DNA of 64,000 bases, taken from NCBI RefSeq assembly GCF_000021945.1, contig NC_011831.1, forward strand, positions 434,001-498,000, given 5' to 3'. Below the pieces are notes generated by a model. It searched no databases. It saw only the letters and a program-made list of their open reading frames with translations, and was not told the origin of the DNA. Of the stretch, positions 1 to 64,000 are shown piece by piece. This stretch comes from Chloroflexus aggregans DSM 9485. GTDB lineage: Bacteria; Chloroflexota; Chloroflexia; Chloroflexales; Chloroflexaceae. Position 1 is the first letter of the stretch; each line of letters opens with the position of its first letter. A program made the position numbers and the translations under genes.

Positions 1-263
1 AGTGCCGTAACGATCCGTTTATTGATCGAACCGCAGACAACCATCTGCATAATCGCCATCACTTCCGGCGTCGTCACCCGCAAGCCATCGACAAACTCAA
101 CCGGCAATCCGGCTTGTTCAACGGCAGCGCTGATCTCTTTCCCACCACCATGCACCAGCACCAGCGGTTGGGTCATGGTACGGATGACGCCGGTTAGACC
201 GGCCAAAAAGTGTGGATCGTCGAGTTCGTGACCACTAACTTTGAGCACGCCAATTGTGTTCAT
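1..263 (-). CDS. argB: acetylglutamate kinase, N-terminal part (runs off the window)
   Basis: Phosphorylates N-acetylglutamate in arginine synthesis (cytoplasmic amino-acid kinase family). Only the first 87 codons are present. Translation from the ATG at 263 opens MNTIGVLKVSGHELDD, followed by the family's HGGGKEIS glycine loop near residue 48 and the segment GLRVTTPEVM, which is typical of ArgB. The usual N-terminal KxGG lysine region reads LKVSGHE here, a small deviation. The rest of the gene lies left of the window. Another kinase of the same fold is possible but less likely. Confidence 0.85.
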   Translation of the reverse strand, partial: MNTIGVLKVSGHELDDPHFLAGLTGVIRTMTQPLVLVHGGGKEISAAVEQAGLPVEFVDGLRVTTPEVMAIMQMVVCGSINKRIVTA

Positions 264-297
264 AGAGATTATCTCACAAGCAAAAATTATGTCAACT

Positions 298-1227
298 TCA
301 CGAAGGAACCGCCTGCCGTAACTGCTGAAGACGCACCGCAAACCGGATACCGGTACGTTCGGCCAGCATCTGCCGGTAGTGCAGCGTGCTCCATATCGGC
401 AAGAGCGGCAATGCGGTATTCAGCCCGATCACCCACGCAACTGCGCTCAGACCACGGAAGAGCGGATGTTCAACCCCAAGCAGAATCCCAAACGGCGCCG
501 GTAGCAGCAAACCGATGGCTAAGGTAACAATCGTCGCTACCATCCCGAAGACTGCAGCAGCACAACAAAACACGAGCATATTATAAAAGAATCGGTAAAA
601 CAGCAGACTCCACGACAACCGGAGCGCTTTGCTCAACGGGATGGTGTCGTCGAGCAGCGGTTGCACACCATACAGCGCAGCCACGATTGCCGTACTATTG
701 AACACGAGATACACACCGTAGATGACTAACACCAGAACAATGATGATAGGTAAAAAGACCAAGAACGCCTCTGTTATGGTCGAAGAAAGCAAAAATCCTA
801 CAACGAAGAATCCCCCGATACAAAAGAATAAGGTACCACTTATGGATGATATGACTAATCCCCAAAGGACAGCCAGCACACCGCCGTAGACCAGTGCAAT
901 CAGCGACCGCCCGATCTTTGGCCACCGCCACACGACGCGACCTACGGTAAACGGCTCGCCGTCGATCACCAAGCGGGTAGCGCGCGTGAGCGGTGGGATG
1001 ATGAAGAGTGACGAAAGGAACAGACCGAATACAATGAGGCTCAGATCGGTGAACGAAGCATCTTCAAAACGTTCGATGCGAAAAATAGCGTTGAACGTCA
1101 CCAACAATGCCGGCAGACTAAACATACCGGCAAGCACGGCAAAGCCACCCACGTAGCGGCGATACAACGACACTCCTTCATCGAGTAAGGCACTTATCTG
1201 CTGCCAACTACTACGAAAACTTCCCAC
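298..1227 (-). CDS. multi-pass membrane protein of unknown function
   Basis: A 309-residue protein with a soluble N-terminus (about 25 residues) and roughly six hydrophobic segments, several followed by short basic loops. I do not recognise a catalytic motif. It resembles in layout the DUF-type membrane proteins that sit beside DUF4129/DUF4350 genes. The start chosen is the GTG at 1227: it has a GAGGAGG ribosome-binding site 5 bases upstream and lies 11 bases after the stop of the preceding gene. An ATG at 1272 would overlap that gene. It is the last gene of a three-gene minus-strand cluster. Confidence 0.75.
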   Translation of the reverse strand: MGSFRSSWQQISALLDEGVSLYRRYVGGFAVLAGMFSLPALLVTFNAIFRIERFEDASFTDLSLIVFGLFLSSLFIIPPLTRATRLVIDGEPFTVGRVVWRWPKIGRSLIALVYGGVLAVLWGLVISSISGTLFFCIGGFFVVGFLLSSTITEAFLVFLPIIIVLVLVIYGVYLVFNSTAIVAALYGVQPLLDDTIPLSKALRLSWSLLFYRFFYNMLVFCCAAAVFGMVATIVTLAIGLLLPAPFGILLGVEHPLFRGLSAVAWVIGLNTALPLLPIWSTLHYRQMLAERTGIRFAVRLQQLRQAVPS

Positions 1228-1237
1228 CGTACCCTCC

Positions 1238-2380
1238 TCATCCCAACCGATCGGCCTCTGCGACCAACGCAAGCAAATCGGTTTCGTTCAAATCGGCACG
1301 GCGCAATGCCGCCAGGATTCGCCGTAGGCCCTCGCGATCGAGGGGACGCGCAGCAGCCAATGCGGCAACGAACTCCTCATCATCAAGGGCCGGTGATAAT
1401 CCGTAAGGACGACCAAGCCGCCGTCGTAACATCTGCCGATAGTGTTCGGCTGCATACGCCACCTGGCCGGCATGCCGCAGCATACCCGCCATACTATCAA
1501 TGTATTCGCCGGTACTACGGCGCGCCACTTCACTACGGAGCGGCAATGGGCGGGCAAACCGACGGCTACCGGCCACAATATAGAGGCCGATCACCGCTAC
1601 ACTGTACCCAATAGCCCACCCAAGCGGATGACTCAGCAGCAGTGTGCGTAAATCGGTAGCCGGACCGAATCCATGGTGAAACTCATCGAACACAATGCGC
1701 TCACCGGACGGCAACCAGCTAACGATATTGAGGACAAGCGCTGCCGCTGCCGGATCACGCAAACCGACGTTGGTAAACGGATAGAGGCTCGACAGCGCGA
1801 TCACATATCCCTGACCATAACGCAACCCGGTCACCACCGGCTTTCCGGCAGCAACTGCCAATGGCGCGAACGTTGGTGGTTGATTCGTCGCAGTTACGGC
1901 AACTTGGGTTTGGATCGGCAGTTCAGCTACTGGCACGATCCCTAGGGCAGGATGGACAACCTCGGCACTACGCACCACTTGCCCAATTCGCTCCAACCGT
2001 AACCCAAACGCCTCCAGCAACGGACTAACCTGACTGCGCGGACTCGGCACATCGTCGGCCACAACCACTACACCACCGGCTTCGACCCATGCCACTACAT
2101 CGGCAACTTCTGCCGGTTCGTAGCGTTCACTTGGTCCCAATACCAGCAGCAGACCATCGGTTGGCGCCAAACCAAACGGACGGTAGGCCAGTCGGTCGAC
2201 GCGCCCATAGGTCCGTTCGAGCCAGCGATAGAGGGCCAAGGCCCCTTCATCGCTGCTACTAAACGATGTTGTCCGTGCCCCCAACGAACTCTGTCCGCTC
2301 TGTTCGGCACTGTAGGCGGCAAACCCACCCAATCCGACAAAGATCGCGATCAAGAGGACAAATTCAAGCCGTAGCTTCAT
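1238..2380 (-). CDS. DUF4350 domain-containing membrane protein
   Basis: A 380-residue protein with an N-terminal membrane segment (MKLRLEFVLLIAIFVGLGGF), a DUF4350-like extracytoplasmic domain (about residues 30-215; the segments SSSDEGALALYRWLE and GGVVVVADD are characteristic of this type I glutamine-amidotransferase-like fold), a second membrane segment near 255-275, and a cytoplasmic tail with YAAEHYRQMLRRRLG. The family has no established reaction. The start at 2380 is preferred because it begins directly with the signal anchor; a start at 2458 would add a basic leader overlapping the previous gene much further. It overlaps the DUF4129 gene by 17 bases, so the two are probably translationally coupled. 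Confidence 0.8.
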   Translation of the reverse strand: MKLRLEFVLLIAIFVGLGGFAAYSAEQSGQSSLGARTTSFSSSDEGALALYRWLERTYGRVDRLAYRPFGLAPTDGLLLVLGPSERYEPAEVADVVAWVEAGGVVVVADDVPSPRSQVSPLLEAFGLRLERIGQVVRSAEVVHPALGIVPVAELPIQTQVAVTATNQPPTFAPLAVAAGKPVVTGLRYGQGYVIALSSLYPFTNVGLRDPAAAALVLNIVSWLPSGERIVFDEFHHGFGPATDLRTLLLSHPLGWAIGYSVAVIGLYIVAGSRRFARPLPLRSEVARRSTGEYIDSMAGMLRHAGQVAYAAEHYRQMLRRRLGRPYGLSPALDDEEFVAALAAARPLDREGLRRILAALRRADLNETDLLALVAEADRLG

Positions 2381-3353
2381 AGGCTCTGCCCATCTGAGTT
2401 GTGATGGCCTTGATCGCAGCAACCTGCTGTTCGTAGCGGGCAAATGCCTGCTCGTCAATCACCTGCTGCCCATACCACACCGCGTCGAAGGTGTTGACCA
2501 CAGGAGCAAGACGGTCACGCAATGATGGTCGGTCGCGCAGTTGTTGTAAATACTCACGATTAGTCAGCGAACGGTCGTAGTGCAATAGACCTTGTTCATC
2601 GAGCCAAAGCAGCGCAGCGAGGTAGAGATAACGCACTGCACTACGCCGATCACCGGCTTGCCGGGCTGCTACTGCCAACCGTTGCGCCTCACTACAGGTA
2701 ATCGGGTCGGCTTCAGCGGGAGGAGCCTGCTGCTTCGGCGCTTGGGTGGTCAAGCGTACCTCACGTATCCAAAAAAAGATCACACCACCGAAGATCAGCA
2801 TCGCCAATCCGATCCCTATCCAGACAAACGGTCGCAGATTGAACGAGGCATCGGATTGTGGTCCATCAATTGGTACCTCCGGCAATGGTGGATTGAGTCG
2901 TTCGAGCAGACCGAACAACCACTCGAAGAATTGTTCAAGCCAGCTTGGGTCATTGCGATCAAACGGTGGTTCGTTAAAAACTTCTTCCCACCGCTGAAGT
3001 GCTTGCGCAGGCGGCGTAGTGGAAGGAGGGAGCGCGTCAATCAGCGCACCGAGGCGCGCTGTCACCGCAAGCAAATCGGGTTCCGACTCCAGTAATGCCT
3101 CGGTCAACCAACGCTGATCGACCTGCGCAAGTTGGCCGTCAGGCATGCGCACGTGGCTAATGGTCGTTAACTCATCGGCCAATGCCTGCAATTCAAGTCG
3201 GTCACCACGCTGGGCTGCCGCATACGCCGCCCGTAAAAGACGCTCGTACTCAGTCAATGATACGTCAGTTGGTTGAGCCATCGCGAGGGCCGGCCAGGCA
3301 CACCAGAGTACGAACAGCACGCTCAGCACTCGATGAACCTTCATTATTTTCAT
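2364..3353 (-). CDS. DUF4129 domain-containing protein
   Basis: A 329-residue protein with an N-terminal signal peptide cleaved near ALAMAQ, an extracytoplasmic helical region, one membrane segment at about residues 175-197 (FVWIGIGLAMLIFGGVIFFW), and a C-terminal DUF4129 domain (about 225-320) with the usual RSAVRYLYLAALLWLDEQG and LTNREYLQQL pattern. DUF4129 proteins usually accompany MoxR-type ATPases, DUF58 proteins and transglutaminase-like proteins; here only DUF4350 and a membrane protein follow. Function is unknown; a role in envelope assembly is inferred from family context only. First gene of the cluster. Confidence 0.82.
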   Translation of the reverse strand: MKIMKVHRVLSVLFVLWCAWPALAMAQPTDVSLTEYERLLRAAYAAAQRGDRLELQALADELTTISHVRMPDGQLAQVDQRWLTEALLESEPDLLAVTARLGALIDALPPSTTPPAQALQRWEEVFNEPPFDRNDPSWLEQFFEWLFGLLERLNPPLPEVPIDGPQSDASFNLRPFVWIGIGLAMLIFGGVIFFWIREVRLTTQAPKQQAPPAEADPITCSEAQRLAVAARQAGDRRSAVRYLYLAALLWLDEQGLLHYDRSLTNREYLQQLRDRPSLRDRLAPVVNTFDAVWYGQQVIDEQAFARYEQQVAAIKAITTQMGRAYEATA

Positions 3354-3355
3354 CC

Positions 3356-3384
3356 TTGACCGTCAGAAAACTTTACGGTATAGT
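3356..3384 (+). promoter_or_regulatory. sigma70-type promoter of the RND pump genes
   Basis: TTGACC at 3356-3361, a 17-base spacer and TATAGT at 3379-3384. It lies between the divergent DUF4129 gene and the RND gene. The predicted transcript start near 3391 leaves a leader of about 48 bases before the ATG at 3439. Confidence 0.65.
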
Positions 3385-3438
3385 AAAAACAAGTTGTTGA
3401 CAAAAGCTTTGCAATCGCATCTTGTGGGAGGATCACCC

Positions 3439-6400
3439 ATGGGCCCGCAACGTCGGGAAAAACTCAACGGCATCTGGATCGCTGATGTCTCGATTCGGCA
3501 GCCAGTCTTCATCACTATGGTGATGCTGGCTTTCATAACCTTTGGTATTCTCTCATTCCGCTCAACCCCTGTCAACCTGCTACCGGAAATTGATGTCCCG
3601 ATCGTCGCCGTCACCATCACCTACCCCGGTGCCGGCCCGGAAAGTGTCGTCGATCAGGTCGTGCGCCCGGTCGAGAATGCAGTCAATACGCTAGCCGGTC
3701 TCAAGCATATCACATCACAGGCGAGCGAAGGTATCGCGACCATTCTCCTCGAATTTGAAGCCGGCAACTCGGCAAAACAAGTCGAAGAGGATGTCCGCCA
3801 GCGCGTAAACAGTATTCTCCCCCAGTTACCGCGCGATGTTCGGCAACCGATCTTCCAGCGGTTTGACCCGAACCAAGCACCGATTATGCAAATCGCCATC
3901 GCCGACACAAGTGGGCGTTCACCACTTGAGTTGCGTACATTGGTGGAAGAACAACTGGTGCCGCTCATCCAGCGTGCTCCCGGTGTTGGTTCGGTGACGG
4001 TGAACGGTGGACAAGAGCGCCAGATTAACGTCTGGCTCGATCTGGCGAAGTTGCAAGCATACGGCTTGTTGCCGGCCCAGATCAGCCGTTCGTTGCAGCA
4101 AGCAAACGCCGATCTTGGTCTTGGTTCGCTGATCGAGAATGATACCGAGATCAGTTTGCGGGTCCCCTCGTTACTGCGCAGCGTAACCGATATTGCGAAT
4201 GTGCAAATTTCAGGAACACCGTATCGCGTGAGCGATGTTGCCGTCGTGAGCGAGGGGGTAGCCGAGGTAACCACCATCTCACGGCTCAACGGCAGCGAGG
4301 CGATTCTGCTGAGTGTGCTCAAGCAGTCAGGCGCCAATACGGTAACGGTGGCCGACAACGTTTACAAGGCGCTTGAGCAAGCTTTTGCGCCGTTTCCCGA
4401 ATTGACCTACACCATTCCGGTTGACAGTTCGGAAGCGGTGCGTTCATCGGTTGCTTCTTCGCTCGAAGAGCTGATCTTTGCTTCCATCGCCGCATTCCTG
4501 GTGGTCTGGTTCTTCTTCGGCAATCTGCGCAGTACCATCATTACGATGTCGGGGTTGCCGGTGATCTTGATCGGCACCTTCATCTTTATGCCGATTTTTG
4601 GCCTGACGATTAACCTTGTCACGCTGCTTGCCCTCTCGCTCTGCGTCGGTCTCGTCATTGACGATGCGATTGTGGTGCGCGAAAACATCTTCCGTCACCT
4701 CGAACGTGGCGAAAGTGCGCGGGTTGCGTCATCGCGTGGAACGTGGGAAGTCGGCTTGTCGGTGGTGGCGATGACGCTGACGATTGTAGCCGTCTTTGTA
4801 CCGGTGACGTTCGCCGAAGGGGTCGCCGGGATCGTGTTCAAATCGTTTGGGTTAGTCGTCTCAATCGCGATCTTGCTCTCGTTGGCCGAAGCGTTTACCT
4901 TCGCACCGATGTTATCGGCCAACCTCTTCCCCAATATCAAGCTCAAACCGAAGCCGCACCATTCCGATCACCGGCCGATTGTCGAGATACCGATCTCGGA
5001 TGAGGTGAGCGAGCGCGATATTGGTCTCTTGCAAGAGGCCAATGAAGACCCCGGGCGGATGGGGCGATGGTACGGCAAGCTGCTCGGATGGACGTTGGCG
5101 AGCCTCCGCAACCGGTTAATTGTGGTCGGCATTGCACTGGCCGTCCTTGGGTTGAGCGTGTGGGTGGCGAGTGGGTTGAAGTTAACCTTCTTCCCTGAGC
5201 AGGATCCGCACGAGTTTATTATGCGCTTCGAGGCAGCCCCGGGAACGCCTTTGGCCGAAACCGACCGGCTGGCCCGCCAGGCTGAGCAGATCTTGCTGAA
5301 CGATCCTGCGATTGAAAATGTGATTACGCGGGTTGGCTCCCCCGGTTTCCCAGAGCGGGCCGAGTTCTCGGTGACGTTGGTCGGGCGTACACCAACACTA
5401 CCCACCCAAGAGCGCCTACGTGAGCAGTTGAGCTTCTTACCACGCCTGAGCTTCTCGGTACCAAGTTTCCAGCCCTCAGGCGCTGGTGTGGAAGGACGTG
5501 AATTGCAAGTCAGTTTGCAAACGACTCGTCCCGCTACCGAACTCGCGCCGCTGGTCGAAGCGATCAAGCGTGAGATGGCGGCAGTGCCGGGATTGGTCGA
5601 CATCGACAGCAACCTCCAACTGGGCAAACCGGAATTACGCCTCCGCGCCGATCCGGCCCGCATCGGTGAATTAGGCATTACTAACGAAGACATTGCTTCC
5701 TCGGTCCGCGCATTGATCAACGGCGAGCGGGCGACAGTGCTCCGCACCGGTAACACCGATCTCGACGTGGTGGTGCGACTGGCTCCGCAAGATCGAGCCG
5801 GCGTCGAAACGCTCGGTGCGATCAGTATTCCTACACGAAGCGGTGTGGTGCCACTGAGCGCACTGGGCACGGTGGAACTGACCTCCAGCCAGGTCTCGAT
5901 CCGTCGCTACGACCGACTCAATCAGGTACTTGTCGGCGCCAACCTTGAGGGTGTCAATCTGTCGGACGCGCAGGCAGCCGTACAAGCGCGGCTGGCGACG
6001 CTGGACATTCCGGCTGATGTGGTGGTTAGCTACGTCGGTACGATTGCCCAGACCAATGAAGGCTTCTCGTCGCTCTTCCTCGCCATGGGCTTATCGGTGC
6101 TCTTCGTCTATATGGTGCTGGCCTCGCAGTTTGGCAGTTTCACCCAGCCTCTGGTGATTATGATGGCGATGCCGTTCAGCTTCATCGGCGCATTCCTCGC
6201 GCTGCGCTTAGTAGGCATTGACCTCGACATCACCGGCATGATCGGTCTGATCATGCTGCTCGGCTTGGTGGTGAAGAACTCGATCTTGTTAGTCGATTTC
6301 ACCAACCGACTGCGTGATCTGGGCCTTGACAAGCACTCGGCGCTGAAATTGGCCGGCGCGATCCGGTTACGTCCGATCTTGATGACGGCGCTCTCACTGG

Positions 6401-6744
6401 TGGCAGGGGCAATGCCGACAGCGCTCGGCCTCCACGTCTTGGCAACCGGTGAGGGGAACGAATTTCGCAAAGGGCTTGCATGGGTACTGATCGGTGGTAT
6501 GCTTACGTCAACCTTACTCACGTTGCTGGTCGTACCAACAGTGTATAGCCTGATGGACGCAGCGGTGACGTGGCTGAAGCAGCGGTTTAGCGGTATGCAA
6601 CCGCACGAGGGCTTTGAACTTCCCGCTCCCGGACCCGGAGCAACCGCTGCAACGACATCAGGCGCGGCTACCTCGTCTGTCACCCGACCGGCGGTACCGC
6701 CGACCACACCGGCTGCACCGGCTGGCGAGCCTTCGGCAGATTAG
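3439..6744 (+). CDS. RND-family efflux transporter (HAE1/AcrB type)
   Basis: A 1,101-residue inner-membrane proton-driven exporter. Twelve membrane segments in the usual 1+5, 1+5 arrangement flank two large periplasmic loops. The proton-relay residues are visible: the Asp pair in CVGLVIDDAIVVREN near residue 404 and the Lys in GLVVKNSILLVDF near residue 945. It is slightly longer than typical AcrB (about 1,030-1,050) because of a cytoplasmic loop around residues 500-545 and a Pro/Ala/Thr-rich C-terminal tail. The ATG at 3439 has GGGAGG 6 bases upstream; an in-frame alternative at 3394 lacks one. The adaptor follows directly, the reverse of the common adaptor-pump order. Substrate cannot be told. 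Confidence 0.93.
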   Translation: MGPQRREKLNGIWIADVSIRQPVFITMVMLAFITFGILSFRSTPVNLLPEIDVPIVAVTITYPGAGPESVVDQVVRPVENAVNTLAGLKHITSQASEGIATILLEFEAGNSAKQVEEDVRQRVNSILPQLPRDVRQPIFQRFDPNQAPIMQIAIADTSGRSPLELRTLVEEQLVPLIQRAPGVGSVTVNGGQERQINVWLDLAKLQAYGLLPAQISRSLQQANADLGLGSLIENDTEISLRVPSLLRSVTDIANVQISGTPYRVSDVAVVSEGVAEVTTISRLNGSEAILLSVLKQSGANTVTVADNVYKALEQAFAPFPELTYTIPVDSSEAVRSSVASSLEELIFASIAAFLVVWFFFGNLRSTIITMSGLPVILIGTFIFMPIFGLTINLVTLLALSLCVGLVIDDAIVVRENIFRHLERGESARVASSRGTWEVGLSVVAMTLTIVAVFVPVTFAEGVAGIVFKSFGLVVSIAILLSLAEAFTFAPMLSANLFPNIKLKPKPHHSDHRPIVEIPISDEVSERDIGLLQEANEDPGRMGRWYGKLLGWTLASLRNRLIVVGIALAVLGLSVWVASGLKLTFFPEQDPHEFIMRFEAAPGTPLAETDRLARQAEQILLNDPAIENVITRVGSPGFPERAEFSVTLVGRTPTLPTQERLREQLSFLPRLSFSVPSFQPSGAGVEGRELQVSLQTTRPATELAPLVEAIKREMAAVPGLVDIDSNLQLGKPELRLRADPARIGELGITNEDIASSVRALINGERATVLRTGNTDLDVVVRLAPQDRAGVETLGAISIPTRSGVVPLSALGTVELTSSQVSIRRYDRLNQVLVGANLEGVNLSDAQAAVQARLATLDIPADVVVSYVGTIAQTNEGFSSLFLAMGLSVLFVYMVLASQFGSFTQPLVIMMAMPFSFIGAFLALRLVGIDLDITGMIGLIMLLGLVVKNSILLVDFTNRLRDLGLDKHSALKLAGAIRLRPILMTALSLVAGAMPTALGLHVLATGEGNEFRKGLAWVLIGGMLTSTLLTLLVVPTVYSLMDAAVTWLKQRFSGMQPHEGFELPAPGPGATAATTSGAATSSVTRPAVPPTTPAAPAGEPSAD

Positions 6745-6753
6745 CGGTTGTTG

Positions 6754-6783
6754 TTCCCTTGCATCAATCTCGATGCAAGGGAA
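6754..6783. terminator. perfect hairpin between pump and adaptor genes
   Basis: TTCCCTTGCAT and ATGCAAGGGAA form an 11-bp perfect stem with an 8-base loop ten bases after the pump stop codon. There is no T-run after it, so it may be a processing or partial-termination site that sets the pump:adaptor ratio, not a full terminator. Confidence 0.5.
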
Positions 6784-6865
6784 AGATCCAAAACCGATCT
6801 GGAAACACGTATCAATTCGGAGATGAAAACGACATGAAACGCTATGTTACAGGAGCCAACGAACT

Positions 6866-8428
6866 ATGCGACGAGTGATTGGTACTGGTTTGATCGGTGG
6901 GGCACTAGCGGTCGTGTTGGCGGCCTGTACAGCACCTGCCCCTGCCCCAACTGCTGTCCCTACCACAGCGGCAGTTGAGACACAGCCAACGGTTGTTAGC
7001 CAACCGACGACGGCCCCGATAACGAACATTGATATTGGAAGCTCGCCAACGATCAGCCTGGGCGTGACTGCGAGTGGTGAGGTGGTGGCCCGTAGTAGTG
7101 CCGATCTCAGCTTCCGCGTCCCCGGCGTCGTCGCCGAGGTCTTTGTGGAGGCAGGGGACCGAGTAAAAGCCGGCGATCCGCTGGTGGCGCTCGATGCGCG
7201 TGAGCTGGAGTTGCAGGTTACACAGGCTGAAGCAAATTTGGCTCAAGCGCGGGCCAATTATGAGCGCCTGATCGAGGGTGCCACCCCAGAAGAGATTGCT
7301 GCGGTGCGAGCGCAGGTGGCGCAGGCCGAAGCCGCTCTGCGTCAAGTGCGTGGAAGCGTTACCGATGCTGACATCGCCGCCGCCGAGGCTGCTTTACAAC
7401 AAGCGATTGCCCGACGCAACGATCTCCTCGACGGACCAAGTGAGGCAGAATTGACCGCTGCCCGATCGGCAGTCGAGCAGGCTGAAGCCAATTTGAATAT
7501 TCAGCGTACCAACCTCTCGGCAGCGAAAACGAATGCCGAGCTACAAGTGACGCTAGCGGCCAACGCGCTGCGCGATGCCCAGCAAGCCTATTCCGATCTC
7601 TATTGGCAAAACCGCGAGCGCGAAGAGCAATTAGCGAAATTCGGCCTGGAATTGCCAAAAGAGGCGAAAGACGCCGAAGAGCAACTACTGCGCGCCGTCG
7701 AGTCGGCAGAGGCGCGTTACAAGCAGGCCCAATTAGTGTATGAACAAGCGCGCCAGAACGAAATTGACGGGATTGCCGCCGCCGAAGCACAAGTTCGCAC
7801 GGCGCGTAGCAACTTGCAACGATTGCTCGATGGCCCAACTGCCGATCTGATCGCGGCTGCCGACGCTGCGGTTGCGCAAGCTCAAGCCACACTCGACCGT
7901 CTGCGCGGTGATCAGCGGGCCGGAGCCTTGGCCGCTGCCCAAGCCGGAGTAGCAGCAGCCCGGGCCAATTTGGAACGGATCACTGCGCCGCCTACCCGTC
8001 AAAATCTGGCTACCGTCGAGGCAGCTCTGAAAGCCGCCGAAGCAGCGCTGGCCGCCACTAAACTCAACCTCGAAAAGTCAGTATTACGCGCACCCTTTGA
8101 TGGGATCGTCGCGCGGGTAAACGTCGATCCGGGTGATTTAGCCGGGACAGGCGCATTGCCTGCGGTTCAGATCGTTGATGATAGCGAATTGCACGTCGAG
8201 GCGGCGATCAGCGACACCGACGTGGCCCGTGTGCGCGAAGGGCAGTCGGTCGAAGTGCGGGTTGATGCACTCCCCGGCACCGTCTTTACCGGTACGGTTG
8301 ATTTTGTGGCGCCGGTGGCGAACACCGTCGGGAACGTCCGCACATTTACCGTCCGCATCAAACTCGGCAAGCAAGAAAGCCTGCGCGCCGGGATGAGTGT
8401 GCGGATTACCATCCTCACCGATAAGTGA
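6866..8428 (+). CDS. HlyD/AcrA-type membrane fusion lipoprotein
   Basis: A 520-residue periplasmic adaptor partner of the RND pump just upstream. The N-terminus is a lipoprotein signal with lipobox LAAC (acylated Cys at residue 21), followed by a Thr/Pro/Ala linker. The lipoyl half-motif (SFRVPGVVAEVFVEAGDRVKAG) is near residues 75-100, then a very long Ala/Glu/Arg-rich coiled coil (about 105-395), the second lipoyl half (LRAPFDGIVARVNVDPGD) and a beta-barrel domain to the end. The hairpin is longer than in AcrA. An AGGAG precedes the ATG. No TolC-like channel gene is present, as expected if the cell has no conventional outer membrane. Confidence 0.88.
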   Translation: MRRVIGTGLIGGALAVVLAACTAPAPAPTAVPTTAAVETQPTVVSQPTTAPITNIDIGSSPTISLGVTASGEVVARSSADLSFRVPGVVAEVFVEAGDRVKAGDPLVALDARELELQVTQAEANLAQARANYERLIEGATPEEIAAVRAQVAQAEAALRQVRGSVTDADIAAAEAALQQAIARRNDLLDGPSEAELTAARSAVEQAEANLNIQRTNLSAAKTNAELQVTLAANALRDAQQAYSDLYWQNREREEQLAKFGLELPKEAKDAEEQLLRAVESAEARYKQAQLVYEQARQNEIDGIAAAEAQVRTARSNLQRLLDGPTADLIAAADAAVAQAQATLDRLRGDQRAGALAAAQAGVAAARANLERITAPPTRQNLATVEAALKAAEAALAATKLNLEKSVLRAPFDGIVARVNVDPGDLAGTGALPAVQIVDDSELHVEAAISDTDVARVREGQSVEVRVDALPGTVFTGTVDFVAPVANTVGNVRTFTVRIKLGKQESLRAGMSVRITILTDK

Positions 8429-8494
8429 TGTTGTTCGATCCTCGCCGCAGCCGTGGTTCGTGATGTTCCGGCTGCGGCGCTGTTTTCTCGTGTG

Positions 8495-8503
8495 TGGTAT
8501 AGT
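8495..8503 (+). promoter_or_regulatory. extended -10 promoter of tetR (copy A)
   Basis: TGG-TATAGT (TGn extended -10) about 44 bases upstream of the tetR start. The same element is conserved in the duplicated copy at about 14,495, although the gene behind that copy is broken. No convincing -35 is visible. Confidence 0.45.
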
Positions 8504-8546
8504 AGCGGCTAACAACCGTATTGTTGGCCGGGTGACCGAACCGCTT

Positions 8547-9167
8547 ATGAGCACGACGCTCCGTGAACGCCGCCGCCAGATGCTACGCGACGAGATCCTC
8601 GCCGCGACGCAGCAATTCATTGCCGAACGCGGGTTTGCCGCACTGGCAATGGATGAACTGGCAGCGCGGGTTGGCATCTCGAAACCCACCCTTTACAACC
8701 AATTTCCCACCCGCGAAGATTTGCTGGCCGCCATGATTGCGCGCCTGATCCGTGATCTGTTCGCAGCCGCCGCCGTGGGCGAGCCAACCGACCGCTCACC
8801 ACTCGAACAACTGTGTGATCTCTTGCGCGCCAGCATTGTCTTCCAGATCCAACATCACGCTGCGGCCTTTCAGCTTTGGCTACCGGAAGTGACCGAGTTG
8901 CTGGAGAAGCATCCGCATTCGCGCGATGAACTTTTACAGGCCCAAGCGCGGGTAATCCGCCTGGCCGAAGCGGCGATTGCCAACGGTGAAGTGGCTGCCG
9001 ATTTGCAACCGGTGGATGTGATCCGCGCCTTCTCGTCGTTGCTCTGTTTTCCGTTTGTGGGTGGGCGTAACTTGCCGCCAGCCGATGATCCAGAAGCGAC
9101 GGCAGATCTGGTGGTGCGTATCTTCCGGCAAGGCTTGCAATCACCGCGTGAACAGACGCAGAGCTAA
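8547..9167 (+). CDS. TetR/AcrR-family transcriptional regulator
   Basis: A 206-residue repressor. The N-terminal HTH is clear: RDEILAATQQFIAERGFAAL, then MDELAARVGISKPTLYNQFP as the recognition helix-turn-helix (residues about 12-60). The C-terminal ligand-binding half is helical. The ATG at 8547 is chosen because the family starts about 10 residues before the first helix; an in-frame GTG at 8532 is an alternative. It could control the RND pump upstream, but in the ancestral arrangement it lay 4 bases upstream of an FAD oxidoreductase gene (see 14548-15973), which is the better-supported target. This is the intact one of two copies. Confidence 0.9.
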   Translation: MSTTLRERRRQMLRDEILAATQQFIAERGFAALAMDELAARVGISKPTLYNQFPTREDLLAAMIARLIRDLFAAAAVGEPTDRSPLEQLCDLLRASIVFQIQHHAAAFQLWLPEVTELLEKHPHSRDELLQAQARVIRLAEAAIANGEVAADLQPVDVIRAFSSLLCFPFVGGRNLPPADDPEATADLVVRIFRQGLQSPREQTQS

Positions 9168-9171
9168 TTCG

Positions 9172-9396
9172 ATGAGACACGCTCACTTGCATCCGCACCA
9201 CTCAGTCGGCACGACGAACCGGAACCTGATTATCCGACCCTAACCGATACTATAGCCGTTGATGTCTGTGTGATCGGGTTGGGCGGATCGGGCTTGACCT
9301 GCATCCACGAGCTGCTTGAGCTTGGGGTGCGCGTCGCCGGGATCGATGCGACAACGGTTGGTGGTGAGGCTGCCGGCCAAAACGGTGGCTTCCTAA
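9172..9396 (+). pseudogene. 5' fragment of a duplicated FAD-dependent oxidoreductase gene
   Basis: Nearly identical to 14825-15050, the start of the intact oxidoreductase gene: the same ATG four bases after the tetR stop, and the GLGGSG nucleotide-binding segment. A single base is missing near 9207, where the intact copy reads CAGTCTGGC, which shifts the frame. The sequence stops matching after codon ~74 and is fused directly to a permease fragment. It cannot encode a functional enzyme. Confidence 0.85.
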
Positions 9397-9552
9397 CACG
9401 TTGATCGCGTGCGTCGGTGCCATCGTGGGCCGTTCAGTCATCGCCGGCGTCAGCATCGGCTTGATTTTTCTCGTATGTGATGTGGGTGCCGGCTCGCTTC
9501 CTACAATTGGCGCCATCGATCCGTTTATTTTATTTTTTATTCGCTGCAACTC
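9397..9552 (+). pseudogene. internal fragment of a duplicated ABC permease gene
   Basis: Matches 17594-17735 inside the intact ABC permease gene (ACGTTGATTGCGTGCGTCGG onward, with scattered substitutions such as CTCGTATGTGATGTG against CTCGTGTTTGATGTG). It is joined to the oxidoreductase fragment at about 9397, so a deletion of about 2.5 kb in one copy of a tetR-oxidoreductase-ABC-permease segment explains both remnants. After about 9530 a T-rich insertion interrupts the match and homology fades before the stop of the CHAT-TPR gene. Confidence 0.8.
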
Positions 9553-9579
9553 TTCCCGCATTGCCGCAGGAGACAGCAC

Positions 9580-12500
9580 CTATGCCGCACCCAACTGTTT
9601 CAAAAGATTACGCAGATTCGCACGCACAAGCTGCGTGTTTGGGTGGTTCACTCCCAACCTTTGCTCCATAATCCGCAGCGCCCGCTCGAACAATGGGCGG
9701 GCGGCCGCGTAGTCGCCTTGGGATGCCAGCAGCCCGGCCAGATTGTTCAGGCTGGCGGCCGTATCGGGGTGGTCGGGCCCTAGCGCCCGTTCATAGATTG
9801 CCAGCGCCCGCTCGAACAATGGGCGGGCGGCCGCGTCGTCGCCTTGGGATGCCAGCAGCAAGGCCAGATTGGTCAGGCTGGCGGCCGTATCGGGGTGGTC
9901 GGGCCCCAGCGCCCGTTCGCGGATTGCCAGCGCCCGCTCGTACAATGGGCGGGCGGCCGCGTCGTCGCCTTGGGATGCCAGCAGCAAGGCCAGATTGTTT
10001 AGGCTGGTGGCCGTATCGGGGTGGTCGGGCCCCAGCGCCCGTTCATAGATTGCCAGCGCCCGCTCGTACAATGGGCGGGCGGCCGCATAGTCGCCTTGGT
10101 GGTACAGCAGCCCGGCCAGATTGTGCAGGCTGGTGGCCGTATCGGGGTGGTCGGGCCCCAGCGCCCGTTCATAGATTGCCAGCGCCCGCTCGTACAATGG
10201 GCGGGCGGCCGCGTCGTCGCCTTGGTGGTACAGCAGCCCGGCCAGATTGTGCAGGCTGGCGGCCGTATCGGGGTGGTCGGGCCCCAGCGCCCGTTCGCGG
10301 ATTGCCAGCGCCCGCTCGTACAATGGGCGGGCGGCCGCGTAGTCGCCTTGGTGGTACAGCAGCCTGGCCAGATTGTGCAGGCTGGTGGCCGTCTGCGGGT
10401 GGTCGGGCCCCAGCGCCCGTTCATAGATTGCCAGCGCCCGCTCGTACAATGGGCGGGCGGCCGCGTAGTCGCCTTGGGACGCCAGCAGCCCGGCCAGATT
10501 GGTCAGGCTGGTGGCCGTCTGCGGGTGGTCGGGCCCCAGCGCCCGTTCGCGGATTGCCAGCGCCCGCTCGACCAGCGGGCGGGCGGCCGCGTAGTCGCCT
10601 TGGGACGCCAGCAGCCCGGCCAGATTGTTCAGGCTGGTGGCCGTCTGCGGGTGGTCGGGCCCCAGCGCCCGTTCATAGATTGCCAGCGCCCGCTCGTACA
10701 ATGGGCGGGCGGCCGCGTAGTCGCCTTGGTGGTACAGCAGCCTGGCCAGATTGTGCAGGCTGGTGGCCGTATCGGGGTGGTCGGGCCCCAGCGCCCGTTC
10801 GCGGATTGCCAGCGCCCGCTCGTACAATGGGCGGGCGGCCGCGTCGTCGCCTTGGGATTCCAGCAGCAAGGCCAGATTGTTTAGGCTGGTGGCCGTATCG
10901 GGGTGGTCGGGCCCCAGCGCCCGTTCGCTGATTGCCAGCGCCCGCTCGTACAATGGGCGGGCGGCCGCGTAGTCGCCTTGGGATGCCAGCAGCAAGGCCA
11001 GATTGTGCAGGCTGGTGGCCGTCTGCGGGTGGTCGGGCCCCAGCGCCCGTTCGCGGATTGCCAGCGCCCGCTCGTACAATGGGCGGGCGGCCGCGTAGTC
11101 GCCTTGCTGCTGCAACAGATACGCCAGATTGTCCAGGCTGGTGGCCGTATCGGGGTGGTCGGGCCCCAGCGCCCGTTCGCGGATTGCCAGCGCCCGCTCG
11201 TACAATGGGCGGGCGGCCGCGTAGTCGCCTTGGGATGCCAGCAGCAAGGCCAGATTGTGCAGGCTGGCGGCCGTATCGGGGTGGTCGGGCCCCAGCGCCC
11301 GTTCGCGGATTGCCAGCGCCCGCTCGTACAATGGGCGGGCGGCCGCGTAGTCGCCTTGGGATGCCAGCAGCAAGGCCAGATTGTTTAGGCTGGTGGCCGT
11401 CTGCGGGTGGTCGGGCCCCAGCGCCCGTTCGCTGATTGCCAGCGCCCGCTCGTACAATGGGCGGGCGGCCGCGTAGTCGCCTTGGTGGTACAGCAGCCCG
11501 GCCGTCACCATCAGCAGTTGCGCTGCGCTCCGTTCATCCAACGCGCCAGCGTGGTCGCACAACGCCAGTAGGTGCGGGCGGTACGGGGTTGCCGCCAGTG
11601 GTGCGCGCTCTATCTCACGCATATCCATCACCGCTACTGCGGCTGCGGCCGTTGCGGCGAGGGTAGCGCGATCGTCTGGATTGCACGCGCGGGCAAAGGC
11701 GGCCACCAGCCGGTGGATCGCGACGCCGTCCGCGCTGCGCTCGGCGAGCCCGACCTCGCCCAGCCGGCGCAGGACGGGATCGGCGGCGGCCGCAGCGGGG
11801 TCGGCCGGATCGCCGCCGGCCAGCGCCCCCACCAGTGGCAGCGGTACGGGTGCGGGGGCGAGCCACGCCAGCCGGTGGAGCACTGCCCGCGCTTGAGCGT
11901 CGCGCTGCGGGTCGAGCCGGTCGTAGCTCAGCTGGATAGCCGCGGCAACACCACGCGGATAGTGGGTAGGCAAGAGTGCTACCTTCGCCAGTTCATCGCT
12001 GAGCGACTCGTTGCTCAGCACGGTTTGGGCAAGCTGCTGGCGGTAGGCGGCCAGTGGCAGGTTCGGCAGGTCTTCGAGGTAGGCCCCGGCCAGCGCCAGT
12101 GCCAGCGGCAAGTCGCCGAGCTGCTCGCAGATCGCATCGGCCTCCGCTGCGGTGGCCGGATCGGCCAGCAAGCTATCCACCGCCGTGCGCTGCGCCTGCG
12201 CGCGCGGTTGGAGCAGCAACCGGCGGCTGTCGGCGCGGGACAACGGCGCGAGCGCGACATGCTCCACCCCCAGCGTCGCCCGCCAGTGGGCATTGCGGCT
12301 GGTAACCAGCACCCGCGCGCCGCCGACACCGGGCCGCCACTCCGCAAGGAGGCGCGGGTCTTCGAGGTTGTCAAAGATCAGCAGCCGGCGAACCGGCTCC
12401 TGCCACGCTCGCCGCACCGCCGCCACCTGATCCGCCAGCGCCAACCCCGCCCAGCCGGGCAGGTTCAGCCCATCGGGGCCGCCGCAGGCGGCCACTTGTG

Positions 12501-13797
12501 CGGCTATGCCGTCGGCATCAGCCATGTTCAGCCAGAAGACGCCGCCGGGGAAACGGTCGCGGGTATGATAGGCAACCATTACCGCCAGTTGGCTCTTGCC
12601 GATCCCAGCGGTGCCATGCACCACCGGCGTAATCACCGTTACCTCGGGGGAGTCGGCGCACAGGGTCGCGACCAATTGCTCGATCTCCTGCTCGCGCCCG
12701 GTAAAGAGCGGGTTGGGCTGGTAGGGCACCCGGAACGGCGCGGCGGTGGCCGGTTGCGTGACCGGGGGCCACAGGCGGCCATCGCTCAGCCGGTTGAGCA
12801 GGGTCAGCGCCCACCACGCGGAGTGGCGGGCCTGCTGGAGGGCCAGCCGGGCGTGGGTGAGGGCGCGGTCGAGCTGGCCGTCGCGGCTGAGTTCGGTGAA
12901 GAAGACCGGCAATGCAACGGCGGCGGCGGCTTGTGACAACGCGCCGTGGGCCGTCAGCACGGCCGGCACGCCGGCCTGCGCCAGTCGCGGGCCGAGCGCT
13001 GTCAGCGGTTGGTCATCGGTGAGGCCGTCACAACTGATCAGCACGATCAGACGCGGGCGGCGGTCAGGGGCAAGACTGCGGATGAGCGCGGCCAGATCGG
13101 CGCCGGCCTGTTTGGCAGCGTGCCCGTCCCCATGCACCAGCCACAGCCACGGTTGGTGATCCACCAGCGCGCCGTGAGCCACCAGATAGAGGATGTCGCA
13201 CCCTGCGCGCACCGCCGCGCTGAGCGCTTCCCACGTCGCGGTCACAACGTCGGTATCGGCAGCGATCTCGGCCAACGCCTGCCGGGCCCGCGCGGTTTCG
13301 GCGGCGGCATCGATCGGCGCAAGACCCCAACGCGCGGCGTCATGCGGAGCTGCAATCGCGATGACGGCGCGCAGCGCGCTGCGCGGCCGGGGGCGCAGCG
13401 GCGTAACGTCGTCTGCCGCGAGGTAGCGCGACAGCCAGACCTTTCCGAGTGCGAGCGGCTGGTTGTGCTCCGGGTCACACAGCGTCTCCCAGCGCAGGCC
13501 GTACAACTCCGCGGGCAACAGCACCCGCAGGCGCAGCGCGTCGGCCCGATTCACCGCCGCGGCGTACAATTCGCGGTAGGCGGCCAGCGCTGCGGCCTCG
13601 GCGAACAGCATCCTCCCCAAGGCTGCGCCATACGCAGCCGGGTCGAGCGCCACGGCGCGCAAGGCCACCGCATCGAACGGCCCGGCGACGAAGGGACCGC
13701 GGATGGTGTCGCTCTGGCCGTCGTGCAGGGTCAGCCGCAGGTGGTACCGGCCGTCAGCAAGAGGTGCAAGGTCGAGGGTGAGAGTCGTGACGTTCAT
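9580..13797 (-). CDS. CHAT protease - NB-ARC (STAND) - tetratricopeptide repeat protein
   Basis: A 1,405-residue signal-transduction NTPase. Domains in order: a CHAT (caspase-HetF-associated) domain, residues about 1-330, with the His of LYLVAHGAL (~206) and the Cys of VLISCDGL (~255) as the expected catalytic dyad; an NB-ARC ATPase, about 345-640, with Walker A GTAGIGKSQLA (~392-402) and Walker B LLIFDNLED; a helical/winged-helix linker; and a TPR array, 765-1395, of 15 kinesin-light-chain-type 42-residue units. Such STAND proteins act as ligand-gated switches: the repeats sense, the NTPase oligomerises and the protease is released. A target or ligand is not visible. The ATG at 13797 is chosen because it opens the CHAT domain; an ATG at 13854 sits at the predicted transcript start and could be used leaderless. 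It stands alone among pseudogenes. Very high GC and repeat identity mark it as accessory. Confidence 0.9.
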   Translation of the reverse strand: MNVTTLTLDLAPLADGRYHLRLTLHDGQSDTIRGPFVAGPFDAVALRAVALDPAAYGAALGRMLFAEAAALAAYRELYAAAVNRADALRLRVLLPAELYGLRWETLCDPEHNQPLALGKVWLSRYLAADDVTPLRPRPRSALRAVIAIAAPHDAARWGLAPIDAAAETARARQALAEIAADTDVVTATWEALSAAVRAGCDILYLVAHGALVDHQPWLWLVHGDGHAAKQAGADLAALIRSLAPDRRPRLIVLISCDGLTDDQPLTALGPRLAQAGVPAVLTAHGALSQAAAAVALPVFFTELSRDGQLDRALTHARLALQQARHSAWWALTLLNRLSDGRLWPPVTQPATAAPFRVPYQPNPLFTGREQEIEQLVATLCADSPEVTVITPVVHGTAGIGKSQLAVMVAYHTRDRFPGGVFWLNMADADGIAAQVAACGGPDGLNLPGWAGLALADQVAAVRRAWQEPVRRLLIFDNLEDPRLLAEWRPGVGGARVLVTSRNAHWRATLGVEHVALAPLSRADSRRLLLQPRAQAQRTAVDSLLADPATAAEADAICEQLGDLPLALALAGAYLEDLPNLPLAAYRQQLAQTVLSNESLSDELAKVALLPTHYPRGVAAAIQLSYDRLDPQRDAQARAVLHRLAWLAPAPVPLPLVGALAGGDPADPAAAAADPVLRRLGEVGLAERSADGVAIHRLVAAFARACNPDDRATLAATAAAAVAVMDMREIERAPLAATPYRPHLLALCDHAGALDERSAAQLLMVTAGLLYHQGDYAAARPLYERALAISERALGPDHPQTATSLNNLALLLASQGDYAAARPLYERALAIRERALGPDHPDTAASLHNLALLLASQGDYAAARPLYERALAIRERALGPDHPDTATSLDNLAYLLQQQGDYAAARPLYERALAIRERALGPDHPQTATSLHNLALLLASQGDYAAARPLYERALAISERALGPDHPDTATSLNNLALLLESQGDDAAARPLYERALAIRERALGPDHPDTATSLHNLARLLYHQGDYAAARPLYERALAIYERALGPDHPQTATSLNNLAGLLASQGDYAAARPLVERALAIRERALGPDHPQTATSLTNLAGLLASQGDYAAARPLYERALAIYERALGPDHPQTATSLHNLARLLYHQGDYAAARPLYERALAIRERALGPDHPDTAASLHNLAGLLYHQGDDAAARPLYERALAIYERALGPDHPDTATSLHNLAGLLYHQGDYAAARPLYERALAIYERALGPDHPDTATSLNNLALLLASQGDDAAARPLYERALAIRERALGPDHPDTAASLTNLALLLASQGDDAAARPLFERALAIYERALGPDHPDTAASLNNLAGLLASQGDYAAARPLFERALRIMEQRLGVNHPNTQLVRANLRNLLKQLGAA
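9640..11505 (-). repeat. 15 tandem 126-bp units encoding the TPR array
   Basis: A 126-bp period repeats almost perfectly. Each unit carries a GCGGCCGC octamer and encodes QGDYAAARPLYERALAI followed by ERALGPDHPDTATSLNNLA with few changes. Differences fall at about eight amino-acid positions per unit, and silent changes are rare. This pattern points to recent unit duplication or gene conversion. Confidence 0.92.
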
Positions 13798-13861
13798 GGC
13801 GCAATCGGTGATGCGATGATGCTGGATGAAGAGCATCGCAATGGGATGATGCATTATGGAT

Positions 13862-13890
13862 AGTATAGCAAACGGCGGGCAGCATCGCAA
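13862..13890 (-). promoter_or_regulatory. promoter of the CHAT-NB-ARC-TPR gene
   Basis: Reading the minus strand, TTGCGA (13890-13885), a 17-base spacer and TATACT (13867-13862). The predicted start of transcription, near 13855, falls on or next to an in-frame ATG at 13854, which is the basis for the alternative leaderless start. Confidence 0.5.
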
Positions 13891-13991
13891 GCGAGGGGAA
13901 CCGCAGCGGTATTTGACCGCTGAGGAGGCAGGGTTGTTACCGCGGCGGGCGCACAGCACACCCACAGTACGTTCCCGCTGAGGGGCAAACC

Positions 13992-14294
13992 AATGGCGTA
14001 GAGGCGTCGCTTCCGCGCCCAGTCATAGCCGGCGCAGACGAAGGTTCTGCCCGCTTGACCAAGCTGTTGCGCGAAGGGCCGGTCGGTGACGAGCCGGTTG
14101 ACCGCTGCGGCCATCGCTGCCGGCGCATCGGCCAGCAACAGATGCTCGCCATCGCGCAGGCCGGGAATCCCCTCGGCCCCCATGGTGGTACTCACCACCG
14201 GCGCGGCCATCGCCAGCGCTTCGAGCAGCTTTAACCGCGAACCGTCCCCAATGCGCATTGGAATAACGACCGCTTCGTAGCGCAGTTGGCTTCC
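13992..14294 (-). pseudogene. C-terminal fragment of a family-4 glycosyltransferase
   Basis: About 100 codons encode the GT4 C-terminal signature: VVIPMRIGDGSRLKLLEALA, then APVVSTTMGAEGIPGL and the tail RTFVCAGYDW. The family is normally about 350-420 residues; the N-terminal half and the proper end are missing, and the flanking frame is unrelated sequence. There is no start codon or ribosome-binding site. It is a remnant of a gene that once occupied this locus. Confidence 0.75.
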
Positions 14295-14494
14295 GAGACG
14301 TGCCCTTCCAATACCTTCACCACCTTCCTGCCACTGGTGCAACGCTAGCGTGCCGTGCGGTGTGGGCGGGTGAACGCGCGCCCGTCCCGCACCATTTGTC
14401 CCATCGGGTGCAGAGCGTGCGTTGGTTATCAGCCGCTGCCGGTAGGCCAATGACCGTGTGCAGTACCCGCGGCTGCAGCGCTGTTTTCGCGTGT

Positions 14495-14820
14495 GTGGTA
14501 TAGTAGCAGCTAACAACCGTATTGCTGGCCGGGTGACCGAACCGCTTATGAGCACAACGCTCCGTGGACGCCATCGCCACTGTTACGCGACGAGATCCTC
14601 GCTGCAACCCGGCAACTCATCGCCGAACGTGGCTTTGCCGCTCTCGCAATGGATGACCTCGCCGCGCGCGTCGGTATTTCGCAACCAACCCGCTACAATC
14701 AATTTCCGACCCGTGAAGACCTGCTGGCGGTCATGAATTGCGCGCCTGGTTCGTGATCTGTTTGCTGCCACTACCGTGGGCGAGCCAACCGACCCACCGT
14801 GTGAACAGACGCAGAGCTAA
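14495..14820 (+). pseudogene. tetR pseudogene (copy B) with its promoter
   Basis: Homologous to 8495-9167. The ATG at 14548 opens MSTTLRGR, but a one-base deletion near 14577 and a one-base insertion near 14737 break the frame, and about 360 bases are missing between GAGCCAACCGAC and GTGAACAGACGCAGAGC. Only 273 bp remain of 621. The junction lies in short CCG/ACC microhomology. The HTH part is still recognisable (MDDLAARVGISQPTRYNQF). The promoter-like TGGTATAGT is preserved and may still drive the oxidoreductase gene downstream. Confidence 0.88.
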
Positions 14821-14824
14821 TTCG

Positions 14825-15973
14825 ATGAGACACGCTCACTTGCATCCGCACCACTCAGTCTGGCACGACGAACCGGAACCTGATTATCCGACCCTAACCG
14901 ATTCTGTAGCCGTTGATGTCTGTGTGATCGGGTTGGGCGGATCGGGCTTGACCTGCATCCACGAGCTGCTTGAGCTTGGGGTGCGCGTGGCCGGGATCGA
15001 TGCGACAACGGTTGGTGGTGGGGCTGCCGGGCGCAACGGCGGTTTTTTGCTGGCCGGGCTAGCAGCGTTTTACCATGATGCGGTGACCGCCATCGGGCGC
15101 GAGCAGGCCGCAGCGATCTACCGGCTCACGATCGCTGAAATCGAGCGTATGGCCGCCGCAATGCCGGGTGTGGTGCGGCAGGTTGGTTCGTTACGCATCG
15201 CTGCTTCGGCAGAGGAAATCGCCGATTGCGCTGCGCAGTTGCAGGCGATGCGGGCAGATGATTTGCCGGTCGAGCCATACCGCGGCCCAGAAGGTGAGGG
15301 GTTGTTGCTGCCTACCGATGGCGCGTTTCAACCGCTCCAGCGCTGTCGCTTATTAGCCGAGCAAGCGCGACGTGGCGGCGCACTGCTCTTCACCCACACA
15401 CCGGCGCTGGCAATTGATGACACAATAGTACGTTGCCCACAAGGTCAGATCCACGCACGTCACGTCATTGTGGCCGTCGATGGCGGTCTCGAACAACTAC
15501 TCCCTGAGTTACGTGGCGTAGTCCGTACCACACGTCTGCAAATGTTGGCAACAGCGCCCGATCCCGAACGAACCATCCCGCGACCGGTCTACACGCGCTG
15601 GGGTTACGATTATTGGCAGCAATTGCCGGATGGACGCATCGCGCTCGGTGGCTGTCGTGACCGATTTGCGGCAGATGAATGGGAAGCACCGGCAGAACCT
15701 TCGGCGCCGGTGCAAGCGGCGCTCGAACAGATATTACAGGAGCGGATTGGCAGTCGGACGCCGATTGAACGGCGTTGGGCCGCCCGGGTCGCGTTTCACG
15801 TCGGGAGTGTCTTGCCGATAGCTCGTCAGGTGCATTCGCATGTATGGGCAATCGGCGCGTACAACGGCACCGGTAACGTGATCGGTGCGCTCTGCGGGCG
15901 GGCGGCGGCGCGGGCAGCGGTGCGCGGCGATGTGACGCTGATGCGGTTGTTGGATGGCACGGCAAGGGGATAG
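14825..15973 (+). CDS. FAD-dependent oxidoreductase (DAO family)
   Basis: A 382-residue amino-acid or amine oxidase-like flavoenzyme. The Rossmann FAD motif VCVIGLGGSGLTCIHELLE is at about residues 33-52, followed by GGGAAGRNGGFLLAG, the second FAD contact of the DadA/GlpD-like family. The C-terminus has the family's GAYNGTGNVIGALCGRAAA segment. The substrate cannot be predicted. The ATG at 14825 follows the tetR pseudogene stop by four bases, the same spacing as in the duplicated copy, so regulator and enzyme were one operon. With local tetR broken, control may come from the intact copy at 8547. Confidence 0.88.
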   Translation: MRHAHLHPHHSVWHDEPEPDYPTLTDSVAVDVCVIGLGGSGLTCIHELLELGVRVAGIDATTVGGGAAGRNGGFLLAGLAAFYHDAVTAIGREQAAAIYRLTIAEIERMAAAMPGVVRQVGSLRIAASAEEIADCAAQLQAMRADDLPVEPYRGPEGEGLLLPTDGAFQPLQRCRLLAEQARRGGALLFTHTPALAIDDTIVRCPQGQIHARHVIVAVDGGLEQLLPELRGVVRTTRLQMLATAPDPERTIPRPVYTRWGYDYWQQLPDGRIALGGCRDRFAADEWEAPAEPSAPVQAALEQILQERIGSRTPIERRWAARVAFHVGSVLPIARQVHSHVWAIGAYNGTGNVIGALCGRAAARAAVRGDVTLMRLLDGTARG

Positions 15974-15975
15974 CC

Positions 15976-16005
15976 TTTTTACCGCAGAGAGCGCAGAGGA
16001 AACCA
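15976..16005. repeat. dispersed 'accgcagagagcgcagag' repeat fragment
   Basis: TTTTTACCGCAGAGAGCGCA followed by GAGGAAACC, directly after the oxidoreductase stop. It belongs to the family of short GCAGAG/GCAAAG-type dispersed repeats; a related stretch is at 31152-31211. Noncoding. Confidence 0.5.
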
Positions 16006-16096
16006 TGGCACTCACAGCAGCTTCGGCGGTAAAAACATCCTTCTGCAACGCTTGTTGTGGTATCATTAGGCCGAGCAACACTCTACGGAACGCGCC

Positions 16097-16999
16097 ATGA
16101 ACGCCATCGAAACGATCGATCTCACCAAACGCTACGGCCAACGGCTCGCCGTCGATCAGCTCAATCTCACCGTGAACAAAGGGGAAGTCTTCGGCTTTCT
16201 CGGTCCCAACGGCGCCGGCAAAACCACCACGATTGCGATGCTGTTGGGGTTGGTCAAGCCGACGCACGGGCGCGCAATTGTGCTCGGCTACGATGTGCAA
16301 CGCGAACCGATGCTGGCACTGCGGCGCGTAGGTGCGATGATCGAAGCACCGGCGTTCTACCCATACCTGAGCGGCGCCGATAACCTGCGGGTATTGGCGC
16401 GCGCCGGTGGGATTGCGCTCGAACGTGTCCCGCAGGTGCTGAAGATGGTTGAGTTGAGTGATCGCGCGCGTGATAAGGTAGCGACCTACTCACAAGGAAT
16501 GAAACAGCGACTGGCGATTGCCGCGGCCTTGCTCCCCGACCCCGAGTTGATCATGCTCGACGAACCAACCAACGGCCTCGATCCGGCGGGGACGGTTGAG
16601 ATTCGTAACCTGATCCGCGAACTCGCCGCCGGTGGCCGCACGATCTTGCTCTGTAGCCACTTGTTGCACGAGGTCGAGCAACTGTGTCAGCGCGTAGCGA
16701 TTATGAAAGAGGGAAAGCTGATCGCTACCGGTGAAGTCGCCACCCTGTTGCGACGTGGGCAGAGTGTGCGGGTGCGAGTAGCAGGTGATCCGGGGCCGGC
16801 AGTGAGTATCTTGACCACGTTACCTTGGGTTGGTAGTGTTACCGTCCAAGGTGATGCCATTTTGATCGATACCTCCACCGAACGGACTGCTGAGATTAAT
16901 ACCTTGCTGATTAAAGCCGGCATTGTGGTCGCCGAGATCGGCGCCGGTATGAATTCGCTGGAAGAGTTTTTCTTGACGGTAACCAAAGCCGAGCCATAA
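16097..16999 (+). CDS. ABC transporter ATP-binding protein
   Basis: A 300-residue ATPase subunit of an ABC-2 type exporter. Walker A FLGPNGAGKTTTIAML (about residues 34-49), signature YSQGMKQRLAIA (~135), Walker B LIMLDEPTNGLDPAG (~155) and the H-loop CSHLLHEVEQL (~190) are all present. The C-terminal 80 residues form the extra domain seen in CcmA/NodI-like exporters. The permease follows after 18 bases, so they form one complex at the membrane. The operon starts about 120 bases after the oxidoreductase. The exported substrate is unknown; drug or peptide resistance and lipid export are the usual roles. Confidence 0.93.
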   Translation: MNAIETIDLTKRYGQRLAVDQLNLTVNKGEVFGFLGPNGAGKTTTIAMLLGLVKPTHGRAIVLGYDVQREPMLALRRVGAMIEAPAFYPYLSGADNLRVLARAGGIALERVPQVLKMVELSDRARDKVATYSQGMKQRLAIAAALLPDPELIMLDEPTNGLDPAGTVEIRNLIRELAAGGRTILLCSHLLHEVEQLCQRVAIMKEGKLIATGEVATLLRRGQSVRVRVAGDPGPAVSILTTLPWVGSVTVQGDAILIDTSTERTAEINTLLIKAGIVVAEIGAGMNSLEEFFLTVTKAEP

Positions 17000-17017
17000 A
17001 GAGAAAGGCTCTCAGCT

Positions 17018-17947
17018 ATGCACACGGAAATCTCCCCTTTGAGAATATTTGGTCAGATGTTGGCCGCCGAATGGCTGAAGATTGTCCGGCGTCCGATGGC
17101 GCATCTCTTGCTTGGCATCTTTTTGTTCCTTGCCACCTTACGGGAGACTCTATGGTTTCTGGTCGTTGCCTTGCAAGAGGGGTTATTTAGTGGTGGTGAA
17201 ATTACCTTTGGTCTGCTCAGTCCGACGGCCATCGAGCAGATCAAACTCCAACTGAGCTTACCCGGCGTGTTTGGGGCGATGTTCGGTGAAATCAACGGCA
17301 CCGGCGGGATACTTGCTGTCATTTTAGCGGCCGGTCTCTTTGGTAGTGATTTCAATTGGGGCACCCTGCGCGTTTTGCTTACCCGGATGCCCAATCGAAC
17401 GATCTATCTGCTGGCAAAAGTGACGGCCCTCCAACTGGCCTTACTTGCCGCCATGGCGATAACACTCCTCCTCGGTACGGGATTGGCGTTGATCTTCGGT
17501 GGGCTGCTCGGTTTGCCACAACGCCTTGGCGTAATCGATCTGTTGTTGGTGCCGGTCGGGATGCTACGCGCGCTCCTCGTCCTCTTACCCTACACGTTGA
17601 TTGCGTGCGTCGGCGCCATCGTGGGCCGTTCGGTCATCGCCGGCGTGAGCACCGGCTTGATTTTTCTCGTGTTTGATGTGAGCGCCGGCTCGCTTAATAC
17701 GATTAGCGCCATCGATCCGTTTATTCGCTCGTTGGTCAATCTGCTCTTGCAGCCAAACATTAATCGGCTTATCATCGAGAATGGTCGTATGTTCGGCCTC
17801 GACCAGAGCGTGTTGACTTCAGCGCTCGACACTGCGTTGCTTCCACCGCAGTGGCAAGCGCTAATCGTGATCATCGTCTACAGCATGATCTTCGGCTACA
17901 GCGCCTATCGTACACTGAACCGCCAAGACATCGGCGGGGCGAGCTGA
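17018..17947 (+). CDS. ABC-2 type transporter permease
   Basis: A 309-residue membrane subunit with about six hydrophobic segments. The N-terminus is cytoplasmic (MLAAEWLKIVRRPMAHLLLG, a typical ABC-2 permease opening); a long first loop contains GTGGILAVILAAGLFGSDFNWGT, and the TLRVLLTRMPNR amphipathic stretch follows. It is the partner of the ATPase immediately upstream. Part of this gene (17594-17735) exists as a second, broken copy at 9397-9552. It is convergent with the antiporter gene, whose stop is adjacent at 17948. Confidence 0.88.
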   Translation: MHTEISPLRIFGQMLAAEWLKIVRRPMAHLLLGIFLFLATLRETLWFLVVALQEGLFSGGEITFGLLSPTAIEQIKLQLSLPGVFGAMFGEINGTGGILAVILAAGLFGSDFNWGTLRVLLTRMPNRTIYLLAKVTALQLALLAAMAITLLLGTGLALIFGGLLGLPQRLGVIDLLLVPVGMLRALLVLLPYTLIACVGAIVGRSVIAGVSTGLIFLVFDVSAGSLNTISAIDPFIRSLVNLLLQPNINRLIIENGRMFGLDQSVLTSALDTALLPPQWQALIVIIVYSMIFGYSAYRTLNRQDIGGAS

Positions 17948-19861
17948 TCACCCAATCCGCAAACTCACTTCCCGCAAACTCTCAGGTTTACCGACGACGG
18001 TAATCTCATCGCCCCAGCGCAAGCGTGTGTAGCCGTGCGGAACAATCGCCTGACCGTCCCGACTAATCTCGAGCAAGAGGACGTCGGCGGGCAAACGTAA
18101 ATCGCGCACCAGCCGCCCGTCGACATCACGATTGGTGACGGTCATCTGCACCACATCGTAAACCGGGTCGGTGTGCAACAACAGCGACAGCGATTGCGGT
18201 GCGCGCACGGCTTGCTCGAGCAGATTCACCATCGCAGTAGCCGGATCGACGATGATCGCACCCAACTCGCGAAACTCTTCACGCAGGTCTTGCCGGTTCA
18301 ACCGCACAATCAGCCGCGGCACTCCAAATTTCTCGAGTGCGATTTGGCAGGCACGCAGATTGTCTTCATCATTTGACAACAATGCTACTACAGCATCGGT
18401 CGAGTGGTCAATCAGGCTACGCAACGTTTCTAGACTGACTTCCGGGATGTGACGTTCATCAACATCTTCGGCGGCCAATCGGCGCACGTGATCGAGGTCG
18501 GTATCGGCGACACGCACTCGCCAACCGCGCGAACTCAGTTGGCGGGCCAGCGCGATCGATTGCTGTTCAATCCCAAGGATCAGTACATCACGCACATCTT
18601 CGCGAATACCCGGTTCGGGCAAGTTGGCCTCTCCCAACCGTTGCAACGCAAACCGTAACGTCAACGGACCGGCAATCTCATTGAGCACAATCACCGCAAT
18701 AATCAACGTGGCAAAGGCTTCACCTAATCCCGGCAACAGGAGCGACGCCTCGCGGGCCAGACCGAGCGCGATCCCGGCTTGGGTGATGAGGCCCAGCCAG
18801 AGCAAGCGCCGAAACCGAACCGGTTCACCGGCGAGCCACAAACCGAGATTACTCCCCAGCCCAAGGGCCAGTGCCCGCACCACAAACAACACAGCCGCGA
18901 AGATTAGCGCTGTGAGTAAAATATCGAGCTTTAGACCAAGACCGGTGATGGTGAAAAACGCCACATACACGACCGGGCCAATGTCGTGCAACAATTCGGC
19001 AAACTCATCACGGTAAGGCGAGAAATTGGTGATCAGAAAACCACCGATTAACGCAACCAGTAACGGTTCGATCACCAGCTTGATCGGCCAGTTCGCTGCG
19101 GAAAAGACTTTCAACCACGCCGCACCGGCAAAGATGGCATAACCAAGGGCGATGATCAGCGCCAGTTTCAGCCAGCGCGACCAACGCTGACCTAACACCT
19201 GTTGTAATAACCAACCGGTAGCGCCCCCCAGCACCCCTGACAGTACCAGATCGAGGAGCAAGAGAGCCAGAAACACCAAATTCACGCCACGCTGCTCGAC
19301 CAACGCTACTGCAAACGACGAACTAATGGCAAAGATGACGATAATCGCAACGTCCATCGCAATCGTTATCCCCAAGATCAAGCGCGTTGCCGGACCACGG
19401 GCACGCAGCTCTTTAATCACTGCGATGGTCGAGGGTGGCGATAGGGCTAGTAGGATCGTCCCACCTAACAGTGCGACGGCAATTTTGTCACCGATAGTCA
19501 AACCTTGGGTAAACGGGATCAGATCAAGCAGCCAGAAAAGCGATCCTCCGATCAAGCTCAGAGCAACCACGATGATCAACCCGAGTGACCACAAGATCGA
19601 CCGCAAGCGATTGAGCAAATCCTTGTAAAACAACTCGCTCCCGGCCACAAACGCGATCACCGCCAGCGCGATTTGGTCGATAAACCGTAGCGAATCGCCG
19701 ATATTCGAGGGTAACAGTTGCAAACCGAATGAACCGACCAACACACCGGTAAAGAGATAACCGGTGATATACGGTAAGCGCAGGCGTGAAAACCATTCAC
19801 CGATCCGATGCGAAGCCAAACAGATAACAGCAAAACCGGCGAGATAGAGTAACGCTTGCAA
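17948..19861 (-). CDS. monovalent cation:proton antiporter (CPA2) with TrkA domains
   Basis: A 637-residue membrane protein of the KefB/KefC class. About 12 membrane segments occupy residues 1-385, with the CPA2 landmarks LPYITGYLFTGVLVG and ALLGGTILLALSPPSTIAVI. A TrkA-N (RCK) domain follows at about 415-540 and TrkA-C at 550-637. The RCK nucleotide loop, normally GxGxxG, reads ILGIEQQSIAL, so nucleotide gating may be altered. The start taken is TTG at 19861, with AGGAGG 8 bases upstream; an ATG at 19915 would add 18 residues not seen in the family. It exchanges K+ or Na+ for H+ in pH or osmotic control. Confidence 0.87.
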   Translation of the reverse strand: MQALLYLAGFAVICLASHRIGEWFSRLRLPYITGYLFTGVLVGSFGLQLLPSNIGDSLRFIDQIALAVIAFVAGSELFYKDLLNRLRSILWSLGLIIVVALSLIGGSLFWLLDLIPFTQGLTIGDKIAVALLGGTILLALSPPSTIAVIKELRARGPATRLILGITIAMDVAIIVIFAISSSFAVALVEQRGVNLVFLALLLLDLVLSGVLGGATGWLLQQVLGQRWSRWLKLALIIALGYAIFAGAAWLKVFSAANWPIKLVIEPLLVALIGGFLITNFSPYRDEFAELLHDIGPVVYVAFFTITGLGLKLDILLTALIFAAVLFVVRALALGLGSNLGLWLAGEPVRFRRLLWLGLITQAGIALGLAREASLLLPGLGEAFATLIIAVIVLNEIAGPLTLRFALQRLGEANLPEPGIREDVRDVLILGIEQQSIALARQLSSRGWRVRVADTDLDHVRRLAAEDVDERHIPEVSLETLRSLIDHSTDAVVALLSNDEDNLRACQIALEKFGVPRLIVRLNRQDLREEFRELGAIIVDPATAMVNLLEQAVRAPQSLSLLLHTDPVYDVVQMTVTNRDVDGRLVRDLRLPADVLLLEISRDGQAIVPHGYTRLRWGDEITVVGKPESLREVSLRIG

Positions 19862-19915
19862 TAACTTCTCCTCCTGAGAGCAATGGAGGTGAACGAGACT
19901 ATCAGTCTCCTCCAC

Positions 19916-20518
19916 CTACTGCCACTGCACGACCAACTCGGCAAGACTACGGCGCGGTCGCCGTTTCGGCTCTTGGGCCAGATACCCAATTGGGATCAAG
20001 GCTTGTGGATGCAGGTCGTCGGCTATATGCAGTGCGGTACGCACGGCATCAGGGGCAAACAACGGCGCGCACATCCAACCGGCTGCTAAACCAAGTGCAA
20101 AAGCCGCCAAGAGCATATTCTGCACGGCACAACCCAGACTCTGGATCGCCATCGTCGTTTCGGCGGCCTGCCGTTCGGGATCGGGATAGGTATCGAGATC
20201 GTTCAGATACAGACAGGGAATGATAATGATCGGTGCATTCAGAACCCGTTCCCGCGAGCGTTGCAGACGTGCTTCAACGGTAGCCGGATCGTGACCATCG
20301 AGGGTCAGATGGTAACGCCATGCTGCCCCCATTGCAGCGGCCAATGCCTGCTTACGCTCAGCAGCCTCAACCACGACAAATCGCCACGGCTGACGACCGT
20401 GCGGCGACGGCGCCCAGCTCGCCGCGGTTAGAATCTGTTCAATCGCCGCTCGGGGCGGCGGATCGGGTCGGAATACGCGCACCGTGCGCCGGGTTTGAAC
20501 AAGCGTGAAGAAATCCAT
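19916..20518 (-). CDS. nitroreductase-family FMN enzyme, possible F420 maturation reductase
   Basis: A 200-residue nitroreductase-fold flavoprotein. The opening FFTLVQTRRTVRVFRPDPP and the segment ASWAPSPHGRQPWRFVVVE give the FMN-binding arginines and the SPHGRQPW motif. The same fold forms the C-terminal half of actinobacterial FbiB, which reduces dehydro-F420. Here it lies about 110 bases downstream of cofE on the same strand, the split version of FbiB. That role is inferred from context; a stand-alone nitroreductase is the alternative. The ATG at 20518 opens the domain; the longer reading to 20581 adds unrelated residues. Confidence 0.83.
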   Translation of the reverse strand: MDFFTLVQTRRTVRVFRPDPPPRAAIEQILTAASWAPSPHGRQPWRFVVVEAAERKQALAAAMGAAWRYHLTLDGHDPATVEARLQRSRERVLNAPIIIIPCLYLNDLDTYPDPERQAAETTMAIQSLGCAVQNMLLAAFALGLAAGWMCAPLFAPDAVRTALHIADDLHPQALIPIGYLAQEPKRRPRRSLAELVVQWQ

Positions 20519-20626
20519 AGATATATATGCAATGTGGATACAAATAAGCGAGGGTTGACAACAGCGGGCAGGGTCTGACAAGCTGTTAGTGAGACCCCTT
20601 CCCGACCTACTATCGCTTGAGACATC

Positions 20627-21382
20627 CTAACGGAACAGATCGAAGCGTGGATCACGGATCAATCGCCGAGCAGTAGCCGTCTCGCTGGGACGATAGGCAA
20701 AACCGCGAACCAGCGCCGCCGGCACACGATCAATCTTCCCCATCACCAACTCGGCGGCAGCGGCCAATTCATCGGCAACGGCGATCAGGGTGGCCTGCAT
20801 CGTATAGCCGTAGGGATCGGCAATACCGGCAAAATCGTGTAGTGGCTCCATACCGGCCACACCAATCGCCACATTGACCTGCCCCTCACGCCATGGCCGG
20901 CCAAAGGTGTCGGTGATAATCACCGCCGGCGCATAATCGTAGCGGGTAGCCAACGCGGTGCGCAACGCAGCAGCGCTGGCGTCAGGATCAACCGGCAGCA
21001 ACGCCAACCGCCTCCCGCCATCAACGTTCGACTCATCAACGCCGCTGTTGGCGCACACGAAGCCGTGGTGGGTTTCGGTAATGAGTACGCCGTTCGCCAT
21101 CTTGACGATCCGCTTACTCTCGCGCAAGACCACCTCTTGATAGTGAGCATCTTTCTTGGCGGAACGGGCAATCTGGTGTGCGAACGGCGACGGCTCAATC
21201 GTTGCCGGATCGACCAAACGACCTTCGGCCTTTGAGACGATCTTTTGGGTCACAACCAGCACATCACCGCTAAGCAAGCCACCAACGGCATCGATAGCGG
21301 TGGCGAGGATAGCCGCCAGATCATCACCCGGCCGCACCTCGCCGATACCACGAAGGGGTAGAATCCGGATTTCACCCTGCAT
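20627..21382 (-). CDS. cofE: coenzyme F420-0:L-glutamate ligase
   Basis: Adds glutamates to F420-0 with GTP (cytoplasmic). At 251 residues it matches stand-alone CofE. Diagnostic segments: the N-terminal LPLRGIGEVRPGDDL; GDVLVVTQKIVSKAEGR near 39-55; ANSGVDESNVDGG (metal and GTP contacts); and ITDTFGRPWREGQVNVAIGV near 156-175. The gene follows the MTA phosphorylase by 6 bases, and the nitroreductase comes after it, so an MTAP-cofE-nitroreductase operon is likely. Its presence implies that the organism makes or finishes F420. No cofC, cofD or F420-dependent oxidoreductase is seen in this window. Confidence 0.92.
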   Translation of the reverse strand: MQGEIRILPLRGIGEVRPGDDLAAILATAIDAVGGLLSGDVLVVTQKIVSKAEGRLVDPATIEPSPFAHQIARSAKKDAHYQEVVLRESKRIVKMANGVLITETHHGFVCANSGVDESNVDGGRRLALLPVDPDASAAALRTALATRYDYAPAVIITDTFGRPWREGQVNVAIGVAGMEPLHDFAGIADPYGYTMQATLIAVADELAAAAELVMGKIDRVPAALVRGFAYRPSETATARRLIRDPRFDLFR

Positions 21383-21388
21383 AATGCC

Positions 21389-22255
21389 TCACGACCAATA
21401 GCGGCCGGCAATCGGCGCTAACCGCTCTTTGACGGCAGGCGGAATGTAATCGGGATGGGTGACGATTGCATGACGCAACGCATCGTGGGCCGGACTGGTA
21501 AAGTTTTCATCGATCTGAGCCACGGCCAACCGCACGATTTGCTGGGAGAGGGCCACATTCGCACTCAGCACCTTGATCACCTGATCGGCGGTAACTGCAT
21601 CGTGTTCCGGGTGCCAGACATCGTAATCGGTAACCATCGCCAGGGTCGCATAAGCAATCTCGGCCTCGCGCGCCAACTTCGCTTCGGGCAGCGCCGTCAT
21701 ACCGATCAGGCTGTGGCCGCGCCGCCGATTCTCTTCACTCTCGGCCTTGGTCGAAAACTGCGGCCCCTCCATCACCACCAGCGTCCCCCCGTGATGAACC
21801 GTCGCCCCGGCGGCTTGAGCCGCGTGCAAGAGAATATTGCTCAGATTGGGGCAGAAGGGCCGGTCAAATGCCACATGAGCCACGACCCCACCTTCAAAGA
21901 AGGTGGCGGGACGGATGCCTTTAGTACGATCGAAAATCTGGTCGGGAATAACGGCGTGACCGGGAGCGTAGTCCTCACGCAGCGAACCGACCGCGCTGAC
22001 CGAGATCAGCGCCCGCACGCCCAACAGCTTAAAGGCATAGATATTGGCCCGCGCCGGCACTTCGCTCGGATTGAGGCGATGACCTCGCCCGTGCCGGGGC
22101 AAAAACGCTACCCGCCGGCCTTCCAACTCACCAATGACAAACGCATCGCTCGGATCGCCAAACGGCGTCGTGAGGCGCACCTCTTCCGGGTTTTTGAGAT
22201 CAGGCATTGCGTACAGCCCGCTGCCGCCGATCACACCGATCATTGCGCTGCTCAT
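21389..22255 (-). CDS. mtnP: S-methyl-5'-thioadenosine phosphorylase
   Basis: Cleaves MTA to adenine and methylthioribose-1-phosphate in methionine salvage. The 288 residues show IGVIGGSGLYAM at the N-terminus, FLPRHGRGHRLNPSEVPARA, the DRTKGIRPATFF loop, and VMEGPQFSTKAES near residue 173, all hallmarks of the MTAP branch of purine phosphorylases. A GGAGCACTGGCT ribosome-binding region precedes the ATG at 22255. It is the first gene of the minus-strand group with cofE and the nitroreductase. A purine nucleoside phosphorylase of the same family is the alternative, judged less likely. Confidence 0.9.
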   Translation of the reverse strand: MSSAMIGVIGGSGLYAMPDLKNPEEVRLTTPFGDPSDAFVIGELEGRRVAFLPRHGRGHRLNPSEVPARANIYAFKLLGVRALISVSAVGSLREDYAPGHAVIPDQIFDRTKGIRPATFFEGGVVAHVAFDRPFCPNLSNILLHAAQAAGATVHHGGTLVVMEGPQFSTKAESEENRRRGHSLIGMTALPEAKLAREAEIAYATLAMVTDYDVWHPEHDAVTADQVIKVLSANVALSQQIVRLAVAQIDENFTSPAHDALRHAIVTHPDYIPPAVKERLAPIAGRYWS

Positions 22256-22561
22256 AGCCAGTGCTCCTTTGTTCAGAAGACTACGCCGCTATGCAGTATA
22301 CCGTAGGTAGGGGAGAATAGGCAAAGAGAACGACTTATCCGGCAAGCCGTTGCATACCTTGACGAGGTCGTTTGGAGAGGCAGTCCATCGGCGTTATCCA
22401 CGCGATACGATGGAAGTCATCATCTGGGAGTATAACCACGTTCAGAGGCCACCCCAGAAGGTTCTTCACAGCACGGTTACCATCGTAGCGTGAACCGAAA
22501 CCTGATCACTGCACCATTCCCGCTATGCTGGTATAATACACCACACCATCGTTCGGTCTGA
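22256..22561. promoter_or_regulatory. divergent intergenic region with two promoters
   Basis: Between mtnP (minus) and the large regulator (plus). For mtnP, TTGCCT (22324-22319), an 18-base spacer and TATACT (22300-22295) on the minus strand. For the regulator, an extended -10, TGG-TATAAT, at 22529-22537, with a weak CTGCAC 17 bases upstream. The plus-strand start of transcription near 22544 leaves only about 18 bases before the ATG at 22562, and there is no Shine-Dalgarno sequence. I see no gene here. Confidence 0.5.
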
Positions 22562-25500
22562 ATGACTACCGCTATGGCGCGTGAAAAGACAGTGTTGTTA
22601 CCTGCGAAAGTCGCACCACCGCGACCACACCGCTACCGACTGGTCCGTCCGGCGGTGACGGCGCGACTCCGCGAGGCGTTTGATTACCGGGTAACCCTGG
22701 TACAGGCCGGGGCCGGCTATAGCAAAACGACAGCACTGGCCGAGTTAGCGACAAGCATGGCGCCGGTGTGTTGGTATACCATCGGCGAAGATGATCGTGA
22801 TCCGGTCACATTTCTTACCTACTTGACGGCAGCATGTGCGCCGGTGCTGCCGCAAGGTGTTCCCGACGTACTGGCGATGCTGCATGCCCGGCCCGCCGAC
22901 CGCACGGTATGGACGCACGTGCTCGACGAGTTGCTGAATGCGCTGGCCGGTGTTCCACCCAAACCCACCCTTCTTATTCTCGATGACTACCATTTTGTCA
23001 CCGTTTCTGCGGAGATTCGAGCCTTAACCGAACGGTTAATTACCTATGCACCGCCGTGGTTCAGTTTGTTGATCGCCACCCGTTACCCGATTGTCAGCGG
23101 CGAGTTGGTACGCTGGCGTGCGCGCGGTGAGGTGCTCGAATTAAACCGCGAAGCTTTGGCCTTTACCCGCGACGAAATAGCTGCGCTCTTCACCGAGGTT
23201 TTTGGCATCGTGCTGAGCGACACCGACATCGATCTACTCAGTCACCAGACCGAAGGATGGCCCATCGCACTGCAACTGGTCTGGCAGGGACTACGTAGTA
23301 GGCAGGTGCGGAGCGTGGCCGAGGTATTGGCAGACAGCCCAACGTCTTTGGCGGCACTGTTTGACTTTTTGGCGTCGGATGTACTGGCTCGACAGCCACC
23401 AGAGATTGCTGCCTTCTTACGGGACACAGCCCCGTTGCGGGTCTTAACAGCGGCAGCGTGTGACGCGGTACGACAAGCCCATGATAGTTCCGAGCTACTC
23501 GCTCAGGTGCGTGATCGCGATCTCTTTATCGTCGAGCTAGGCGACGAGCACTACCGCTATCATCACCTCTTCCACGACTTTTTGCGTCAGCAGATTCGGC
23601 ACGACCCCGATATAGCGGAGCGACACCGCCGAGCAGCGCGGCATTATACCGCTATCGGTGCTGCAGAAGAAGCGATCCATCATTGGTTTGCCGCCGGTGA
23701 AGGCAGCATCGCCGCCGATGCGATTGAAAGCGCCGGCGAAGAGGTGTTGCGCAATGGCCGGCTTGACACGTTAGCCGATTGGATTGACGCCCTCCCGGCT
23801 GAGATCATCGCCGCGCGGCCCCGGCTGCAATGCTACCTCGGTGATCTGTATCGGTTACGCGCTCGCTTTGATGAAGCACGGCGCTGGTACGTCCAAGCCG
23901 AAGCGACGAGTCGGCAGCGCGGTGATCGGGCGGAATTGGCCCGCGCCTTATACGGACTGGCGCAGGTTTATATCGATCAAGTGCAGCCATCCCAAGCCGA
24001 GAGTGTGCTGCAAGAGGCGCTACGGGTGAGCGAAGGGCTAGAAGATCATCTGGCCCGCGCCCGCGTACTGGAGTTGCTGGCCGAAAACAAGCTGAATATG
24101 GGCCAGCCGGCTGAAGCGGAAGCCTTGCAGCACCAGGCTCAACAGTTGCGTGCGGCCAGCCCTGCCGCCGATTTACTGAGCGCACGGGTTAAGCTGCGTA
24201 CCGGCCAGCTTGCCGCAGCACGTGCCTTACTACAGGCGTGGCGCGATCATGAACGAATTGTGACGGCACGCGGTGTAACTCCGGCCCCACGCGGGCACCG
24301 TGAAGCAGTGTTGGTACTGGCATTGATCGCCGCATTTGAGGGCGATCCTGAACAAGCCTTGGCCTTTGCTACCGAAGGGGTGCAGGTCGGGTTTGAACGT
24401 AACTCTCAGTTCATCACCTCGGTCGCATATGCGCGAATTGGTCATGCGTGGTTGTTAAAGAGTGCAACCGAGGGCATCGCAGCACGAGCGCACGCGCTCG
24501 ATTATTACCGGCAAGCCTTAGCCGAAGGTATGGCATTGGGAGTAGAACGCTTGCGGGTAGAACCACTCTGGGGGATGACCCGTCTCTACGGCCTGGCCGG
24601 AGATCTGGCCGCTGCCGAGAGCGCTGCCGCCGATGGCCAAGCGTTTTGCCGCTGGGCCGGTGATCTCTGGTTGGGCGCAATGATCCAGATTCAACGTGGG
24701 GTGAGTCATTTGCTGGTCGGTGAGGTGGAGCGGGCGCTAGAGCTGTTGGTGACGGCACGTGCCGATTTACGCGCTTGTAGCGACCGATTTGGTCAGGCAG
24801 TAACAGCGCTCTGGCTGGCGTTGGGGTATCACGAGTTGCGACAAGAGGTAGCAGCAATCGCTGCAATCGTCGAGGCCCTTGAGTTAAGTGCAACGCATGG
24901 CTACGACTATCTGTTTACACGACCTACGTTTCTTGGCTTGATCGATCCACGCCGAGCATTGCCGATCTTGTTAGCGGCACGTTCGCGTGGTCATCATCGC
25001 GAATACATCGATCGGTTATTATCGATCCTTGGCCTACGCGGCCTCGACGTACATCCCGGCTACCAGTTACGGGTCCAGACGCTCGGTGGCTTTCGCGTGT
25101 GGCGTGGCGATCACGAGATCGAGGCGCGCGAATGGCAGCGCGACAAAGCCCGCCAACTCTTTCAAGCCCTAATTATCCATCGCGACCGGTGGTTGCAACG
25201 TGACGAATTGGTCGAAATGCTGTGGCCACACCTTGCGCCAGAGACGGCCATCCGCGATTTTAAAGTGGCGCTCAGCACGCTTTACCGCGTCTTAGAGCCG
25301 ATCCGCACCGATGCCCCCTCGGCGTTCATTGTGCGTGATGGCAGTGCGTACCGCCTGCGTCCAAACGCCGACCTCTGGCTCGACTGTGCCGAGTTTCGTA
25401 CCGGTTGCACGACCGGTCTCCGTCTCCTCGATCACGGGCGCATCGCTGAAGGCATCCACCACCTGCACACTGCGCTCCAATTGTACCAGGGTGATTTCTT

Positions 25501-25855
25501 ACCCGACACCCTCTACGAAAGTTGGGCCATGACCGAACGGGAACGATTACGCACTATGTTCGTGCGTAGCGCAGACCGTCTGGCCCAGTTTCTGGCCGAG
25601 CAAGGTCGCGACGACGACCTGATTGCGCTATCCGAACGTATTCTCGTCTCCGATCCGTGCTGGGAACGGGCCTACCGCTTTCTGATGCTGGCCTACGCTC
25701 GGCGCGGGAACCGCGCCACGGCCCTGCGGATGTTCCAACGTTGCCGTGAAACGCTCGCCCGTGAGCTAGACGTCGAACCGGCGCCGGAGACCATCGCCTT
25801 TGCCGAGCGACTCCGTCACGGGGATCCTATCCTTCCCCCTGTTACCGATTTGTAA
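22562..25855 (+). CDS. MalT-like ATPase / SARP-type (BTAD) transcriptional activator
   Basis: A 1,097-residue regulator. A MalT/STAND-type ATPase (about residues 20-350) carries Walker B TLLILDDYH (~140); the Walker A region reads VQAGAGYSKTTALAEL, with Ser where the invariant Gly before Lys is normally found. A TPR-like helical region spans about 370-830. The C-terminus is a winged-helix DNA-binding domain (839-930, VQTLGGFRVWRGDHEIEARE) plus a BTAD helical domain (945-1090, with LDCAEFRTGC and GDFLPDTLYESW). It lies 96 bases upstream of the acyl-CoA operon on the same strand and is the obvious candidate regulator for it. Start ATG at 22562; an ATG at 22574 is equally possible. No Shine-Dalgarno sequence. 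Confidence 0.88.
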   Translation: MTTAMAREKTVLLPAKVAPPRPHRYRLVRPAVTARLREAFDYRVTLVQAGAGYSKTTALAELATSMAPVCWYTIGEDDRDPVTFLTYLTAACAPVLPQGVPDVLAMLHARPADRTVWTHVLDELLNALAGVPPKPTLLILDDYHFVTVSAEIRALTERLITYAPPWFSLLIATRYPIVSGELVRWRARGEVLELNREALAFTRDEIAALFTEVFGIVLSDTDIDLLSHQTEGWPIALQLVWQGLRSRQVRSVAEVLADSPTSLAALFDFLASDVLARQPPEIAAFLRDTAPLRVLTAAACDAVRQAHDSSELLAQVRDRDLFIVELGDEHYRYHHLFHDFLRQQIRHDPDIAERHRRAARHYTAIGAAEEAIHHWFAAGEGSIAADAIESAGEEVLRNGRLDTLADWIDALPAEIIAARPRLQCYLGDLYRLRARFDEARRWYVQAEATSRQRGDRAELARALYGLAQVYIDQVQPSQAESVLQEALRVSEGLEDHLARARVLELLAENKLNMGQPAEAEALQHQAQQLRAASPAADLLSARVKLRTGQLAAARALLQAWRDHERIVTARGVTPAPRGHREAVLVLALIAAFEGDPEQALAFATEGVQVGFERNSQFITSVAYARIGHAWLLKSATEGIAARAHALDYYRQALAEGMALGVERLRVEPLWGMTRLYGLAGDLAAAESAAADGQAFCRWAGDLWLGAMIQIQRGVSHLLVGEVERALELLVTARADLRACSDRFGQAVTALWLALGYHELRQEVAAIAAIVEALELSATHGYDYLFTRPTFLGLIDPRRALPILLAARSRGHHREYIDRLLSILGLRGLDVHPGYQLRVQTLGGFRVWRGDHEIEAREWQRDKARQLFQALIIHRDRWLQRDELVEMLWPHLAPETAIRDFKVALSTLYRVLEPIRTDAPSAFIVRDGSAYRLRPNADLWLDCAEFRTGCTTGLRLLDHGRIAEGIHHLHTALQLYQGDFLPDTLYESWAMTERERLRTMFVRSADRLAQFLAEQGRDDDLIALSERILVSDPCWERAYRFLMLAYARRGNRATALRMFQRCRETLARELDVEPAPETIAFAERLRHGDPILPPVTDL

Positions 25856-25951
25856 CCGCCGCGCAACCCCCTTCTGCTACCCTCAACCACAAATCCCCGG
25901 CTACAAGTTGCGCATCTGCGCATATCGCGGCGGCGACGCCGCACGGAACAC

Positions 25952-27493
25952 ATGGACGTGATGAACCTTGGCGACTGGCTGGGCCGACGCGCACTGTTGT
26001 CACCACAGACGGTGGCGTTGTTCGATGCCCAACACGACATGCGCCCAATCACTTACGGCGAGTGGAATGCAACGGCGAATCGCACGGCGCACTTGTTACG
26101 AGCTTTAGGCGTCGAACGTGGTGATCGGGTAGCCACACTGGCTCAAAATTGTGTCGATCTCCTCGATCTCTGGTTTGCTTGCGGCAAAATTGGCGCCATC
26201 TTGCAACCACTCAACTGGCGACTGACCCCCACCGAGTTAAGCGACCTGATCGCCGACGGTGAGCCACGTGTCTTAGCCTACGGCCCTGAATACACCGCAA
26301 CCACCCTTCTACTACGAGAACGGGCCACTTCCGTCACCCATTGGCTCGCCATCGACGGTGCTGCACCGGCGCTTCCGCACGATCCGGTCATAACCCAGCG
26401 TGATGCGTTTCCCGCTACCTATACCCCGGTTGAATTGAGCTGGGATGACCCGTGGGTCATTTGCTACACCGGCGGCAGCACCGGTACGCCGAAGGGTGCT
26501 ATTCTCACCCATCGCAGCATTGCCGCTAATGCCGTCAATACGGTGATGAGTTGGGGACTACGACCCGACGATGTCGCTATTCTCAACGCACCGCTCTTCC
26601 ACACCGGCGGCTTGAACGTCTTCACCGCACCACTCGTCCAAATCGGTGGAGCCTCGATTGTTTGCCGCAGCTTCAACGTCGATCAGGTCTTCGATCTGAT
26701 CGATCACGGCCCGGCCACCCTCTTCTTTGGCGTACCGACGATGTTTATCGCTATGCAACAGCACCCACGCTGGCCGACGGTTGATTTTCGTCGTATGCGG
26801 ATCGTGATCAGCGGTGGCGCCCCTTGTCCCGAACCGGTCTTCCACACCTTCTGGGAGCGCGGAATCGACTTTAAGACCGGCTACGGTCTGACCGAAGCCG
26901 GCCCCAACACCTTTTGGCTACCACCGGAGCTGGTGCGCGTCAAGCCGGGTGCGGTCGGCTACCCGCTGATGTTCATTGACCTGCGGGTCGTCGCGGCTGA
27001 TGGCCGGCTCTGTGGTCCCGACGAGATCGGCGAATTACAGATTCGCGGCCCACACGTCTGTGCCGGCTATTGGCGACGCCCGGCCGAGACGGCGGCAGCT
27101 TTCGTCGATGGTTGGCTGCGCACCGGCGATCTGGCCAGCTTTGACACCGATGGATGTTATCGCATCGTTGGTCGGCTGAAAGACGTAATCATCTCCGGCG
27201 GTGAAAATATCTATCCTGCCGAAGTTGAGAGCGTCTTAGCCGGGCACCCGGCCGTCGCCGAAGTGGCACTGGTTGGCATGCCCGACCCGCACTGGGGCGA
27301 AGTGGGGTGGGCGGCAGTCGTGGTGCGCCCCGACAGCGACTTCTCTGACCAAGACCTGCTCGCGTTTGCCGGCACGCGACTGGCCCGCTACAAGCTGCCG
27401 AAACGGATTGTCATCCTTCCTGAATTACCCAAAACCGGAGCCGGCAAGATTGACAAACAAGGGTTGAAGCGGATGTTTCAACAAGGGATATAA
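25952..27493 (+). CDS. acyl-CoA synthetase (AMP-binding, class I adenylate-forming)
   Basis: Activates a carboxylic acid to its CoA thioester with ATP. The 513 residues include the P-loop CYTGGSTGTPKGAI (~172), the A5 motif FKTGYGLTEAGP (~312), WLRTGDLASFDTDG (~388), the hinge GRLKDVIISGGENIYP (~405) and the A10 lysine motif PKTGAGKIDKQ at the C-terminus. Length and motifs fit the medium/long-chain or aromatic FadD-like group; the substrate is not determinable. It is the first gene of a tightly packed operon with two hydrolases, hotdog proteins and a crotonase, probably for uptake and degradation of an unusual acid. Confidence 0.92.
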   Translation: MDVMNLGDWLGRRALLSPQTVALFDAQHDMRPITYGEWNATANRTAHLLRALGVERGDRVATLAQNCVDLLDLWFACGKIGAILQPLNWRLTPTELSDLIADGEPRVLAYGPEYTATTLLLRERATSVTHWLAIDGAAPALPHDPVITQRDAFPATYTPVELSWDDPWVICYTGGSTGTPKGAILTHRSIAANAVNTVMSWGLRPDDVAILNAPLFHTGGLNVFTAPLVQIGGASIVCRSFNVDQVFDLIDHGPATLFFGVPTMFIAMQQHPRWPTVDFRRMRIVISGGAPCPEPVFHTFWERGIDFKTGYGLTEAGPNTFWLPPELVRVKPGAVGYPLMFIDLRVVAADGRLCGPDEIGELQIRGPHVCAGYWRRPAETAAAFVDGWLRTGDLASFDTDGCYRIVGRLKDVIISGGENIYPAEVESVLAGHPAVAEVALVGMPDPHWGEVGWAAVVVRPDSDFSDQDLLAFAGTRLARYKLPKRIVILPELPKTGAGKIDKQGLKRMFQQGI

Positions 27494-27541
27494 CGACTTG
27501 CATTACGCGATTGGCAGCGGTTGCATGGAACGGAGCACAAT

Positions 27542-28609
27542 ATGAGCAAGATTCCCACCCTCCCCGGGATTACCTCGACGATGGTTCAGACGCCACGGCT
27601 GCAGATGCATGTCTTAAGCAGTGGTCCGGCCGATGGCGAGCCGATTCTCTTCATTCACGGCAATGCCTCGTCGGCCACTTTCTGGGAAGAGACGATGCTG
27701 GCTTTGCCAAGCCACTTTCGTGCCATTGCGCCTGACCTGCGCGGTTACGGCGAGACCGAAGACCTCTTGATCGACGCAACGCGCGGTTGTGGCGATTGGG
27801 TTGATGATCTGCTGGCCCTGCTCGACACGCTCGGCATTGAGCGTTGTCATACGGTTGGTCACTCGCTCGGCGGCGTGGTGCTGTTTAACCTGATCGCCGC
27901 CGCACCACAGCGCATCATCACTGCTACCCTCGCTGCACCGGGTTCACCCTACGGTTTTGGCGGCTGCAAAGGGTTAAACGGCGAACTCTGCTGGCCGGAC
28001 GGGGCCGGATCGGGCGGTGGCACCGTGAATCAGGCGTTTGTCGAGCGGATGGCTGCCGGTGATACGACGGAAGAGGCCGGCCCGGCTGCGCCACGGGTGG
28101 TTATGAATACCTACTACTGGAAACCGCCCTTCCGACCAGCCCGTGAAGAGGCGCTGTTGGCCTCGATGCTGAGTGAGAAGGTCGGACCGCAGCGCTATCC
28201 CGGTGATTTCAAACCCTCGCCCAATTGGCCGGGTGTTGCGCCGGGCGTATGGGGACCAATTAACGCCATCTCACCCCTGTATGTCGGTGATTCGGTCGAA
28301 CGTTTCATCGCCGCCGATCCCAAACCGCCTATTCTTTGGATACGTGGGGCCGATGATCAGATTGTAAGCGATATGTCGCTGTTCGATGTTGGTACGCTCG
28401 GTCAGCTTGGCGTATTGCCCGACTGGCCCGGTGCTGAGCTGCATCCACCGCAACCGATGATCGGCCAGACCCGTGCCGTCCTCGAGCGTTACGCGGCTGC
28501 CGGTGGCCGCTTCCGGGAAGTGGTCTTTGCCGATTGTGGTCACACACCATACATCGAAAAAGCTGACGATTTTAACCGCGAATTTCATGCGCATGTGCAG
28601 CAGGGCTAA
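27542..28609 (+). CDS. alpha/beta hydrolase
   Basis: A 355-residue alpha/beta-hydrolase fold enzyme. The oxyanion segment FIHGNASSATFWEE is near residue 36, the nucleophile elbow VGHSLGG near 112, the acid in WIRGADDQIV near 268, and the catalytic His in DCGHTPYIEKAD near 338. A cap insertion between about residues 145 and 250 is larger than in its downstream neighbour. The ATG at 27542 has a GGAG upstream. Located in the acyl-CoA operon, it may hydrolyse an ester or CoA thioester; the substrate is unknown. Confidence 0.87.
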   Translation: MSKIPTLPGITSTMVQTPRLQMHVLSSGPADGEPILFIHGNASSATFWEETMLALPSHFRAIAPDLRGYGETEDLLIDATRGCGDWVDDLLALLDTLGIERCHTVGHSLGGVVLFNLIAAAPQRIITATLAAPGSPYGFGGCKGLNGELCWPDGAGSGGGTVNQAFVERMAAGDTTEEAGPAAPRVVMNTYYWKPPFRPAREEALLASMLSEKVGPQRYPGDFKPSPNWPGVAPGVWGPINAISPLYVGDSVERFIAADPKPPILWIRGADDQIVSDMSLFDVGTLGQLGVLPDWPGAELHPPQPMIGQTRAVLERYAAAGGRFREVVFADCGHTPYIEKADDFNREFHAHVQQG

Positions 28610-28633
28610 GCCGTATTGCCGAAGGAGCGAACA

Positions 28634-29422
28634 ATGCCAACGGTACAGGTAGGTGATCTGAGCGTGCATTACCTTGAAGCCGGTAGTGGCGAACCGGTCA
28701 TCTTTGTACACGGCAACTGGGCCAGCAGCGGCTGGTGGCTGCGGGTGCTCGAACAATTGCCCGCCGGCTACCGCGGTTTGGCCCCCGACCTGCGCGGACG
28801 CGGTGCCACGCAAGGTCCCGACAACGACTATCTGATGCCGTCGTTGGCCGCCGACCTCTGGCACTTTGCCGATGCATTGCAGATTGAGCGCTGCCATTTG
28901 GTCGGTCACTCGTTGGGGGCAGCAGTAGTCTTACAAGCGGCCCTCGACCAACCGACGCGAGTTGCCACGCTCGCCGTCCTTGCGCCGCCGTGGGTTGATG
29001 GAATGCCGGATGAGGTCTATCAACCGGATCGCCAGCAACTGCTAAAAGACAACCCCGATTTCTTTGCCCAAGCGATTAAGGCGATGGCGCCTACCGCGCC
29101 GGAAGATGACTTATGGCGCGAACTGGTTGCAATTGGGCACAGCCAGCGGCTCAGCGCGGCCAACGGCGCGATCAACGCTTTGCGTGCTTGGAAACCGGGC
29201 GATACGCTGCGCAACATTGGCGTACCGGCGCTGGTGATGGGTGGCGAACTTGATCCACTCGTCACCACGGAGACGGTTAAACGCGCCGCGGAAGCGTTAG
29301 GGGTTGAAGCCCAGATCATTGCCGGAGTGGGCCATTCGGCCAACCTCGAAGCGCCCGACCGGTTTCTGGCGCTGCTCGTACCGCACTGGGCTAAGGTGCG
29401 GATTGAAGGAGGAGGGGCATGA
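28634..29422 (+). CDS. alpha/beta hydrolase
   Basis: A 262-residue second alpha/beta hydrolase of the operon. It shows FVHGNWASSGWWLR (oxyanion hole), VGHSLGAAVV (nucleophile Ser about residue 96), GGELDPLVT (acid) and GVGHSANLEAPD (His). It has no large cap and resembles the classical haloperoxidase/MhpC-like subgroup. AAGGAG lies 8 bases before the ATG at 28634, 24 bases after the previous gene. Its stop overlaps the next start as ATGA, indicating translational coupling. It is too diverged from the first hydrolase to call a duplicate. Confidence 0.88.
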   Translation: MPTVQVGDLSVHYLEAGSGEPVIFVHGNWASSGWWLRVLEQLPAGYRGLAPDLRGRGATQGPDNDYLMPSLAADLWHFADALQIERCHLVGHSLGAAVVLQAALDQPTRVATLAVLAPPWVDGMPDEVYQPDRQQLLKDNPDFFAQAIKAMAPTAPEDDLWRELVAIGHSQRLSAANGAINALRAWKPGDTLRNIGVPALVMGGELDPLVTTETVKRAAEALGVEAQIIAGVGHSANLEAPDRFLALLVPHWAKVRIEGGGA

Positions 29423-29811
29423 CAGCGCTTCCGATTGGCACGCGCTACAGCCGTAAGCACACCGTTTCCCAAGCCGATATCAATCGGTTTGCAGCGGTAA
29501 GTGGCGATACAAACCCGATTCACATCGATCCGGACGCTGCCGCAGCGACGCGATTTGGCCGCACCATTGCCCACGGCATGCTGCTCTACGGTTACATCCG
29601 GGCGGCACTACGTATGATTGTGCCAACCGGCGTACAGCGCACACAAACCCTCAGCTTTACCAACCCGGTCTTTGCAAATGATGAGATCGAGATTGTGGTT
29701 GAAGTGATGGAAAGTAATCACGAGCAACTCCGTTGTGCAGTCAGTGTTACTCGTAGTGACGATAAGACGGCGTGCAGCGGCGAGACGGTGCTAGCTATCG
29801 AGCATGGATAA
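29419..29811 (+). CDS. MaoC-like (R)-specific enoyl-CoA hydratase
   Basis: A 130-residue single hotdog domain. The hydratase-2 motif is clear: FAAVSGDTNPIHIDPDAAAA supplies the Asp and His of the catalytic pair, followed by FGRTIAHGMLLYGYI. It hydrates trans-2-enoyl-CoA to the (R)-3-hydroxyacyl-CoA. It overlaps the upstream hydrolase by four bases and the downstream crotonase by eight, so expression is coupled. With the crotonase it gives the operon two different enoyl-CoA-acting folds. Confidence 0.9.
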   Translation: MTALPIGTRYSRKHTVSQADINRFAAVSGDTNPIHIDPDAAAATRFGRTIAHGMLLYGYIRAALRMIVPTGVQRTQTLSFTNPVFANDEIEIVVEVMESNHEQLRCAVSVTRSDDKTACSGETVLAIEHG

Positions 29812-30592
29812 CGTCGTCAACATCCAACGAGACGGCCCGGTTGTTACCCTTACGCTTAACCGACCAGAGCACCAGAACAGCCTGACGCCGGAGCTGCTCC
29901 ATGCATTAATTGAGGCTATTGCGATTGTGCGCCAGCACCATGGTCTGCGAGCCGTTGTGTTGCAGGCGAGTGGACCGGTCTTCTCGTGCGGCAGTGATGT
30001 GGCAATTTTGACCGGTCAATCTGATCGTATTGCGTATGCCGATCAGTTGTTGGCGCTGTTGCACCGTGTGATGTTGGAACTGATCGATCTGCCGGTACCA
30101 CTGATTGCAGCCGTACAAGGACCGGTAAGCGGCAGCGCCATCGGATTAGTGTTGGTCGCCGACGTGGTGCTGGTGACGCCAGAAACCAGCTTTACCGCTT
30201 ACGCAACTACGCTTGGTCTTAGCCCGACAGGTGGTTGGACGGCGATATTGCCCCGTCTGATCGGTCAGCGCCGTACAGCGGAGACACTCCTGCTCGAGCG
30301 TTCGATTACATCGACCGAAGCGGTGGCGTGGGGGTTGGCAAACCGGATCGCTCCGGCCAGTCATTTAGCCGAGGAGGCGCAGGCGTTAGCCCATCAGATT
30401 GCCGCGCAACTGCCGGGGAGTATCGCTTGCGCACGTCGCCTCTTATGGGCCGAACGCGAACAGTTGGCTGCCGAACTAGAACGTGAGCGCGAGCTATTTT
30501 GCAGACAGATCCGTTCGATAGAAGCGGATATTGGCATCAAGGCCTTTCTCGACCGGCAGCGGAATACCATTCCGAAGGAGTCAGCATCGTGA
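29804..30592 (+). CDS. enoyl-CoA hydratase/isomerase (crotonase family)
   Basis: A 262-residue crotonase. NRPEHQNSLTPELLHALIEA at the N-terminus and GPVFSCGSDVAIL give the CoA-binding and first oxyanion segments; QGPVSGSAIGLVLVADVVL gives the second. The catalytic stretch reads LGLSPTGGWTAILPRLIG. In PaaG-like isomerases this position is usually SPDGG, so Thr replaces the expected acidic residue, and the reaction may differ from hydration. Overlaps its neighbours on both sides by 4-8 bases. Family assignment is firm; the precise activity is open. Confidence 0.88.
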   Translation: MDNVVNIQRDGPVVTLTLNRPEHQNSLTPELLHALIEAIAIVRQHHGLRAVVLQASGPVFSCGSDVAILTGQSDRIAYADQLLALLHRVMLELIDLPVPLIAAVQGPVSGSAIGLVLVADVVLVTPETSFTAYATTLGLSPTGGWTAILPRLIGQRRTAETLLLERSITSTEAVAWGLANRIAPASHLAEEAQALAHQIAAQLPGSIACARRLLWAEREQLAAELERERELFCRQIRSIEADIGIKAFLDRQRNTIPKESAS

Positions 30593-30948
30593 AACAACTA
30601 GCCGTCGGTATGCAAGCGAGTACGCAGCGAGCATTCGATCACGCACTGATTGCCGAATACGCAGCACTCTGTGACGATCACGTCAGTGATCGGGTGCCTG
30701 AACCACTCATCGGGGGGCTGTTTTCCTACCTGCTCGGCGTTGAGTTGCCGGGTGCCGGATCGGTGTATCTCAAACAGGAGTTCACCTTCGCTACAGCAGC
30801 ACGAATTGGTGAACTCCTGACCGCAACCGTCACCATTACGCATATTCGCATCGATAAACCGCTGGTCACGTTGCGTACCCGTTGTACCGGAGACCATGAG
30901 CGGTTGATTGCTGATGGTGAAGCATTGGTGATGGTGCCACAGGTCTAA
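30589..30948 (+). CDS. MaoC/hotdog-fold protein, probable thioesterase or dehydratase-like
   Basis: A 119-residue hotdog-fold protein (MKQLAVGMQASTQRAFDHAL, then HVSDRVPEPLIGGLFSYLLG). It resembles MaoC-like or FabZ-like single domains with the conserved P-x-L-x-G-x-F helix, but the catalytic Asp/His pair of hydratase 2 is not clear. The GTG at 30589 overlaps the previous stop (GTGA) and has AAGGAG 8 bases before it, making it the correct start. Last gene of the acyl-CoA operon. Confidence 0.78.
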   Translation: MKQLAVGMQASTQRAFDHALIAEYAALCDDHVSDRVPEPLIGGLFSYLLGVELPGAGSVYLKQEFTFATAARIGELLTATVTITHIRIDKPLVTLRTRCTGDHERLIADGEALVMVPQV

Positions 30949-31151
30949 CGATAGCGCCACAGCCATGCATCCCCGAGGCGCTTCCGGTTAGACGGATAAA
31001 CTCGTGTGTCTTTACGTTCGGGCGTTAGCCCGCCGGTATCGTTCTCGATGAGTCGAACCAACAGCCGCCCCCACCGTGTCGGCCACCACCAGTGAACCGA
31101 TTGTCTTTGGCCTAATGACCGACAATTCTGGGTTGCTCGCCATCTACAGGG

Positions 31152-31211
31152 TTTAACGCAAAGAACGCAAAGGCGCAAAGGGTTAACGCAAAGGCGCCAA
31201 GGACGCAAAGA
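31152..31211. repeat. dispersed 'aacgcaaag/gcgcaaag' repeat
   Basis: An imperfect array of GCAAAG-centred units (AACGCAAAG, AACGCAAAG, GCGCAAAG, AACGCAAAG, GCGCCAAG, GACGCAAAG). GCGCAAAG recurs once more after the palindrome, at 31262. The class resembles the GCAGAG unit at 15976-16005. Confidence 0.55.
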
Positions 31212-31223
31212 CCGCCACCTGTA

Positions 31224-31246
31224 GGGGCACGGCGATGCCGTGCCCC
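31224..31246. terminator. palindrome serving convergent genes
   Basis: GGGGCACGGC and GCCGTGCCCC form a perfect 10-bp stem with a 3-base loop, 26 bases from the stop of the sugar kinase and about 275 from the stop of the hotdog gene. It belongs to the same TAGGGGCA palindrome family as 41636-41674 and may end transcription from both sides. Confidence 0.5.
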
Positions 31247-31271
31247 TCGAAGGGCAAAAGGGCGCAAAGAA

Positions 31272-32303
31272 TCACATATCACGGTCCGGCTCCTCAACCA
31301 CCCACGATTGCACACCGTGCGTCACAAATGAGAAAGGCCGCACAATCACGCCAGCCTCGGTCAAGGCACGCTCGATTTCGAGACGGCGGTCGAAGGGACA
31401 GGCAAACACCATGAAACCTCCACCGCCAGCACCCGATATCTTCCCTCCCCATGCGCCGTGCTTACGGGCGAGTGCATAAACCTCCTCGACAATCGGTGGT
31501 GCGATGTGGGGCGAAAAGGCCTTTTTGACTTCCCAAGCATCGTGGAGCAAGCGCCCAAAATCGGCAATCCGATGCTCACGCAGCAAGCGCGCCGCCGTAT
31601 CGACGAACGCTTTCGTCTCGTGGTGGAGACGCAGCGTATCACCTTTGACTAATCGCTGTACCTGATCGGTCATCAAATGGCGGGTAAGTAATTGCCGATC
31701 CCCGATATACCCAAGGATCAGACAACTCTCCAACTCGAGCAACGCCGTCTGATCGCTCAGTACCGGCTCGACAATCACGCGGTCGCGGCCAAAATGGTAG
31801 ACGCACATCCCACCGAACACCGCAGAGTATTGGTCTTGCCGACCACCGGGAATGCCGAGATCAACTCGCTCGATCCGGTAGGCCAGCTCGGCCAATTGGT
31901 GTGGGTCGGCATTCTGACCGGCAACCGCATACAAGAGTTTCAGCATGCTGACCACCAGGGCCGACGATGAACCGAGGCCAGAACCGGGTGGAGCATCACT
32001 AAACATCGTTATCTTGTATCCGGCGGACGAGGGCCGCAGTTGGGGAAGAGCATCGAGTACCGCCTGTGGCAGGGTTAGCTTACCATCCCATTCGCGGTCG
32101 CTCACCATTCGGCTCACCTCTTGCAGATCGAGTGAGCGGATGAGGATACCGGGTGTATTGCTCGTTGTCAGCATACACCGGACGTAGAGATTGATCGTGC
32201 AGTTAAGCACTTTGCCGCCGTATTCTTCGGCGTAGGGGCTGACATCTGTGCCGCCACCGAAAAAGCCGATCCGCATCGGCGCGCGCGCTTTGTAGATCTT
32301 CAT
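31272..32303 (-). CDS. GHMP-family sugar kinase (heptose-7-phosphate kinase-like)
   Basis: A 343-residue GHMP kinase. It opens MKIYKARAPMRIGFFGGGTDVSPY, the substrate-binding segment shared with D-glycero-D-manno-heptose 7-phosphate kinase (HddA) and related enzymes. The ATP loop APPGSGLGSSSALVVSMLKLL lies near 105-125, and the C-terminal motif GKISGAGGGGFMVFACP is near 295. The product would be a sugar 1-phosphate for nucleotide-sugar synthesis. GGAGGAA precedes the ATG at 32303. No other heptose genes are adjacent, so the exact sugar is uncertain (fucose or another heptose remains possible). Confidence 0.85.
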   Translation of the reverse strand: MKIYKARAPMRIGFFGGGTDVSPYAEEYGGKVLNCTINLYVRCMLTTSNTPGILIRSLDLQEVSRMVSDREWDGKLTLPQAVLDALPQLRPSSAGYKITMFSDAPPGSGLGSSSALVVSMLKLLYAVAGQNADPHQLAELAYRIERVDLGIPGGRQDQYSAVFGGMCVYHFGRDRVIVEPVLSDQTALLELESCLILGYIGDRQLLTRHLMTDQVQRLVKGDTLRLHHETKAFVDTAARLLREHRIADFGRLLHDAWEVKKAFSPHIAPPIVEEVYALARKHGAWGGKISGAGGGGFMVFACPFDRRLEIERALTEAGVIVRPFSFVTHGVQSWVVEEPDRDM

Positions 32304-32428
32304 CACTTCCTCCGGCCTGTTTCCTATGCCGCGAGGCAAGTATACCAGAAGATGAATATGGGCTGGATTGTTCGGTACATTAGCGACGTTGCCCCTGGCT
32401 CTGGGTATGTCATCCCATCACCGAACGG

Positions 32429-32456
32429 TTGATCTTGCCTCAGACTACGGTACAAT
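32429..32456 (+). promoter_or_regulatory. promoter of the deacetylase-fold gene, probable leaderless start
   Basis: TTGATC at 32429-32434, a 16-base spacer and TACAAT at 32451-32456. The ATG is at 32463, only 6 bases after the -10 box, where transcription should begin. There is no Shine-Dalgarno sequence, so a leaderless mRNA is likely. Confidence 0.6.
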
Positions 32457-32462
32457 ATCACT

Positions 32463-33527
32463 ATGAAGATCTTTCTAAGTAGCGAACACCATCTGCATCA
32501 TCCACCGTTCGAGATTCTCGATGGGCGAAGTGTTGCCTATTTTGAGACACCTCAGCGCATATCAATCATCCTGACTGCACTGGCAACTGCTGGCTTTCCG
32601 CAACCAATTGCCGTCGCACCGGCGACGCTCGCCGATTTGCAGACGGTACATACAGCCGATTATCTTGAGTATCTTGCCCACGCCTTTGAACGGTGGCAAG
32701 CCGCCGGTTTGTCCGCACCGGTCTTGCCGTCGGCATGGCCCTTACCCGGTTTACGCATGCGTAGCGATTGCCCACAAGCCGCGGCGGGACGCTACACCTT
32801 TGATCTGAGCGCACCGATCATGGAGGGAACCTTTGCCGCAGCCTGCTCGGCTGCCGGTGCTGCTTTGGCCGGAGCAGAGGCACTCTTGCAAGGCGAACGA
32901 TTCGCATACGCGCTCTGTCGTCCACCCGGCCATCATGCTGCGGCAAATATGGCCGGTGGTTATTGTTTCTTGAACAATGCTGCGCTTGCTGCCGACCGAT
33001 TGGCACGCAGTCAAACCGGTGGTGATGCGACATGGGCTTTGCGCGCACCAACGGTGGCGGTGCTTGACATTGATTATCATCACGGCAACGGTACGCAGAG
33101 TATCTTCTATGCACGTAATGATGTGTTGACCGTATCGTTGCACGCCGACCCGTCCTACGAGTACCCGTACTACCTTGGCTATGCCGATGAGCGGGGGACA
33201 GGAGCCGGTGAGGGGTATAATCTCAATGTTCCGCTGCCGTCTGGGATCGATGATCGCCAATATCTGGTAGCGCTCGACCAGGCCTTGCAAGCAATTGCCG
33301 ATTATGGTCCGCACTACCTTGTTGTCTCGGCTGGCTTCGACACCTTCCACGCCGATCCACTTGGTCGTTTTGCCCTCACAACGGCAGCCTACCGGTCAAT
33401 TGGTGTGGCAATTGCCCAGCTCGGTTTACCGACCCTTTTTGTTCAAGAGGGCGGTTATGCCATCGAAGCCCTCGGTACGAATGTAGTTACTTTACTAACC
33501 GGAGCTATAACATATGTTGCCGGATAA
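32463..33527 (+). CDS. histone deacetylase-superfamily amidohydrolase
   Basis: A 354-residue zinc amidohydrolase of the arginase/deacetylase fold. It shows CRPPGHHAAANMAGGYCFLN near 150-170 (the tandem His of the charge relay), DIDYHHGNGTQSIFY near 203 (Zn-binding Asp and His), SLHADPSYEYPYY, and VSAGFDTFHADPLG near 285 (third Zn ligand). In bacteria such enzymes remove acetyl groups from polyamines or small molecules (AphA/AcuC-like); the substrate is not evident. The gene overlaps the CPBP protease downstream by 14 bases. Confidence 0.9.
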   Translation: MKIFLSSEHHLHHPPFEILDGRSVAYFETPQRISIILTALATAGFPQPIAVAPATLADLQTVHTADYLEYLAHAFERWQAAGLSAPVLPSAWPLPGLRMRSDCPQAAAGRYTFDLSAPIMEGTFAAACSAAGAALAGAEALLQGERFAYALCRPPGHHAAANMAGGYCFLNNAALAADRLARSQTGGDATWALRAPTVAVLDIDYHHGNGTQSIFYARNDVLTVSLHADPSYEYPYYLGYADERGTGAGEGYNLNVPLPSGIDDRQYLVALDQALQAIADYGPHYLVVSAGFDTFHADPLGRFALTTAAYRSIGVAIAQLGLPTLFVQEGGYAIEALGTNVVTLLTGAITYVAG

Positions 33528-34254
33528 TTCTCTCGAGCAGCCGACACCCTCTCTCAGTCCACAGTGGGGGTGGCGCGAGCTGTTTATTACTTTGTTAGTT
33601 ATCGGTGTTGGCGGTGCAATTACGATCCTAAGCCTACGTAGCCTCACGACGATTACCGATTGGGATGTCTCACGCGGCTTTATTAGCCCACCAGTGTACA
33701 TTGCGGGAACCTTGCTCTATCTCATCGTTGGCGGTGCCATTCTCGCCGTGATCGGCCCACGCGCCGGCTGGCGTGATTTGGGCTTGCACTGGCCGCAGTG
33801 GTTGTATATTGCGCTTGTACCACCGGTCTTTATCTTTGGGATGGGGACGATGCTATTGACCAACGCCGCGGTGACCTTCTTGATCGGCGATTTTCAAAAC
33901 CCGCAGATCGAGAGTCTATCGGGTGGGCAAGCGTTTGGGTTGGGAGAGCTACTGGTGTTGTGGGTCTTGGTGGGTGGAATTGTACCAATCGTCGAAGAAC
34001 TCTTCTTTCGTGGTGTTCTCCACCATCTGCTACGCCGCCATTTCGGTAGTATCCTCACAATTGTGATCGGTGCTGCGATCTTCGCTGTCGTTCACTTCAT
34101 TCCACCCCTCATCCCCGGTCTCTTCGTTGCCGGTCTCTGTCTGGGGTACTTACGCGAACAGAGTGGTTCGATTTGGCCCGGCGTTCTCTTTCATATGCTG
34201 CAAAATACACTGGCGTTGCTGGCAATGGCGTTCATACTGGCGACAAGTGGGTGA
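33514..34254 (+). CDS. CPBP-family intramembrane metalloprotease
   Basis: A 246-residue membrane protein with about seven hydrophobic segments. The CPBP/Abi motif 1 VPIVEELFFRGVLHHLL (Glu-Glu-x3-Arg) is near residues 153-169, motif 2 IFAVVHFIPP near 190, and a further His in LFHMLQNTLALL near 228. These residues form the metal site of Rce1-like proteases. In bacteria roles range from bacteriocin self-immunity to membrane protein processing. Its start overlaps the deacetylase-fold gene, so the two are co-transcribed; a functional link is not obvious. Confidence 0.88.
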   Translation: MLPDNSLEQPTPSLSPQWGWRELFITLLVIGVGGAITILSLRSLTTITDWDVSRGFISPPVYIAGTLLYLIVGGAILAVIGPRAGWRDLGLHWPQWLYIALVPPVFIFGMGTMLLTNAAVTFLIGDFQNPQIESLSGGQAFGLGELLVLWVLVGGIVPIVEELFFRGVLHHLLRRHFGSILTIVIGAAIFAVVHFIPPLIPGLFVAGLCLGYLREQSGSIWPGVLFHMLQNTLALLAMAFILATSG

Positions 34255-34284
34255 CTGTCTCGCCTCAGAGGAATAGTAATAGAA

Positions 34285-34316
34285 CACGGCGGCAAGGTCA
34301 TCACCGTGCCGCCGTG
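34285..34316. terminator. hairpin between convergent CPBP and aioA genes
   Basis: CACGGCGGCA (34285-34294) and TGCCGCCGTG (34307-34316) form a perfect 10-bp stem with a 12-base loop, centred between the two stop codons (34254 and 34339). Probably a bidirectional terminator. Confidence 0.6.
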
Positions 34317-34338
34317 CCATATCCGTCTCATCGCGTCA

Positions 34339-36924
34339 TTAGTTAAACTTATTCTGCTGGAGGGTACTGGCAGTCAGTTGAATGAACGTAGGAGGATTAC
34401 CCACCTTGCGAATATTCGCCCGTGTACCCTTATACCACGGAATAGTGGTCTTCGAATCGGTGTAACCGCTCACCAACGAGTTTGACGTACCGCGCCAATG
34501 ATACATGACCATAAAGATCGTTCCCGGCTTTACTGCGTCGGTTACGTAGGCCATGTAGATCGCATTCCCCTCCTCGTTGTAAATCTCGATCAAGTCGCCC
34601 GACTGAATATTTAGCTTCTTCGCATCATCGGGATTGATCTCGGCATACGGTAGCGGATTAGCGATTTCCCGCTCCGGCAAATGCCGGTCGTGATACGTTG
34701 ATTGCCACAGGTGCTGAATCCGTCCGGTAGTAACCCAGAAGGGATACTCCTTCGCCTTGGTGCCATCGAGATACTTCGCCACTTCGGCGGGATACCCCTC
34801 CCAATTATCGGTAGCGTACCACTTGAACTTCCCATCGGCTGTCCCAAACTTAGACGTATAGCGGCGCAGTGTCCCGACTAAATTCTTCGTCTTGGGATCG
34901 CGGCGTACCGGCGTGCGAATGCCTTCTTGCCCCTTTTGCTTGAGGAAGGCGTAGGTCACGCCTTTGTAATTCTCGGCCTCTAACGTAGCCTCATCCTCTT
35001 CACTTACCTGATTGTCTTTAAACTCCTGCGCCCCTGCCAAGAAGACATCTTCGTCGGTCTTCCAATTCTTGCCAAACTCAAATTTCGCGGCCACATCGTT
35101 CTGCTTTGCAGCGCGGTAGAGTTTGGCAATCTCCTCACCCACCAGCTTAAAGATCTCCCAATCCGGCTTCGCCTCACCGGGTGGATCCATAAACTTCTCG
35201 TACAACCGTAACAGACGGCTATTGCAATTGATAGAAGTATCATTTGCCTCACCCCAGCCGGCAGCCGGCAGAATGAGATGTGCATCCCGTGCTGTTTCGG
35301 TCATGTAAATATCTTGCACCACCATAAAGAGCGCGTCAGGATCGCTATAGAGTGCCTTGAGGATCGCATCGATTCGACCCTGAATAGTAGCGGCCTCGCC
35401 ACTCTCACCCAGCGCTTTAGTCAGTTTCGTGGTGCGCTCGTGAATACGCTTACGGAAAATCTGGTTATTCGGTGTCGAGAGGTAGGGATCATTCGCAATG
35501 ACCCAATAAAATTTCCCTTTACCGCCGATTAAAAACTTATCGACATTCACAGGCGGGCCACCGTTGTAGATCGATCCCGGTGTTGGCGCCGGCGGTCGTA
35601 CATACCCTTCTTGATGCCCACCTTGGCGACCACAGCCGGTACCGGGCCGACCGATGTTATGCGTCAGAACCGCAAGTTGCACTAAGGCCGCCACTTGGTC
35701 GTAGTTTTTCATGTTCCAAATGATGCCCTTCTCGTAGATCGTGAGCGTGCGGCGCTTAAACTTACCAGCTTTTGGCTTTGCAATCCAGTCTGCCGCCTGC
35801 TCGATCTTAGCTTTCGGGACACCGGTGATGCGCTCAGCCTCAGCCATAAAGTCGGCGTATTTCTTATCCAGTTTGAGGTTCTTTTGCTTATACTCCTCAA
35901 ACAGTTTCATGTCAGTCCGCGCTTTGAGGTAATCAAGATCGTAGTAGCTCCGCTCCCAAACTACGCGGGCAATTGCATGAGCGAGGATATAATCGGTGCC
36001 AAAATTTGGTTGGAGCAGCAGCACCTGATTTGAGGCGACCGTTTCAGCCACGGTGTAGGATGAAGTCTTACGAGGGTCGATAACGATCAGATAGCCTGGC
36101 TCTGCCGGTTCACCCTGATCAAAGGCCTTACGCTTTTCGGCGACGGTCGCACCTTGGATGTTAGCAAGAATATGCTGAGTATATAAAATCGTCGCCGTCT
36201 CATACGAATTAGCACCCCAGAGTACCACGGTATCGGCGAGACGGGCATCGCTATAGTCGTAATTCAGCTCATGCACACCACGCTCACGGCTTCCCCATAC
36301 TTCAGAATTGTAGGCAGGCCGATTGTGGATCGCAATATGCTTTACCGACAATGCATCAAAAAACAACTTACCGGCACCATAATTATCTTCAAAACCGGCC
36401 CCAGAACCACCATGGTCGTAGCATTTCACGGCGATATTATCATCATTCTTGTCACGGTCACGGATACCTTTGATCACCCCGGCGATCAGGGCAAGTGCAT
36501 CCTGCCATGTAATGGCTTGGAACTGATCGCCAACTCGCAGCAACGGATATGTTAAGCGATCTTGCGTACCGCGATCAAGGCTCCACACGGTGAGCGCATT
36601 AGCACCGCCGCGATACGAATAATTGCCCTGATTAATCGGACTATTCATTGCCGGAACGATCACCACATGATACTGACGCCCATCCTTACCCACGGTGATC
36701 GAGTGCATTGTTTCGGTATAGCTTTGACCTGCCAATGCCGGTTGTGGCTTTGAAAGGTCGAGCTTAAAGGCATTAGTAGTCGCAGCGACATCGCCGCTTT
36801 CGTCGACCGGCCAGACGTACACTTTATAGCCACAACCAACGTTGCAAAACTGGCAAACTGTGTTGTACTCCGCCGCATTGGCAGGTGGGATTGGTAATTG
36901 ATCGAAGCGTGGGACAATTGCCAT
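34339..36924 (-). CDS. aioA: arsenite oxidase, molybdopterin large subunit
   Basis: Oxidises arsenite to arsenate in the extracytoplasmic space and passes electrons to the Rieske subunit. The 861 residues belong to the DMSO-reductase superfamily. The [3Fe-4S] ligands C24, C27 and C31 (CQFCNVGCGYKVYVWP, C-x2-C-x3-C with no fourth Cys) and the pterin-region motif GRPGTGCGRQGGHQEGYVRP are diagnostic of AioA over arrA, nitrate or formate enzymes. There is no own signal peptide; it would be exported together with the Tat-signal-bearing AioB. GGGAG precedes the ATG. It lies 18 bases after aioB. No aioXSR regulators or cytochrome c acceptor gene accompany it here. Confidence 0.95.
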   Translation of the reverse strand: MAIVPRFDQLPIPPANAAEYNTVCQFCNVGCGYKVYVWPVDESGDVAATTNAFKLDLSKPQPALAGQSYTETMHSITVGKDGRQYHVVIVPAMNSPINQGNYSYRGGANALTVWSLDRGTQDRLTYPLLRVGDQFQAITWQDALALIAGVIKGIRDRDKNDDNIAVKCYDHGGSGAGFEDNYGAGKLFFDALSVKHIAIHNRPAYNSEVWGSRERGVHELNYDYSDARLADTVVLWGANSYETATILYTQHILANIQGATVAEKRKAFDQGEPAEPGYLIVIDPRKTSSYTVAETVASNQVLLLQPNFGTDYILAHAIARVVWERSYYDLDYLKARTDMKLFEEYKQKNLKLDKKYADFMAEAERITGVPKAKIEQAADWIAKPKAGKFKRRTLTIYEKGIIWNMKNYDQVAALVQLAVLTHNIGRPGTGCGRQGGHQEGYVRPPAPTPGSIYNGGPPVNVDKFLIGGKGKFYWVIANDPYLSTPNNQIFRKRIHERTTKLTKALGESGEAATIQGRIDAILKALYSDPDALFMVVQDIYMTETARDAHLILPAAGWGEANDTSINCNSRLLRLYEKFMDPPGEAKPDWEIFKLVGEEIAKLYRAAKQNDVAAKFEFGKNWKTDEDVFLAGAQEFKDNQVSEEDEATLEAENYKGVTYAFLKQKGQEGIRTPVRRDPKTKNLVGTLRRYTSKFGTADGKFKWYATDNWEGYPAEVAKYLDGTKAKEYPFWVTTGRIQHLWQSTYHDRHLPEREIANPLPYAEINPDDAKKLNIQSGDLIEIYNEEGNAIYMAYVTDAVKPGTIFMVMYHWRGTSNSLVSGYTDSKTTIPWYKGTRANIRKVGNPPTFIQLTASTLQQNKFN

Positions 36925-36942
36925 GAGTGACTCCCTTGCGTA

Positions 36943-37449
36943 TTAGATATTCTTCACCCGACCCCAGATCAGACCATTCACTGCTGTCGCATAAATATCA
37001 CCTTTTTTATCAACGGTGAGAGTGATTTGCGGTAACCACGAGCTGGCTAATCCTTGATAGGTTTGACCGGCTTTGGCTGGATCAAACATTGAAAAGTGAC
37101 AGCGACAGACAAACCGCTCCCCTTGATACTGCACCGGGCAACCCATGTGGGTGCAGGTCCCGGCAAAAGCGACAATATCTTGTTGCGGACCGACCCCACC
37201 TATGGCCGGCTTACCTAATTTCACCAAGATAGCCGGGCTGGAAGCATCAGGATAGTTAAACGTAACCGGTTTGTTGGGACTAAGTTGAGAAACATTAGCG
37301 ATTTTAACCGATTTGTACGGTAAACTCGGTGCTCGCCAAAGATTCAATTTACTTCCGGCTGCCAAAACGCTCTTTCCCCACGACGAGAGTACGGCGGCAG
37401 TAATCGCCGCAAAGCGTAAAAACCCCCTGCGCGATAGCACTCGGTGCAT
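36943..37449 (-). CDS. aioB: arsenite oxidase, Rieske [2Fe-2S] small subunit
   Basis: A 168-residue partner of AioA. A twin-arginine signal (LSRRGFLRFAAITAAVLSS) exports the folded heterodimer. The Rieske ligands are C99/H101 (CTHMGC) and C115/H118 (CRCH). Two further cysteines, C104 and C117, match the disulfide pair of bc1-type Rieske proteins, which only some AioB proteins have. The spacing between the two ligand pairs is 13 residues. The ATG at 37449 has GGAG 9 bases upstream; a TTG at 37464 is also in frame. Gene order aioB-aioA is standard. It is transcribed from the consensus promoter at 37496-37524. Confidence 0.94.
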   Translation of the reverse strand: MHRVLSRRGFLRFAAITAAVLSSWGKSVLAAGSKLNLWRAPSLPYKSVKIANVSQLSPNKPVTFNYPDASSPAILVKLGKPAIGGVGPQQDIVAFAGTCTHMGCPVQYQGERFVCRCHFSMFDPAKAGQTYQGLASSWLPQITLTVDKKGDIYATAVNGLIWGRVKNI

Positions 37450-37464
37450 AGACGTGTACTCCAA

Positions 37465-37960
37465 CCTGATTGATACTTATACTTGTGTGGAATACATATT
37501 ATCATCTTTAGGGATAATTGTCAAGAGAGAACGGTAGAACAATGTTTTTATAGTTACAATCTTTTCTTAATCAAGAATAAAAACTTTATAAATCCATTAT
37601 TGATCCATTCATTTTTTTGGTTACTCTCGCAATAATATCCATAAAACCTTTTTACCGCTTGCTCACTTACTTGTATTGTTGGGATAGCAGACAAAACCGT
37701 TTCCCCATGTTCGGAAACCCGCACCATCTACCCTCACCGAACGGTTATGGGTTCAGGCCGCGATAACGTAGCAATCGCGGTACCTCAGACCAGGCGTATC
37801 GCTATACAATGCGCAATAACCTGCTCTCCTTATGTTTACTACAGTCGGCAACCATTCGTCACTAAACGTTTGCAGTGGGTAGTGGATTCTTTTCCGCAAC
37901 GTGCTGCCTTCAGCCCTATACTGCGATTGCCTTCACATCTCACTATACCGAGGTGATACG
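37465..37960. other. AT-rich divergent intergenic region
   Basis: About 500 bases between aioB and the decarboxylase operon. The aio promoter is at its left end, and 37540-37680 is markedly AT-rich. The right half is of ordinary composition, and I see no gene or clear promoter for the plus strand. Regulation of one or both operons probably acts here. Confidence 0.5.
37496..37524 (-). promoter_or_regulatory. consensus promoter of aioBA
   Basis: On the minus strand: TTGACA (37524-37519), a 17-base spacer and TAATAT (37501-37496). Near-perfect sigma70 consensus. The predicted transcript start near 37489 gives a leader of about 40 bases to the aioB ATG. No sigma54-type -24/-12 element, as found for AioR-controlled promoters in proteobacteria, is seen. 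Confidence 0.75.
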
Positions 37961-39505
37961 GTGGAAACTCCTGAAGAACAACTTACCATACTGCATCGGT
38001 TGCGTGAGCGCGCAATGCAGGGAGGTGGTCCTGAGCGGATTGCCCAGCAGCACGCACGCGGCAAACTGACGGCTCGCGAACGATTGGCGCTGTTACTCGA
38101 TCCCGGTTCGTTTCAAGAAATTGGCGCACTGGCAACCAGTATGACCGAAGATGCCGAGCAGCGCATCCCCGGCGACGGTACTGTCACCGGGTTCGGTAAG
38201 ATCAACGGGCGACGGGTCGCCGTCTATGCGCAAGATTTTACCGTAATGGGAGGATCGTTCTCGGCGGTGCAGGCCAACAAGATTTGCCGCATGCAAGACC
38301 TTGCCATTGAAAGCGGCATCCCGATCATCGGGCTGAATGATTCGGGTGGCGCACGTATTCAAGAAGGTGTGCGCTCCCTCGCCGCTTACGGCGAAGTCTT
38401 TGTCCGCAATGTACTGGCCTCAGGTGTCGTACCACAGATCTCGGCGATCCTTGGCCCCTGTGCCGGCGGTGCCGTCTATTCGCCGGCTTTGACCGACTTC
38501 GTAATTATGTCGGAATCGACCGGCTACATGTTCCTGACCGGGCCTGATGTGATCAAAGCGGTGTCGGGTCGCGACATCTCTACCCAAGAATTGGGAGGTG
38601 CGGCGGTGCATTGCACGCGCAGCGGGGTCGCCCACCTCTCCGCAGCCGATGATCGCACAGTGATTGAGTTGATTAAGCGGCTACTGAGTTACTTACCGCA
38701 AAACAACAACGAGGATCCGCCGCAAATTATGCCCTACGACCGCGCCGACCGACAAGAGCCGATCCTCAATACGCTCGTGCCGACGGACGAACGCCAAGGA
38801 TACGACATTCACACCCTGATCGATCTCGTGTTTGACCACGATAGTTTTCTGGAAATCCAACCCTTGTTCGCCCAAAATGCCGTGGTCGGTTTTGCCCGTC
38901 TCGATGGCTATGCCGTCGGTGTCGTCGCTAATCAACCGGCAGTGATGGCCGGCGCCCTCGATATCGATGCCAGTGATAAGATCGCCCGCTTCGTCCGTAT
39001 TTGTGATGCCTTCAACATCCCACTCATTACCTTTGTCGACACACCGGGATTCTTGCCCGGAATCGAGCAAGAGTACGGCGGGGTGATCAGACATGGCGCT
39101 AAAATTATTTACGCCTACAGCGAGGCTACAGTACCAAAAATATCGATTGTATTACGCAAAGCTATCGGTGGGGCGTATGTAGCTATGTCAAGCAAACAAC
39201 TACGCTGCGACCTCAACTTTGCGTGGCCATCGGCCCAAATTGCGGTGATGGGTGCTGAAGGAGCTGTGCGCATCTTGCGCCGCGACGAGCTGCGCGCTGC
39301 TGCCGATCCGACAGCACTTATGGCGCAGTTTGTCGCCGAATACCGCCGTAAGTTTTTTAACCCCTACCATGCCGCTGACCTCGGCCAGATTGATGAGGTG
39401 ATTGAGCCGGCAGAGACCCGACCGCGGCTGATCAGAGCGCTTGAGATTTTGCGGACGAAGGTGCAGCAGAATCCACCACGCAAGCACGGACTCTATCCGT
39501 CGTAG
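37961..39505 (+). CDS. mmdA: methylmalonyl-CoA decarboxylase alpha subunit / acyl-CoA carboxyltransferase
   Basis: A 514-residue biotin-dependent carboxyltransferase. N-domain: KLTARERLALLLDPGSFQEIG, and the acyl-CoA oxyanion region LNDSGGARIQEGVRSLAAYG near 125-145. C-domain: LITFVDTPGFLPGIEQEYGG and RKAIGGAYVAMSSKQLRCD. The sequence alone cannot separate propionyl-CoA carboxylase beta from MmdA, but the three genes after it (OadG-like, biotin carrier, OadB-like) are the other subunits of a Na+-pumping decarboxylase. The GTG at 37961 has a GAGGTGA ribosome-binding site; an upstream reading to 37901 has none. It could also supply a PCC in the 3-hydroxypropionate bicycle if a biotin carboxylase pairs with it. 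Confidence 0.88.
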   Translation: METPEEQLTILHRLRERAMQGGGPERIAQQHARGKLTARERLALLLDPGSFQEIGALATSMTEDAEQRIPGDGTVTGFGKINGRRVAVYAQDFTVMGGSFSAVQANKICRMQDLAIESGIPIIGLNDSGGARIQEGVRSLAAYGEVFVRNVLASGVVPQISAILGPCAGGAVYSPALTDFVIMSESTGYMFLTGPDVIKAVSGRDISTQELGGAAVHCTRSGVAHLSAADDRTVIELIKRLLSYLPQNNNEDPPQIMPYDRADRQEPILNTLVPTDERQGYDIHTLIDLVFDHDSFLEIQPLFAQNAVVGFARLDGYAVGVVANQPAVMAGALDIDASDKIARFVRICDAFNIPLITFVDTPGFLPGIEQEYGGVIRHGAKIIYAYSEATVPKISIVLRKAIGGAYVAMSSKQLRCDLNFAWPSAQIAVMGAEGAVRILRRDELRAAADPTALMAQFVAEYRRKFFNPYHAADLGQIDEVIEPAETRPRLIRALEILRTKVQQNPPRKHGLYPS

Positions 39506-39524
39506 CACTGTGCGAGGAGGGGCC

Positions 39525-39881
39525 ATGGAGAATCTTGGGTTTGGCTTGACCATGACCGTGCTCGGTATGGGTTTGGTCTTTACGGTGTTAGCCTTCATTT
39601 GGGGCCTGCTCAACCTGCTCACCCGTTTCGACCAGCCTGAACCTTCCACCACAACCGGCGAGGTCATGCCAGCGCTAGAGATTGCGCCAGTAACGACCGA
39701 GCCGCTCACGCCTGATGAGGTGGCAGCGATCGCCGTGGCCGTCGCCGTTCACACGGCGACGTTACGCCGCGAGGCAGCGCCAACGGTACGCAGCTACTGG
39801 CCGGGCAGCCTGCTCTTTGCCAGTCGTTGGGTGGCTGCCGGACGAGCCCGCCAGAATCAGAGTTGGCAACGAAGGAGATGA
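39525..39881 (+). CDS. OadG-family (delta/gamma) subunit of the sodium-pump decarboxylase
   Basis: A 118-residue protein with one N-terminal membrane helix (GFGLTMTVLGMGLVFTVLAF), the signature of OadG/MmdD, followed by a short acidic/proline linker and a basic C-terminus with the family's AVAVAVHTATL stretch. It holds the complex together and anchors the carboxyltransferase to the membrane. GAGGAGG lies 6 bases before the ATG, 19 bases after mmdA. The biotin carrier gene follows 6 bases after its stop. Confidence 0.85.
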   Translation: MENLGFGLTMTVLGMGLVFTVLAFIWGLLNLLTRFDQPEPSTTTGEVMPALEIAPVTTEPLTPDEVAAIAVAVAVHTATLRREAAPTVRSYWPGSLLFASRWVAAGRARQNQSWQRRR

Positions 39882-39887
39882 TCCGCA

Positions 39888-40349
39888 ATGCGTCGTTATC
39901 AACTGACTATTAGCGGGAAGACGTATACGATTGATATTACTGAGCTGAGTAGCGACCGTTTCATCGTTCAACTCAACGGGCGCGAATTCGAGGTGCAACT
40001 GAACGATAGTGGCGAGATCGGCGAGATAGCACCACGCCCAACATCGGCACCGGCGCCACCCGTACCCGTTGCTGCCGCACCGACCACCTCACCACCGCCG
40101 ACCGCCTTACCGCCATCGCCCGCCATCGGCGACAACCTGATCCGGGCACCGATGCCGGGCACCATCTTGCAGATCGTGGCCCAACCCGGCACGAAGGTCA
40201 AACGCGGCCAGCCGATCATCGTACTCGAAGCAATGAAGATGAACAACAGCATCGGCGCGCCGCGTGATGGCGTAGTCGCGGCGATTTTGGTCAAGACCGG
40301 CCAGAGCGTCGGCTACGGCGAACCGCTCGCTCAGTTGGCCGAGGGATAA
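39888..40349 (+). CDS. mmdC: biotin carrier subunit of the decarboxylase
   Basis: A 153-residue biotinyl-carrier protein. The N-terminal 45 residues form a small beta domain, followed by a Pro/Ala linker (about 46-78) that gives swinging freedom, and a C-terminal biotinyl domain (80-153) with the EAMKMNN motif, biotinylated Lys near 117. It carries CO2 from the carboxyltransferase to the membrane beta subunit. The Pro/Ala linker and size match MmdC and glutaconyl-CoA decarboxylase gamma. Part of the same operon. Confidence 0.92.
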   Translation: MRRYQLTISGKTYTIDITELSSDRFIVQLNGREFEVQLNDSGEIGEIAPRPTSAPAPPVPVAAAPTTSPPPTALPPSPAIGDNLIRAPMPGTILQIVAQPGTKVKRGQPIIVLEAMKMNNSIGAPRDGVVAAILVKTGQSVGYGEPLAQLAEG

Positions 40350-40354
40350 ACACA

Positions 40355-40409
40355 GAGCGCGGGCCGCTAGCCCGCACCAAATGGAGCGCAGGCCGCTGGC
40401 CTGCACCGC
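40355..40409. repeat. two tandem palindromic units within the decarboxylase operon
   Basis: GAGCGCGGGCCGCTAGCCCG followed by CACCAAATG, then GAGCGCAGGCCGCTGGCCTG followed by CACCGC. Each unit is self-complementary (GCGGGCcgctaGCCCGC; GCAGGCCgctgGCCTGC), and the differences between the two units preserve pairing. It lies between mmdC and mmdB and could form two stem-loops in the mRNA. Confidence 0.6.
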
Positions 40410-40509
40410 GCACAAGCGCCACAACGTGAAGTTTCGCGCCTCTTCGCCCCCTCTAACCGGGCAACTGATGCATGAGGGGAGTGATGAATCAAGAAAAGTG
40501 ATCAACCCT

Positions 40510-41625
40510 ATGGACGAACTAGCCCTCCGGCTTTTACAAGGGATCACCTCGATCACATGGCAATCGCTGGTGATGATCGCAGTCGCCGGTTTGCTGTTCT
40601 ACCTCGCGATTGTGCATGACTACGAACCACTCCTTCTCTTGCCGATCGGCGCCGGTGCATTGCTAGCCAATCTGCCGCTCTCGCCGCTGCTAGGTGAAGA
40701 CGGCATGCTCACCATTCTCTACAACGCTGGCGTCGGTAACGAACTCTTCCCGCTGCTCATCTTTATCGGCATTGGCGCGCTCACCGACTTCAGCCCGCTG
40801 CTTTCCAACCCGCGTATGGTCTTGCTCGGCGCCGCCGGGCAGTTTGGCATCTTCGGCACCTTGCTGGCTGCGCTCGCGCTCGGCTTTAACCGCGAAGAAG
40901 CGGCCTCGATCGGGATCATCGGCGCAATCGACGGTCCGACCTCGATCTATGTCTCAAGCCTGCTCGCGCCGCAGTTGCTCGGCCCGATCACGGTCGCCGC
41001 CTACAGCTATATGTCACTGGTACCGGTGATTATGCCGCCGGTCATTCACGCGCTCACCACGCCAGCCGAACGGCGCATCCGCATGGAATACGTCAGTCGT
41101 CCGATCAGCCGGCGCACCCGCATCTTGTTTCCGATTGTCACCACGATTGGGGTCGGCGTGCTGGTGCCGTTTGCCATCCCGCTGATCGGGATGTTGATGC
41201 TCGGCAACTTGATGCGCGAGTCGGGGGCGGTCGAACGGCTAACTAACACCTCGTCACGCGAGCTAGCCAATATCGTGACCCTCTTCTTGGGGCTAGCCAT
41301 CGGCTCGACGATGGAGGGCACCCGTTTCTTGCAACCGGCGACGCTAGCCATTCTTGCGCTGGGCATTCTCGCCTTTGTGCTCGACACCGCTGCTGGGTTG
41401 CTCTTCGGCAAGTTCCTCAACCTGCTCAGCCGGGGCCGCTTCAACCCGATCATCGGCGCTGCCGGCATCAGTGCCTTCCCTATGGCGGCGCGCGTGGTGC
41501 AAAAGATGGCTCACGACGAGGATTTCGAGAACTTCATCCTGATGCACGCGATGGGCGCGAACGCCGCCGGGCAGGTAGCTAGCGTGGTAGCCGGCGGGGT
41601 GGTCTTGGCGTTGATGGGGAGGTAG
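40510..41625 (+). CDS. mmdB: sodium ion-translocating decarboxylase beta subunit
   Basis: A 371-residue integral membrane subunit that decarboxylates carboxybiotin and pumps Na+ outward. About nine to eleven membrane helices. Landmarks of OadB/MmdB/GcdB: GIGALTDFSPLLSNPRMVLLG, the conserved acidic IIGAIDGPTSIYVSS (the Asp essential in Klebsiella OadB), NTSSRELANIVTLFLGLAIG, and GAAGISAFPMAARVVQKM near the C-terminus. Start at ATG 40510 (MDELALRLLQGITS); there is no strong ribosome-binding site, and in-frame starts at 40468 (ATG) or 40498 (GTG) are possible. Last gene of the operon; the palindrome at 41636 follows. Confidence 0.93.
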   Translation: MDELALRLLQGITSITWQSLVMIAVAGLLFYLAIVHDYEPLLLLPIGAGALLANLPLSPLLGEDGMLTILYNAGVGNELFPLLIFIGIGALTDFSPLLSNPRMVLLGAAGQFGIFGTLLAALALGFNREEAASIGIIGAIDGPTSIYVSSLLAPQLLGPITVAAYSYMSLVPVIMPPVIHALTTPAERRIRMEYVSRPISRRTRILFPIVTTIGVGVLVPFAIPLIGMLMLGNLMRESGAVERLTNTSSRELANIVTLFLGLAIGSTMEGTRFLQPATLAILALGILAFVLDTAAGLLFGKFLNLLSRGRFNPIIGAAGISAFPMAARVVQKMAHDEDFENFILMHAMGANAAGQVASVVAGGVVLALMGR

Positions 41626-41635
41626 CCGGTTACAG

Positions 41636-41674
41636 TTACAGTAGGGGCATAGCACCGCTATGCCCCTACTGTAA
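41636..41674. terminator. strong palindromic terminator after mmdB
   Basis: TTACAGTAGGGGCATAGC and its exact complement flank a 3-base loop (ACC): an 18-bp perfect stem 10 bases after the mmdB stop. The core TAGGGGCA...TGCCCCTA is shared with 31224-31246, so it is probably a member of a dispersed palindrome family used as a terminator. Confidence 0.65.
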
Positions 41675-41726
41675 CCGGCGATATACAATGAAAAGAAAGT
41701 GTTGATAGCGATAGAGGAGTTTGCAT

Positions 41727-42176
41727 ATGTCGAAGACCGAGCGCGTAGCCGAATGGATGACCGAAAACCCGGTTTGTGTCCCGCCAGATTTTTCGGCACT
41801 GGCTGCTTATGAGCGCATGCGAGCGCGCGGGGTGCGGCGCATGCCGGTGGTGGATAAACAAGGCAATCTGGTTGGCATCATCACCCGCAGCGACATTGAG
41901 CAGGCCATGAGCCACCCCCGTGATGAAGAAGAACGCCGGTTGGCCCGCTTCAACCTCGCCGGCCAGACCGTAGCCGAACTGATGACACCGAATCCGTTGA
42001 CGATCGCTTCCAGCGACTCGATCGGCAAAGCAGCGGCGATGATGGTGCGCGCGCGGGTCAGCGGCTTGCCGGTGGTCGATGAAGGCCGGCTGGTTGGCAT
42101 CATCACCGAATCGGATATCTTCCGGCTGGTAGCCAGCACATGGGCAGCGGAAGAAGAAGAAACGGTATCATCTTAG
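41727..42176 (+). CDS. CBS domain-pair protein
   Basis: A 149-residue protein consisting of two CBS motifs in tandem (about residues 5-65 and 85-143), a Bateman module. Repeated hallmarks: VAEWMTENPVCVPPDFSALA, RRMPVVDKQGNLVGIITRSD, and then VAELMTPNPLTIASSDSIG, GLPVVDEGRLVGIITESD. Such stand-alone pairs bind adenine nucleotides and modulate partners; no catalytic domain is attached. A GAGGAG sits 8 bases before the ATG at 41727. It is separated from the decarboxylase operon by the palindrome, so it is probably its own unit. Confidence 0.9.
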   Translation: MSKTERVAEWMTENPVCVPPDFSALAAYERMRARGVRRMPVVDKQGNLVGIITRSDIEQAMSHPRDEEERRLARFNLAGQTVAELMTPNPLTIASSDSIGKAAAMMVRARVSGLPVVDEGRLVGIITESDIFRLVASTWAAEEEETVSS

Positions 42177-42962
42177 TTCGTGGTCAAAACCTACGTTAGA
42201 TGGCTTGTCAGGGTAGCTGAGGGCGCGACAGATACCACGCTCTCAGCTATCAAGCCGGCAACACGAGAGCATTTGTCTCGCTCACATCCCTCATCACTCA
42301 ATCCTCAGCCCTAGCCAAATGGGGCCTCATCGTGTATAACTCTCATACCGGTACCGCACATCGTTGCGCACAAGAGGCAGGCAATGAAGCAACGGCTTCT
42401 GGCGAGGGTTGGTTCCTCACTCCGGCCCACGACGATGCCGGACCGTCTGTTCAACTCGACTGTACGATGGTGCAGCGCTCGGCAAGCCGGTCACACGAGA
42501 GTTGCCCATTTGCACCGGTGCCGGATGGTTGTACCGAAAGGCGCCATCCACCGACCGACGACACGCTCCGGTATCAGCAACGTCACGAGCGAACTGCTCG
42601 GTTCATCCGAGGCGGCCCGTTATGGCTCGATAGCCGTGAATTGCGCGTTCCCGGCCTCATCTTGGCCACAACCCCATCTGGTGGCGGCACCACCCACTGA
42701 TGGGTATGACCGATGCATGCCGAATTGAGTGCTGCATTAACCCGACGGCTGCTTCACGGGCACATCACCGCCGAAATGCAAGCCTGGCGTCAGGGACTTG
42801 CCGATTCGTGGCCGCACGCTCGCGACGATAGCGCGACCCGTACCGATTGGGAATAGCAACCGCAATACGATGGTGAGCAAACGGTTGATAAGATGCTACG
42901 TGCGATGCAACTGCACACCAAGCGCAATTGCACCAATCCTGGTTGAGGAAGGAAGACACGCT
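42177..42962. other. long unassigned region, possibly decayed coding sequence
   Basis: About 790 bases without a gene I can support. Open frames of 70-120 codons exist in several phases, but none has a ribosome-binding site or recognisable motif. At 42714-42857 a frame begins MHAELSAALTRRLLHGHITA and stops after 47 codons at TAG; the same frame stays open beyond the stop (QPQYDGEQTVDKMLRAMQ) and reads like protein, which suggests a broken gene. I cannot name its family. Confidence 0.4.
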
Positions 42963-44174
42963 ATGCCACACGAACGTCTTGCCGAGCTGCTCCGGCAGCA
43001 CCTCGATCAACTCAGCGCCGAACGACGACGCAAAGGCTTTGAGCGCGTAATCACCGAACGGCTGTCAGGTGACGGTATACGGGGGCCGCGCTACCGGGTC
43101 GCCGGCTACGAGCAGCCGTTCATCCGAATGAATTCCAACAGCTACCTCGGCTTGGCTGCCGATCCGCGCTTAATTGCGGCAGCGGAAGCAGCAACGCACC
43201 GGTTTGGCGTTGGCCCCGGCGCCGTGCGCTTCATCAGTGGCACGCTTGCCCCACATGTGGCGCTGGAACAACGGCTAGCTGTCTTTCACCAACGCGATGC
43301 GGCGATGCTCTTTTCCAGCGCCTATGCTGCTGTGCTCAGCGTGATCACATCGCTCACCACACCTGACACCGCGATCATCAGCGATGAACTGAACCACAAC
43401 TGCATTATCAACGCCATCCGGCTCGCCCGTCCACGCGAGAAGCTGGTCTACCGCCACCTCGATCTTGAGCAGCTCGATGCAGCACTCGCCCAAGCCTCCC
43501 AGACCTGCCGACGAGCGATTGTCGTCACTGATGGCATCTTCTCGATGCGTGGCATGCATGCGCCCCTCGACCGGATTGCCGCGATTGTTGCCCGGCATGA
43601 TGCGGCGTTTGCCGAGAACGTACCGTTGATCGTCGATGACTCGCACGGGGTCGGTGCCTTTGGCGCAACCGGTCGCGGAAGTGAAGAGTATTGCGGCGTA
43701 CAAGCCGATGTGCTGATCGGAACACTCGGTAAAGCCTTTGGTATGAACGGTGGCTATGTGGTCGGATCGCAGATCATCATCGCTAGCCTGCGCGAAACCG
43801 GTCCAACGTACATCTACTCCAACCCGATTACCGCTGCCGAAGCGAGTGCCGCTCTGACCGCACTCACTATTCTTGAGAGCGTAGAGGGTCAAGAGCGACT
43901 AGCTCATCTCCGAGCGATGACCGAACGTTTTCGGCAGGGCTTGCGCGAGAGAGGGTTCGAGACTCTGCCCGGCGCGCATCCGGTGGTGCCGCTGTTTGTG
44001 CGCGATCCGGCGGCAACGGCAGCCCTCGTCGATCAACTCTTCGCCCGCGGCGTGTTGGCGACCGCGATAATGTACCCGGTCGTGCCGCGTGGCGATGATA
44101 GCATCCGTTTCCAGATCAGCGCCGAACACACGCCCGCCGACATTGACGAAGTAATCGCTGCGTTGCGGAACTAA
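42963..44174 (+). CDS. alpha-oxoamine synthase (glycine C-acetyltransferase / BioF-like)
   Basis: A 403-residue PLP enzyme that condenses an amino acid with an acyl-CoA. NSNSYLGLAADPRL and RFGVGPGAVRFISGTLAPHV at the N-terminus, DELNHNCIINAIRLAR, the PLP-Asp/His region IVDDSHGVGAFGATGRG, and the Schiff-base Lys in GTLGKAFGMNGGY near 257 are all present. It is closer in wording to 2-amino-3-ketobutyrate CoA ligase (kbl) than to BioF, but the family is not separable by eye; serine palmitoyltransferase-like activity is a third option. GAGGAAGG lies upstream of the ATG at 42963. Probably a single-gene unit. Confidence 0.85.
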   Translation: MPHERLAELLRQHLDQLSAERRRKGFERVITERLSGDGIRGPRYRVAGYEQPFIRMNSNSYLGLAADPRLIAAAEAATHRFGVGPGAVRFISGTLAPHVALEQRLAVFHQRDAAMLFSSAYAAVLSVITSLTTPDTAIISDELNHNCIINAIRLARPREKLVYRHLDLEQLDAALAQASQTCRRAIVVTDGIFSMRGMHAPLDRIAAIVARHDAAFAENVPLIVDDSHGVGAFGATGRGSEEYCGVQADVLIGTLGKAFGMNGGYVVGSQIIIASLRETGPTYIYSNPITAAEASAALTALTILESVEGQERLAHLRAMTERFRQGLRERGFETLPGAHPVVPLFVRDPAATAALVDQLFARGVLATAIMYPVVPRGDDSIRFQISAEHTPADIDEVIAALRN

Positions 44175-44242
44175 GCCGTGCTACCTATGCTCTTCGATGC
44201 CGTAGAACCCGACAATCCGGTTGCTACGGCATCGCTCGCCTA

Positions 44243-44272
44243 TTGACAATCCACGAATTTCCAACGTATGAT
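44243..44272 (+). promoter_or_regulatory. promoter of the prenyltransferase genes
   Basis: TTGACA at 44243-44248, an 18-base spacer and TATGAT at 44267-44272. The ATG of the first UbiA gene is at 44335, giving a leader of about 55 bases. Confidence 0.6.
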
Positions 44273-44334
44273 GAAAACATCGAATGTTTATCATTCCCAA
44301 TTAAGTTCTTCGCATAATAAACAGGTTATCTCGC

Positions 44335-45237
44335 ATGACGAAACACGTACATTTGCTGTACGATTTTGCCCGCCCACACACCATCATTGCCACCAGTGTT
44401 CAAGTCATTACAATGCTTATTATCGTGGCTGGCTGGCGACCACTGACACCCGATCTGATCGGCCTGGCCCTCGCTACTCTCATTGTGTGTCTCGCCCTCA
44501 ACCTCTACGTTGTTGGGATAAATCAACTAACCGACATCGAGATTGATCGGATTAACAAGCCATGGCTGCCAATCGCCGCCGGACGTTTGCGCATGCGTAC
44601 CGGACGAAGAATCGTTGTTGCAGCTTTAGTCATTGCCCTTACCGGGGCGGCGGTCTTAAGCACAGCACTGTTGATCACGGTGTCTGTGATTGCCTTGATC
44701 GGTTCGCTCTACTCGTTACCTCCGCTACGCCTAAAGCGACATCCGCTTGCTGCTGCATTGAGTATTGCCAGCGCACGCGGGGTTATTGCCAACGTCGGTC
44801 TGGCGTTCCACTATCAGAGCCACCTCGCCGTTGACTTACCGCTGACCACCCTCATCTTAGCCGGTGTCTTCTTTTTTGGGTTCGCCCTCGTCATTGCACT
44901 CTACAAAGACTTACCTGATGCGCGTGGTGACCGGTTGTACCAGATCGAAACACTTACCACTCGTTTGGGTGCTCAGCGGGTGTTGCAGTTGGGTCGAGTA
45001 CTACTCTCGCTCTGTTATCTGTTACCGATTGGTGTAGGGTTGTGGTCATTGCCGACGTTTGCCGCCGGCTTTCTCGCCTTGAGTCACGCAATTGTGATTA
45101 CGCTCTTTTGGTGGGCTAGTTTTCGGGTGGATGTGAACCAACAGCAATCGATCACCAATTTCTACATGTTTTTGTGGGGTATTTTCTACACTGAGTTTGC
45201 ATTACTCAGTATTTATCAATTGACCGAGCCGTTCTAG
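44335..45237 (+). CDS. UbiA-family prenyltransferase (homogentisate prenyltransferase-like)
   Basis: A 300-residue membrane enzyme with about nine helices that joins a prenyl diphosphate to an aromatic ring. The first Asp-rich motif reads NQLTDIEIDRINKPWLPIAAG (residues about 61-81), the wording typical of homogentisate phytyl/solanesyl transferases and not of chlorophyll synthase (which has NEPxRPIPSG). The second motif is YKDLPDARGDRLYQIETL (~198-215), and LYSLPPLRLKRHP is the conserved cytosolic loop. Product therefore probably a tocopherol- or plastoquinone-like quinone precursor; menaquinone or BChl tailing is less likely. The next UbiA gene begins 4 bases after it. Confidence 0.87.
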   Translation: MTKHVHLLYDFARPHTIIATSVQVITMLIIVAGWRPLTPDLIGLALATLIVCLALNLYVVGINQLTDIEIDRINKPWLPIAAGRLRMRTGRRIVVAALVIALTGAAVLSTALLITVSVIALIGSLYSLPPLRLKRHPLAAALSIASARGVIANVGLAFHYQSHLAVDLPLTTLILAGVFFFGFALVIALYKDLPDARGDRLYQIETLTTRLGAQRVLQLGRVLLSLCYLLPIGVGLWSLPTFAAGFLALSHAIVITLFWWASFRVDVNQQQSITNFYMFLWGIFYTEFALLSIYQLTEPF

Positions 45238-45241
45238 CGCT

Positions 45242-46015
45242 ATGCATGCGAATTGGCTTACCATCATCATCGATCTGATCAAGCTTGGTCGCCCACTACA
45301 CCTCCTTGGTGGGGCGATCTTTTATGGAATAGGTGTAGCGGCAGCCGGTCCCGAACTACCCAATAGCTTCCTTGCCGGGCTGGGTCTGGTGACGGTATTG
45401 AGCGCCCAGTTGATGAACCATTACAGTAACGACTATTTCGACCGAGTGGCCGATGCGCTCAACTCAACGCCTACCCACTGGTCGGGTGGTAGTCGGGTGT
45501 TGCCGGAAGGACGCTTACCGGCGCAGGCAGCACTGATCGCGGCACTGAGCTGGGGCGGGATCGCAATCGGTTTGGCTCTCGTGTGTGTGGTGTTGTCGCC
45601 TAACCCGACCCTCAGTACCATGATTCTCGGTAGTTCCATTCTGCTCGCGTGGGTCTACAGCGGACCACCCCTCTATTTGCATCGGCATGGTTGGGGTGAA
45701 GTTGTCGGGGCGTGGTTAGTGCCGGGAGGAACGGCCATGACCGGTTTCATTCTGCAAACCGGTACTGTGCAGCCGGTGATCGGGCTGGTAATTTTGCCGC
45801 TCTGCTTTCTCCAATTTGCTATGCTGATCGCCGTCAGTTTACCGGATGTTGTAGGTGATCGGGCTGCCGGCAAACGCACCCTAGCGGGCGTATCTCAGTC
45901 AAATCACGCACTTGGGTGTCGATCTTACCCCCATCGCATTTCTCTTTTCGGCACCGTTTATCATCGTGGGATTATACCGCTACCGATTCCTCCACATTGT
46001 GCCGATCGCCCGTGA
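45242..46015 (+). CDS. UbiA-family prenyltransferase (MenA-like), C-terminus truncated
   Basis: A 257-codon reading frame whose first ~215 residues are a normal UbiA protein: NHYSNDYFDRVADALNST as first Asp motif (with THWSGGSRVLPEGRLP as in MenA-type enzymes) and SLPDVVGDRAAGKRTLAG as the second. After about residue 218 the sequence (SQSNHALGCRSYPHRISLFG...) is an out-of-frame reading of the downstream kinase gene. The last two or three membrane helices of the family are thus missing. A deletion fusing the two genes near 45880 explains this. Activity is doubtful, although both Asp motifs remain. Confidence 0.75.
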   Translation: MHANWLTIIIDLIKLGRPLHLLGGAIFYGIGVAAAGPELPNSFLAGLGLVTVLSAQLMNHYSNDYFDRVADALNSTPTHWSGGSRVLPEGRLPAQAALIAALSWGGIAIGLALVCVVLSPNPTLSTMILGSSILLAWVYSGPPLYLHRHGWGEVVGAWLVPGGTAMTGFILQTGTVQPVIGLVILPLCFLQFAMLIAVSLPDVVGDRAAGKRTLAGVSQSNHALGCRSYPHRISLFGTVYHRGIIPLPIPPHCADRP

Positions 46016-48413
46016 TCGCCTGATCGAAGTGATGGCCGATCCGATGATTTTGGTCGACCGACATGGGTATATTGTTGATTACAATCCGGCAGCTCAACAG
46101 TTATTTAGCATCTCTAAACAATCTTATCAACCGCTGGTGAACGTTCTCCCCTGGCCGGCATTACACACGGTTGCCGATACGCTCGAGACGGTGCGCGTTG
46201 AATTAAACTGTCCAGCCCATCCCGACCGGTTCTTCGATATTACGATTGTTCCGGTCGAAAGTCATGACGGTAGCCCGAGTGGTCGTCTGTTTGTGTTTCG
46301 TGAAATTACCGAACGTCGGCGGAGTGAGCAGCGGGTCAAAGAGGCTTTACAACGCTTTACCGACATCATCGAGCAGACACCACTCGTAGCGATCCAACGC
46401 TTCGACCATCACGGGGTGATCCTCGAATGGAACCGGGTCTGCGAACAATTTTACGGATACACTGCGGCTGAAGCATGTGGCCGGCGCGTGCAAGACCTGA
46501 TCCTGAGCGGACACGCTGTTACCGAGTTTGAACAGCAGATAGAGCAAATTTGGGCAACCGGCCAGCCTGTACCGGCCCGCAAATGGCAAGTTCGCACCAA
46601 AAACGGCGAAGAGCGTTGGCTCTATTCGGCCATGTTTCCGCTTTTTAGTCAAGGGCAGGTGAGCGACATTGTTTGTATGGATGTTGACATCACCGACCTC
46701 TACCGGGCCGAGGAGAATCTGCGCCGACAACGGGACCAATTAGATACTCTCTACCGGCTGACGCTCGATTGGCTCAACCGGCGCAATGGGAAGGATTTGC
46801 TGCAAGCAATTACCGATAGTGCCTATCGCTTACTCAATGTTCGTTACGTGGAATTACTCCTCGCCGAAGATGATCGTACCCTCGCTATCCGTGCTTGTAC
46901 GCCACTGCTTCCAACCCAGATTGAAAGTGCTGCGCTTGCAGCACTTTCTTGGCGGGCGTTTCAGAGCCGCCAACCGGAAATTGTGCTGGATTACACACAG
47001 TGGCCGGAACGCACTCCAGATTATGAACCACTGAACTTTGGACCGGCAATGACACTTCCCATTATCGTGGGTGATGAGTGCTTGGGTGTGATCGGCATGG
47101 CCCGTGCGCGACAGGAAAAACCTTTTTCATCCGATGAAATCCAGCATGCCGTCCTTCTCACCCAACTTGCCGCCCTTGTCCTTGACAATGCGAATCTCTA
47201 CTCGCAAGCCCAGCGTGAGCTAGCCGAACGAAAGCAAGCTGAAGAACAACGGGCCAAGCTGCAAGCCCAGTTGGTGCAGGCTCAAAAGATGGAAGCGATT
47301 GGGCAACTGGCCGGCGGAATTGCCCACGATTTCAACAATATCTTGACCGTCATTACCGGTAGTGTCGAGCTGGCAATGCTAGAGATCGATTCCGATCACG
47401 CGATCTACCCGGAACTTGAGGCAATTCGTCAGAGTGCAGCCCGCGCCGGCGAGCTGGTGCGGCAACTGCTGACATTTGCCCGTCGCCAACCCGGTCAGCC
47501 ACAATTGGTTGATGTGAATCGCCAAATTAACGATACGATGAATATGATGCGCCGTCTGATCGGCGAACATATCCAGCTCCAGTTACAGTTGGACGAACAT
47601 ATCGAACGGGTAATGATCGACCCGGCACAACTTGAACAGGTGTTGATCAATCTGGTCGTTAACGCGCGGGATGCGATGCCTAACGGCGGGGAACTAACTA
47701 TTCGCACGACCAGTCAATACTTTTCAGTCAATGATTTGCCGCCATTGCGACAAATCCAGGCCGGTAAATACGTGCTCCTCTCGGTTTGCGATACCGGTGT
47801 AGGGATCGCTGAACAGATCCGTCCACACATCTTCGAGCCTTACTTTACAACCAAACCAATGGGCCAGGGTAGCGGGCTGGGACTGGCAATCTGTGATGGA
47901 ATCGTCACGCAACATGGTGGGTTTCTTACCGTTGATAGTCAGCCGGGGTATGGAAGTTGCTTTACCGTTGCGCTCCCGGCAGTGGTCACGGAATTGCAAC
48001 AGGTTGTCAACGTGCATACCGCGGATACAACAACGAGGATGACCGGTCACGAAGTGGTCTTGTTCGTGGAAGACGACCCGAACGTTCGCCAACTCGGCGT
48101 TCGGTTGTTACGCGAGCACGGCTATACGGTGCTCGAAGCGAAGGACGCTAACGAAGCGCTGCAATTGGCCCAACAGTACGGTGATAGGGTACAGATTTTG
48201 ATCACCGATGTGGTTTTGCCACAAACCGATGGCTTAACCTTGGCTCGCCAGCTCCAATCGGCACTGCCGCATCTCCATATCATCTTGATGTCAGGGTATC
48301 TCCAACGCATGCTTGCCGATGGTAGCACACCACCCTACCCGGTGCTTGCCAAACCGTTTAATCGTTATCAACTCTTATCGCTCATTCGGCAGACGATTGA
48401 TCGAGTGGCATAA
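45912..48413 (+). CDS. hybrid sensor histidine kinase with receiver domain, N-terminus truncated
   Basis: An 833-codon frame. It opens in the middle of a 7TM histidine-kinase sensor region (VDLTPIAFLFSAPFIIVGLY, then RYRFLHIVPIARDRLIEVMA is the last helix and link to PAS); the preceding six helices are absent. Then PAS (~40-145), PAS-PAC (~150-270), GAF (~280-440), HisKA with QLAGGIAHDFNNILT (His ~471), HATPase with DTGVGIAEQIRPHIFEPYF and GSGLGLAICDG, and a C-terminal receiver (716-833; acidic LFVEDDPN, phospho-Asp in LITDVVLP ~766, Lys in LAKPFN). The TTG at 45912 is the earliest start after an in-frame TAG at 45880; the ATG at 46031 would give a soluble PAS-kinase. Signal unknown. Confidence 0.82.
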   Translation: MGVDLTPIAFLFSAPFIIVGLYRYRFLHIVPIARDRLIEVMADPMILVDRHGYIVDYNPAAQQLFSISKQSYQPLVNVLPWPALHTVADTLETVRVELNCPAHPDRFFDITIVPVESHDGSPSGRLFVFREITERRRSEQRVKEALQRFTDIIEQTPLVAIQRFDHHGVILEWNRVCEQFYGYTAAEACGRRVQDLILSGHAVTEFEQQIEQIWATGQPVPARKWQVRTKNGEERWLYSAMFPLFSQGQVSDIVCMDVDITDLYRAEENLRRQRDQLDTLYRLTLDWLNRRNGKDLLQAITDSAYRLLNVRYVELLLAEDDRTLAIRACTPLLPTQIESAALAALSWRAFQSRQPEIVLDYTQWPERTPDYEPLNFGPAMTLPIIVGDECLGVIGMARARQEKPFSSDEIQHAVLLTQLAALVLDNANLYSQAQRELAERKQAEEQRAKLQAQLVQAQKMEAIGQLAGGIAHDFNNILTVITGSVELAMLEIDSDHAIYPELEAIRQSAARAGELVRQLLTFARRQPGQPQLVDVNRQINDTMNMMRRLIGEHIQLQLQLDEHIERVMIDPAQLEQVLINLVVNARDAMPNGGELTIRTTSQYFSVNDLPPLRQIQAGKYVLLSVCDTGVGIAEQIRPHIFEPYFTTKPMGQGSGLGLAICDGIVTQHGGFLTVDSQPGYGSCFTVALPAVVTELQQVVNVHTADTTTRMTGHEVVLFVEDDPNVRQLGVRLLREHGYTVLEAKDANEALQLAQQYGDRVQILITDVVLPQTDGLTLARQLQSALPHLHIILMSGYLQRMLADGSTPPYPVLAKPFNRYQLLSLIRQTIDRVA

Positions 48414-48463
48414 ATACCGATACGTCAACCCTCGGCCACGATAGTTCAACCTGGAGGTGATGT

Positions 48464-48727
48464 ATGGAACAAATCGGAGGTATCATCATCGCCGCGCTGG
48501 TGACCGGGTTGCTCGGTTTCATCGGATGGGCAGCTTGGCGCTATTGGCGCGAACAGGTTAACATTTCGCCCGAAGATGAAATACTCACCCGCGAAATAGC
48601 CGAACTTAACGATCGGCAAGCCAACCGTATAAGCGATCAGCGCCTCCGTTCCGGTATTGACCCCGATGAAGCATGGCAGATTATGGTCCACCGCGGTCAA
48701 CGCAACAAAACATCACGACGTCGGTGA
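48464..48727 (+). CDS. small membrane-anchored protein of unknown function
   Basis: An 87-residue protein: one N-terminal membrane helix (IGGIIIAALVTGLLGFIGWA), then a charged cytoplasmic tail with a predicted helix (DEILTREIAELNDRQANRIS) and a basic end. GGAGGTGATGT precedes the ATG, a good ribosome-binding site. No family recognised. It lies 50 bases after the hybrid kinase and may be co-transcribed with it. Confidence 0.65.
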   Translation: MEQIGGIIIAALVTGLLGFIGWAAWRYWREQVNISPEDEILTREIAELNDRQANRISDQRLRSGIDPDEAWQIMVHRGQRNKTSRRR

Positions 48728-48730
48728 TGG

Positions 48731-48836
48731 GCGGGACCCACGGCCTGTTGTAGGGACCCACGGCCTGTTGTAGGGACCCACGGCCTGTTGTAGGGACCCA
48801 CGGCCTGTTGTAGGGACCCACGGCCGTGGGTCCCTA
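48731..48836. repeat. 20-bp tandem repeat ending in a perfect palindrome
   Basis: TAGGGACCCACGGCCTGTTG occurs as three full copies (48751-48810) after a partial first copy (48731-48750), and the array ends in TAGGGACCCACGG followed by its exact complement (48811-48836, 26-bp palindrome). The final CTA is also the stop codon of the minus-strand MFS gene. It lies between convergent genes and probably serves as a terminator; copy number may vary between strains. Confidence 0.85.
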
Positions 48837-50174
48837 CACGTGCGCGGGGGCCTGATTGCCGGCCTCTTCGGCGGCCCGCCGCACATTCACAAACAACAAT
48901 AAAATAAATCCACCGATGAAAAAAATAATCAGTGACACAATCGCTACGCGGTAACTTGACGTGAACTGATAGGCCAGACCAAAAAGCAGCGGAGCGAGCC
49001 AGCTTGTGCCGCGCTCACCAACTTCATACAGGCTAAAGTACTCTGCCTCTTGCCCATCAGGAATCATGAGCGAGAAGAGCGACCGACTGATTGCTTGACT
49101 CCCACCCAAGACCAACGCAATCGCCGCTCCCAACGCGATAAATTGCAGATCATCATTGGCAGGCATCACGTAAGCATAGGCGACCACGACCGTCCAAATG
49201 ACGAGACTGCCAAGCAAGACCCGTTTCGATCCTAAACGGCTTGCCAACGCACCAAAAGCTAATGCCCCAACAAACGCCACAAATTGCACCATCAGAATAG
49301 TAGCAATGCGCGTTGTTTCGCCAATACCTAACTCTTCGGCACCAAACTGCGCTGCCAGGGCAATTACTGCCTGTATCCCATCGTTGTAGAGGAGATACGC
49401 GGCTAAAAAGAGTAAGGTTTGTGGATAATTTCGCATCTGACGCAAGGTGTGGGCCAGTTGCCGAAACCCAACCGTCAGGTAATGTTCACCGGGAGGTAAA
49501 CGACGCACTGCACCGCGATTAAGCAAGGTCAACATCGGAATGATGGTAAAAATTGCCCACCACATGCCCGCCGAGGTAAGACTGATCCGGACGGCCATAC
49601 TGCTCTCTACCCCAAGCGACTCGGCATTGAGAAAGAAGACGAGATTTGCTGCCAACAGTAACCCCCCCCCCAAATAGCCCAATGCCCATCCCTGTGACGA
49701 AACGGCATCGCGTCGGTCAGGGCTGGCGATGTCAGGGAGAAATGCGTTGTAAAAAACAACCGATGCACCGAAGGAAACGTTCGCAATGAGAAAGAGCATA
49801 CCCCCAAGCAGATAGTTATCACCGTTGAGAAAGTAGAGTCCCATTGTTGCAAACGCACCAACATAGGCAAAGATGGCTAGCATCTGCTTGCGGGCATTGG
49901 AATAGTCGGCAATCGCACCGAGAACGGGTAAGAAGAAGACCTGTAACAATACCGAGAGCGAGACCATGTAGGGAAAAAACGATCCGGCTGCGACCGGAAT
50001 ACCGAACGGATAGATAAAGCCGTTGGCATCCGCTGCGTTCCTTGCTACTGCGGTGAGGTATGGTCCTAAAAAGACAGTAACAACCGTTGTGGAAAATGCC
50101 GAATTAGCCCAATCATAGAAATACCAGCCGATCTGTTCACGCCGGTTGTCGGTTACGGCCGTCAATGTTGTCAT
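48834..50174 (-). CDS. MFS transporter of the Atg22/UMF1 type
   Basis: A 446-residue membrane protein with 12 predicted helices. The N-terminal IGWYFYDWANSAFSTTVVTV is the signature of the UMF1/Atg22 family, and VVFYNAFLPDIASPDRRDAVSS followed by GWALGYLGGGLL are also characteristic. In eukaryotes Atg22 exports amino acids from vacuoles; the bacterial substrate is unknown, probably small nutrient efflux. AAGGTG lies upstream of the ATG at 50174; a longer start at 50201 is unsupported. The stop codon is embedded in the palindromic repeat at 48811-48836. Confidence 0.9.
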   Translation of the reverse strand: MTTLTAVTDNRREQIGWYFYDWANSAFSTTVVTVFLGPYLTAVARNAADANGFIYPFGIPVAAGSFFPYMVSLSVLLQVFFLPVLGAIADYSNARKQMLAIFAYVGAFATMGLYFLNGDNYLLGGMLFLIANVSFGASVVFYNAFLPDIASPDRRDAVSSQGWALGYLGGGLLLAANLVFFLNAESLGVESSMAVRISLTSAGMWWAIFTIIPMLTLLNRGAVRRLPPGEHYLTVGFRQLAHTLRQMRNYPQTLLFLAAYLLYNDGIQAVIALAAQFGAEELGIGETTRIATILMVQFVAFVGALAFGALASRLGSKRVLLGSLVIWTVVVAYAYVMPANDDLQFIALGAAIALVLGGSQAISRSLFSLMIPDGQEAEYFSLYEVGERGTSWLAPLLFGLAYQFTSSYRVAIVSLIIFFIGGFILLLFVNVRRAAEEAGNQAPAHV

Positions 50175-50302
50175 GAATACACCTTCACCTTGCCACGCCA
50201 CGCCAAACCTATAGGCGTACCGGCCTCACTGCCCTGTTCCCGATATTAGCGCTAATGCCTTGTGTGACGGTAGCATTGTACCATACAGCCCCGTAGCAAA
50301 AA

Positions 50303-50333
50303 CAACAGCGGCAGTCAATGACTGCCGCTGTTG
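50303..50333 (-). terminator. Rho-independent terminator of the small HTH gene
   Basis: CAACAGCGGCAGTCA and its exact complement TGACTGCCGCTGTTG give a 15-bp stem around a single central base. On the minus strand it is followed by a TTTTT tract (AAAAA at 50298-50302 on plus). It lies 19 bases beyond the HTH gene's stop. Confidence 0.75.
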
Positions 50334-50351
50334 TACCCTAAAGATACTGCA

Positions 50352-50651
50352 TCACTTCTCGTTATACATAATCTGATATAGCACTACCGCCAATGCTACG
50401 ATCACGTCCCGTTGCAGAGTGATCGCCTCCTTACGTTTGAGACCCAACCGGCAATATATTTCGTCGAGATACTTGCGAACTGAGGTCAGGCTGAGTTTCG
50501 TCTGCTCAGCAATTTGTTTTGGTGTAAGGTGGATCAGTTGGATAATCCTGCGTAGGCGTGGTGGTAACTGGGTGATGGCCTGTGTTGCTCGGTATACAAT
50601 CCTGCGTAACTCTGGATCTAACGAATTGAGTAGTTGATTAGCAGGATGCAT
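50352..50651 (-). CDS. small LuxR/sigma-region-4-like HTH regulator
   Basis: A 99-residue protein. Residues about 35-75 form a C-terminal-effector type helix-turn-helix: LTPKQIAEQTKLSLTSVRKY followed by LDEIYCRLGLKRK, which matches the LuxR/GerE and sigma70-region-4 pattern. No receiver or ligand domain is attached. The tail is hydrophobic (VIVALAVVLYQIMY), perhaps a dimer or membrane contact. GGAGGAG lies before the ATG at 50651. It is divergent from the promoter at 50725 and the tandem repeats, so it could control them. Confidence 0.72.
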   Translation of the reverse strand: MHPANQLLNSLDPELRRIVYRATQAITQLPPRLRRIIQLIHLTPKQIAEQTKLSLTSVRKYLDEIYCRLGLKRKEAITLQRDVIVALAVVLYQIMYNEK

Positions 50652-50724
50652 GGATTTTTCTCCTCCGTGCCAGGTACGATGACATCCATACAGTCGACGA
50701 CTCCTTAAATCATTGAATAATCTG

Positions 50725-50752
50725 TTGACAATCACCTTTGTTTAGGTAGAAT
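50725..50752 (+). promoter_or_regulatory. plus-strand promoter facing the tandem noncoding repeats
   Basis: TTGACA at 50725-50730, a 16-base spacer and TAGAAT at 50747-50752. There is no plus-strand gene for more than 3 kb downstream, only the three ~210-bp repeats. An inverted GATCA...TGATC pair (about 50768-50789) follows immediately and could be an operator. Confidence 0.6.
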
Positions 50753-50812
50753 TAGAAAATTAGCCATGATCAGAACATATTTTATGATCTGTTTATTGGT
50801 TTTATTCACTTC

Positions 50813-51413
50813 GTTAAACACCTGTGAAGTTTGTGATACATTCTACTAACCCATAGTAATGAATTGCACCAAAGGTGATCAAGGAAAAATTTTCCTGCCG
50901 GCGCACTCCAGCACCCTCCCGTGCGGTGCCTCCGCCAACATTGGCATAGAGAATATGGTCAGATGAATTAATGAAGTAATACCTGCATCACAGGGTGTGT
51001 GATTGCAAGTACAATACAATGGTTAAACACGTGTGATTTCTGTGATACCTTTCTATCCGTTCATTGTAATGAATTGCTCCAGCGGCGATCAAGGGAAAAA
51101 ATTTTCCTCCCGGCGCACTCCAGCACACTCCCGGACGGTGCCTCGACCAACGGTGGCATGAAGAACATGGTTGCAAGAATTAACCAAGGAATACCTGCAT
51201 TACCAAGTATGTAATTGTAAGTGAAATGCAATGATTGAACACTCGTGATTTCTGTGACGCTCTTCTATCCGTTCATTGCAATGAATTGCTCTAGGGACGA
51301 TCAAGGGAAAAATTTTCCTCCCGGCATACCCAAGCACCCTCCCGCGCGGTGCCTCCGCCAACGGCGGCATCGAGAATGTGGTTGGAGGAATACCGAAGCA
51401 ATACCCGCAACCG
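50813..51413. repeat. three tandem degenerate noncoding repeats of about 210 bp
   Basis: Copies begin at about 50813, 51022 and 51233 (periods 209 and 211; the internal anchor GATCAAGG is at 50877, 51087 and 51299). Each copy has in order: TTxAACACxxGTGA, TGAATTGC, GATCAAGG with a GGAAAAxTTTTCC palindrome, CGGCxxACxCxAGCAC, a GCACC...GGTGC pairing, and CTxxxCCAAC with a small hairpin. Identity between copies is roughly 75-80% by eye. Open frames are not conserved between copies, so they are noncoding. A promoter sits upstream on the plus strand. Function unknown; structured RNA or protein-binding array. Confidence 0.8.
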
Positions 51414-51479
51414 ATGTCAGCACAACGTCCTTACCGCAGAAACATATCGGCGGTCTTGTTTCTGTACTTGGCTGTGCCC

Positions 51480-52829
51480 CTACGCTGCCGGTAACCAAAA
51501 CCAAAACCGCGACCCTTTACCGACCTCGCTCTCGACCCCAATCTGACCACCGTGCAAGGCAATAAGTCGCTCGGCAATCGCCAATCCTAAACCGCTCCCA
51601 CCTTTTGCCCGACTACGCCCATGGTCAGACCGGTAGAAACGTTCAAAGATATGTGGTATATCTGTCGGTTCGATCCCACTACCGGTATCGATCACACTGA
51701 CCAAGACACCTTGCTCGTGAGCCGTGCTCGTGACCATAATTTGCCCGCCTGCCGGTGTATACCGCAACGCATTGCTCAACAGATTCCGTACCACCTGTGC
51801 AATCCGTTCGCCATCGGCTATCACCGGCGGTATCTCAGAGGCCAGCGTCACGTGCAAAGCAACCCCCTGCACCGTCGCTAATTCGCGAAAGAGCGCGGCT
51901 TCGCGCGCCAATAGTTGATTGAGATCAAGCGGCTGACGATGGAGCGTTAGTTGACCGGTATCCGCTAACGATAATTCACGGAGATCGTCAACCAACCGGC
52001 GTAAGCCGACGGTTGCTTCATAAATCTTTCCTACTTCTTCCCGACTTAACGGATACACATCATCGAGAATCGCACGTAGGTTCCCTTGGATAACCGTCAG
52101 CGGTGTGCGTAATTCGTGGGCAATATCGGCGATCATCTGTCGTCGTTGCTGGTTCGCTGCGGCCAATTCAGTCGCCATCGCATTAAATGCCTCGGCGACA
52201 CGCCTGACCTCTATCGGCCCCTCTACAACGGCCCGTGCGGTTAAGTGACCTTGACGTAGCTCGTCGACTGCTAGTGCAACGTGCTGCAATGGCTGCACAA
52301 GCTGACGGGCAATAGCGATCCCGATCACAGCACCGGTCAGGGCCACAATCCCACCGGTAATCCAAATAATGTCACGCAAGCGTTGCAGAAAGAGTTCGGC
52401 TGCCCGCGACAATCGATTGCCCGCTGCCTGCACCACGAGGTAGCCAACCACCTGCTGATCAACAAGTATCGGCAGTGCGGCACGACGTTGGGTTGCATTC
52501 AGCGACTCGCCGACAATCGCATGCGGATCGGCAACGACCCGACCGGTAGCGTCGGCCAATGCTAACAATGGGCGTTGGGCGCCACCTTGACCATACCCTC
52601 CCCCCATACCACCCACCGACAACAACCGCTCAGCACCATCCCAACTGCCGTGCTGTGCATACCAGATCGCCAGACGCTCACTCAGACCGCTCTCGGCAAT
52701 CTGATTCTGGGCCAGATACCGCCGAAAGCTACTATCGGCCAGCCGGTCAATTGCTATCGCAAGGATTCCTGTAACCAACAAAATGAGTGTGGCAAAGGCC
52801 ACACTGAGTCTGACAACTAATCGATTCAT
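51480..52829 (-). CDS. sensor histidine kinase (BaeS/EnvZ-like)
   Basis: A 449-residue membrane kinase. Two membrane helices (about 7-29 and 160-182) enclose a periplasmic domain of about 130 residues containing a Gly-rich stretch, GGMGGGYGQGGAQ. Then HAMP (~183-235), HisKA with MIADIAHELRTPLTVIQGN (His ~239), and HATPase with N-box NLLSNALRYTPAGG and GSGLGLAIAERL. It starts at ATG 52829, one base after the regulator's stop, so the pair is translationally coupled. It autophosphorylates in response to an envelope signal. Confidence 0.93.
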   Translation of the reverse strand: MNRLVVRLSVAFATLILLVTGILAIAIDRLADSSFRRYLAQNQIAESGLSERLAIWYAQHGSWDGAERLLSVGGMGGGYGQGGAQRPLLALADATGRVVADPHAIVGESLNATQRRAALPILVDQQVVGYLVVQAAGNRLSRAAELFLQRLRDIIWITGGIVALTGAVIGIAIARQLVQPLQHVALAVDELRQGHLTARAVVEGPIEVRRVAEAFNAMATELAAANQQRRQMIADIAHELRTPLTVIQGNLRAILDDVYPLSREEVGKIYEATVGLRRLVDDLRELSLADTGQLTLHRQPLDLNQLLAREAALFRELATVQGVALHVTLASEIPPVIADGERIAQVVRNLLSNALRYTPAGGQIMVTSTAHEQGVLVSVIDTGSGIEPTDIPHIFERFYRSDHGRSRAKGGSGLGLAIAERLIALHGGQIGVESEVGKGSRFWFWLPAA

Positions 52830-52830
52830 A

Positions 52831-53514
52831 TCATACCGTTCGCAAACGATAACCGATCCCATACACCGTCTCAATCACCGGCGCCGCAGGATCGTATTCG
52901 AGCTTCTTCCGCAGATTCTTGATATGACTGTCAATCGTTCGCTCCAACCCAGTCGCAGCATAACCTAACCCCTGTTCGAGTAGCTCAGCCCGCGTAAAGG
53001 CGTGTCCCGGATAGCGCATAAATAGGCTAAGCAGAGCAAACTCCGTAGGCGTTAACTCAAGTTCGTTACCGCCTAACCACGCCTGATGCCCATCGAGATC
53101 GAGCACGAGACTACCCTGCTCTAACCGATTACGCACCGTCCCACCACTTACACGTCGTAAAACGGCTTTCACCCGTGCTACCACTTCTCGCGGATTGAAG
53201 GGCTTGACGATGTAGTCGTCAGCGCCTAACTCTAGTCCGACAATACGGTCGGTGTCGTCAATACGAGCGGTGAGCATAATGATCGGGAGAGTCGCTGTCG
53301 CGGGATCAGAGCGTAGCGAACGGGCAATGTCAAACCCATCTTCGTCCGGCAACATCAGATCGAGAATAACCAGATCGGGTCGTTCCTGACGGATGAGGCG
53401 ACGCGCAGTCGCCCCATCGAATGCACTCGCAACCCGAAAGCCGGCCTGTTCAAGGTATGAGCGAACCAACCGCACAATGCCGGGATCATCGTCAACTACC
53501 AACACAAAAGCCAT
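52831..53514 (-). CDS. OmpR-family response regulator
   Basis: A 227-residue response regulator. The receiver domain (1-120) has the acidic pocket D8-D9-D10, phospho-acceptor D52 (LVILDLMLPDEDG), Thr in IIMLTARID and Lys in YIVKPFNPRE. The C-terminal winged helix (about 130-225) has ELTPTEFALLSLFMRYPGHA and the end LRKKLEYDPAAPVIETVYGIG. GGAGG is 5 bases before the ATG at 53514. The cognate kinase follows. The secreted Gly/Gln-rich protein directly upstream on the same strand is a likely target or part of the signalling unit. Confidence 0.94.
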   Translation of the reverse strand: MAFVLVVDDDPGIVRLVRSYLEQAGFRVASAFDGATARRLIRQERPDLVILDLMLPDEDGFDIARSLRSDPATATLPIIMLTARIDDTDRIVGLELGADDYIVKPFNPREVVARVKAVLRRVSGGTVRNRLEQGSLVLDLDGHQAWLGGNELELTPTEFALLSLFMRYPGHAFTRAELLEQGLGYAATGLERTIDSHIKNLRKKLEYDPAAPVIETVYGIGYRLRTV

Positions 53515-53555
53515 AGCTCCTCCCTGCGGTCGCAAATAGCAAAAAACAAGCGTAT

Positions 53556-53584
53556 GAACGAATGGCTGCGATTGCCATTCGTTC
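53556..53584 (-). terminator. Rho-independent terminator of the secreted-protein gene
   Basis: GAACGAATGGC and GCCATTCGTTC make a perfect 11-bp stem with a 7-base loop. On the minus strand the hairpin is followed by a TTTTTT tract. It lies between the secreted-protein gene and the response-regulator gene, so the regulator needs read-through or its own promoter. Confidence 0.75.
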
Positions 53585-53594
53585 ACCGCTCAAA

Positions 53595-54200
53595 TCAGTT
53601 GTTAACCTGTGGCCGTACCGGTGAAGTACTGGGTCGCAGACCACCCGGACCAAGTGGCGTGAAGGGCTGCATCAGCCGCGCTACCGTCATCGATTTAGCA
53701 ATTGCGAGTTGCGCATCAGCCTGCTCTTGGGTAATCCGTCCGGCAGTAACCGCAGCGCTTAGCCGCTCGGCACGACTTGCCACAAATGTGTCGGCTACCG
53801 TTTGCGGATCGATCCCTGCTGCCTTCAACTCATCGGCAATCGAACTGCCGTTGGTAAGCAGACGCGCGACCAGCTCTTGTTGCGAGATCCCGAGCTGACT
53901 CGCAGCCACACCGATCAATGAGGTGTTCGTCGTAACTCGGCCACCGCGACTGCCAATCACAGAGTTGCCGCCTTGTTGCATCCACCCACCTTGCCCCTGT
54001 TGCATCCATCCACCTTGCCCCTGCTGCATCCGCCCGCCACGCCCACCTTGCCCGGCACCATACGTACCCGGCGCCGGCACCGGAGTGGGTGATGGCCCAA
54101 ACGGCCCTTGTGCAAGAGCCGGCATCACCGCCATAAACACGATCATCGTTGCCAGTGCCCCCGCTAACGCTGCCATCACCAGACTTACTGTGCGTTTCAT
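53595..54200 (-). CDS. secreted Gly/Gln-rich protein of unknown function
   Basis: A 201-residue exported protein. The signal peptide (MKRTVSLVMAALAGALATMI and on to PALAQ) is cleaved near residue 31. A Gly-rich region follows with three tandem MQQGQGGW-like units (about 58-80), then a helical C-terminal domain (about 95-180) with LGISQQELVARLLTNGSS and a run of 'ITQEQADAQLA' type helices seen in small periplasmic proteins next to two-component systems. No enzyme motif. Its own terminator separates it from the regulator. A metal- or stress-sensing accessory role is only a guess. Confidence 0.75.
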   Translation of the reverse strand: MKRTVSLVMAALAGALATMIVFMAVMPALAQGPFGPSPTPVPAPGTYGAGQGGRGGRMQQGQGGWMQQGQGGWMQQGGNSVIGSRGGRVTTNTSLIGVAASQLGISQQELVARLLTNGSSIADELKAAGIDPQTVADTFVASRAERLSAAVTAGRITQEQADAQLAIAKSMTVARLMQPFTPLGPGGLRPSTSPVRPQVNN

Positions 54201-54408
54201 GATGTCCCTCCTTGGATTGTCTTGCTACTCTCGTGTCAGTCATCTTCTTCTGACACTTTTACTGTAACAAGCACTTGTGGAGGACTGATGGAGGAACTAC
54301 GGATGAGTCGTCGAATTATGCGCACAAAGAAGAGCCGGCTCTATGGTATCATACCAGGCGAAGCGTTGACCTGATCCGACCACTTGAAATCAAGGAGTAG
54401 CAGTCGCT

Positions 54409-54693
54409 ATGGCGCGTCTAAGTGAAGCCGAAATCACCGAGCACCTGGCCCAACGCCCTGATTGGAGCCTCGAAAATAACAACGAGATCGTCCGCACCTT
54501 CCGCCTCGCCAACTTCCCGGCAGCAATTGCCTTCGTGACCCACGTCGCTTTTCTTGCCGAAGCTGCCGGCCATCATCCTGACATCGACATTCGTTACAAC
54601 CGCGTGCGAATTGCCCTGACGACACACGATGCCGGCGGGTTGACCGAAAAAGATTTTGCGCTTGCTGCGGCAATTGACGAGATTCTCGGCTAA
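54409..54693 (+). CDS. phhB: pterin-4a-carbinolamine dehydratase
   Basis: A 94-residue protein of the PCD/DCoH family (full length is about 95-105). It shows LAQRPDWSLENNNEIVRTFR, then FPAAIAFVTHVAFLAEAAGH followed by HPDIDIRYNRVRIALTTHD: the catalytic GHHPDI His pair and the THDAGGLTEKDFALA end are intact. It dehydrates the 4a-hydroxy-pterin left by aromatic-amino-acid hydroxylases; no hydroxylase gene is nearby, and in some bacteria the enzyme has a moonlighting or molybdopterin-linked role. Its stop overlaps the ATG of the hydrolase (TAATG). Confidence 0.93.
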   Translation: MARLSEAEITEHLAQRPDWSLENNNEIVRTFRLANFPAAIAFVTHVAFLAEAAGHHPDIDIRYNRVRIALTTHDAGGLTEKDFALAAAIDEILG

Positions 54694-55460
54694 TGCCATC
54701 GATCACAACCACAGCCGGTGACCTGTTTGTGATGCGACGTGGTACCGCCGGGCCGTCGTTAATTTGTATTCACGGCGCCGGCGGCAGTGCCCGTCATTGG
54801 GGGCTTTTGCTCGAACCGCTTGCCGCCGTTGCCCAAGTCTATGCGGTGGATTTACCCGGCCATGGCCGCTCGCCACGGATTAATGAGGTATCAATCACTA
54901 CCTATACGCAGGTTATTGCCGCATTGCACACGGCCCTCGCCTTACCTCCGGCAATTGTCGTCGGGCACTCGATGGGCGGTGCCATTGCCCTCCAACTCGC
55001 CATTGAGCAACCACAGCTCGTAGCCGGTTTAGGCTTGGTGAGTAGTGCGGCCCGTCTGCGTGTTGCCCCGGCGCTGCTGGCCGGGCTGGCCGGTGATGCT
55101 CAATCCCGCCATGAAGCCATGACAATGCTGGTCACCTGGCTCTTTAGTCCCTATGCCGATCCGGCACTTCGCGCCGAAGCTGCCGATGAATACGCTACCC
55201 TCGCCCCAACCGTTCTACTGGCCGATCTCCAGGCCTGTGATGGGTTTGATGTACGTTCCAGGCTCGCGGCCATCCGCTGTCCGGCCCTCGTCGTTACCGG
55301 CAGCGAAGATCGACTGACACCACCGAAGCTTGGTGCCGAATTAGCAACCGGTTTGGGGGTCGCTCATCAGATCCTCGATGGTGTTGGTCATATGCCAATG
55401 CGTGAAGCGCCGGAGCGACTCGGTCAACTCTTAAGCACATTCGTCGCAACGTTTGCCTAA
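54693..55460 (+). CDS. alpha/beta hydrolase
   Basis: A 255-residue hydrolase, third of this fold with a full triad in the window. CIHGAGGSARHWG (oxyanion), VGHSMGGAIALQLA (Ser near 92), VTGSEDRLTPPK (Asp) and DGVGHMPMREAPE (His) are present. The cap region (about 125-185) is small and Ala-rich. Translationally coupled to the pterin dehydratase upstream by one overlapping base; the pairing gives no obvious function. An esterase or thioesterase is likely. Confidence 0.87.
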   Translation: MPSITTTAGDLFVMRRGTAGPSLICIHGAGGSARHWGLLLEPLAAVAQVYAVDLPGHGRSPRINEVSITTYTQVIAALHTALALPPAIVVGHSMGGAIALQLAIEQPQLVAGLGLVSSAARLRVAPALLAGLAGDAQSRHEAMTMLVTWLFSPYADPALRAEAADEYATLAPTVLLADLQACDGFDVRSRLAAIRCPALVVTGSEDRLTPPKLGAELATGLGVAHQILDGVGHMPMREAPERLGQLLSTFVATFA

Positions 55461-55522
55461 GCGCGCCGGCTCGCTTAGAATGAAAACAGAGTCAGCGCCA
55501 ACGCGATAGACAGGAGGCGGTC

Positions 55523-56662
55523 ATGGAGTTCCAGCTTACTGAAGATCAGATCATGCTCCGGGATATGGTGCGCCAGTTTGCCGAGAAAGAGGCGAAACCG
55601 ACGGTCGCCGAACGTGATGAACACGCAATTTGGCCGACCGATTTGGTGAAAAAGATGGGCGAACTCGGCCTAATGGGCGTGGCAGTGAGTGAAGAGTATG
55701 GCGGCGCCGGCATGGATTATGTCTCGTATGCGATTGTGATCGAGGAGTTATCGCGGGTCGATGCCTCGCTCGGCGTGATCGCCTCAGTCAATAATTCGCT
55801 TGTCTGCTACGGGATCGAGAAGTTCGGTACCGAAGAGCAAAAGCGTGAGCTGCTGACCCCGCTGGCCAGTGGCCGTATGCTGGGAGCCTTTTCACTCAGC
55901 GAACCGGGCGCCGGCTCCGACGCCGCTGCGCAGCGTACAACCGCCGTGCGCGATGGTGATTACTATATCATCAATGGTGTCAAGAATTGGGTCACCAACG
56001 GCGACCACGCCGATACCATTATTCTGATGGCGATGACCGATCCGAGCAAAGGGACGAAGGGGATTACCGCCTTTCTCGTCGATACCCACGCTCCCGGTTG
56101 TCATGTGGTGAAAGTCGAGAATAAACTAGGTATTCGCAGTGCGCACAGTTGTCAGATGGCCTACGACGACTATCGGCTACCGGCGTGGCGGCGACTCGGC
56201 GAAGAGGGCCAAGGCTTTAAGATCGCCATGACGATCCTCAACGCCGGTCGTATCGGGATCGCAGCACAGGCGGTCGGTATTGCCCAAGGCGCGTATGAAG
56301 CGGCTCTCGCCTACAGTAAGGTGCGCGAGCAGTTCGGTAAGCCGATCCACGAGTTCCAGGCCGTTGGCTTTACGCTGGCCGATATGGCGACTCGCATCAA
56401 AGCCGCGCGCTTGCTTACCTACGAAGCTGCCTGGCGTAAAGATAATGGCCTCGATTTCATCAAAGATGCCTCGATGGCCAAGCTGTTCGCTTCGGAGACG
56501 GCGATGTGGGTGGCGACGAAAGCCGTCCAATTACACGGTTCTAACGGTTACTCGAAAGAGTATCCGGTCGAACGCTTCTTCCGTGATGCCAAGATTACCG
56601 AGATCTACGAGGGGACTAGCGAGATTCAACGTCTGGTGATTAGTCGCGAAATCGTGCGCTGA
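55523..56662 (+). CDS. acyl-CoA dehydrogenase
   Basis: A 379-residue FAD enzyme that oxidises acyl-CoA to trans-2-enoyl-CoA, passing electrons to ETF. Standard short/medium-chain architecture: [19 protein letters not shown] (FAD/substrate loop, ~125-143), [54 protein letters not shown], and the catalytic Glu in [18 protein letters not shown] near 365. GGAGG lies 7 bases before the ATG. Butyryl-CoA or a similar short substrate is the usual assignment. A long hairpin follows the stop. Confidence 0.94.
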
Positions 56663-56687
56663 TCACGCGAATGGAGAACGTTTGGCG

Positions 56688-56755
56688 AACGCAACGGTGC
56701 GAAACGTAAGCATGTTCGCGGGAAGAACCGGCTTACGGCTTTGCGCCGTTGCGTT
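56688..56755. terminator. long imperfect hairpin after the acyl-CoA dehydrogenase gene
   Basis: Left arm AACGCAACGG plus GCGAAACGTAAGC and right arm GCTTACGGCTTTGC plus CCGTTGCGTT pair over about 24 positions with a few mismatches and a loop of about 20 bases. A short T-containing stretch (TTTAATTC) follows. It separates acd from the phosphatase gene. Confidence 0.55.
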
Positions 56756-56770
56756 TAATTCTATCTCGAT

Positions 56771-57400
56771 ATGCGTCTGATCCTTATCCGGCACGGCGAA
56801 ACACCGTGGAACCGAACCTTACAGTATCAGGGTCATGCACCCATCCCGCTCAACGAGCGTGGTCGCGAGCAGGCCCGACGTGTTGCCTACCGGCTGGCCC
56901 GGAGCGGGGCAGCCGCAATCTACAGTAGCGATCTCCCGCGTGCATGGGAAACGGCGGAGATCATCGGCGAACACCTCGGGCTTCGCCCCGTCGCGATGCC
57001 TGAATGGCGTGAAATCGATGTCGGTTTGTGGGAAGGGCTGACACCCGAAGAACTGTATCGGCGCTTCCCCGACCATATGCGTGAATATGACCGCGATCCG
57101 GCGCGCACGGTGCGGCTCGGTGGTGAGAGTTACGCCCAATTACAAGCAAGGGTGTTACGCGCATTTCAACAGATCGAGTCTGCCCATCAAGCCGGTGAAA
57201 CGATTATCGTGGTGTCCCATGGCGGCTCGATCCGGGCCTTGATGTGCCACATTATCGGCCTCGACCTTGCCAATTTTGGAAAACTCTGGCTCGACAATGG
57301 CTCGTTGAGCGAAATCGTCCGCGGGCGAAGTGGCTGGCGGCTGTTACGGATGAACGATGTCGCCCACCTTGAAGATTTGGTGGTAGAAGGCGGCGAGTGA
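56771..57400 (+). CDS. histidine-phosphatase family protein (phosphoglycerate mutase-like)
   Basis: A 209-residue member of histidine phosphatase branch 1. The catalytic His is in LILIRHGETPWNR (residue ~9), followed by IPLNERGREQARRVA, IYSSDLPRAWETAEII (second Arg), the acid in MPEWREIDVGLWEGLTPEE and the second His in IVVSHGGSIRALMCHI (~150). Candidates are alpha-ribazole phosphatase (CobC), 2,3-PGA-dependent mutase or a broad phosphatase; sequence alone does not decide. No Shine-Dalgarno sequence is apparent. It is followed after 4 bases by ppc, so they are probably co-transcribed. Confidence 0.88.
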   Translation: MRLILIRHGETPWNRTLQYQGHAPIPLNERGREQARRVAYRLARSGAAAIYSSDLPRAWETAEIIGEHLGLRPVAMPEWREIDVGLWEGLTPEELYRRFPDHMREYDRDPARTVRLGGESYAQLQARVLRAFQQIESAHQAGETIIVVSHGGSIRALMCHIIGLDLANFGKLWLDNGSLSEIVRGRSGWRLLRMNDVAHLEDLVVEGGE

Positions 57401-57404
57401 AACC

Positions 57405-60206
57405 ATGAGCGGACGAACTACTGCTGGAGAACACGATCTGTTGTCGGCAAACATTCGAACGCTGGGCGATATGCTGGGTCGGGTTATCACCGAGCAAAGC
57501 GGCGCCGCAACGTTTGAACTGGTCGAACGGGTGCGCTTGATGGCAAAAGAACTACGCAACGGCGCTCCACCAGCGGGTACGCACGTGTTGCAAGACCTCA
57601 TTACCGGGCTGAGCTTACCCCAATTGCGCAACCTGGTCAAAGCGTTTACCCTGTACTTCGGGTTGGTCAATCTGGCCGAAGGTGTTGAACAATTGCGTGT
57701 CCTGCGCAGTCGCGACCTCCGTAATGCACCGGCCCCTCGCGCCGAGAGTATTGCGGACGCGATTGAGCTGCTGAAACGCCACGGAGTACCGGCTGCCGCG
57801 ATCCAAGAGTGGATCGACCAGGCCCTGATTATGCCGGTATTTACCGCTCACCCTACCGAATCACGCCGACGAACCATCCTGATCAAATTACGCCGGATTT
57901 TTGATACGTTGATTGATTTGACCTTTGGTGAACGGTTGGTCCTTCCATCGGATCGCCAATCGGCACTCACTCGTATCGAACGCGAAACGGTTGGTCTGTG
58001 GCAGACCGACGATGTACGCAACCGCCGGCCATCGGTCCTTGATGAAGTCGAAAACGGTCTGTTCTATTTTCAAACTGTACTCTGGGATTTGATCCCGGAG
58101 ATTTATCGCGAAACTGCCGATGCACTGGCGACAGCATACCCCGACCACCGATGGCGACTACCACCGTTCTTGCGATTCGGGAGCTGGATGGGTGGCGACC
58201 GTGATGGTAATCCTTTCGTGACACCCGAAGTGACGGTTGAAACGGTGCGCTTGATGCGTAGCGCGATGTTACGCTATCTGATCAACGGTATTGATCGTTT
58301 GATCACCGATCTAAGTCAGTCGGTACAACAGGTACCGGTCGATCAGGCCATATTTGACCGGATCGCCGAATATCACGAGCTGATGCCAGATGCGGCTGCT
58401 ACGCTTAACCCCCACTACCGCTGCGAGCCGTACCGGCAATTATGTCACTTCATTCAGGCCCGGCTCCAAAACACTCTCCATTACACACTTAGTCATACGC
58501 CGCGCTGGGGGGCCGATCCACCACCGCCACGCCTACCAACTATCTACTACCACAGTCGCGAACTCCTCGCCGATCTTGATCTGATCGATACCAGCCTTCG
58601 TCGTCACGGCGGGGCTATTATTGCCGACGGTCTGCTGCGCGATCTGCGTACAAACGTGGCCGTATGCCGGCTCCACACTGCAACCCTTGACGTGCGCCAA
58701 CACGCAAGCCGCCATACCGAAGCACTCACCGAGATCCTTGCCGGCGCCGGCGTAGTCGCCAACTATGCTGCACTTGATGAATGTGAGCGCGTTGCTGTGT
58801 TGAGCACCGAGATTCGCCGGCCCCGCCCGCTTACTCCGATCCGACTCGGTCATTTCAGTCCGGCTACCGCCGAGACGGTACAGACATTTCGGATGCTGGC
58901 AGCTATTAGCGAGCAACTCGATCCAGAAATCTTCCAGACCTATATCATTTCAACCACCAGCCAGGTGAGCGATCTGCTGGCCGTCTTGCTCTTTTGCCGC
59001 GATGCCGGTCTGTACCAACCCGGCCAGTACAGCCGGTTGGATATTGTGCCACTGTTCGAGACAGGCGAAGATTTGCAACGTGCGCCATTAATCCTCGATG
59101 AGCTACTCCAGTTGCCGGTCTACCGTGAGCATCTGGCTTTGCGCGATAATCTGCAAGAGGTGATGCTCGGTTATTCCGATAGTAACAAAGAGGGTGGTTT
59201 TTTGGCTGCCAATTGGGCACTGTATCGCGCCCAAGTCGAGTTGAATACCGTGACCGAACGCCACGGTGTTCGCCTCCGCTTCTTCCACGGGCGTGGTGGC
59301 GCGGTTGGTCGCGGTGGTGGACCGGCGGGTCAGGCAATCCTCGCTCAACCTCCCGGTACGCTCCATGGTCAGATTAAGGTCACCAATCAGGGTGAAGTCA
59401 TCTCCGATCGCTATCTCGATCCGCGTACCGCCCATCGCCACCTCGAACAGGTGGTGAATGCAGTATTGCGCGCCGGCTTCCCCGGTATCGCCCGGTCACC
59501 TGAACCGGCTTGGCTGGAGGCAATGGAACAGATGGCGCACACGGCGCGAACCGTGTATCGCCGGTTAGTGTACGAAGACCCTGATTTTCTGACCTATTTC
59601 CGCAATGCTACGCCGGTCGCCGAGCTGAGTCGCCTGCGGATCGGCTCACGTCCGGTCTCACGCCGGAAAAGTGACCGGATCGAAGACCTCCGCGCTATTC
59701 CGTGGGTCTTTAGCTGGATGCAAACCCGCCATACCCTGCCGGGTTGGTTTGGGCTGGGGAGTGCGCTGAGCGAGTTCGTCGCCGCCGACCCGCACCATCT
59801 TTACGTGCTGCGGGCAATGTACCGACACTGGCCCTTCTTCACGACCCTGCTCGATAATGCGCAGATGATCATGCTCAAAGCCGATATGAGCATCGCACGC
59901 AGTTATGCCGGTCTTGTTCCCGATCAGGAGTTGGCGGCGCGTATTTTTCAACAGATCGAAGCCGAATATCGGCGTACTGAACACATGATCTGCCAAATTA
60001 CCGAGAGTCAAGAATTGCTAGCGCACCAACCGGTGCTGCAACGAGCCATTCGACAGCGTAATCCCTATATCGATCCGCTCAGCTATATTCAGATCGAGCT
60101 GCTCCGCCGAATCCGTAACGCACCACCGGAAGATCAGGATGAAATAGAGACGGTACTACTGATGTCGATTAACGGCATTGCAGCCGGGTTGAAGAACACA
60201 GGCTAA
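57405..60206 (+). CDS. ppc: phosphoenolpyruvate carboxylase
   Basis: A 933-residue enzyme that carboxylates PEP to oxaloacetate, the anaplerotic step and part of CO2 assimilation in Chloroflexus-type phototrophs. All catalytic blocks are intact: the His in [15 protein letters not shown] (~148), [19 protein letters not shown] (~265), [19 protein letters not shown] (~588), the glycine-rich [15 protein letters not shown] (~627) and the C-terminal [13 protein letters not shown] ending in the family's usual NTG. No internal frameshift. The ATG is 4 bases after the phosphatase stop; the Sua5 gene starts on the last base of its stop codon. Confidence 0.97.
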
Positions 60207-61243
60207 TGCGTACTCAACGACTCGATACATCGCCACAGGCTATCGCCGTGGCAGCCGAATTGCTTCGGCGCGGTGAACTGGTCGCATTTCCAACAGAAAC
60301 CGTCTACGGGTTGGGCGGTCATGCGCTCGATCAAACCGCCGTAGCGGCAATCTTTGCCGCTAAAGGCCGCCCGACCAGCGATCCGTTAATCGTCCATCTC
60401 GCTACCGCCGCAGACCTACCACGTGTCGCGGTCGACATCCCACCGTTAGCAACCGAACTGGCAACACACTTCTGGCCCGGTCCGCTCACCCTGATCGTGC
60501 CGCGCCATCCGCACGTGCCGCGCGCCGTTACCGCCGGACGCGAGACGGTCGCCGTGCGGGTTCCTTCCCATCCGGTTGCCCACGCGCTGCTGGTCGCTGC
60601 CGGTGTGCCGGTGGCAGCACCGAGCGCTAATCGCTTCGGTCATACCAGCCCGACTACCGCCGATCACGTCCTCGCCGACCTCGACGGGCGTATCGCGGCG
60701 ATTATCGACGGTGGTCCCACGCCCATCGGTATCGAGTCGACCGTTCTCGATTGCACCACCAATCCGCCGACACTGCTCCGTCCGGGTGGGATTAGTTTGG
60801 AAGCATTGACTGCGGTGGCCGGACCCATCCAAACCTATCACCGCACGACGAACAAAAGCGAAACGGGGTTCGTCTCACCTGGCCTCCTCGACCGCCACTA
60901 CGCGCCCGATCATGAACTATGGTTGTTCAGTGGACCACTGCCCGACGTGCTTCACCGGTTGCGCATTGAGACTGAAACGGCACTTGCTGCTGGGCTACGG
61001 ATCGGTCTTCTGTTACCGGCTGAAGACCTCATGTTGTTTGATGATCTCCCGGTTGAGATGGAATCGCTGGGTCCGGCGACCGAGCCGGAAACAATGGCGC
61101 AACGACTTTACGCTGCCCTTCGCGCTCTTGATGATCGTCACCTAGATCGGATATTTACCCGCGATCTCGACGAAGCCGGTCTTGGTCGGGCACTCCGTGA
61201 TCGGTTACGACGGGCGGCTGCTCGTGTGGTCTTTGTTAATTAG
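60206..61243 (+). CDS. L-threonylcarbamoyladenylate synthase (Sua5/TsaC)
   Basis: A 345-residue enzyme that makes threonylcarbamoyl-AMP for the t6A37 tRNA modification. The YrdC domain (residues ~10-195) has RRGELVAFPTETVYGLGGHA, AAKGRPTSDPLIVHLA (substrate-binding Lys-x-Arg) and APSANRFGHTSPTTADHV, then STVLDCTTNPPTLLRPG. The C-terminal ~130 residues (with SPGLLDRHYAPDHELWLF) are the Sua5 domain, so it is of the long Sua5 type. It overlaps the ppc stop by one base (TAATG). Confidence 0.93.
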   Translation: MRTQRLDTSPQAIAVAAELLRRGELVAFPTETVYGLGGHALDQTAVAAIFAAKGRPTSDPLIVHLATAADLPRVAVDIPPLATELATHFWPGPLTLIVPRHPHVPRAVTAGRETVAVRVPSHPVAHALLVAAGVPVAAPSANRFGHTSPTTADHVLADLDGRIAAIIDGGPTPIGIESTVLDCTTNPPTLLRPGGISLEALTAVAGPIQTYHRTTNKSETGFVSPGLLDRHYAPDHELWLFSGPLPDVLHRLRIETETALAAGLRIGLLLPAEDLMLFDDLPVEMESLGPATEPETMAQRLYAALRALDDRHLDRIFTRDLDEAGLGRALRDRLRRAAARVVFVN

Positions 61244-61343
61244 TACCTTTGAAGAAGATGAACCTGAACGATTAATCGGAATTGTCTCGTGGCATTTCAT
61301 GCAGCTCACCTTGTCACCCGACACCTTAGCACCGATCCTCATC

Positions 61344-62399
61344 TCAGACGACGCGCCAAGCCCACACCTCTTGGATGCCGACACTGACCAGCCACTGATT
61401 GTCAGGGCTAAACAGGAGGTGTGTCACACGACCGGCATGACCACCGAGCAAACGGGCGCGCTTGCCATCAGCTAAACGGTGTATGGCAAGAGTGGTATGC
61501 GGCGGGTTGGGAGAAAATAGCGAAAAGGTATCGTAGGATGGTAAACGGGTAGGCATCGCCAACCACTGACCATCGGGACTGATGGCGACAGCCTGGCTGA
61601 ACATCTTGTCGAGTCGACGCTCAGGCAGGCGAGGCTCCGTACCGGCAAGGGTATACTCATAAACGATCCGCCACGTGGTGCTATCATATGCGCGCACCGA
61701 CTTGCCTAAACCGAGCACCAATCGTGAACCATTGGGGCTAAAAGCCGGGTGGCTACTGGGCCAGTCCTGTATCTTACGTATCACTTCTTGCCGGTGAATA
61801 TCAACCAACCAGAGACCATGCCATAGGCTTGAAACGACCAGATGCTGGCCGTCTGGATGAAAGGCGAGCGCTTTGATGACCGTACTATCTGGGTCTACAA
61901 TCCTGATCGTCCCGATTGGCCGCCCATGGACCACATCCCACAACTGCACTTCTGGTCCTCGCGAATGATGCTTCTCGGCTATGGCAAGTGTGAACCCATC
62001 GGGCGAAAAGTGCAATTCCATTGGATATATATGTTCACCGGACGGCCAACAGTCGAGTGAGCCGATCAATGCACCGGTATCAACCCGGTACAGGTTGACC
62101 CGCCCCTGCTTGCCGATCCCGATCAACCGACCGGTGGAATCACCTGCAACATACCCACCATCAGGCAACATCTGCGTTAGTTGTCGGTCAGGGAAGGGAT
62201 AGAACACGATCTGGCGATCATGCGCTATGACCAACCGACCGTCGTTGAGAAAGATTGCCGAACGAATCGGCTTACATTTCCAGACCAACGAAGGTTGTGC
62301 CTCTCGCCGGAGCCACGATGTGATAGTCCGAGCTAAGCTGCCGAGTTTGAGCAATACCAGGCCATCGCCATTAAGCAGTGCTCGCACCTTTCGCCACAT
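61344..62399 (-). CDS. WD40-repeat beta-propeller protein
   Basis: A 351-residue protein made mainly of degenerate WD40/YVTN blades: ELHFSPDGFTLAIAE, ALAFHPDGQHLVVSS, AFSPNGSRLVLGLG, VAISPDGQWLAMPT and the last, LLFSPDNQWLVSVG, each about 40-45 residues apart. The N-terminal 30 residues are basic (ARTITSWLRRE). No signal peptide or enzyme domain. It probably mediates protein-protein contact; the partner is unknown. A start codon is not fixed by a ribosome-binding site. Next to an esterase and another propeller gene on the same strand. Confidence 0.78.
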   Translation of the reverse strand: MWRKVRALLNGDGLVLLKLGSLARTITSWLRREAQPSLVWKCKPIRSAIFLNDGRLVIAHDRQIVFYPFPDRQLTQMLPDGGYVAGDSTGRLIGIGKQGRVNLYRVDTGALIGSLDCWPSGEHIYPMELHFSPDGFTLAIAEKHHSRGPEVQLWDVVHGRPIGTIRIVDPDSTVIKALAFHPDGQHLVVSSLWHGLWLVDIHRQEVIRKIQDWPSSHPAFSPNGSRLVLGLGKSVRAYDSTTWRIVYEYTLAGTEPRLPERRLDKMFSQAVAISPDGQWLAMPTRLPSYDTFSLFSPNPPHTTLAIHRLADGKRARLLGGHAGRVTHLLFSPDNQWLVSVGIQEVWAWRVV

Positions 62400-62471
62400 C
62401 GATCATCCCCTTTCTGTCCGTGCAGTGGCTTAGGAGAGGCACTTCTGCGCAGCTATCGCTTACCAACCGCG

Positions 62472-63266
62472 TCACACATCTATCACAAAAGCGATTGCAT
62501 CGGCCACACGTGCTCGCCACGCCGCTTCGTTGTGCGTTGCACCGGGGAACTTGCGCGTCAACCAGTCATGGCCATGATGGTACCCGGCTTGCACCATGTA
62601 GGTATCCATACGCTGTTGAAACGGTTCATATTCCGCATCGAGACCATCTGTACCGTAATCGAAATAGAAACGGTGCCTACCCGGTGGTGGTAAGAGGGCT
62701 GCGAGTTCATCAACCAGAATTGTTCCGCCTGCCGGCCAATGGGTTGACAAACACCCTGCACCACGAAAAATATCTGGATAACGGCAGAGAGCGTACAGCG
62801 AGATCAGCCCACCCATACTCGAACCCATAACGAACGTGTTGGCCTGATCGGGCAGTGTTGGGTAGGTCATATCGATCCACGGTTTCACCTCCTCTACCAG
62901 AAAGGCGAGGTAAGCGTCCGAAATCGGTTCCCCACCCATTCGCTCGACGAGCCACTCCCAGCCACGGGTTTGGCGTAGCACATTGAACGGTTGTTGTGGT
63001 GCGTACTCGCGCCAACGCTGATCGGTACACCAGATACCAACCACAATCGCACCGGGCCAGTTTCGTTCCTGCTGTAGCCGCTCAATGGCTCGATCAACAG
63101 CCCAGACTTCGCCATCGGCGCGTAATGCCGGATCGAACAAATTCTGACCGTCGTGCATATAGATCACCGGCAATCGCCGATCACCGATGGTCTCCGGCAC
63201 CCATACATCAACCGGGCGCGATACAACGTAACGGCTGGTCATCGTGGTGTGACGGTAAAGTGGCAT
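62472..63266 (-). CDS. esterase-family (enterochelin esterase/EsterD-like) alpha/beta hydrolase
   Basis: A 264-residue hydrolase of the putative esterase family (PF00756 type). It shows VWVPETIGDRRLPVIYMHDG with QNLFDPA, the nucleophile elbow in FVMGSSMGGLISLYALC (Ser ~128), the Asp in YFDYGTDGLDAEYEP, and the His in FPGATHNEAAW near residue 250. GGAG is upstream of the ATG at 63266. No signal peptide. It could cleave esters or formyl groups; the substrate is unknown. Genes on either side encode propellers, with no evident shared pathway. Confidence 0.86.
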   Translation of the reverse strand: MPLYRHTTMTSRYVVSRPVDVWVPETIGDRRLPVIYMHDGQNLFDPALRADGEVWAVDRAIERLQQERNWPGAIVVGIWCTDQRWREYAPQQPFNVLRQTRGWEWLVERMGGEPISDAYLAFLVEEVKPWIDMTYPTLPDQANTFVMGSSMGGLISLYALCRYPDIFRGAGCLSTHWPAGGTILVDELAALLPPPGRHRFYFDYGTDGLDAEYEPFQQRMDTYMVQAGYHHGHDWLTRKFPGATHNEAAWRARVADAIAFVIDV

Positions 63267-63319
63267 TGTGTGACTCCTTCCTCTGTACACGCTCAAGACG
63301 CCCGTGGTCTGGTTCTTGA

Positions 63320-64000
63320 TTACGGGACTGAACTCAATTGATACAACAACACCCCATCAGTACGGGTCCCAATCCACAATATCTGACGGTGATCGACCGC
63401 CAACGCCAACGGCTCAGCGCCGGTAAAACCAGAGTCACGGGGTAAGAAGTTGCGCCACCGTTGCCCATCATAGCGCAACAAAAAGCCGCCGGTCGTCAGT
63501 GGCCGCGCCGCGCCAATCCAAATCTCACCGGGCCGCGCTTCGAGCATGGTGGTAATCGTTTGCGCCGGTAATTGGCGATTGGCAGTTGTGAACCACTCCC
63601 AACGTGTGCCATCCCAACGTGCTACCCCCTCACCGAGCGTCGCAGCCCACACGATACCGCGATGATCGACCAAGAGATCGGCCACACCGGCACTGGCAAA
63701 GCCGTCGGCCCGCTCAAAGTGTTGCCATACCCCACGTTCCGGCAGATACCGGCTAACCACACCGATCCCACCAAACCAGACCGCCCCGGCCGGATCGACG
63801 GCAATCGAGAGCACCATCCCGCCACGCGCTGCTTGCGGCAACGGTTGCCATTGCCCATCAATCCCACGCACCGCTCCACCGACGCTTGTACCCAGCCAAA
63901 GCCTACCATCGGTACCACTCGCAACTGTGCGAATCACAACATCACGCTGAACGCCAAGTGCGGGGGTTTGCCATTCCCATCGGTCATCAGATCGTACCAA
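63320..64000 (-). CDS. two-component-regulator-type beta-propeller protein, C-terminal part
   Basis: The final 226 codons of a larger protein whose start lies right of the window. Repeats of about 40 residues carry the Reg_prop pattern: SGTDGRLWLGTSVGGAVRG, VDPAGAVWFGGIGVVSRY, VDHRGIVWAATLGEGVARW and VDHRQILWIGTRTDGVLLY, with the intervening D/N-G-x-[IV]-W core. Such propellers form the sensor part of hybrid two-component or GGDEF proteins, but here the C-terminus ends without an output domain, so any signalling module would be N-terminal. Confidence 0.8.
   Translation of the reverse strand: MVRSDDRWEWQTPALGVQRDVVIRTVASGTDGRLWLGTSVGGAVRGIDGQWQPLPQAARGGMVLSIAVDPAGAVWFGGIGVVSRYLPERGVWQHFERADGFASAGVADLLVDHRGIVWAATLGEGVARWDGTRWEWFTTANRQLPAQTITTMLEARPGEIWIGAARPLTTGGFLLRYDGQRWRNFLPRDSGFTGAEPLALAVDHRQILWIGTRTDGVLLYQLSSVP

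Follow-up and report, generated by a model that had tools for sequence, protein, structure and literature searches.

A CHAT-NB-ARC-TPR protein of Chloroflexus aggregans with repeat variation concentrated at predicted ligand-contact positions

In this study, we describe a protein of 1,405 residues from the filamentous hot-spring bacterium Chloroflexus aggregans. It carries, in this order, a CHAT caspase-like domain, an NB-ARC ATPase and an array of TPR units, with intact catalytic motifs and a homogenised TPR scaffold bearing diverse contact residues. The main finding, which goes beyond the first-pass annotation of this DNA, is that the variation among the repeats is concentrated on the predicted ligand-contact face of the array. 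With a probability of about 0.6, we read the protein as a self-contained bacterial NLR-type receptor in which a diversifying recognition array would release a predicted protease. In effect, it would be an Apaf-1-like switch with a built-in caspase-like protease.

Gene and domain organization

The gene occupies positions 9580..13797 of the minus strand of the window (the whole stretch of DNA that was analysed, 64,000 nucleotides in length) as an intact open frame, with ATG at 13797 as the start codon and the stop codon at 9582-9580. An alternative in-frame GTG start at 13965 would extend the product to 1,461 aa. The ORFs of up to 454 aa found on the plus strand across the gene and its repeats were discarded as antisense shadows of GC-rich coding sequence.

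The CHAT, NB-ARC and TPR architecture proposed in the first-pass annotation for a product of this length was confirmed by Pfam profiles and by the reading of tandem repeats and ORFs. The CHAT caspase-like protease domain (residues 1-345; 12763..13797, minus strand) was assigned from Pfam PF12770, which matched residues 56-331 (E = 1e-17; 65 bits with respect to a cut-off of 24), and from model matches. Its predicted catalytic dyad, initially placed at around His206 and Cys255, corresponds exactly to His208 (codon 13174..13176) and Cys256 (codon 13030..13032, both on the minus strand). The NB-ARC ATPase, with its helical and winged-helix parts (residues 355-700; 11698..12735, minus strand), was assigned from Pfam PF00931, with a score of 24.0 bits for a cut-off of 23.5, and from a match to Apaf-1. 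Both its Walker A motif (GTAGIGKS, residues 395-402; 12592..12615, minus strand) and its Walker B motif are intact. In an alignment of ten homologues, of which the other nine were 38-85% identical to the C. aggregans protein, His208, Cys256, the P-loop glycines, Lys401 and Asp476 were invariant. The dyad was thus retained in every homologue aligned, its loss in orthologues having been named beforehand as an argument against the initial reading. The layout, consisting of an N-terminal effector (CHAT), NB-ARC and C-terminal superstructure-forming repeats, is the plan of STAND NTPases and bacterial NLRs.

An AlphaFold2 model covering residues 1-759 had a mean pLDDT of 82.9 and a pTM of 0.50, which leaves the placement of CHAT with respect to NB-ARC unsettled. 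Residues 1-344 of the model matched SAVED-CHAT (8tl0; Z 22.2, rmsd 2.0 Å over 192 residues), Csx29/TPR-CHAT (Z 20-22) and separase (Z 19-20). The best match of residues 350-754 was Apaf-1 (3sfz; Z 24.8), followed by plant NLRs. A sequence search against solved structures gave no match for the protein.

With respect to known families, two profile hits were not taken as grounds for an assignment. The best stretch of PADLOC PDC-S39 falls inside the TPR array, while the NCBIfam FxSxx-COOH TPR protein (NF040586) reached 577 bits but had its best stretch at residues 754-1068, which are nearly all TPR. No FxSxx peptide or radical SAM genes were apparent when the window ORFs between 5000 and 20000 were read, and PADLOC contained no model covering the CHAT-NB-ARC part.

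Variation within the TPR array

The array is built of 15 TPR units, each exactly 42 aa long (residues 760-1389; 9631..11520, minus strand), in agreement with the 15 near-identical units initially noted. Units 2-14 are internal and unit 15 is a diverged end cap. At the DNA level, a tandem array with a 126-bp period and 92% matches extends over 9676-11485. With the TPR numbering anchored on L4, L7, A8, L11, A20, Y24 and A27, 26 of the 42 codons were invariant among the 13 internal units, 7 varied silently and 9 varied in amino acid, the latter being exclusively positions 2, 5, 9, 12, 13, 17, 24, 31 and 41. It must be noted that Magliery and Regan found TPR positions 2, 5, 9, 12, 13, 33 and 34 to be the most variable and to lie exposed on the concave face, where ligands bind (PMC1261162). 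All five helix-A contact positions (2, 5, 9, 12 and 13) were variable in the C. aggregans array (hypergeometric p = 0.0026) and also in that of C. islandicus (p = 0.0049), the three-dimensional location of the variable residues being taken from the TPR numbering and not from a solved structure.

At these five positions, pN was 0.447 among the 13 units and 0.444 in a 9-unit subset, with a pS of ~0.08, while pN outside eight variable positions was 0.003. The nonsynonymous difference rate was therefore about five times the synonymous one at the helix-A contact positions and near zero elsewhere; between recombining units, pN/pS is a descriptive measure and not a formal selection test, and our argument for selection draws on between-unit differences within a recombining array, and repeat proteins as a class have been reported to show more nonsynonymous change between repeats (PMC5120217).

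The internal units were all distinct in DNA (13 of 13). The four-gamete test revealed all four combinations in 47 of the 78 pairs of informative sites, and units farther apart in the array were no less similar to each other. Therefore, the internal units are mosaics generated by exchange and not recent copies. Unit identity was 91% within C. aggregans or within C. islandicus and 82.5% between the two, which reads as a signature of unit homogenisation. In addition, 15 polymorphic sites were common to both arrays, and in one case a whole block was shared, silent codons included (GCG TAT CTG TTG CAG CAG). The number of units was 15 in C. aggregans, 9 in C. islandicus, 3 in the relative G006 and 2 in a pseudogene of the relative G003, a comparison that is between species only; assembly may miscount units in near-identical arrays, and the draft assemblies of the relatives are less certain, a risk that is lessened, not removed, here since every internal unit is unique. 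Near-identical units, recombination, an excess of nonsynonymous change at contact sites and differences in unit number, which define the regime described for fungal receptors, were all found in this family.

Near-identical TPR arrays in other prokaryotes

The comparison was extended to 42-aa TPR arrays from NB-ARC-selected loci and from loci chosen by TPR_10 alone across Chloroflexota, a sample biased towards NB-ARC proteins. Among arrays with >72% between-unit identity (one entry being a partial duplicate of the C. aggregans array), entropy peaked at positions 9, 31, 12, 2, 41, 13, 24 and 5 (permutation p = 5e-5, assuming independent arrays). With no array entered twice, 18 of 24 arrays had a higher pN than pS at the five helix-A positions (Wilcoxon 2e-4, median ratio 2.0), and in 23 of them pN at the remaining positions did not exceed pS. 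The highest contact pN/pS ratio of the 24 arrays, 5.4, was that of the C. aggregans CHAT array. Nearly all the sampled arrays were located on NB-ARC proteins, with N-termini that include CHAT, TIR and caspase-like domains, and their hosts include Chloroflexota, Ktedonobacteria, Methanosarcinales archaea, actinomycetes and a planctomycete. The contact-position excess is not universal, since in a caspase-like - NB-ARC - TPR protein of 1,639 aa with 19 near-identical units (G003, L078:5378-10294, minus strand) the variation did not peak at helix-A positions 2, 5, 9, 12 and 13 (ratio 0.6).

This recurrence across phyla suggests that prokaryotes have a general mechanism, open to testing, for diversifying sensors without a diversity-generating retroelement. 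More tentatively, and at somewhat less than even odds, prokaryotes of several phyla may diversify their NB-ARC TPR sensors in an antibody-like manner, by recombination and without a reverse transcriptase. Contact blocks would be swapped between units and, by gene transfer, between species, while the scaffold would be kept uniform, and the C. aggregans CHAT receptor would be among the most extreme cases. If the reading of the C. aggregans protein as an NLR-type receptor is right, it would constitute a bacterial counterpart of the fast-diversifying immune receptors of fungi, in which a single chain combines receptor, switch and a caspase-like executioner. Nine residues per unit would then suffice to read the specificity of the sensor, and this in thermophiles that can be cultured, giving a direct route to what such receptors recognise and to their rate of change.

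Genomic locus and origin

The gene remnants reported around the locus in the first-pass annotation were recognised in both flanks. The left flank copy (8469..9391, plus strand) contains an intact TetR gene and a 5' piece of an FAD oxidoreductase gene. The right flank copy (14470..15045, plus strand) contains a degenerate TetR gene with an internal deletion (14470-14794) followed by the start of the intact oxidoreductase gene. The duplicated 5' piece of the latter comprises the first 250 bp of its region, 9142-9391 being 96% identical to 14795-15045. An ABC permease scrap (9396..9529, plus strand; 90% to 17592-17725) and a glycosyltransferase 3' remnant (14012..14273, minus strand) were also identified, the remnant having 90% identity with the C. 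islandicus-type gene and 77% with the orthologue of the C. aggregans genome itself. In C. islandicus, this glycosyltransferase gene lies directly upstream of the CHAT orthologue.

The C. islandicus orthologue (G007, L081) is 84% identical in amino acids and lies on the argC side. The gene also adjoins argC in G006 and in G003, where the copy is broken. In C. aggregans, argC is located 100 kb from the CHAT gene and has no such gene beside it. The same place in all relatives, with conserved neighbours and no repeat variation, had been named as evidence against a conflict sensor; the position was found to differ and the repeats to vary. At the DNA level, identity was 86% for the CHAT gene vs 72-82% for neighbouring genes. 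The G+C content of the CHAT-NB-ARC part (71% vs 58% for the window) agrees weakly with import, the C. islandicus copy being equally GC-rich. In attention to the identities of the glycosyltransferase remnant and of the CHAT gene, the simplest account is an apparent import of a glycosyltransferase-CHAT segment, with a C. islandicus-like lineage as the donor and integration by recombination that duplicated the flank.

The neighbours of the CHAT gene in the window encode an RND pump, TetR, an oxidoreductase and an ABC transporter. In the nine loci compared, no neighbour was common to homologous loci beyond the syntenic argC-side genes, consistent with the initial statement that the gene has no partner. 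In the relative G004, a different NB-ARC gene (L077:2019-4469) adjoins argC, which suggests that NB-ARC receptors recurrently occupy the argC side.

Some further features were observed in the relatives and in the window. In C. islandicus, ORF reading pointed to a nucleotidyltransferase and truncated HEPN-like toxin-antitoxin remnant (L043:12242-13026) in the interval that separates argC from the CHAT gene. A frame of the relative G002 (L024:1393-3579) encodes a CHAT domain (7e-38) fused to a SIR2-like domain (8e-17), similar to ThsA/SAVED-CHAT models, and most relatives had CHAT-only matches in frames of comparable length. In the window, a 20-bp unit is repeated 4.7 times with 100% identity at 48733-48825, and a 212-bp unit 2.6 times with 80% identity at 50852-51409.

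Proposed function and alternative explanations

The suggestion of a conflict sensor made in the first-pass annotation was partly sustained. A sensor under diversifying pressure is now backed by the site-specific data, and the repeats do vary; protease activity, cleavage of a substrate and an antiviral role are what we infer in addition. The ligand of the concave face of the TPR superhelix would be a peptide or protein that comes from an invader or from a foreign strain, and its binding would release autoinhibition. The NB-ARC part would then exchange its nucleotide and oligomerise, gathering the CHAT domains, which would cleave a cellular substrate and lead to growth stop or cell death. Unequal exchange and gene conversion between units would add, remove and reshuffle short coding blocks, with selection retaining variants at the contact positions. 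By such reshuffling, specificity could shift fast.

Kin or strain discrimination was also considered and is, in our opinion, unlikely. The array would read a polymorphic protein of other Chloroflexus filaments and a mismatch would lead to death, as with fungal het NLRs. The logic of the architecture and the evolution of the repeats are the same as in fungal allorecognition NLRs (PMC4986451, PMC10197012), the hosts are filamentous and mat-forming, providing a setting for cell-cell contact or DNA uptake in mats, and the gene is present or lost between species. However, arrays of this type also occur in archaea and in Chloroflexota whose lifestyle is unknown, a distribution that accords just as well with general defence.

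Activation by the CHAT domain of a gasdermin-like pore protein, with its gene at another place in the genome, is rather improbable. CHAT proteases do control some fungal gasdermins and fungal NLRs with CHAT proteases exist (PMC10197012), but no small conserved neighbour that could be a gasdermin candidate was present at the CHAT locus or at related loci (nine loci). The least probable explanation is an ordinary signalling adaptor with neutral turnover of its repeats, in which near-identity would stem from a recent tandem expansion and the variable positions would simply lack constraint: relaxed or positive selection after duplication has been reported as a general feature of repeat proteins (PMC5120217), constraint within the TPR fold is weakest at the contact positions (PMC1261162) and pN was not above pS in 6 of the 24 arrays, but relaxed constraint predicts a pN near pS and not five times pS, all the units are unique mosaics of few variants instead of recent copies, and variants are common to the species as blocks together with their synonymous neighbours.

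Comparison with known systems

The NLR-type receptor proposed here can be compared with several described systems. In multicellular bacteria, AP-ATPase-TPR proteins that carry caspase or TIR effectors have been predicted to be conflict systems (PMC7159879, PMC8195603); in the open-access literature, no published report of contact-site diversification in bacterial TPR receptors was found. The CHAT fold and the predicted His/Cys dyad are common to the defence proteases Csx29 (TPR-CHAT, Craspase) and SAVED-CHAT (PCaspase). In contrast to these, the C. aggregans protein appears to have NB-ARC in the regulatory place, with no gRAMP/Cas7-11 (the type III-E CRISPR partner of Csx29 in Craspase) among the neighbours of the locus and no SAVED domain, since domain profiles revealed only CHAT, NB-ARC and TPR. 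With the Apaf-1 / CED-4 apoptosome it has in common the NB-ARC fold and a predicted caspase-type output, whereas its protease is in the same chain and its sensor is made of TPR instead of WD40.

Retroelements diversify some bacterial conflict sensors, and the DGR-diversified NLR/CHAT sensors of multicellular bacteria are likewise of conflict type, some of them with CHAT, and have a hypervariable C-terminal sensor (PMC10907252). In those sensors a reverse transcriptase acts on C-type lectin domains, whereas here exchange occurs between TPR units. Bacterial near-identical WD40 arrays also carry diverse interaction hotspots, although on a beta-propeller WD40 and not on a TPR scaffold (PMC5587647). 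Finally, fungal NB-ARC/TPR receptors present near-identical units, polymorphism in unit number and selected concave sites (PMC4986451). Fungal NLRs with NB-ARC/TPR and with CHAT (e.g. Podospora Pa_2_10340; the HNWD family for WD40) follow the same order of effector, NB-ARC/NACHT and near-identical repeats, and likewise show variable or positively selected sites on the concave face and polymorphism in repeat number, which here was seen between species only. The C. aggregans protein differs from them in being bacterial and in having a CHAT effector with no gasdermin candidate among small conserved neighbours, the fungal TPR example having a sesB-like effector.
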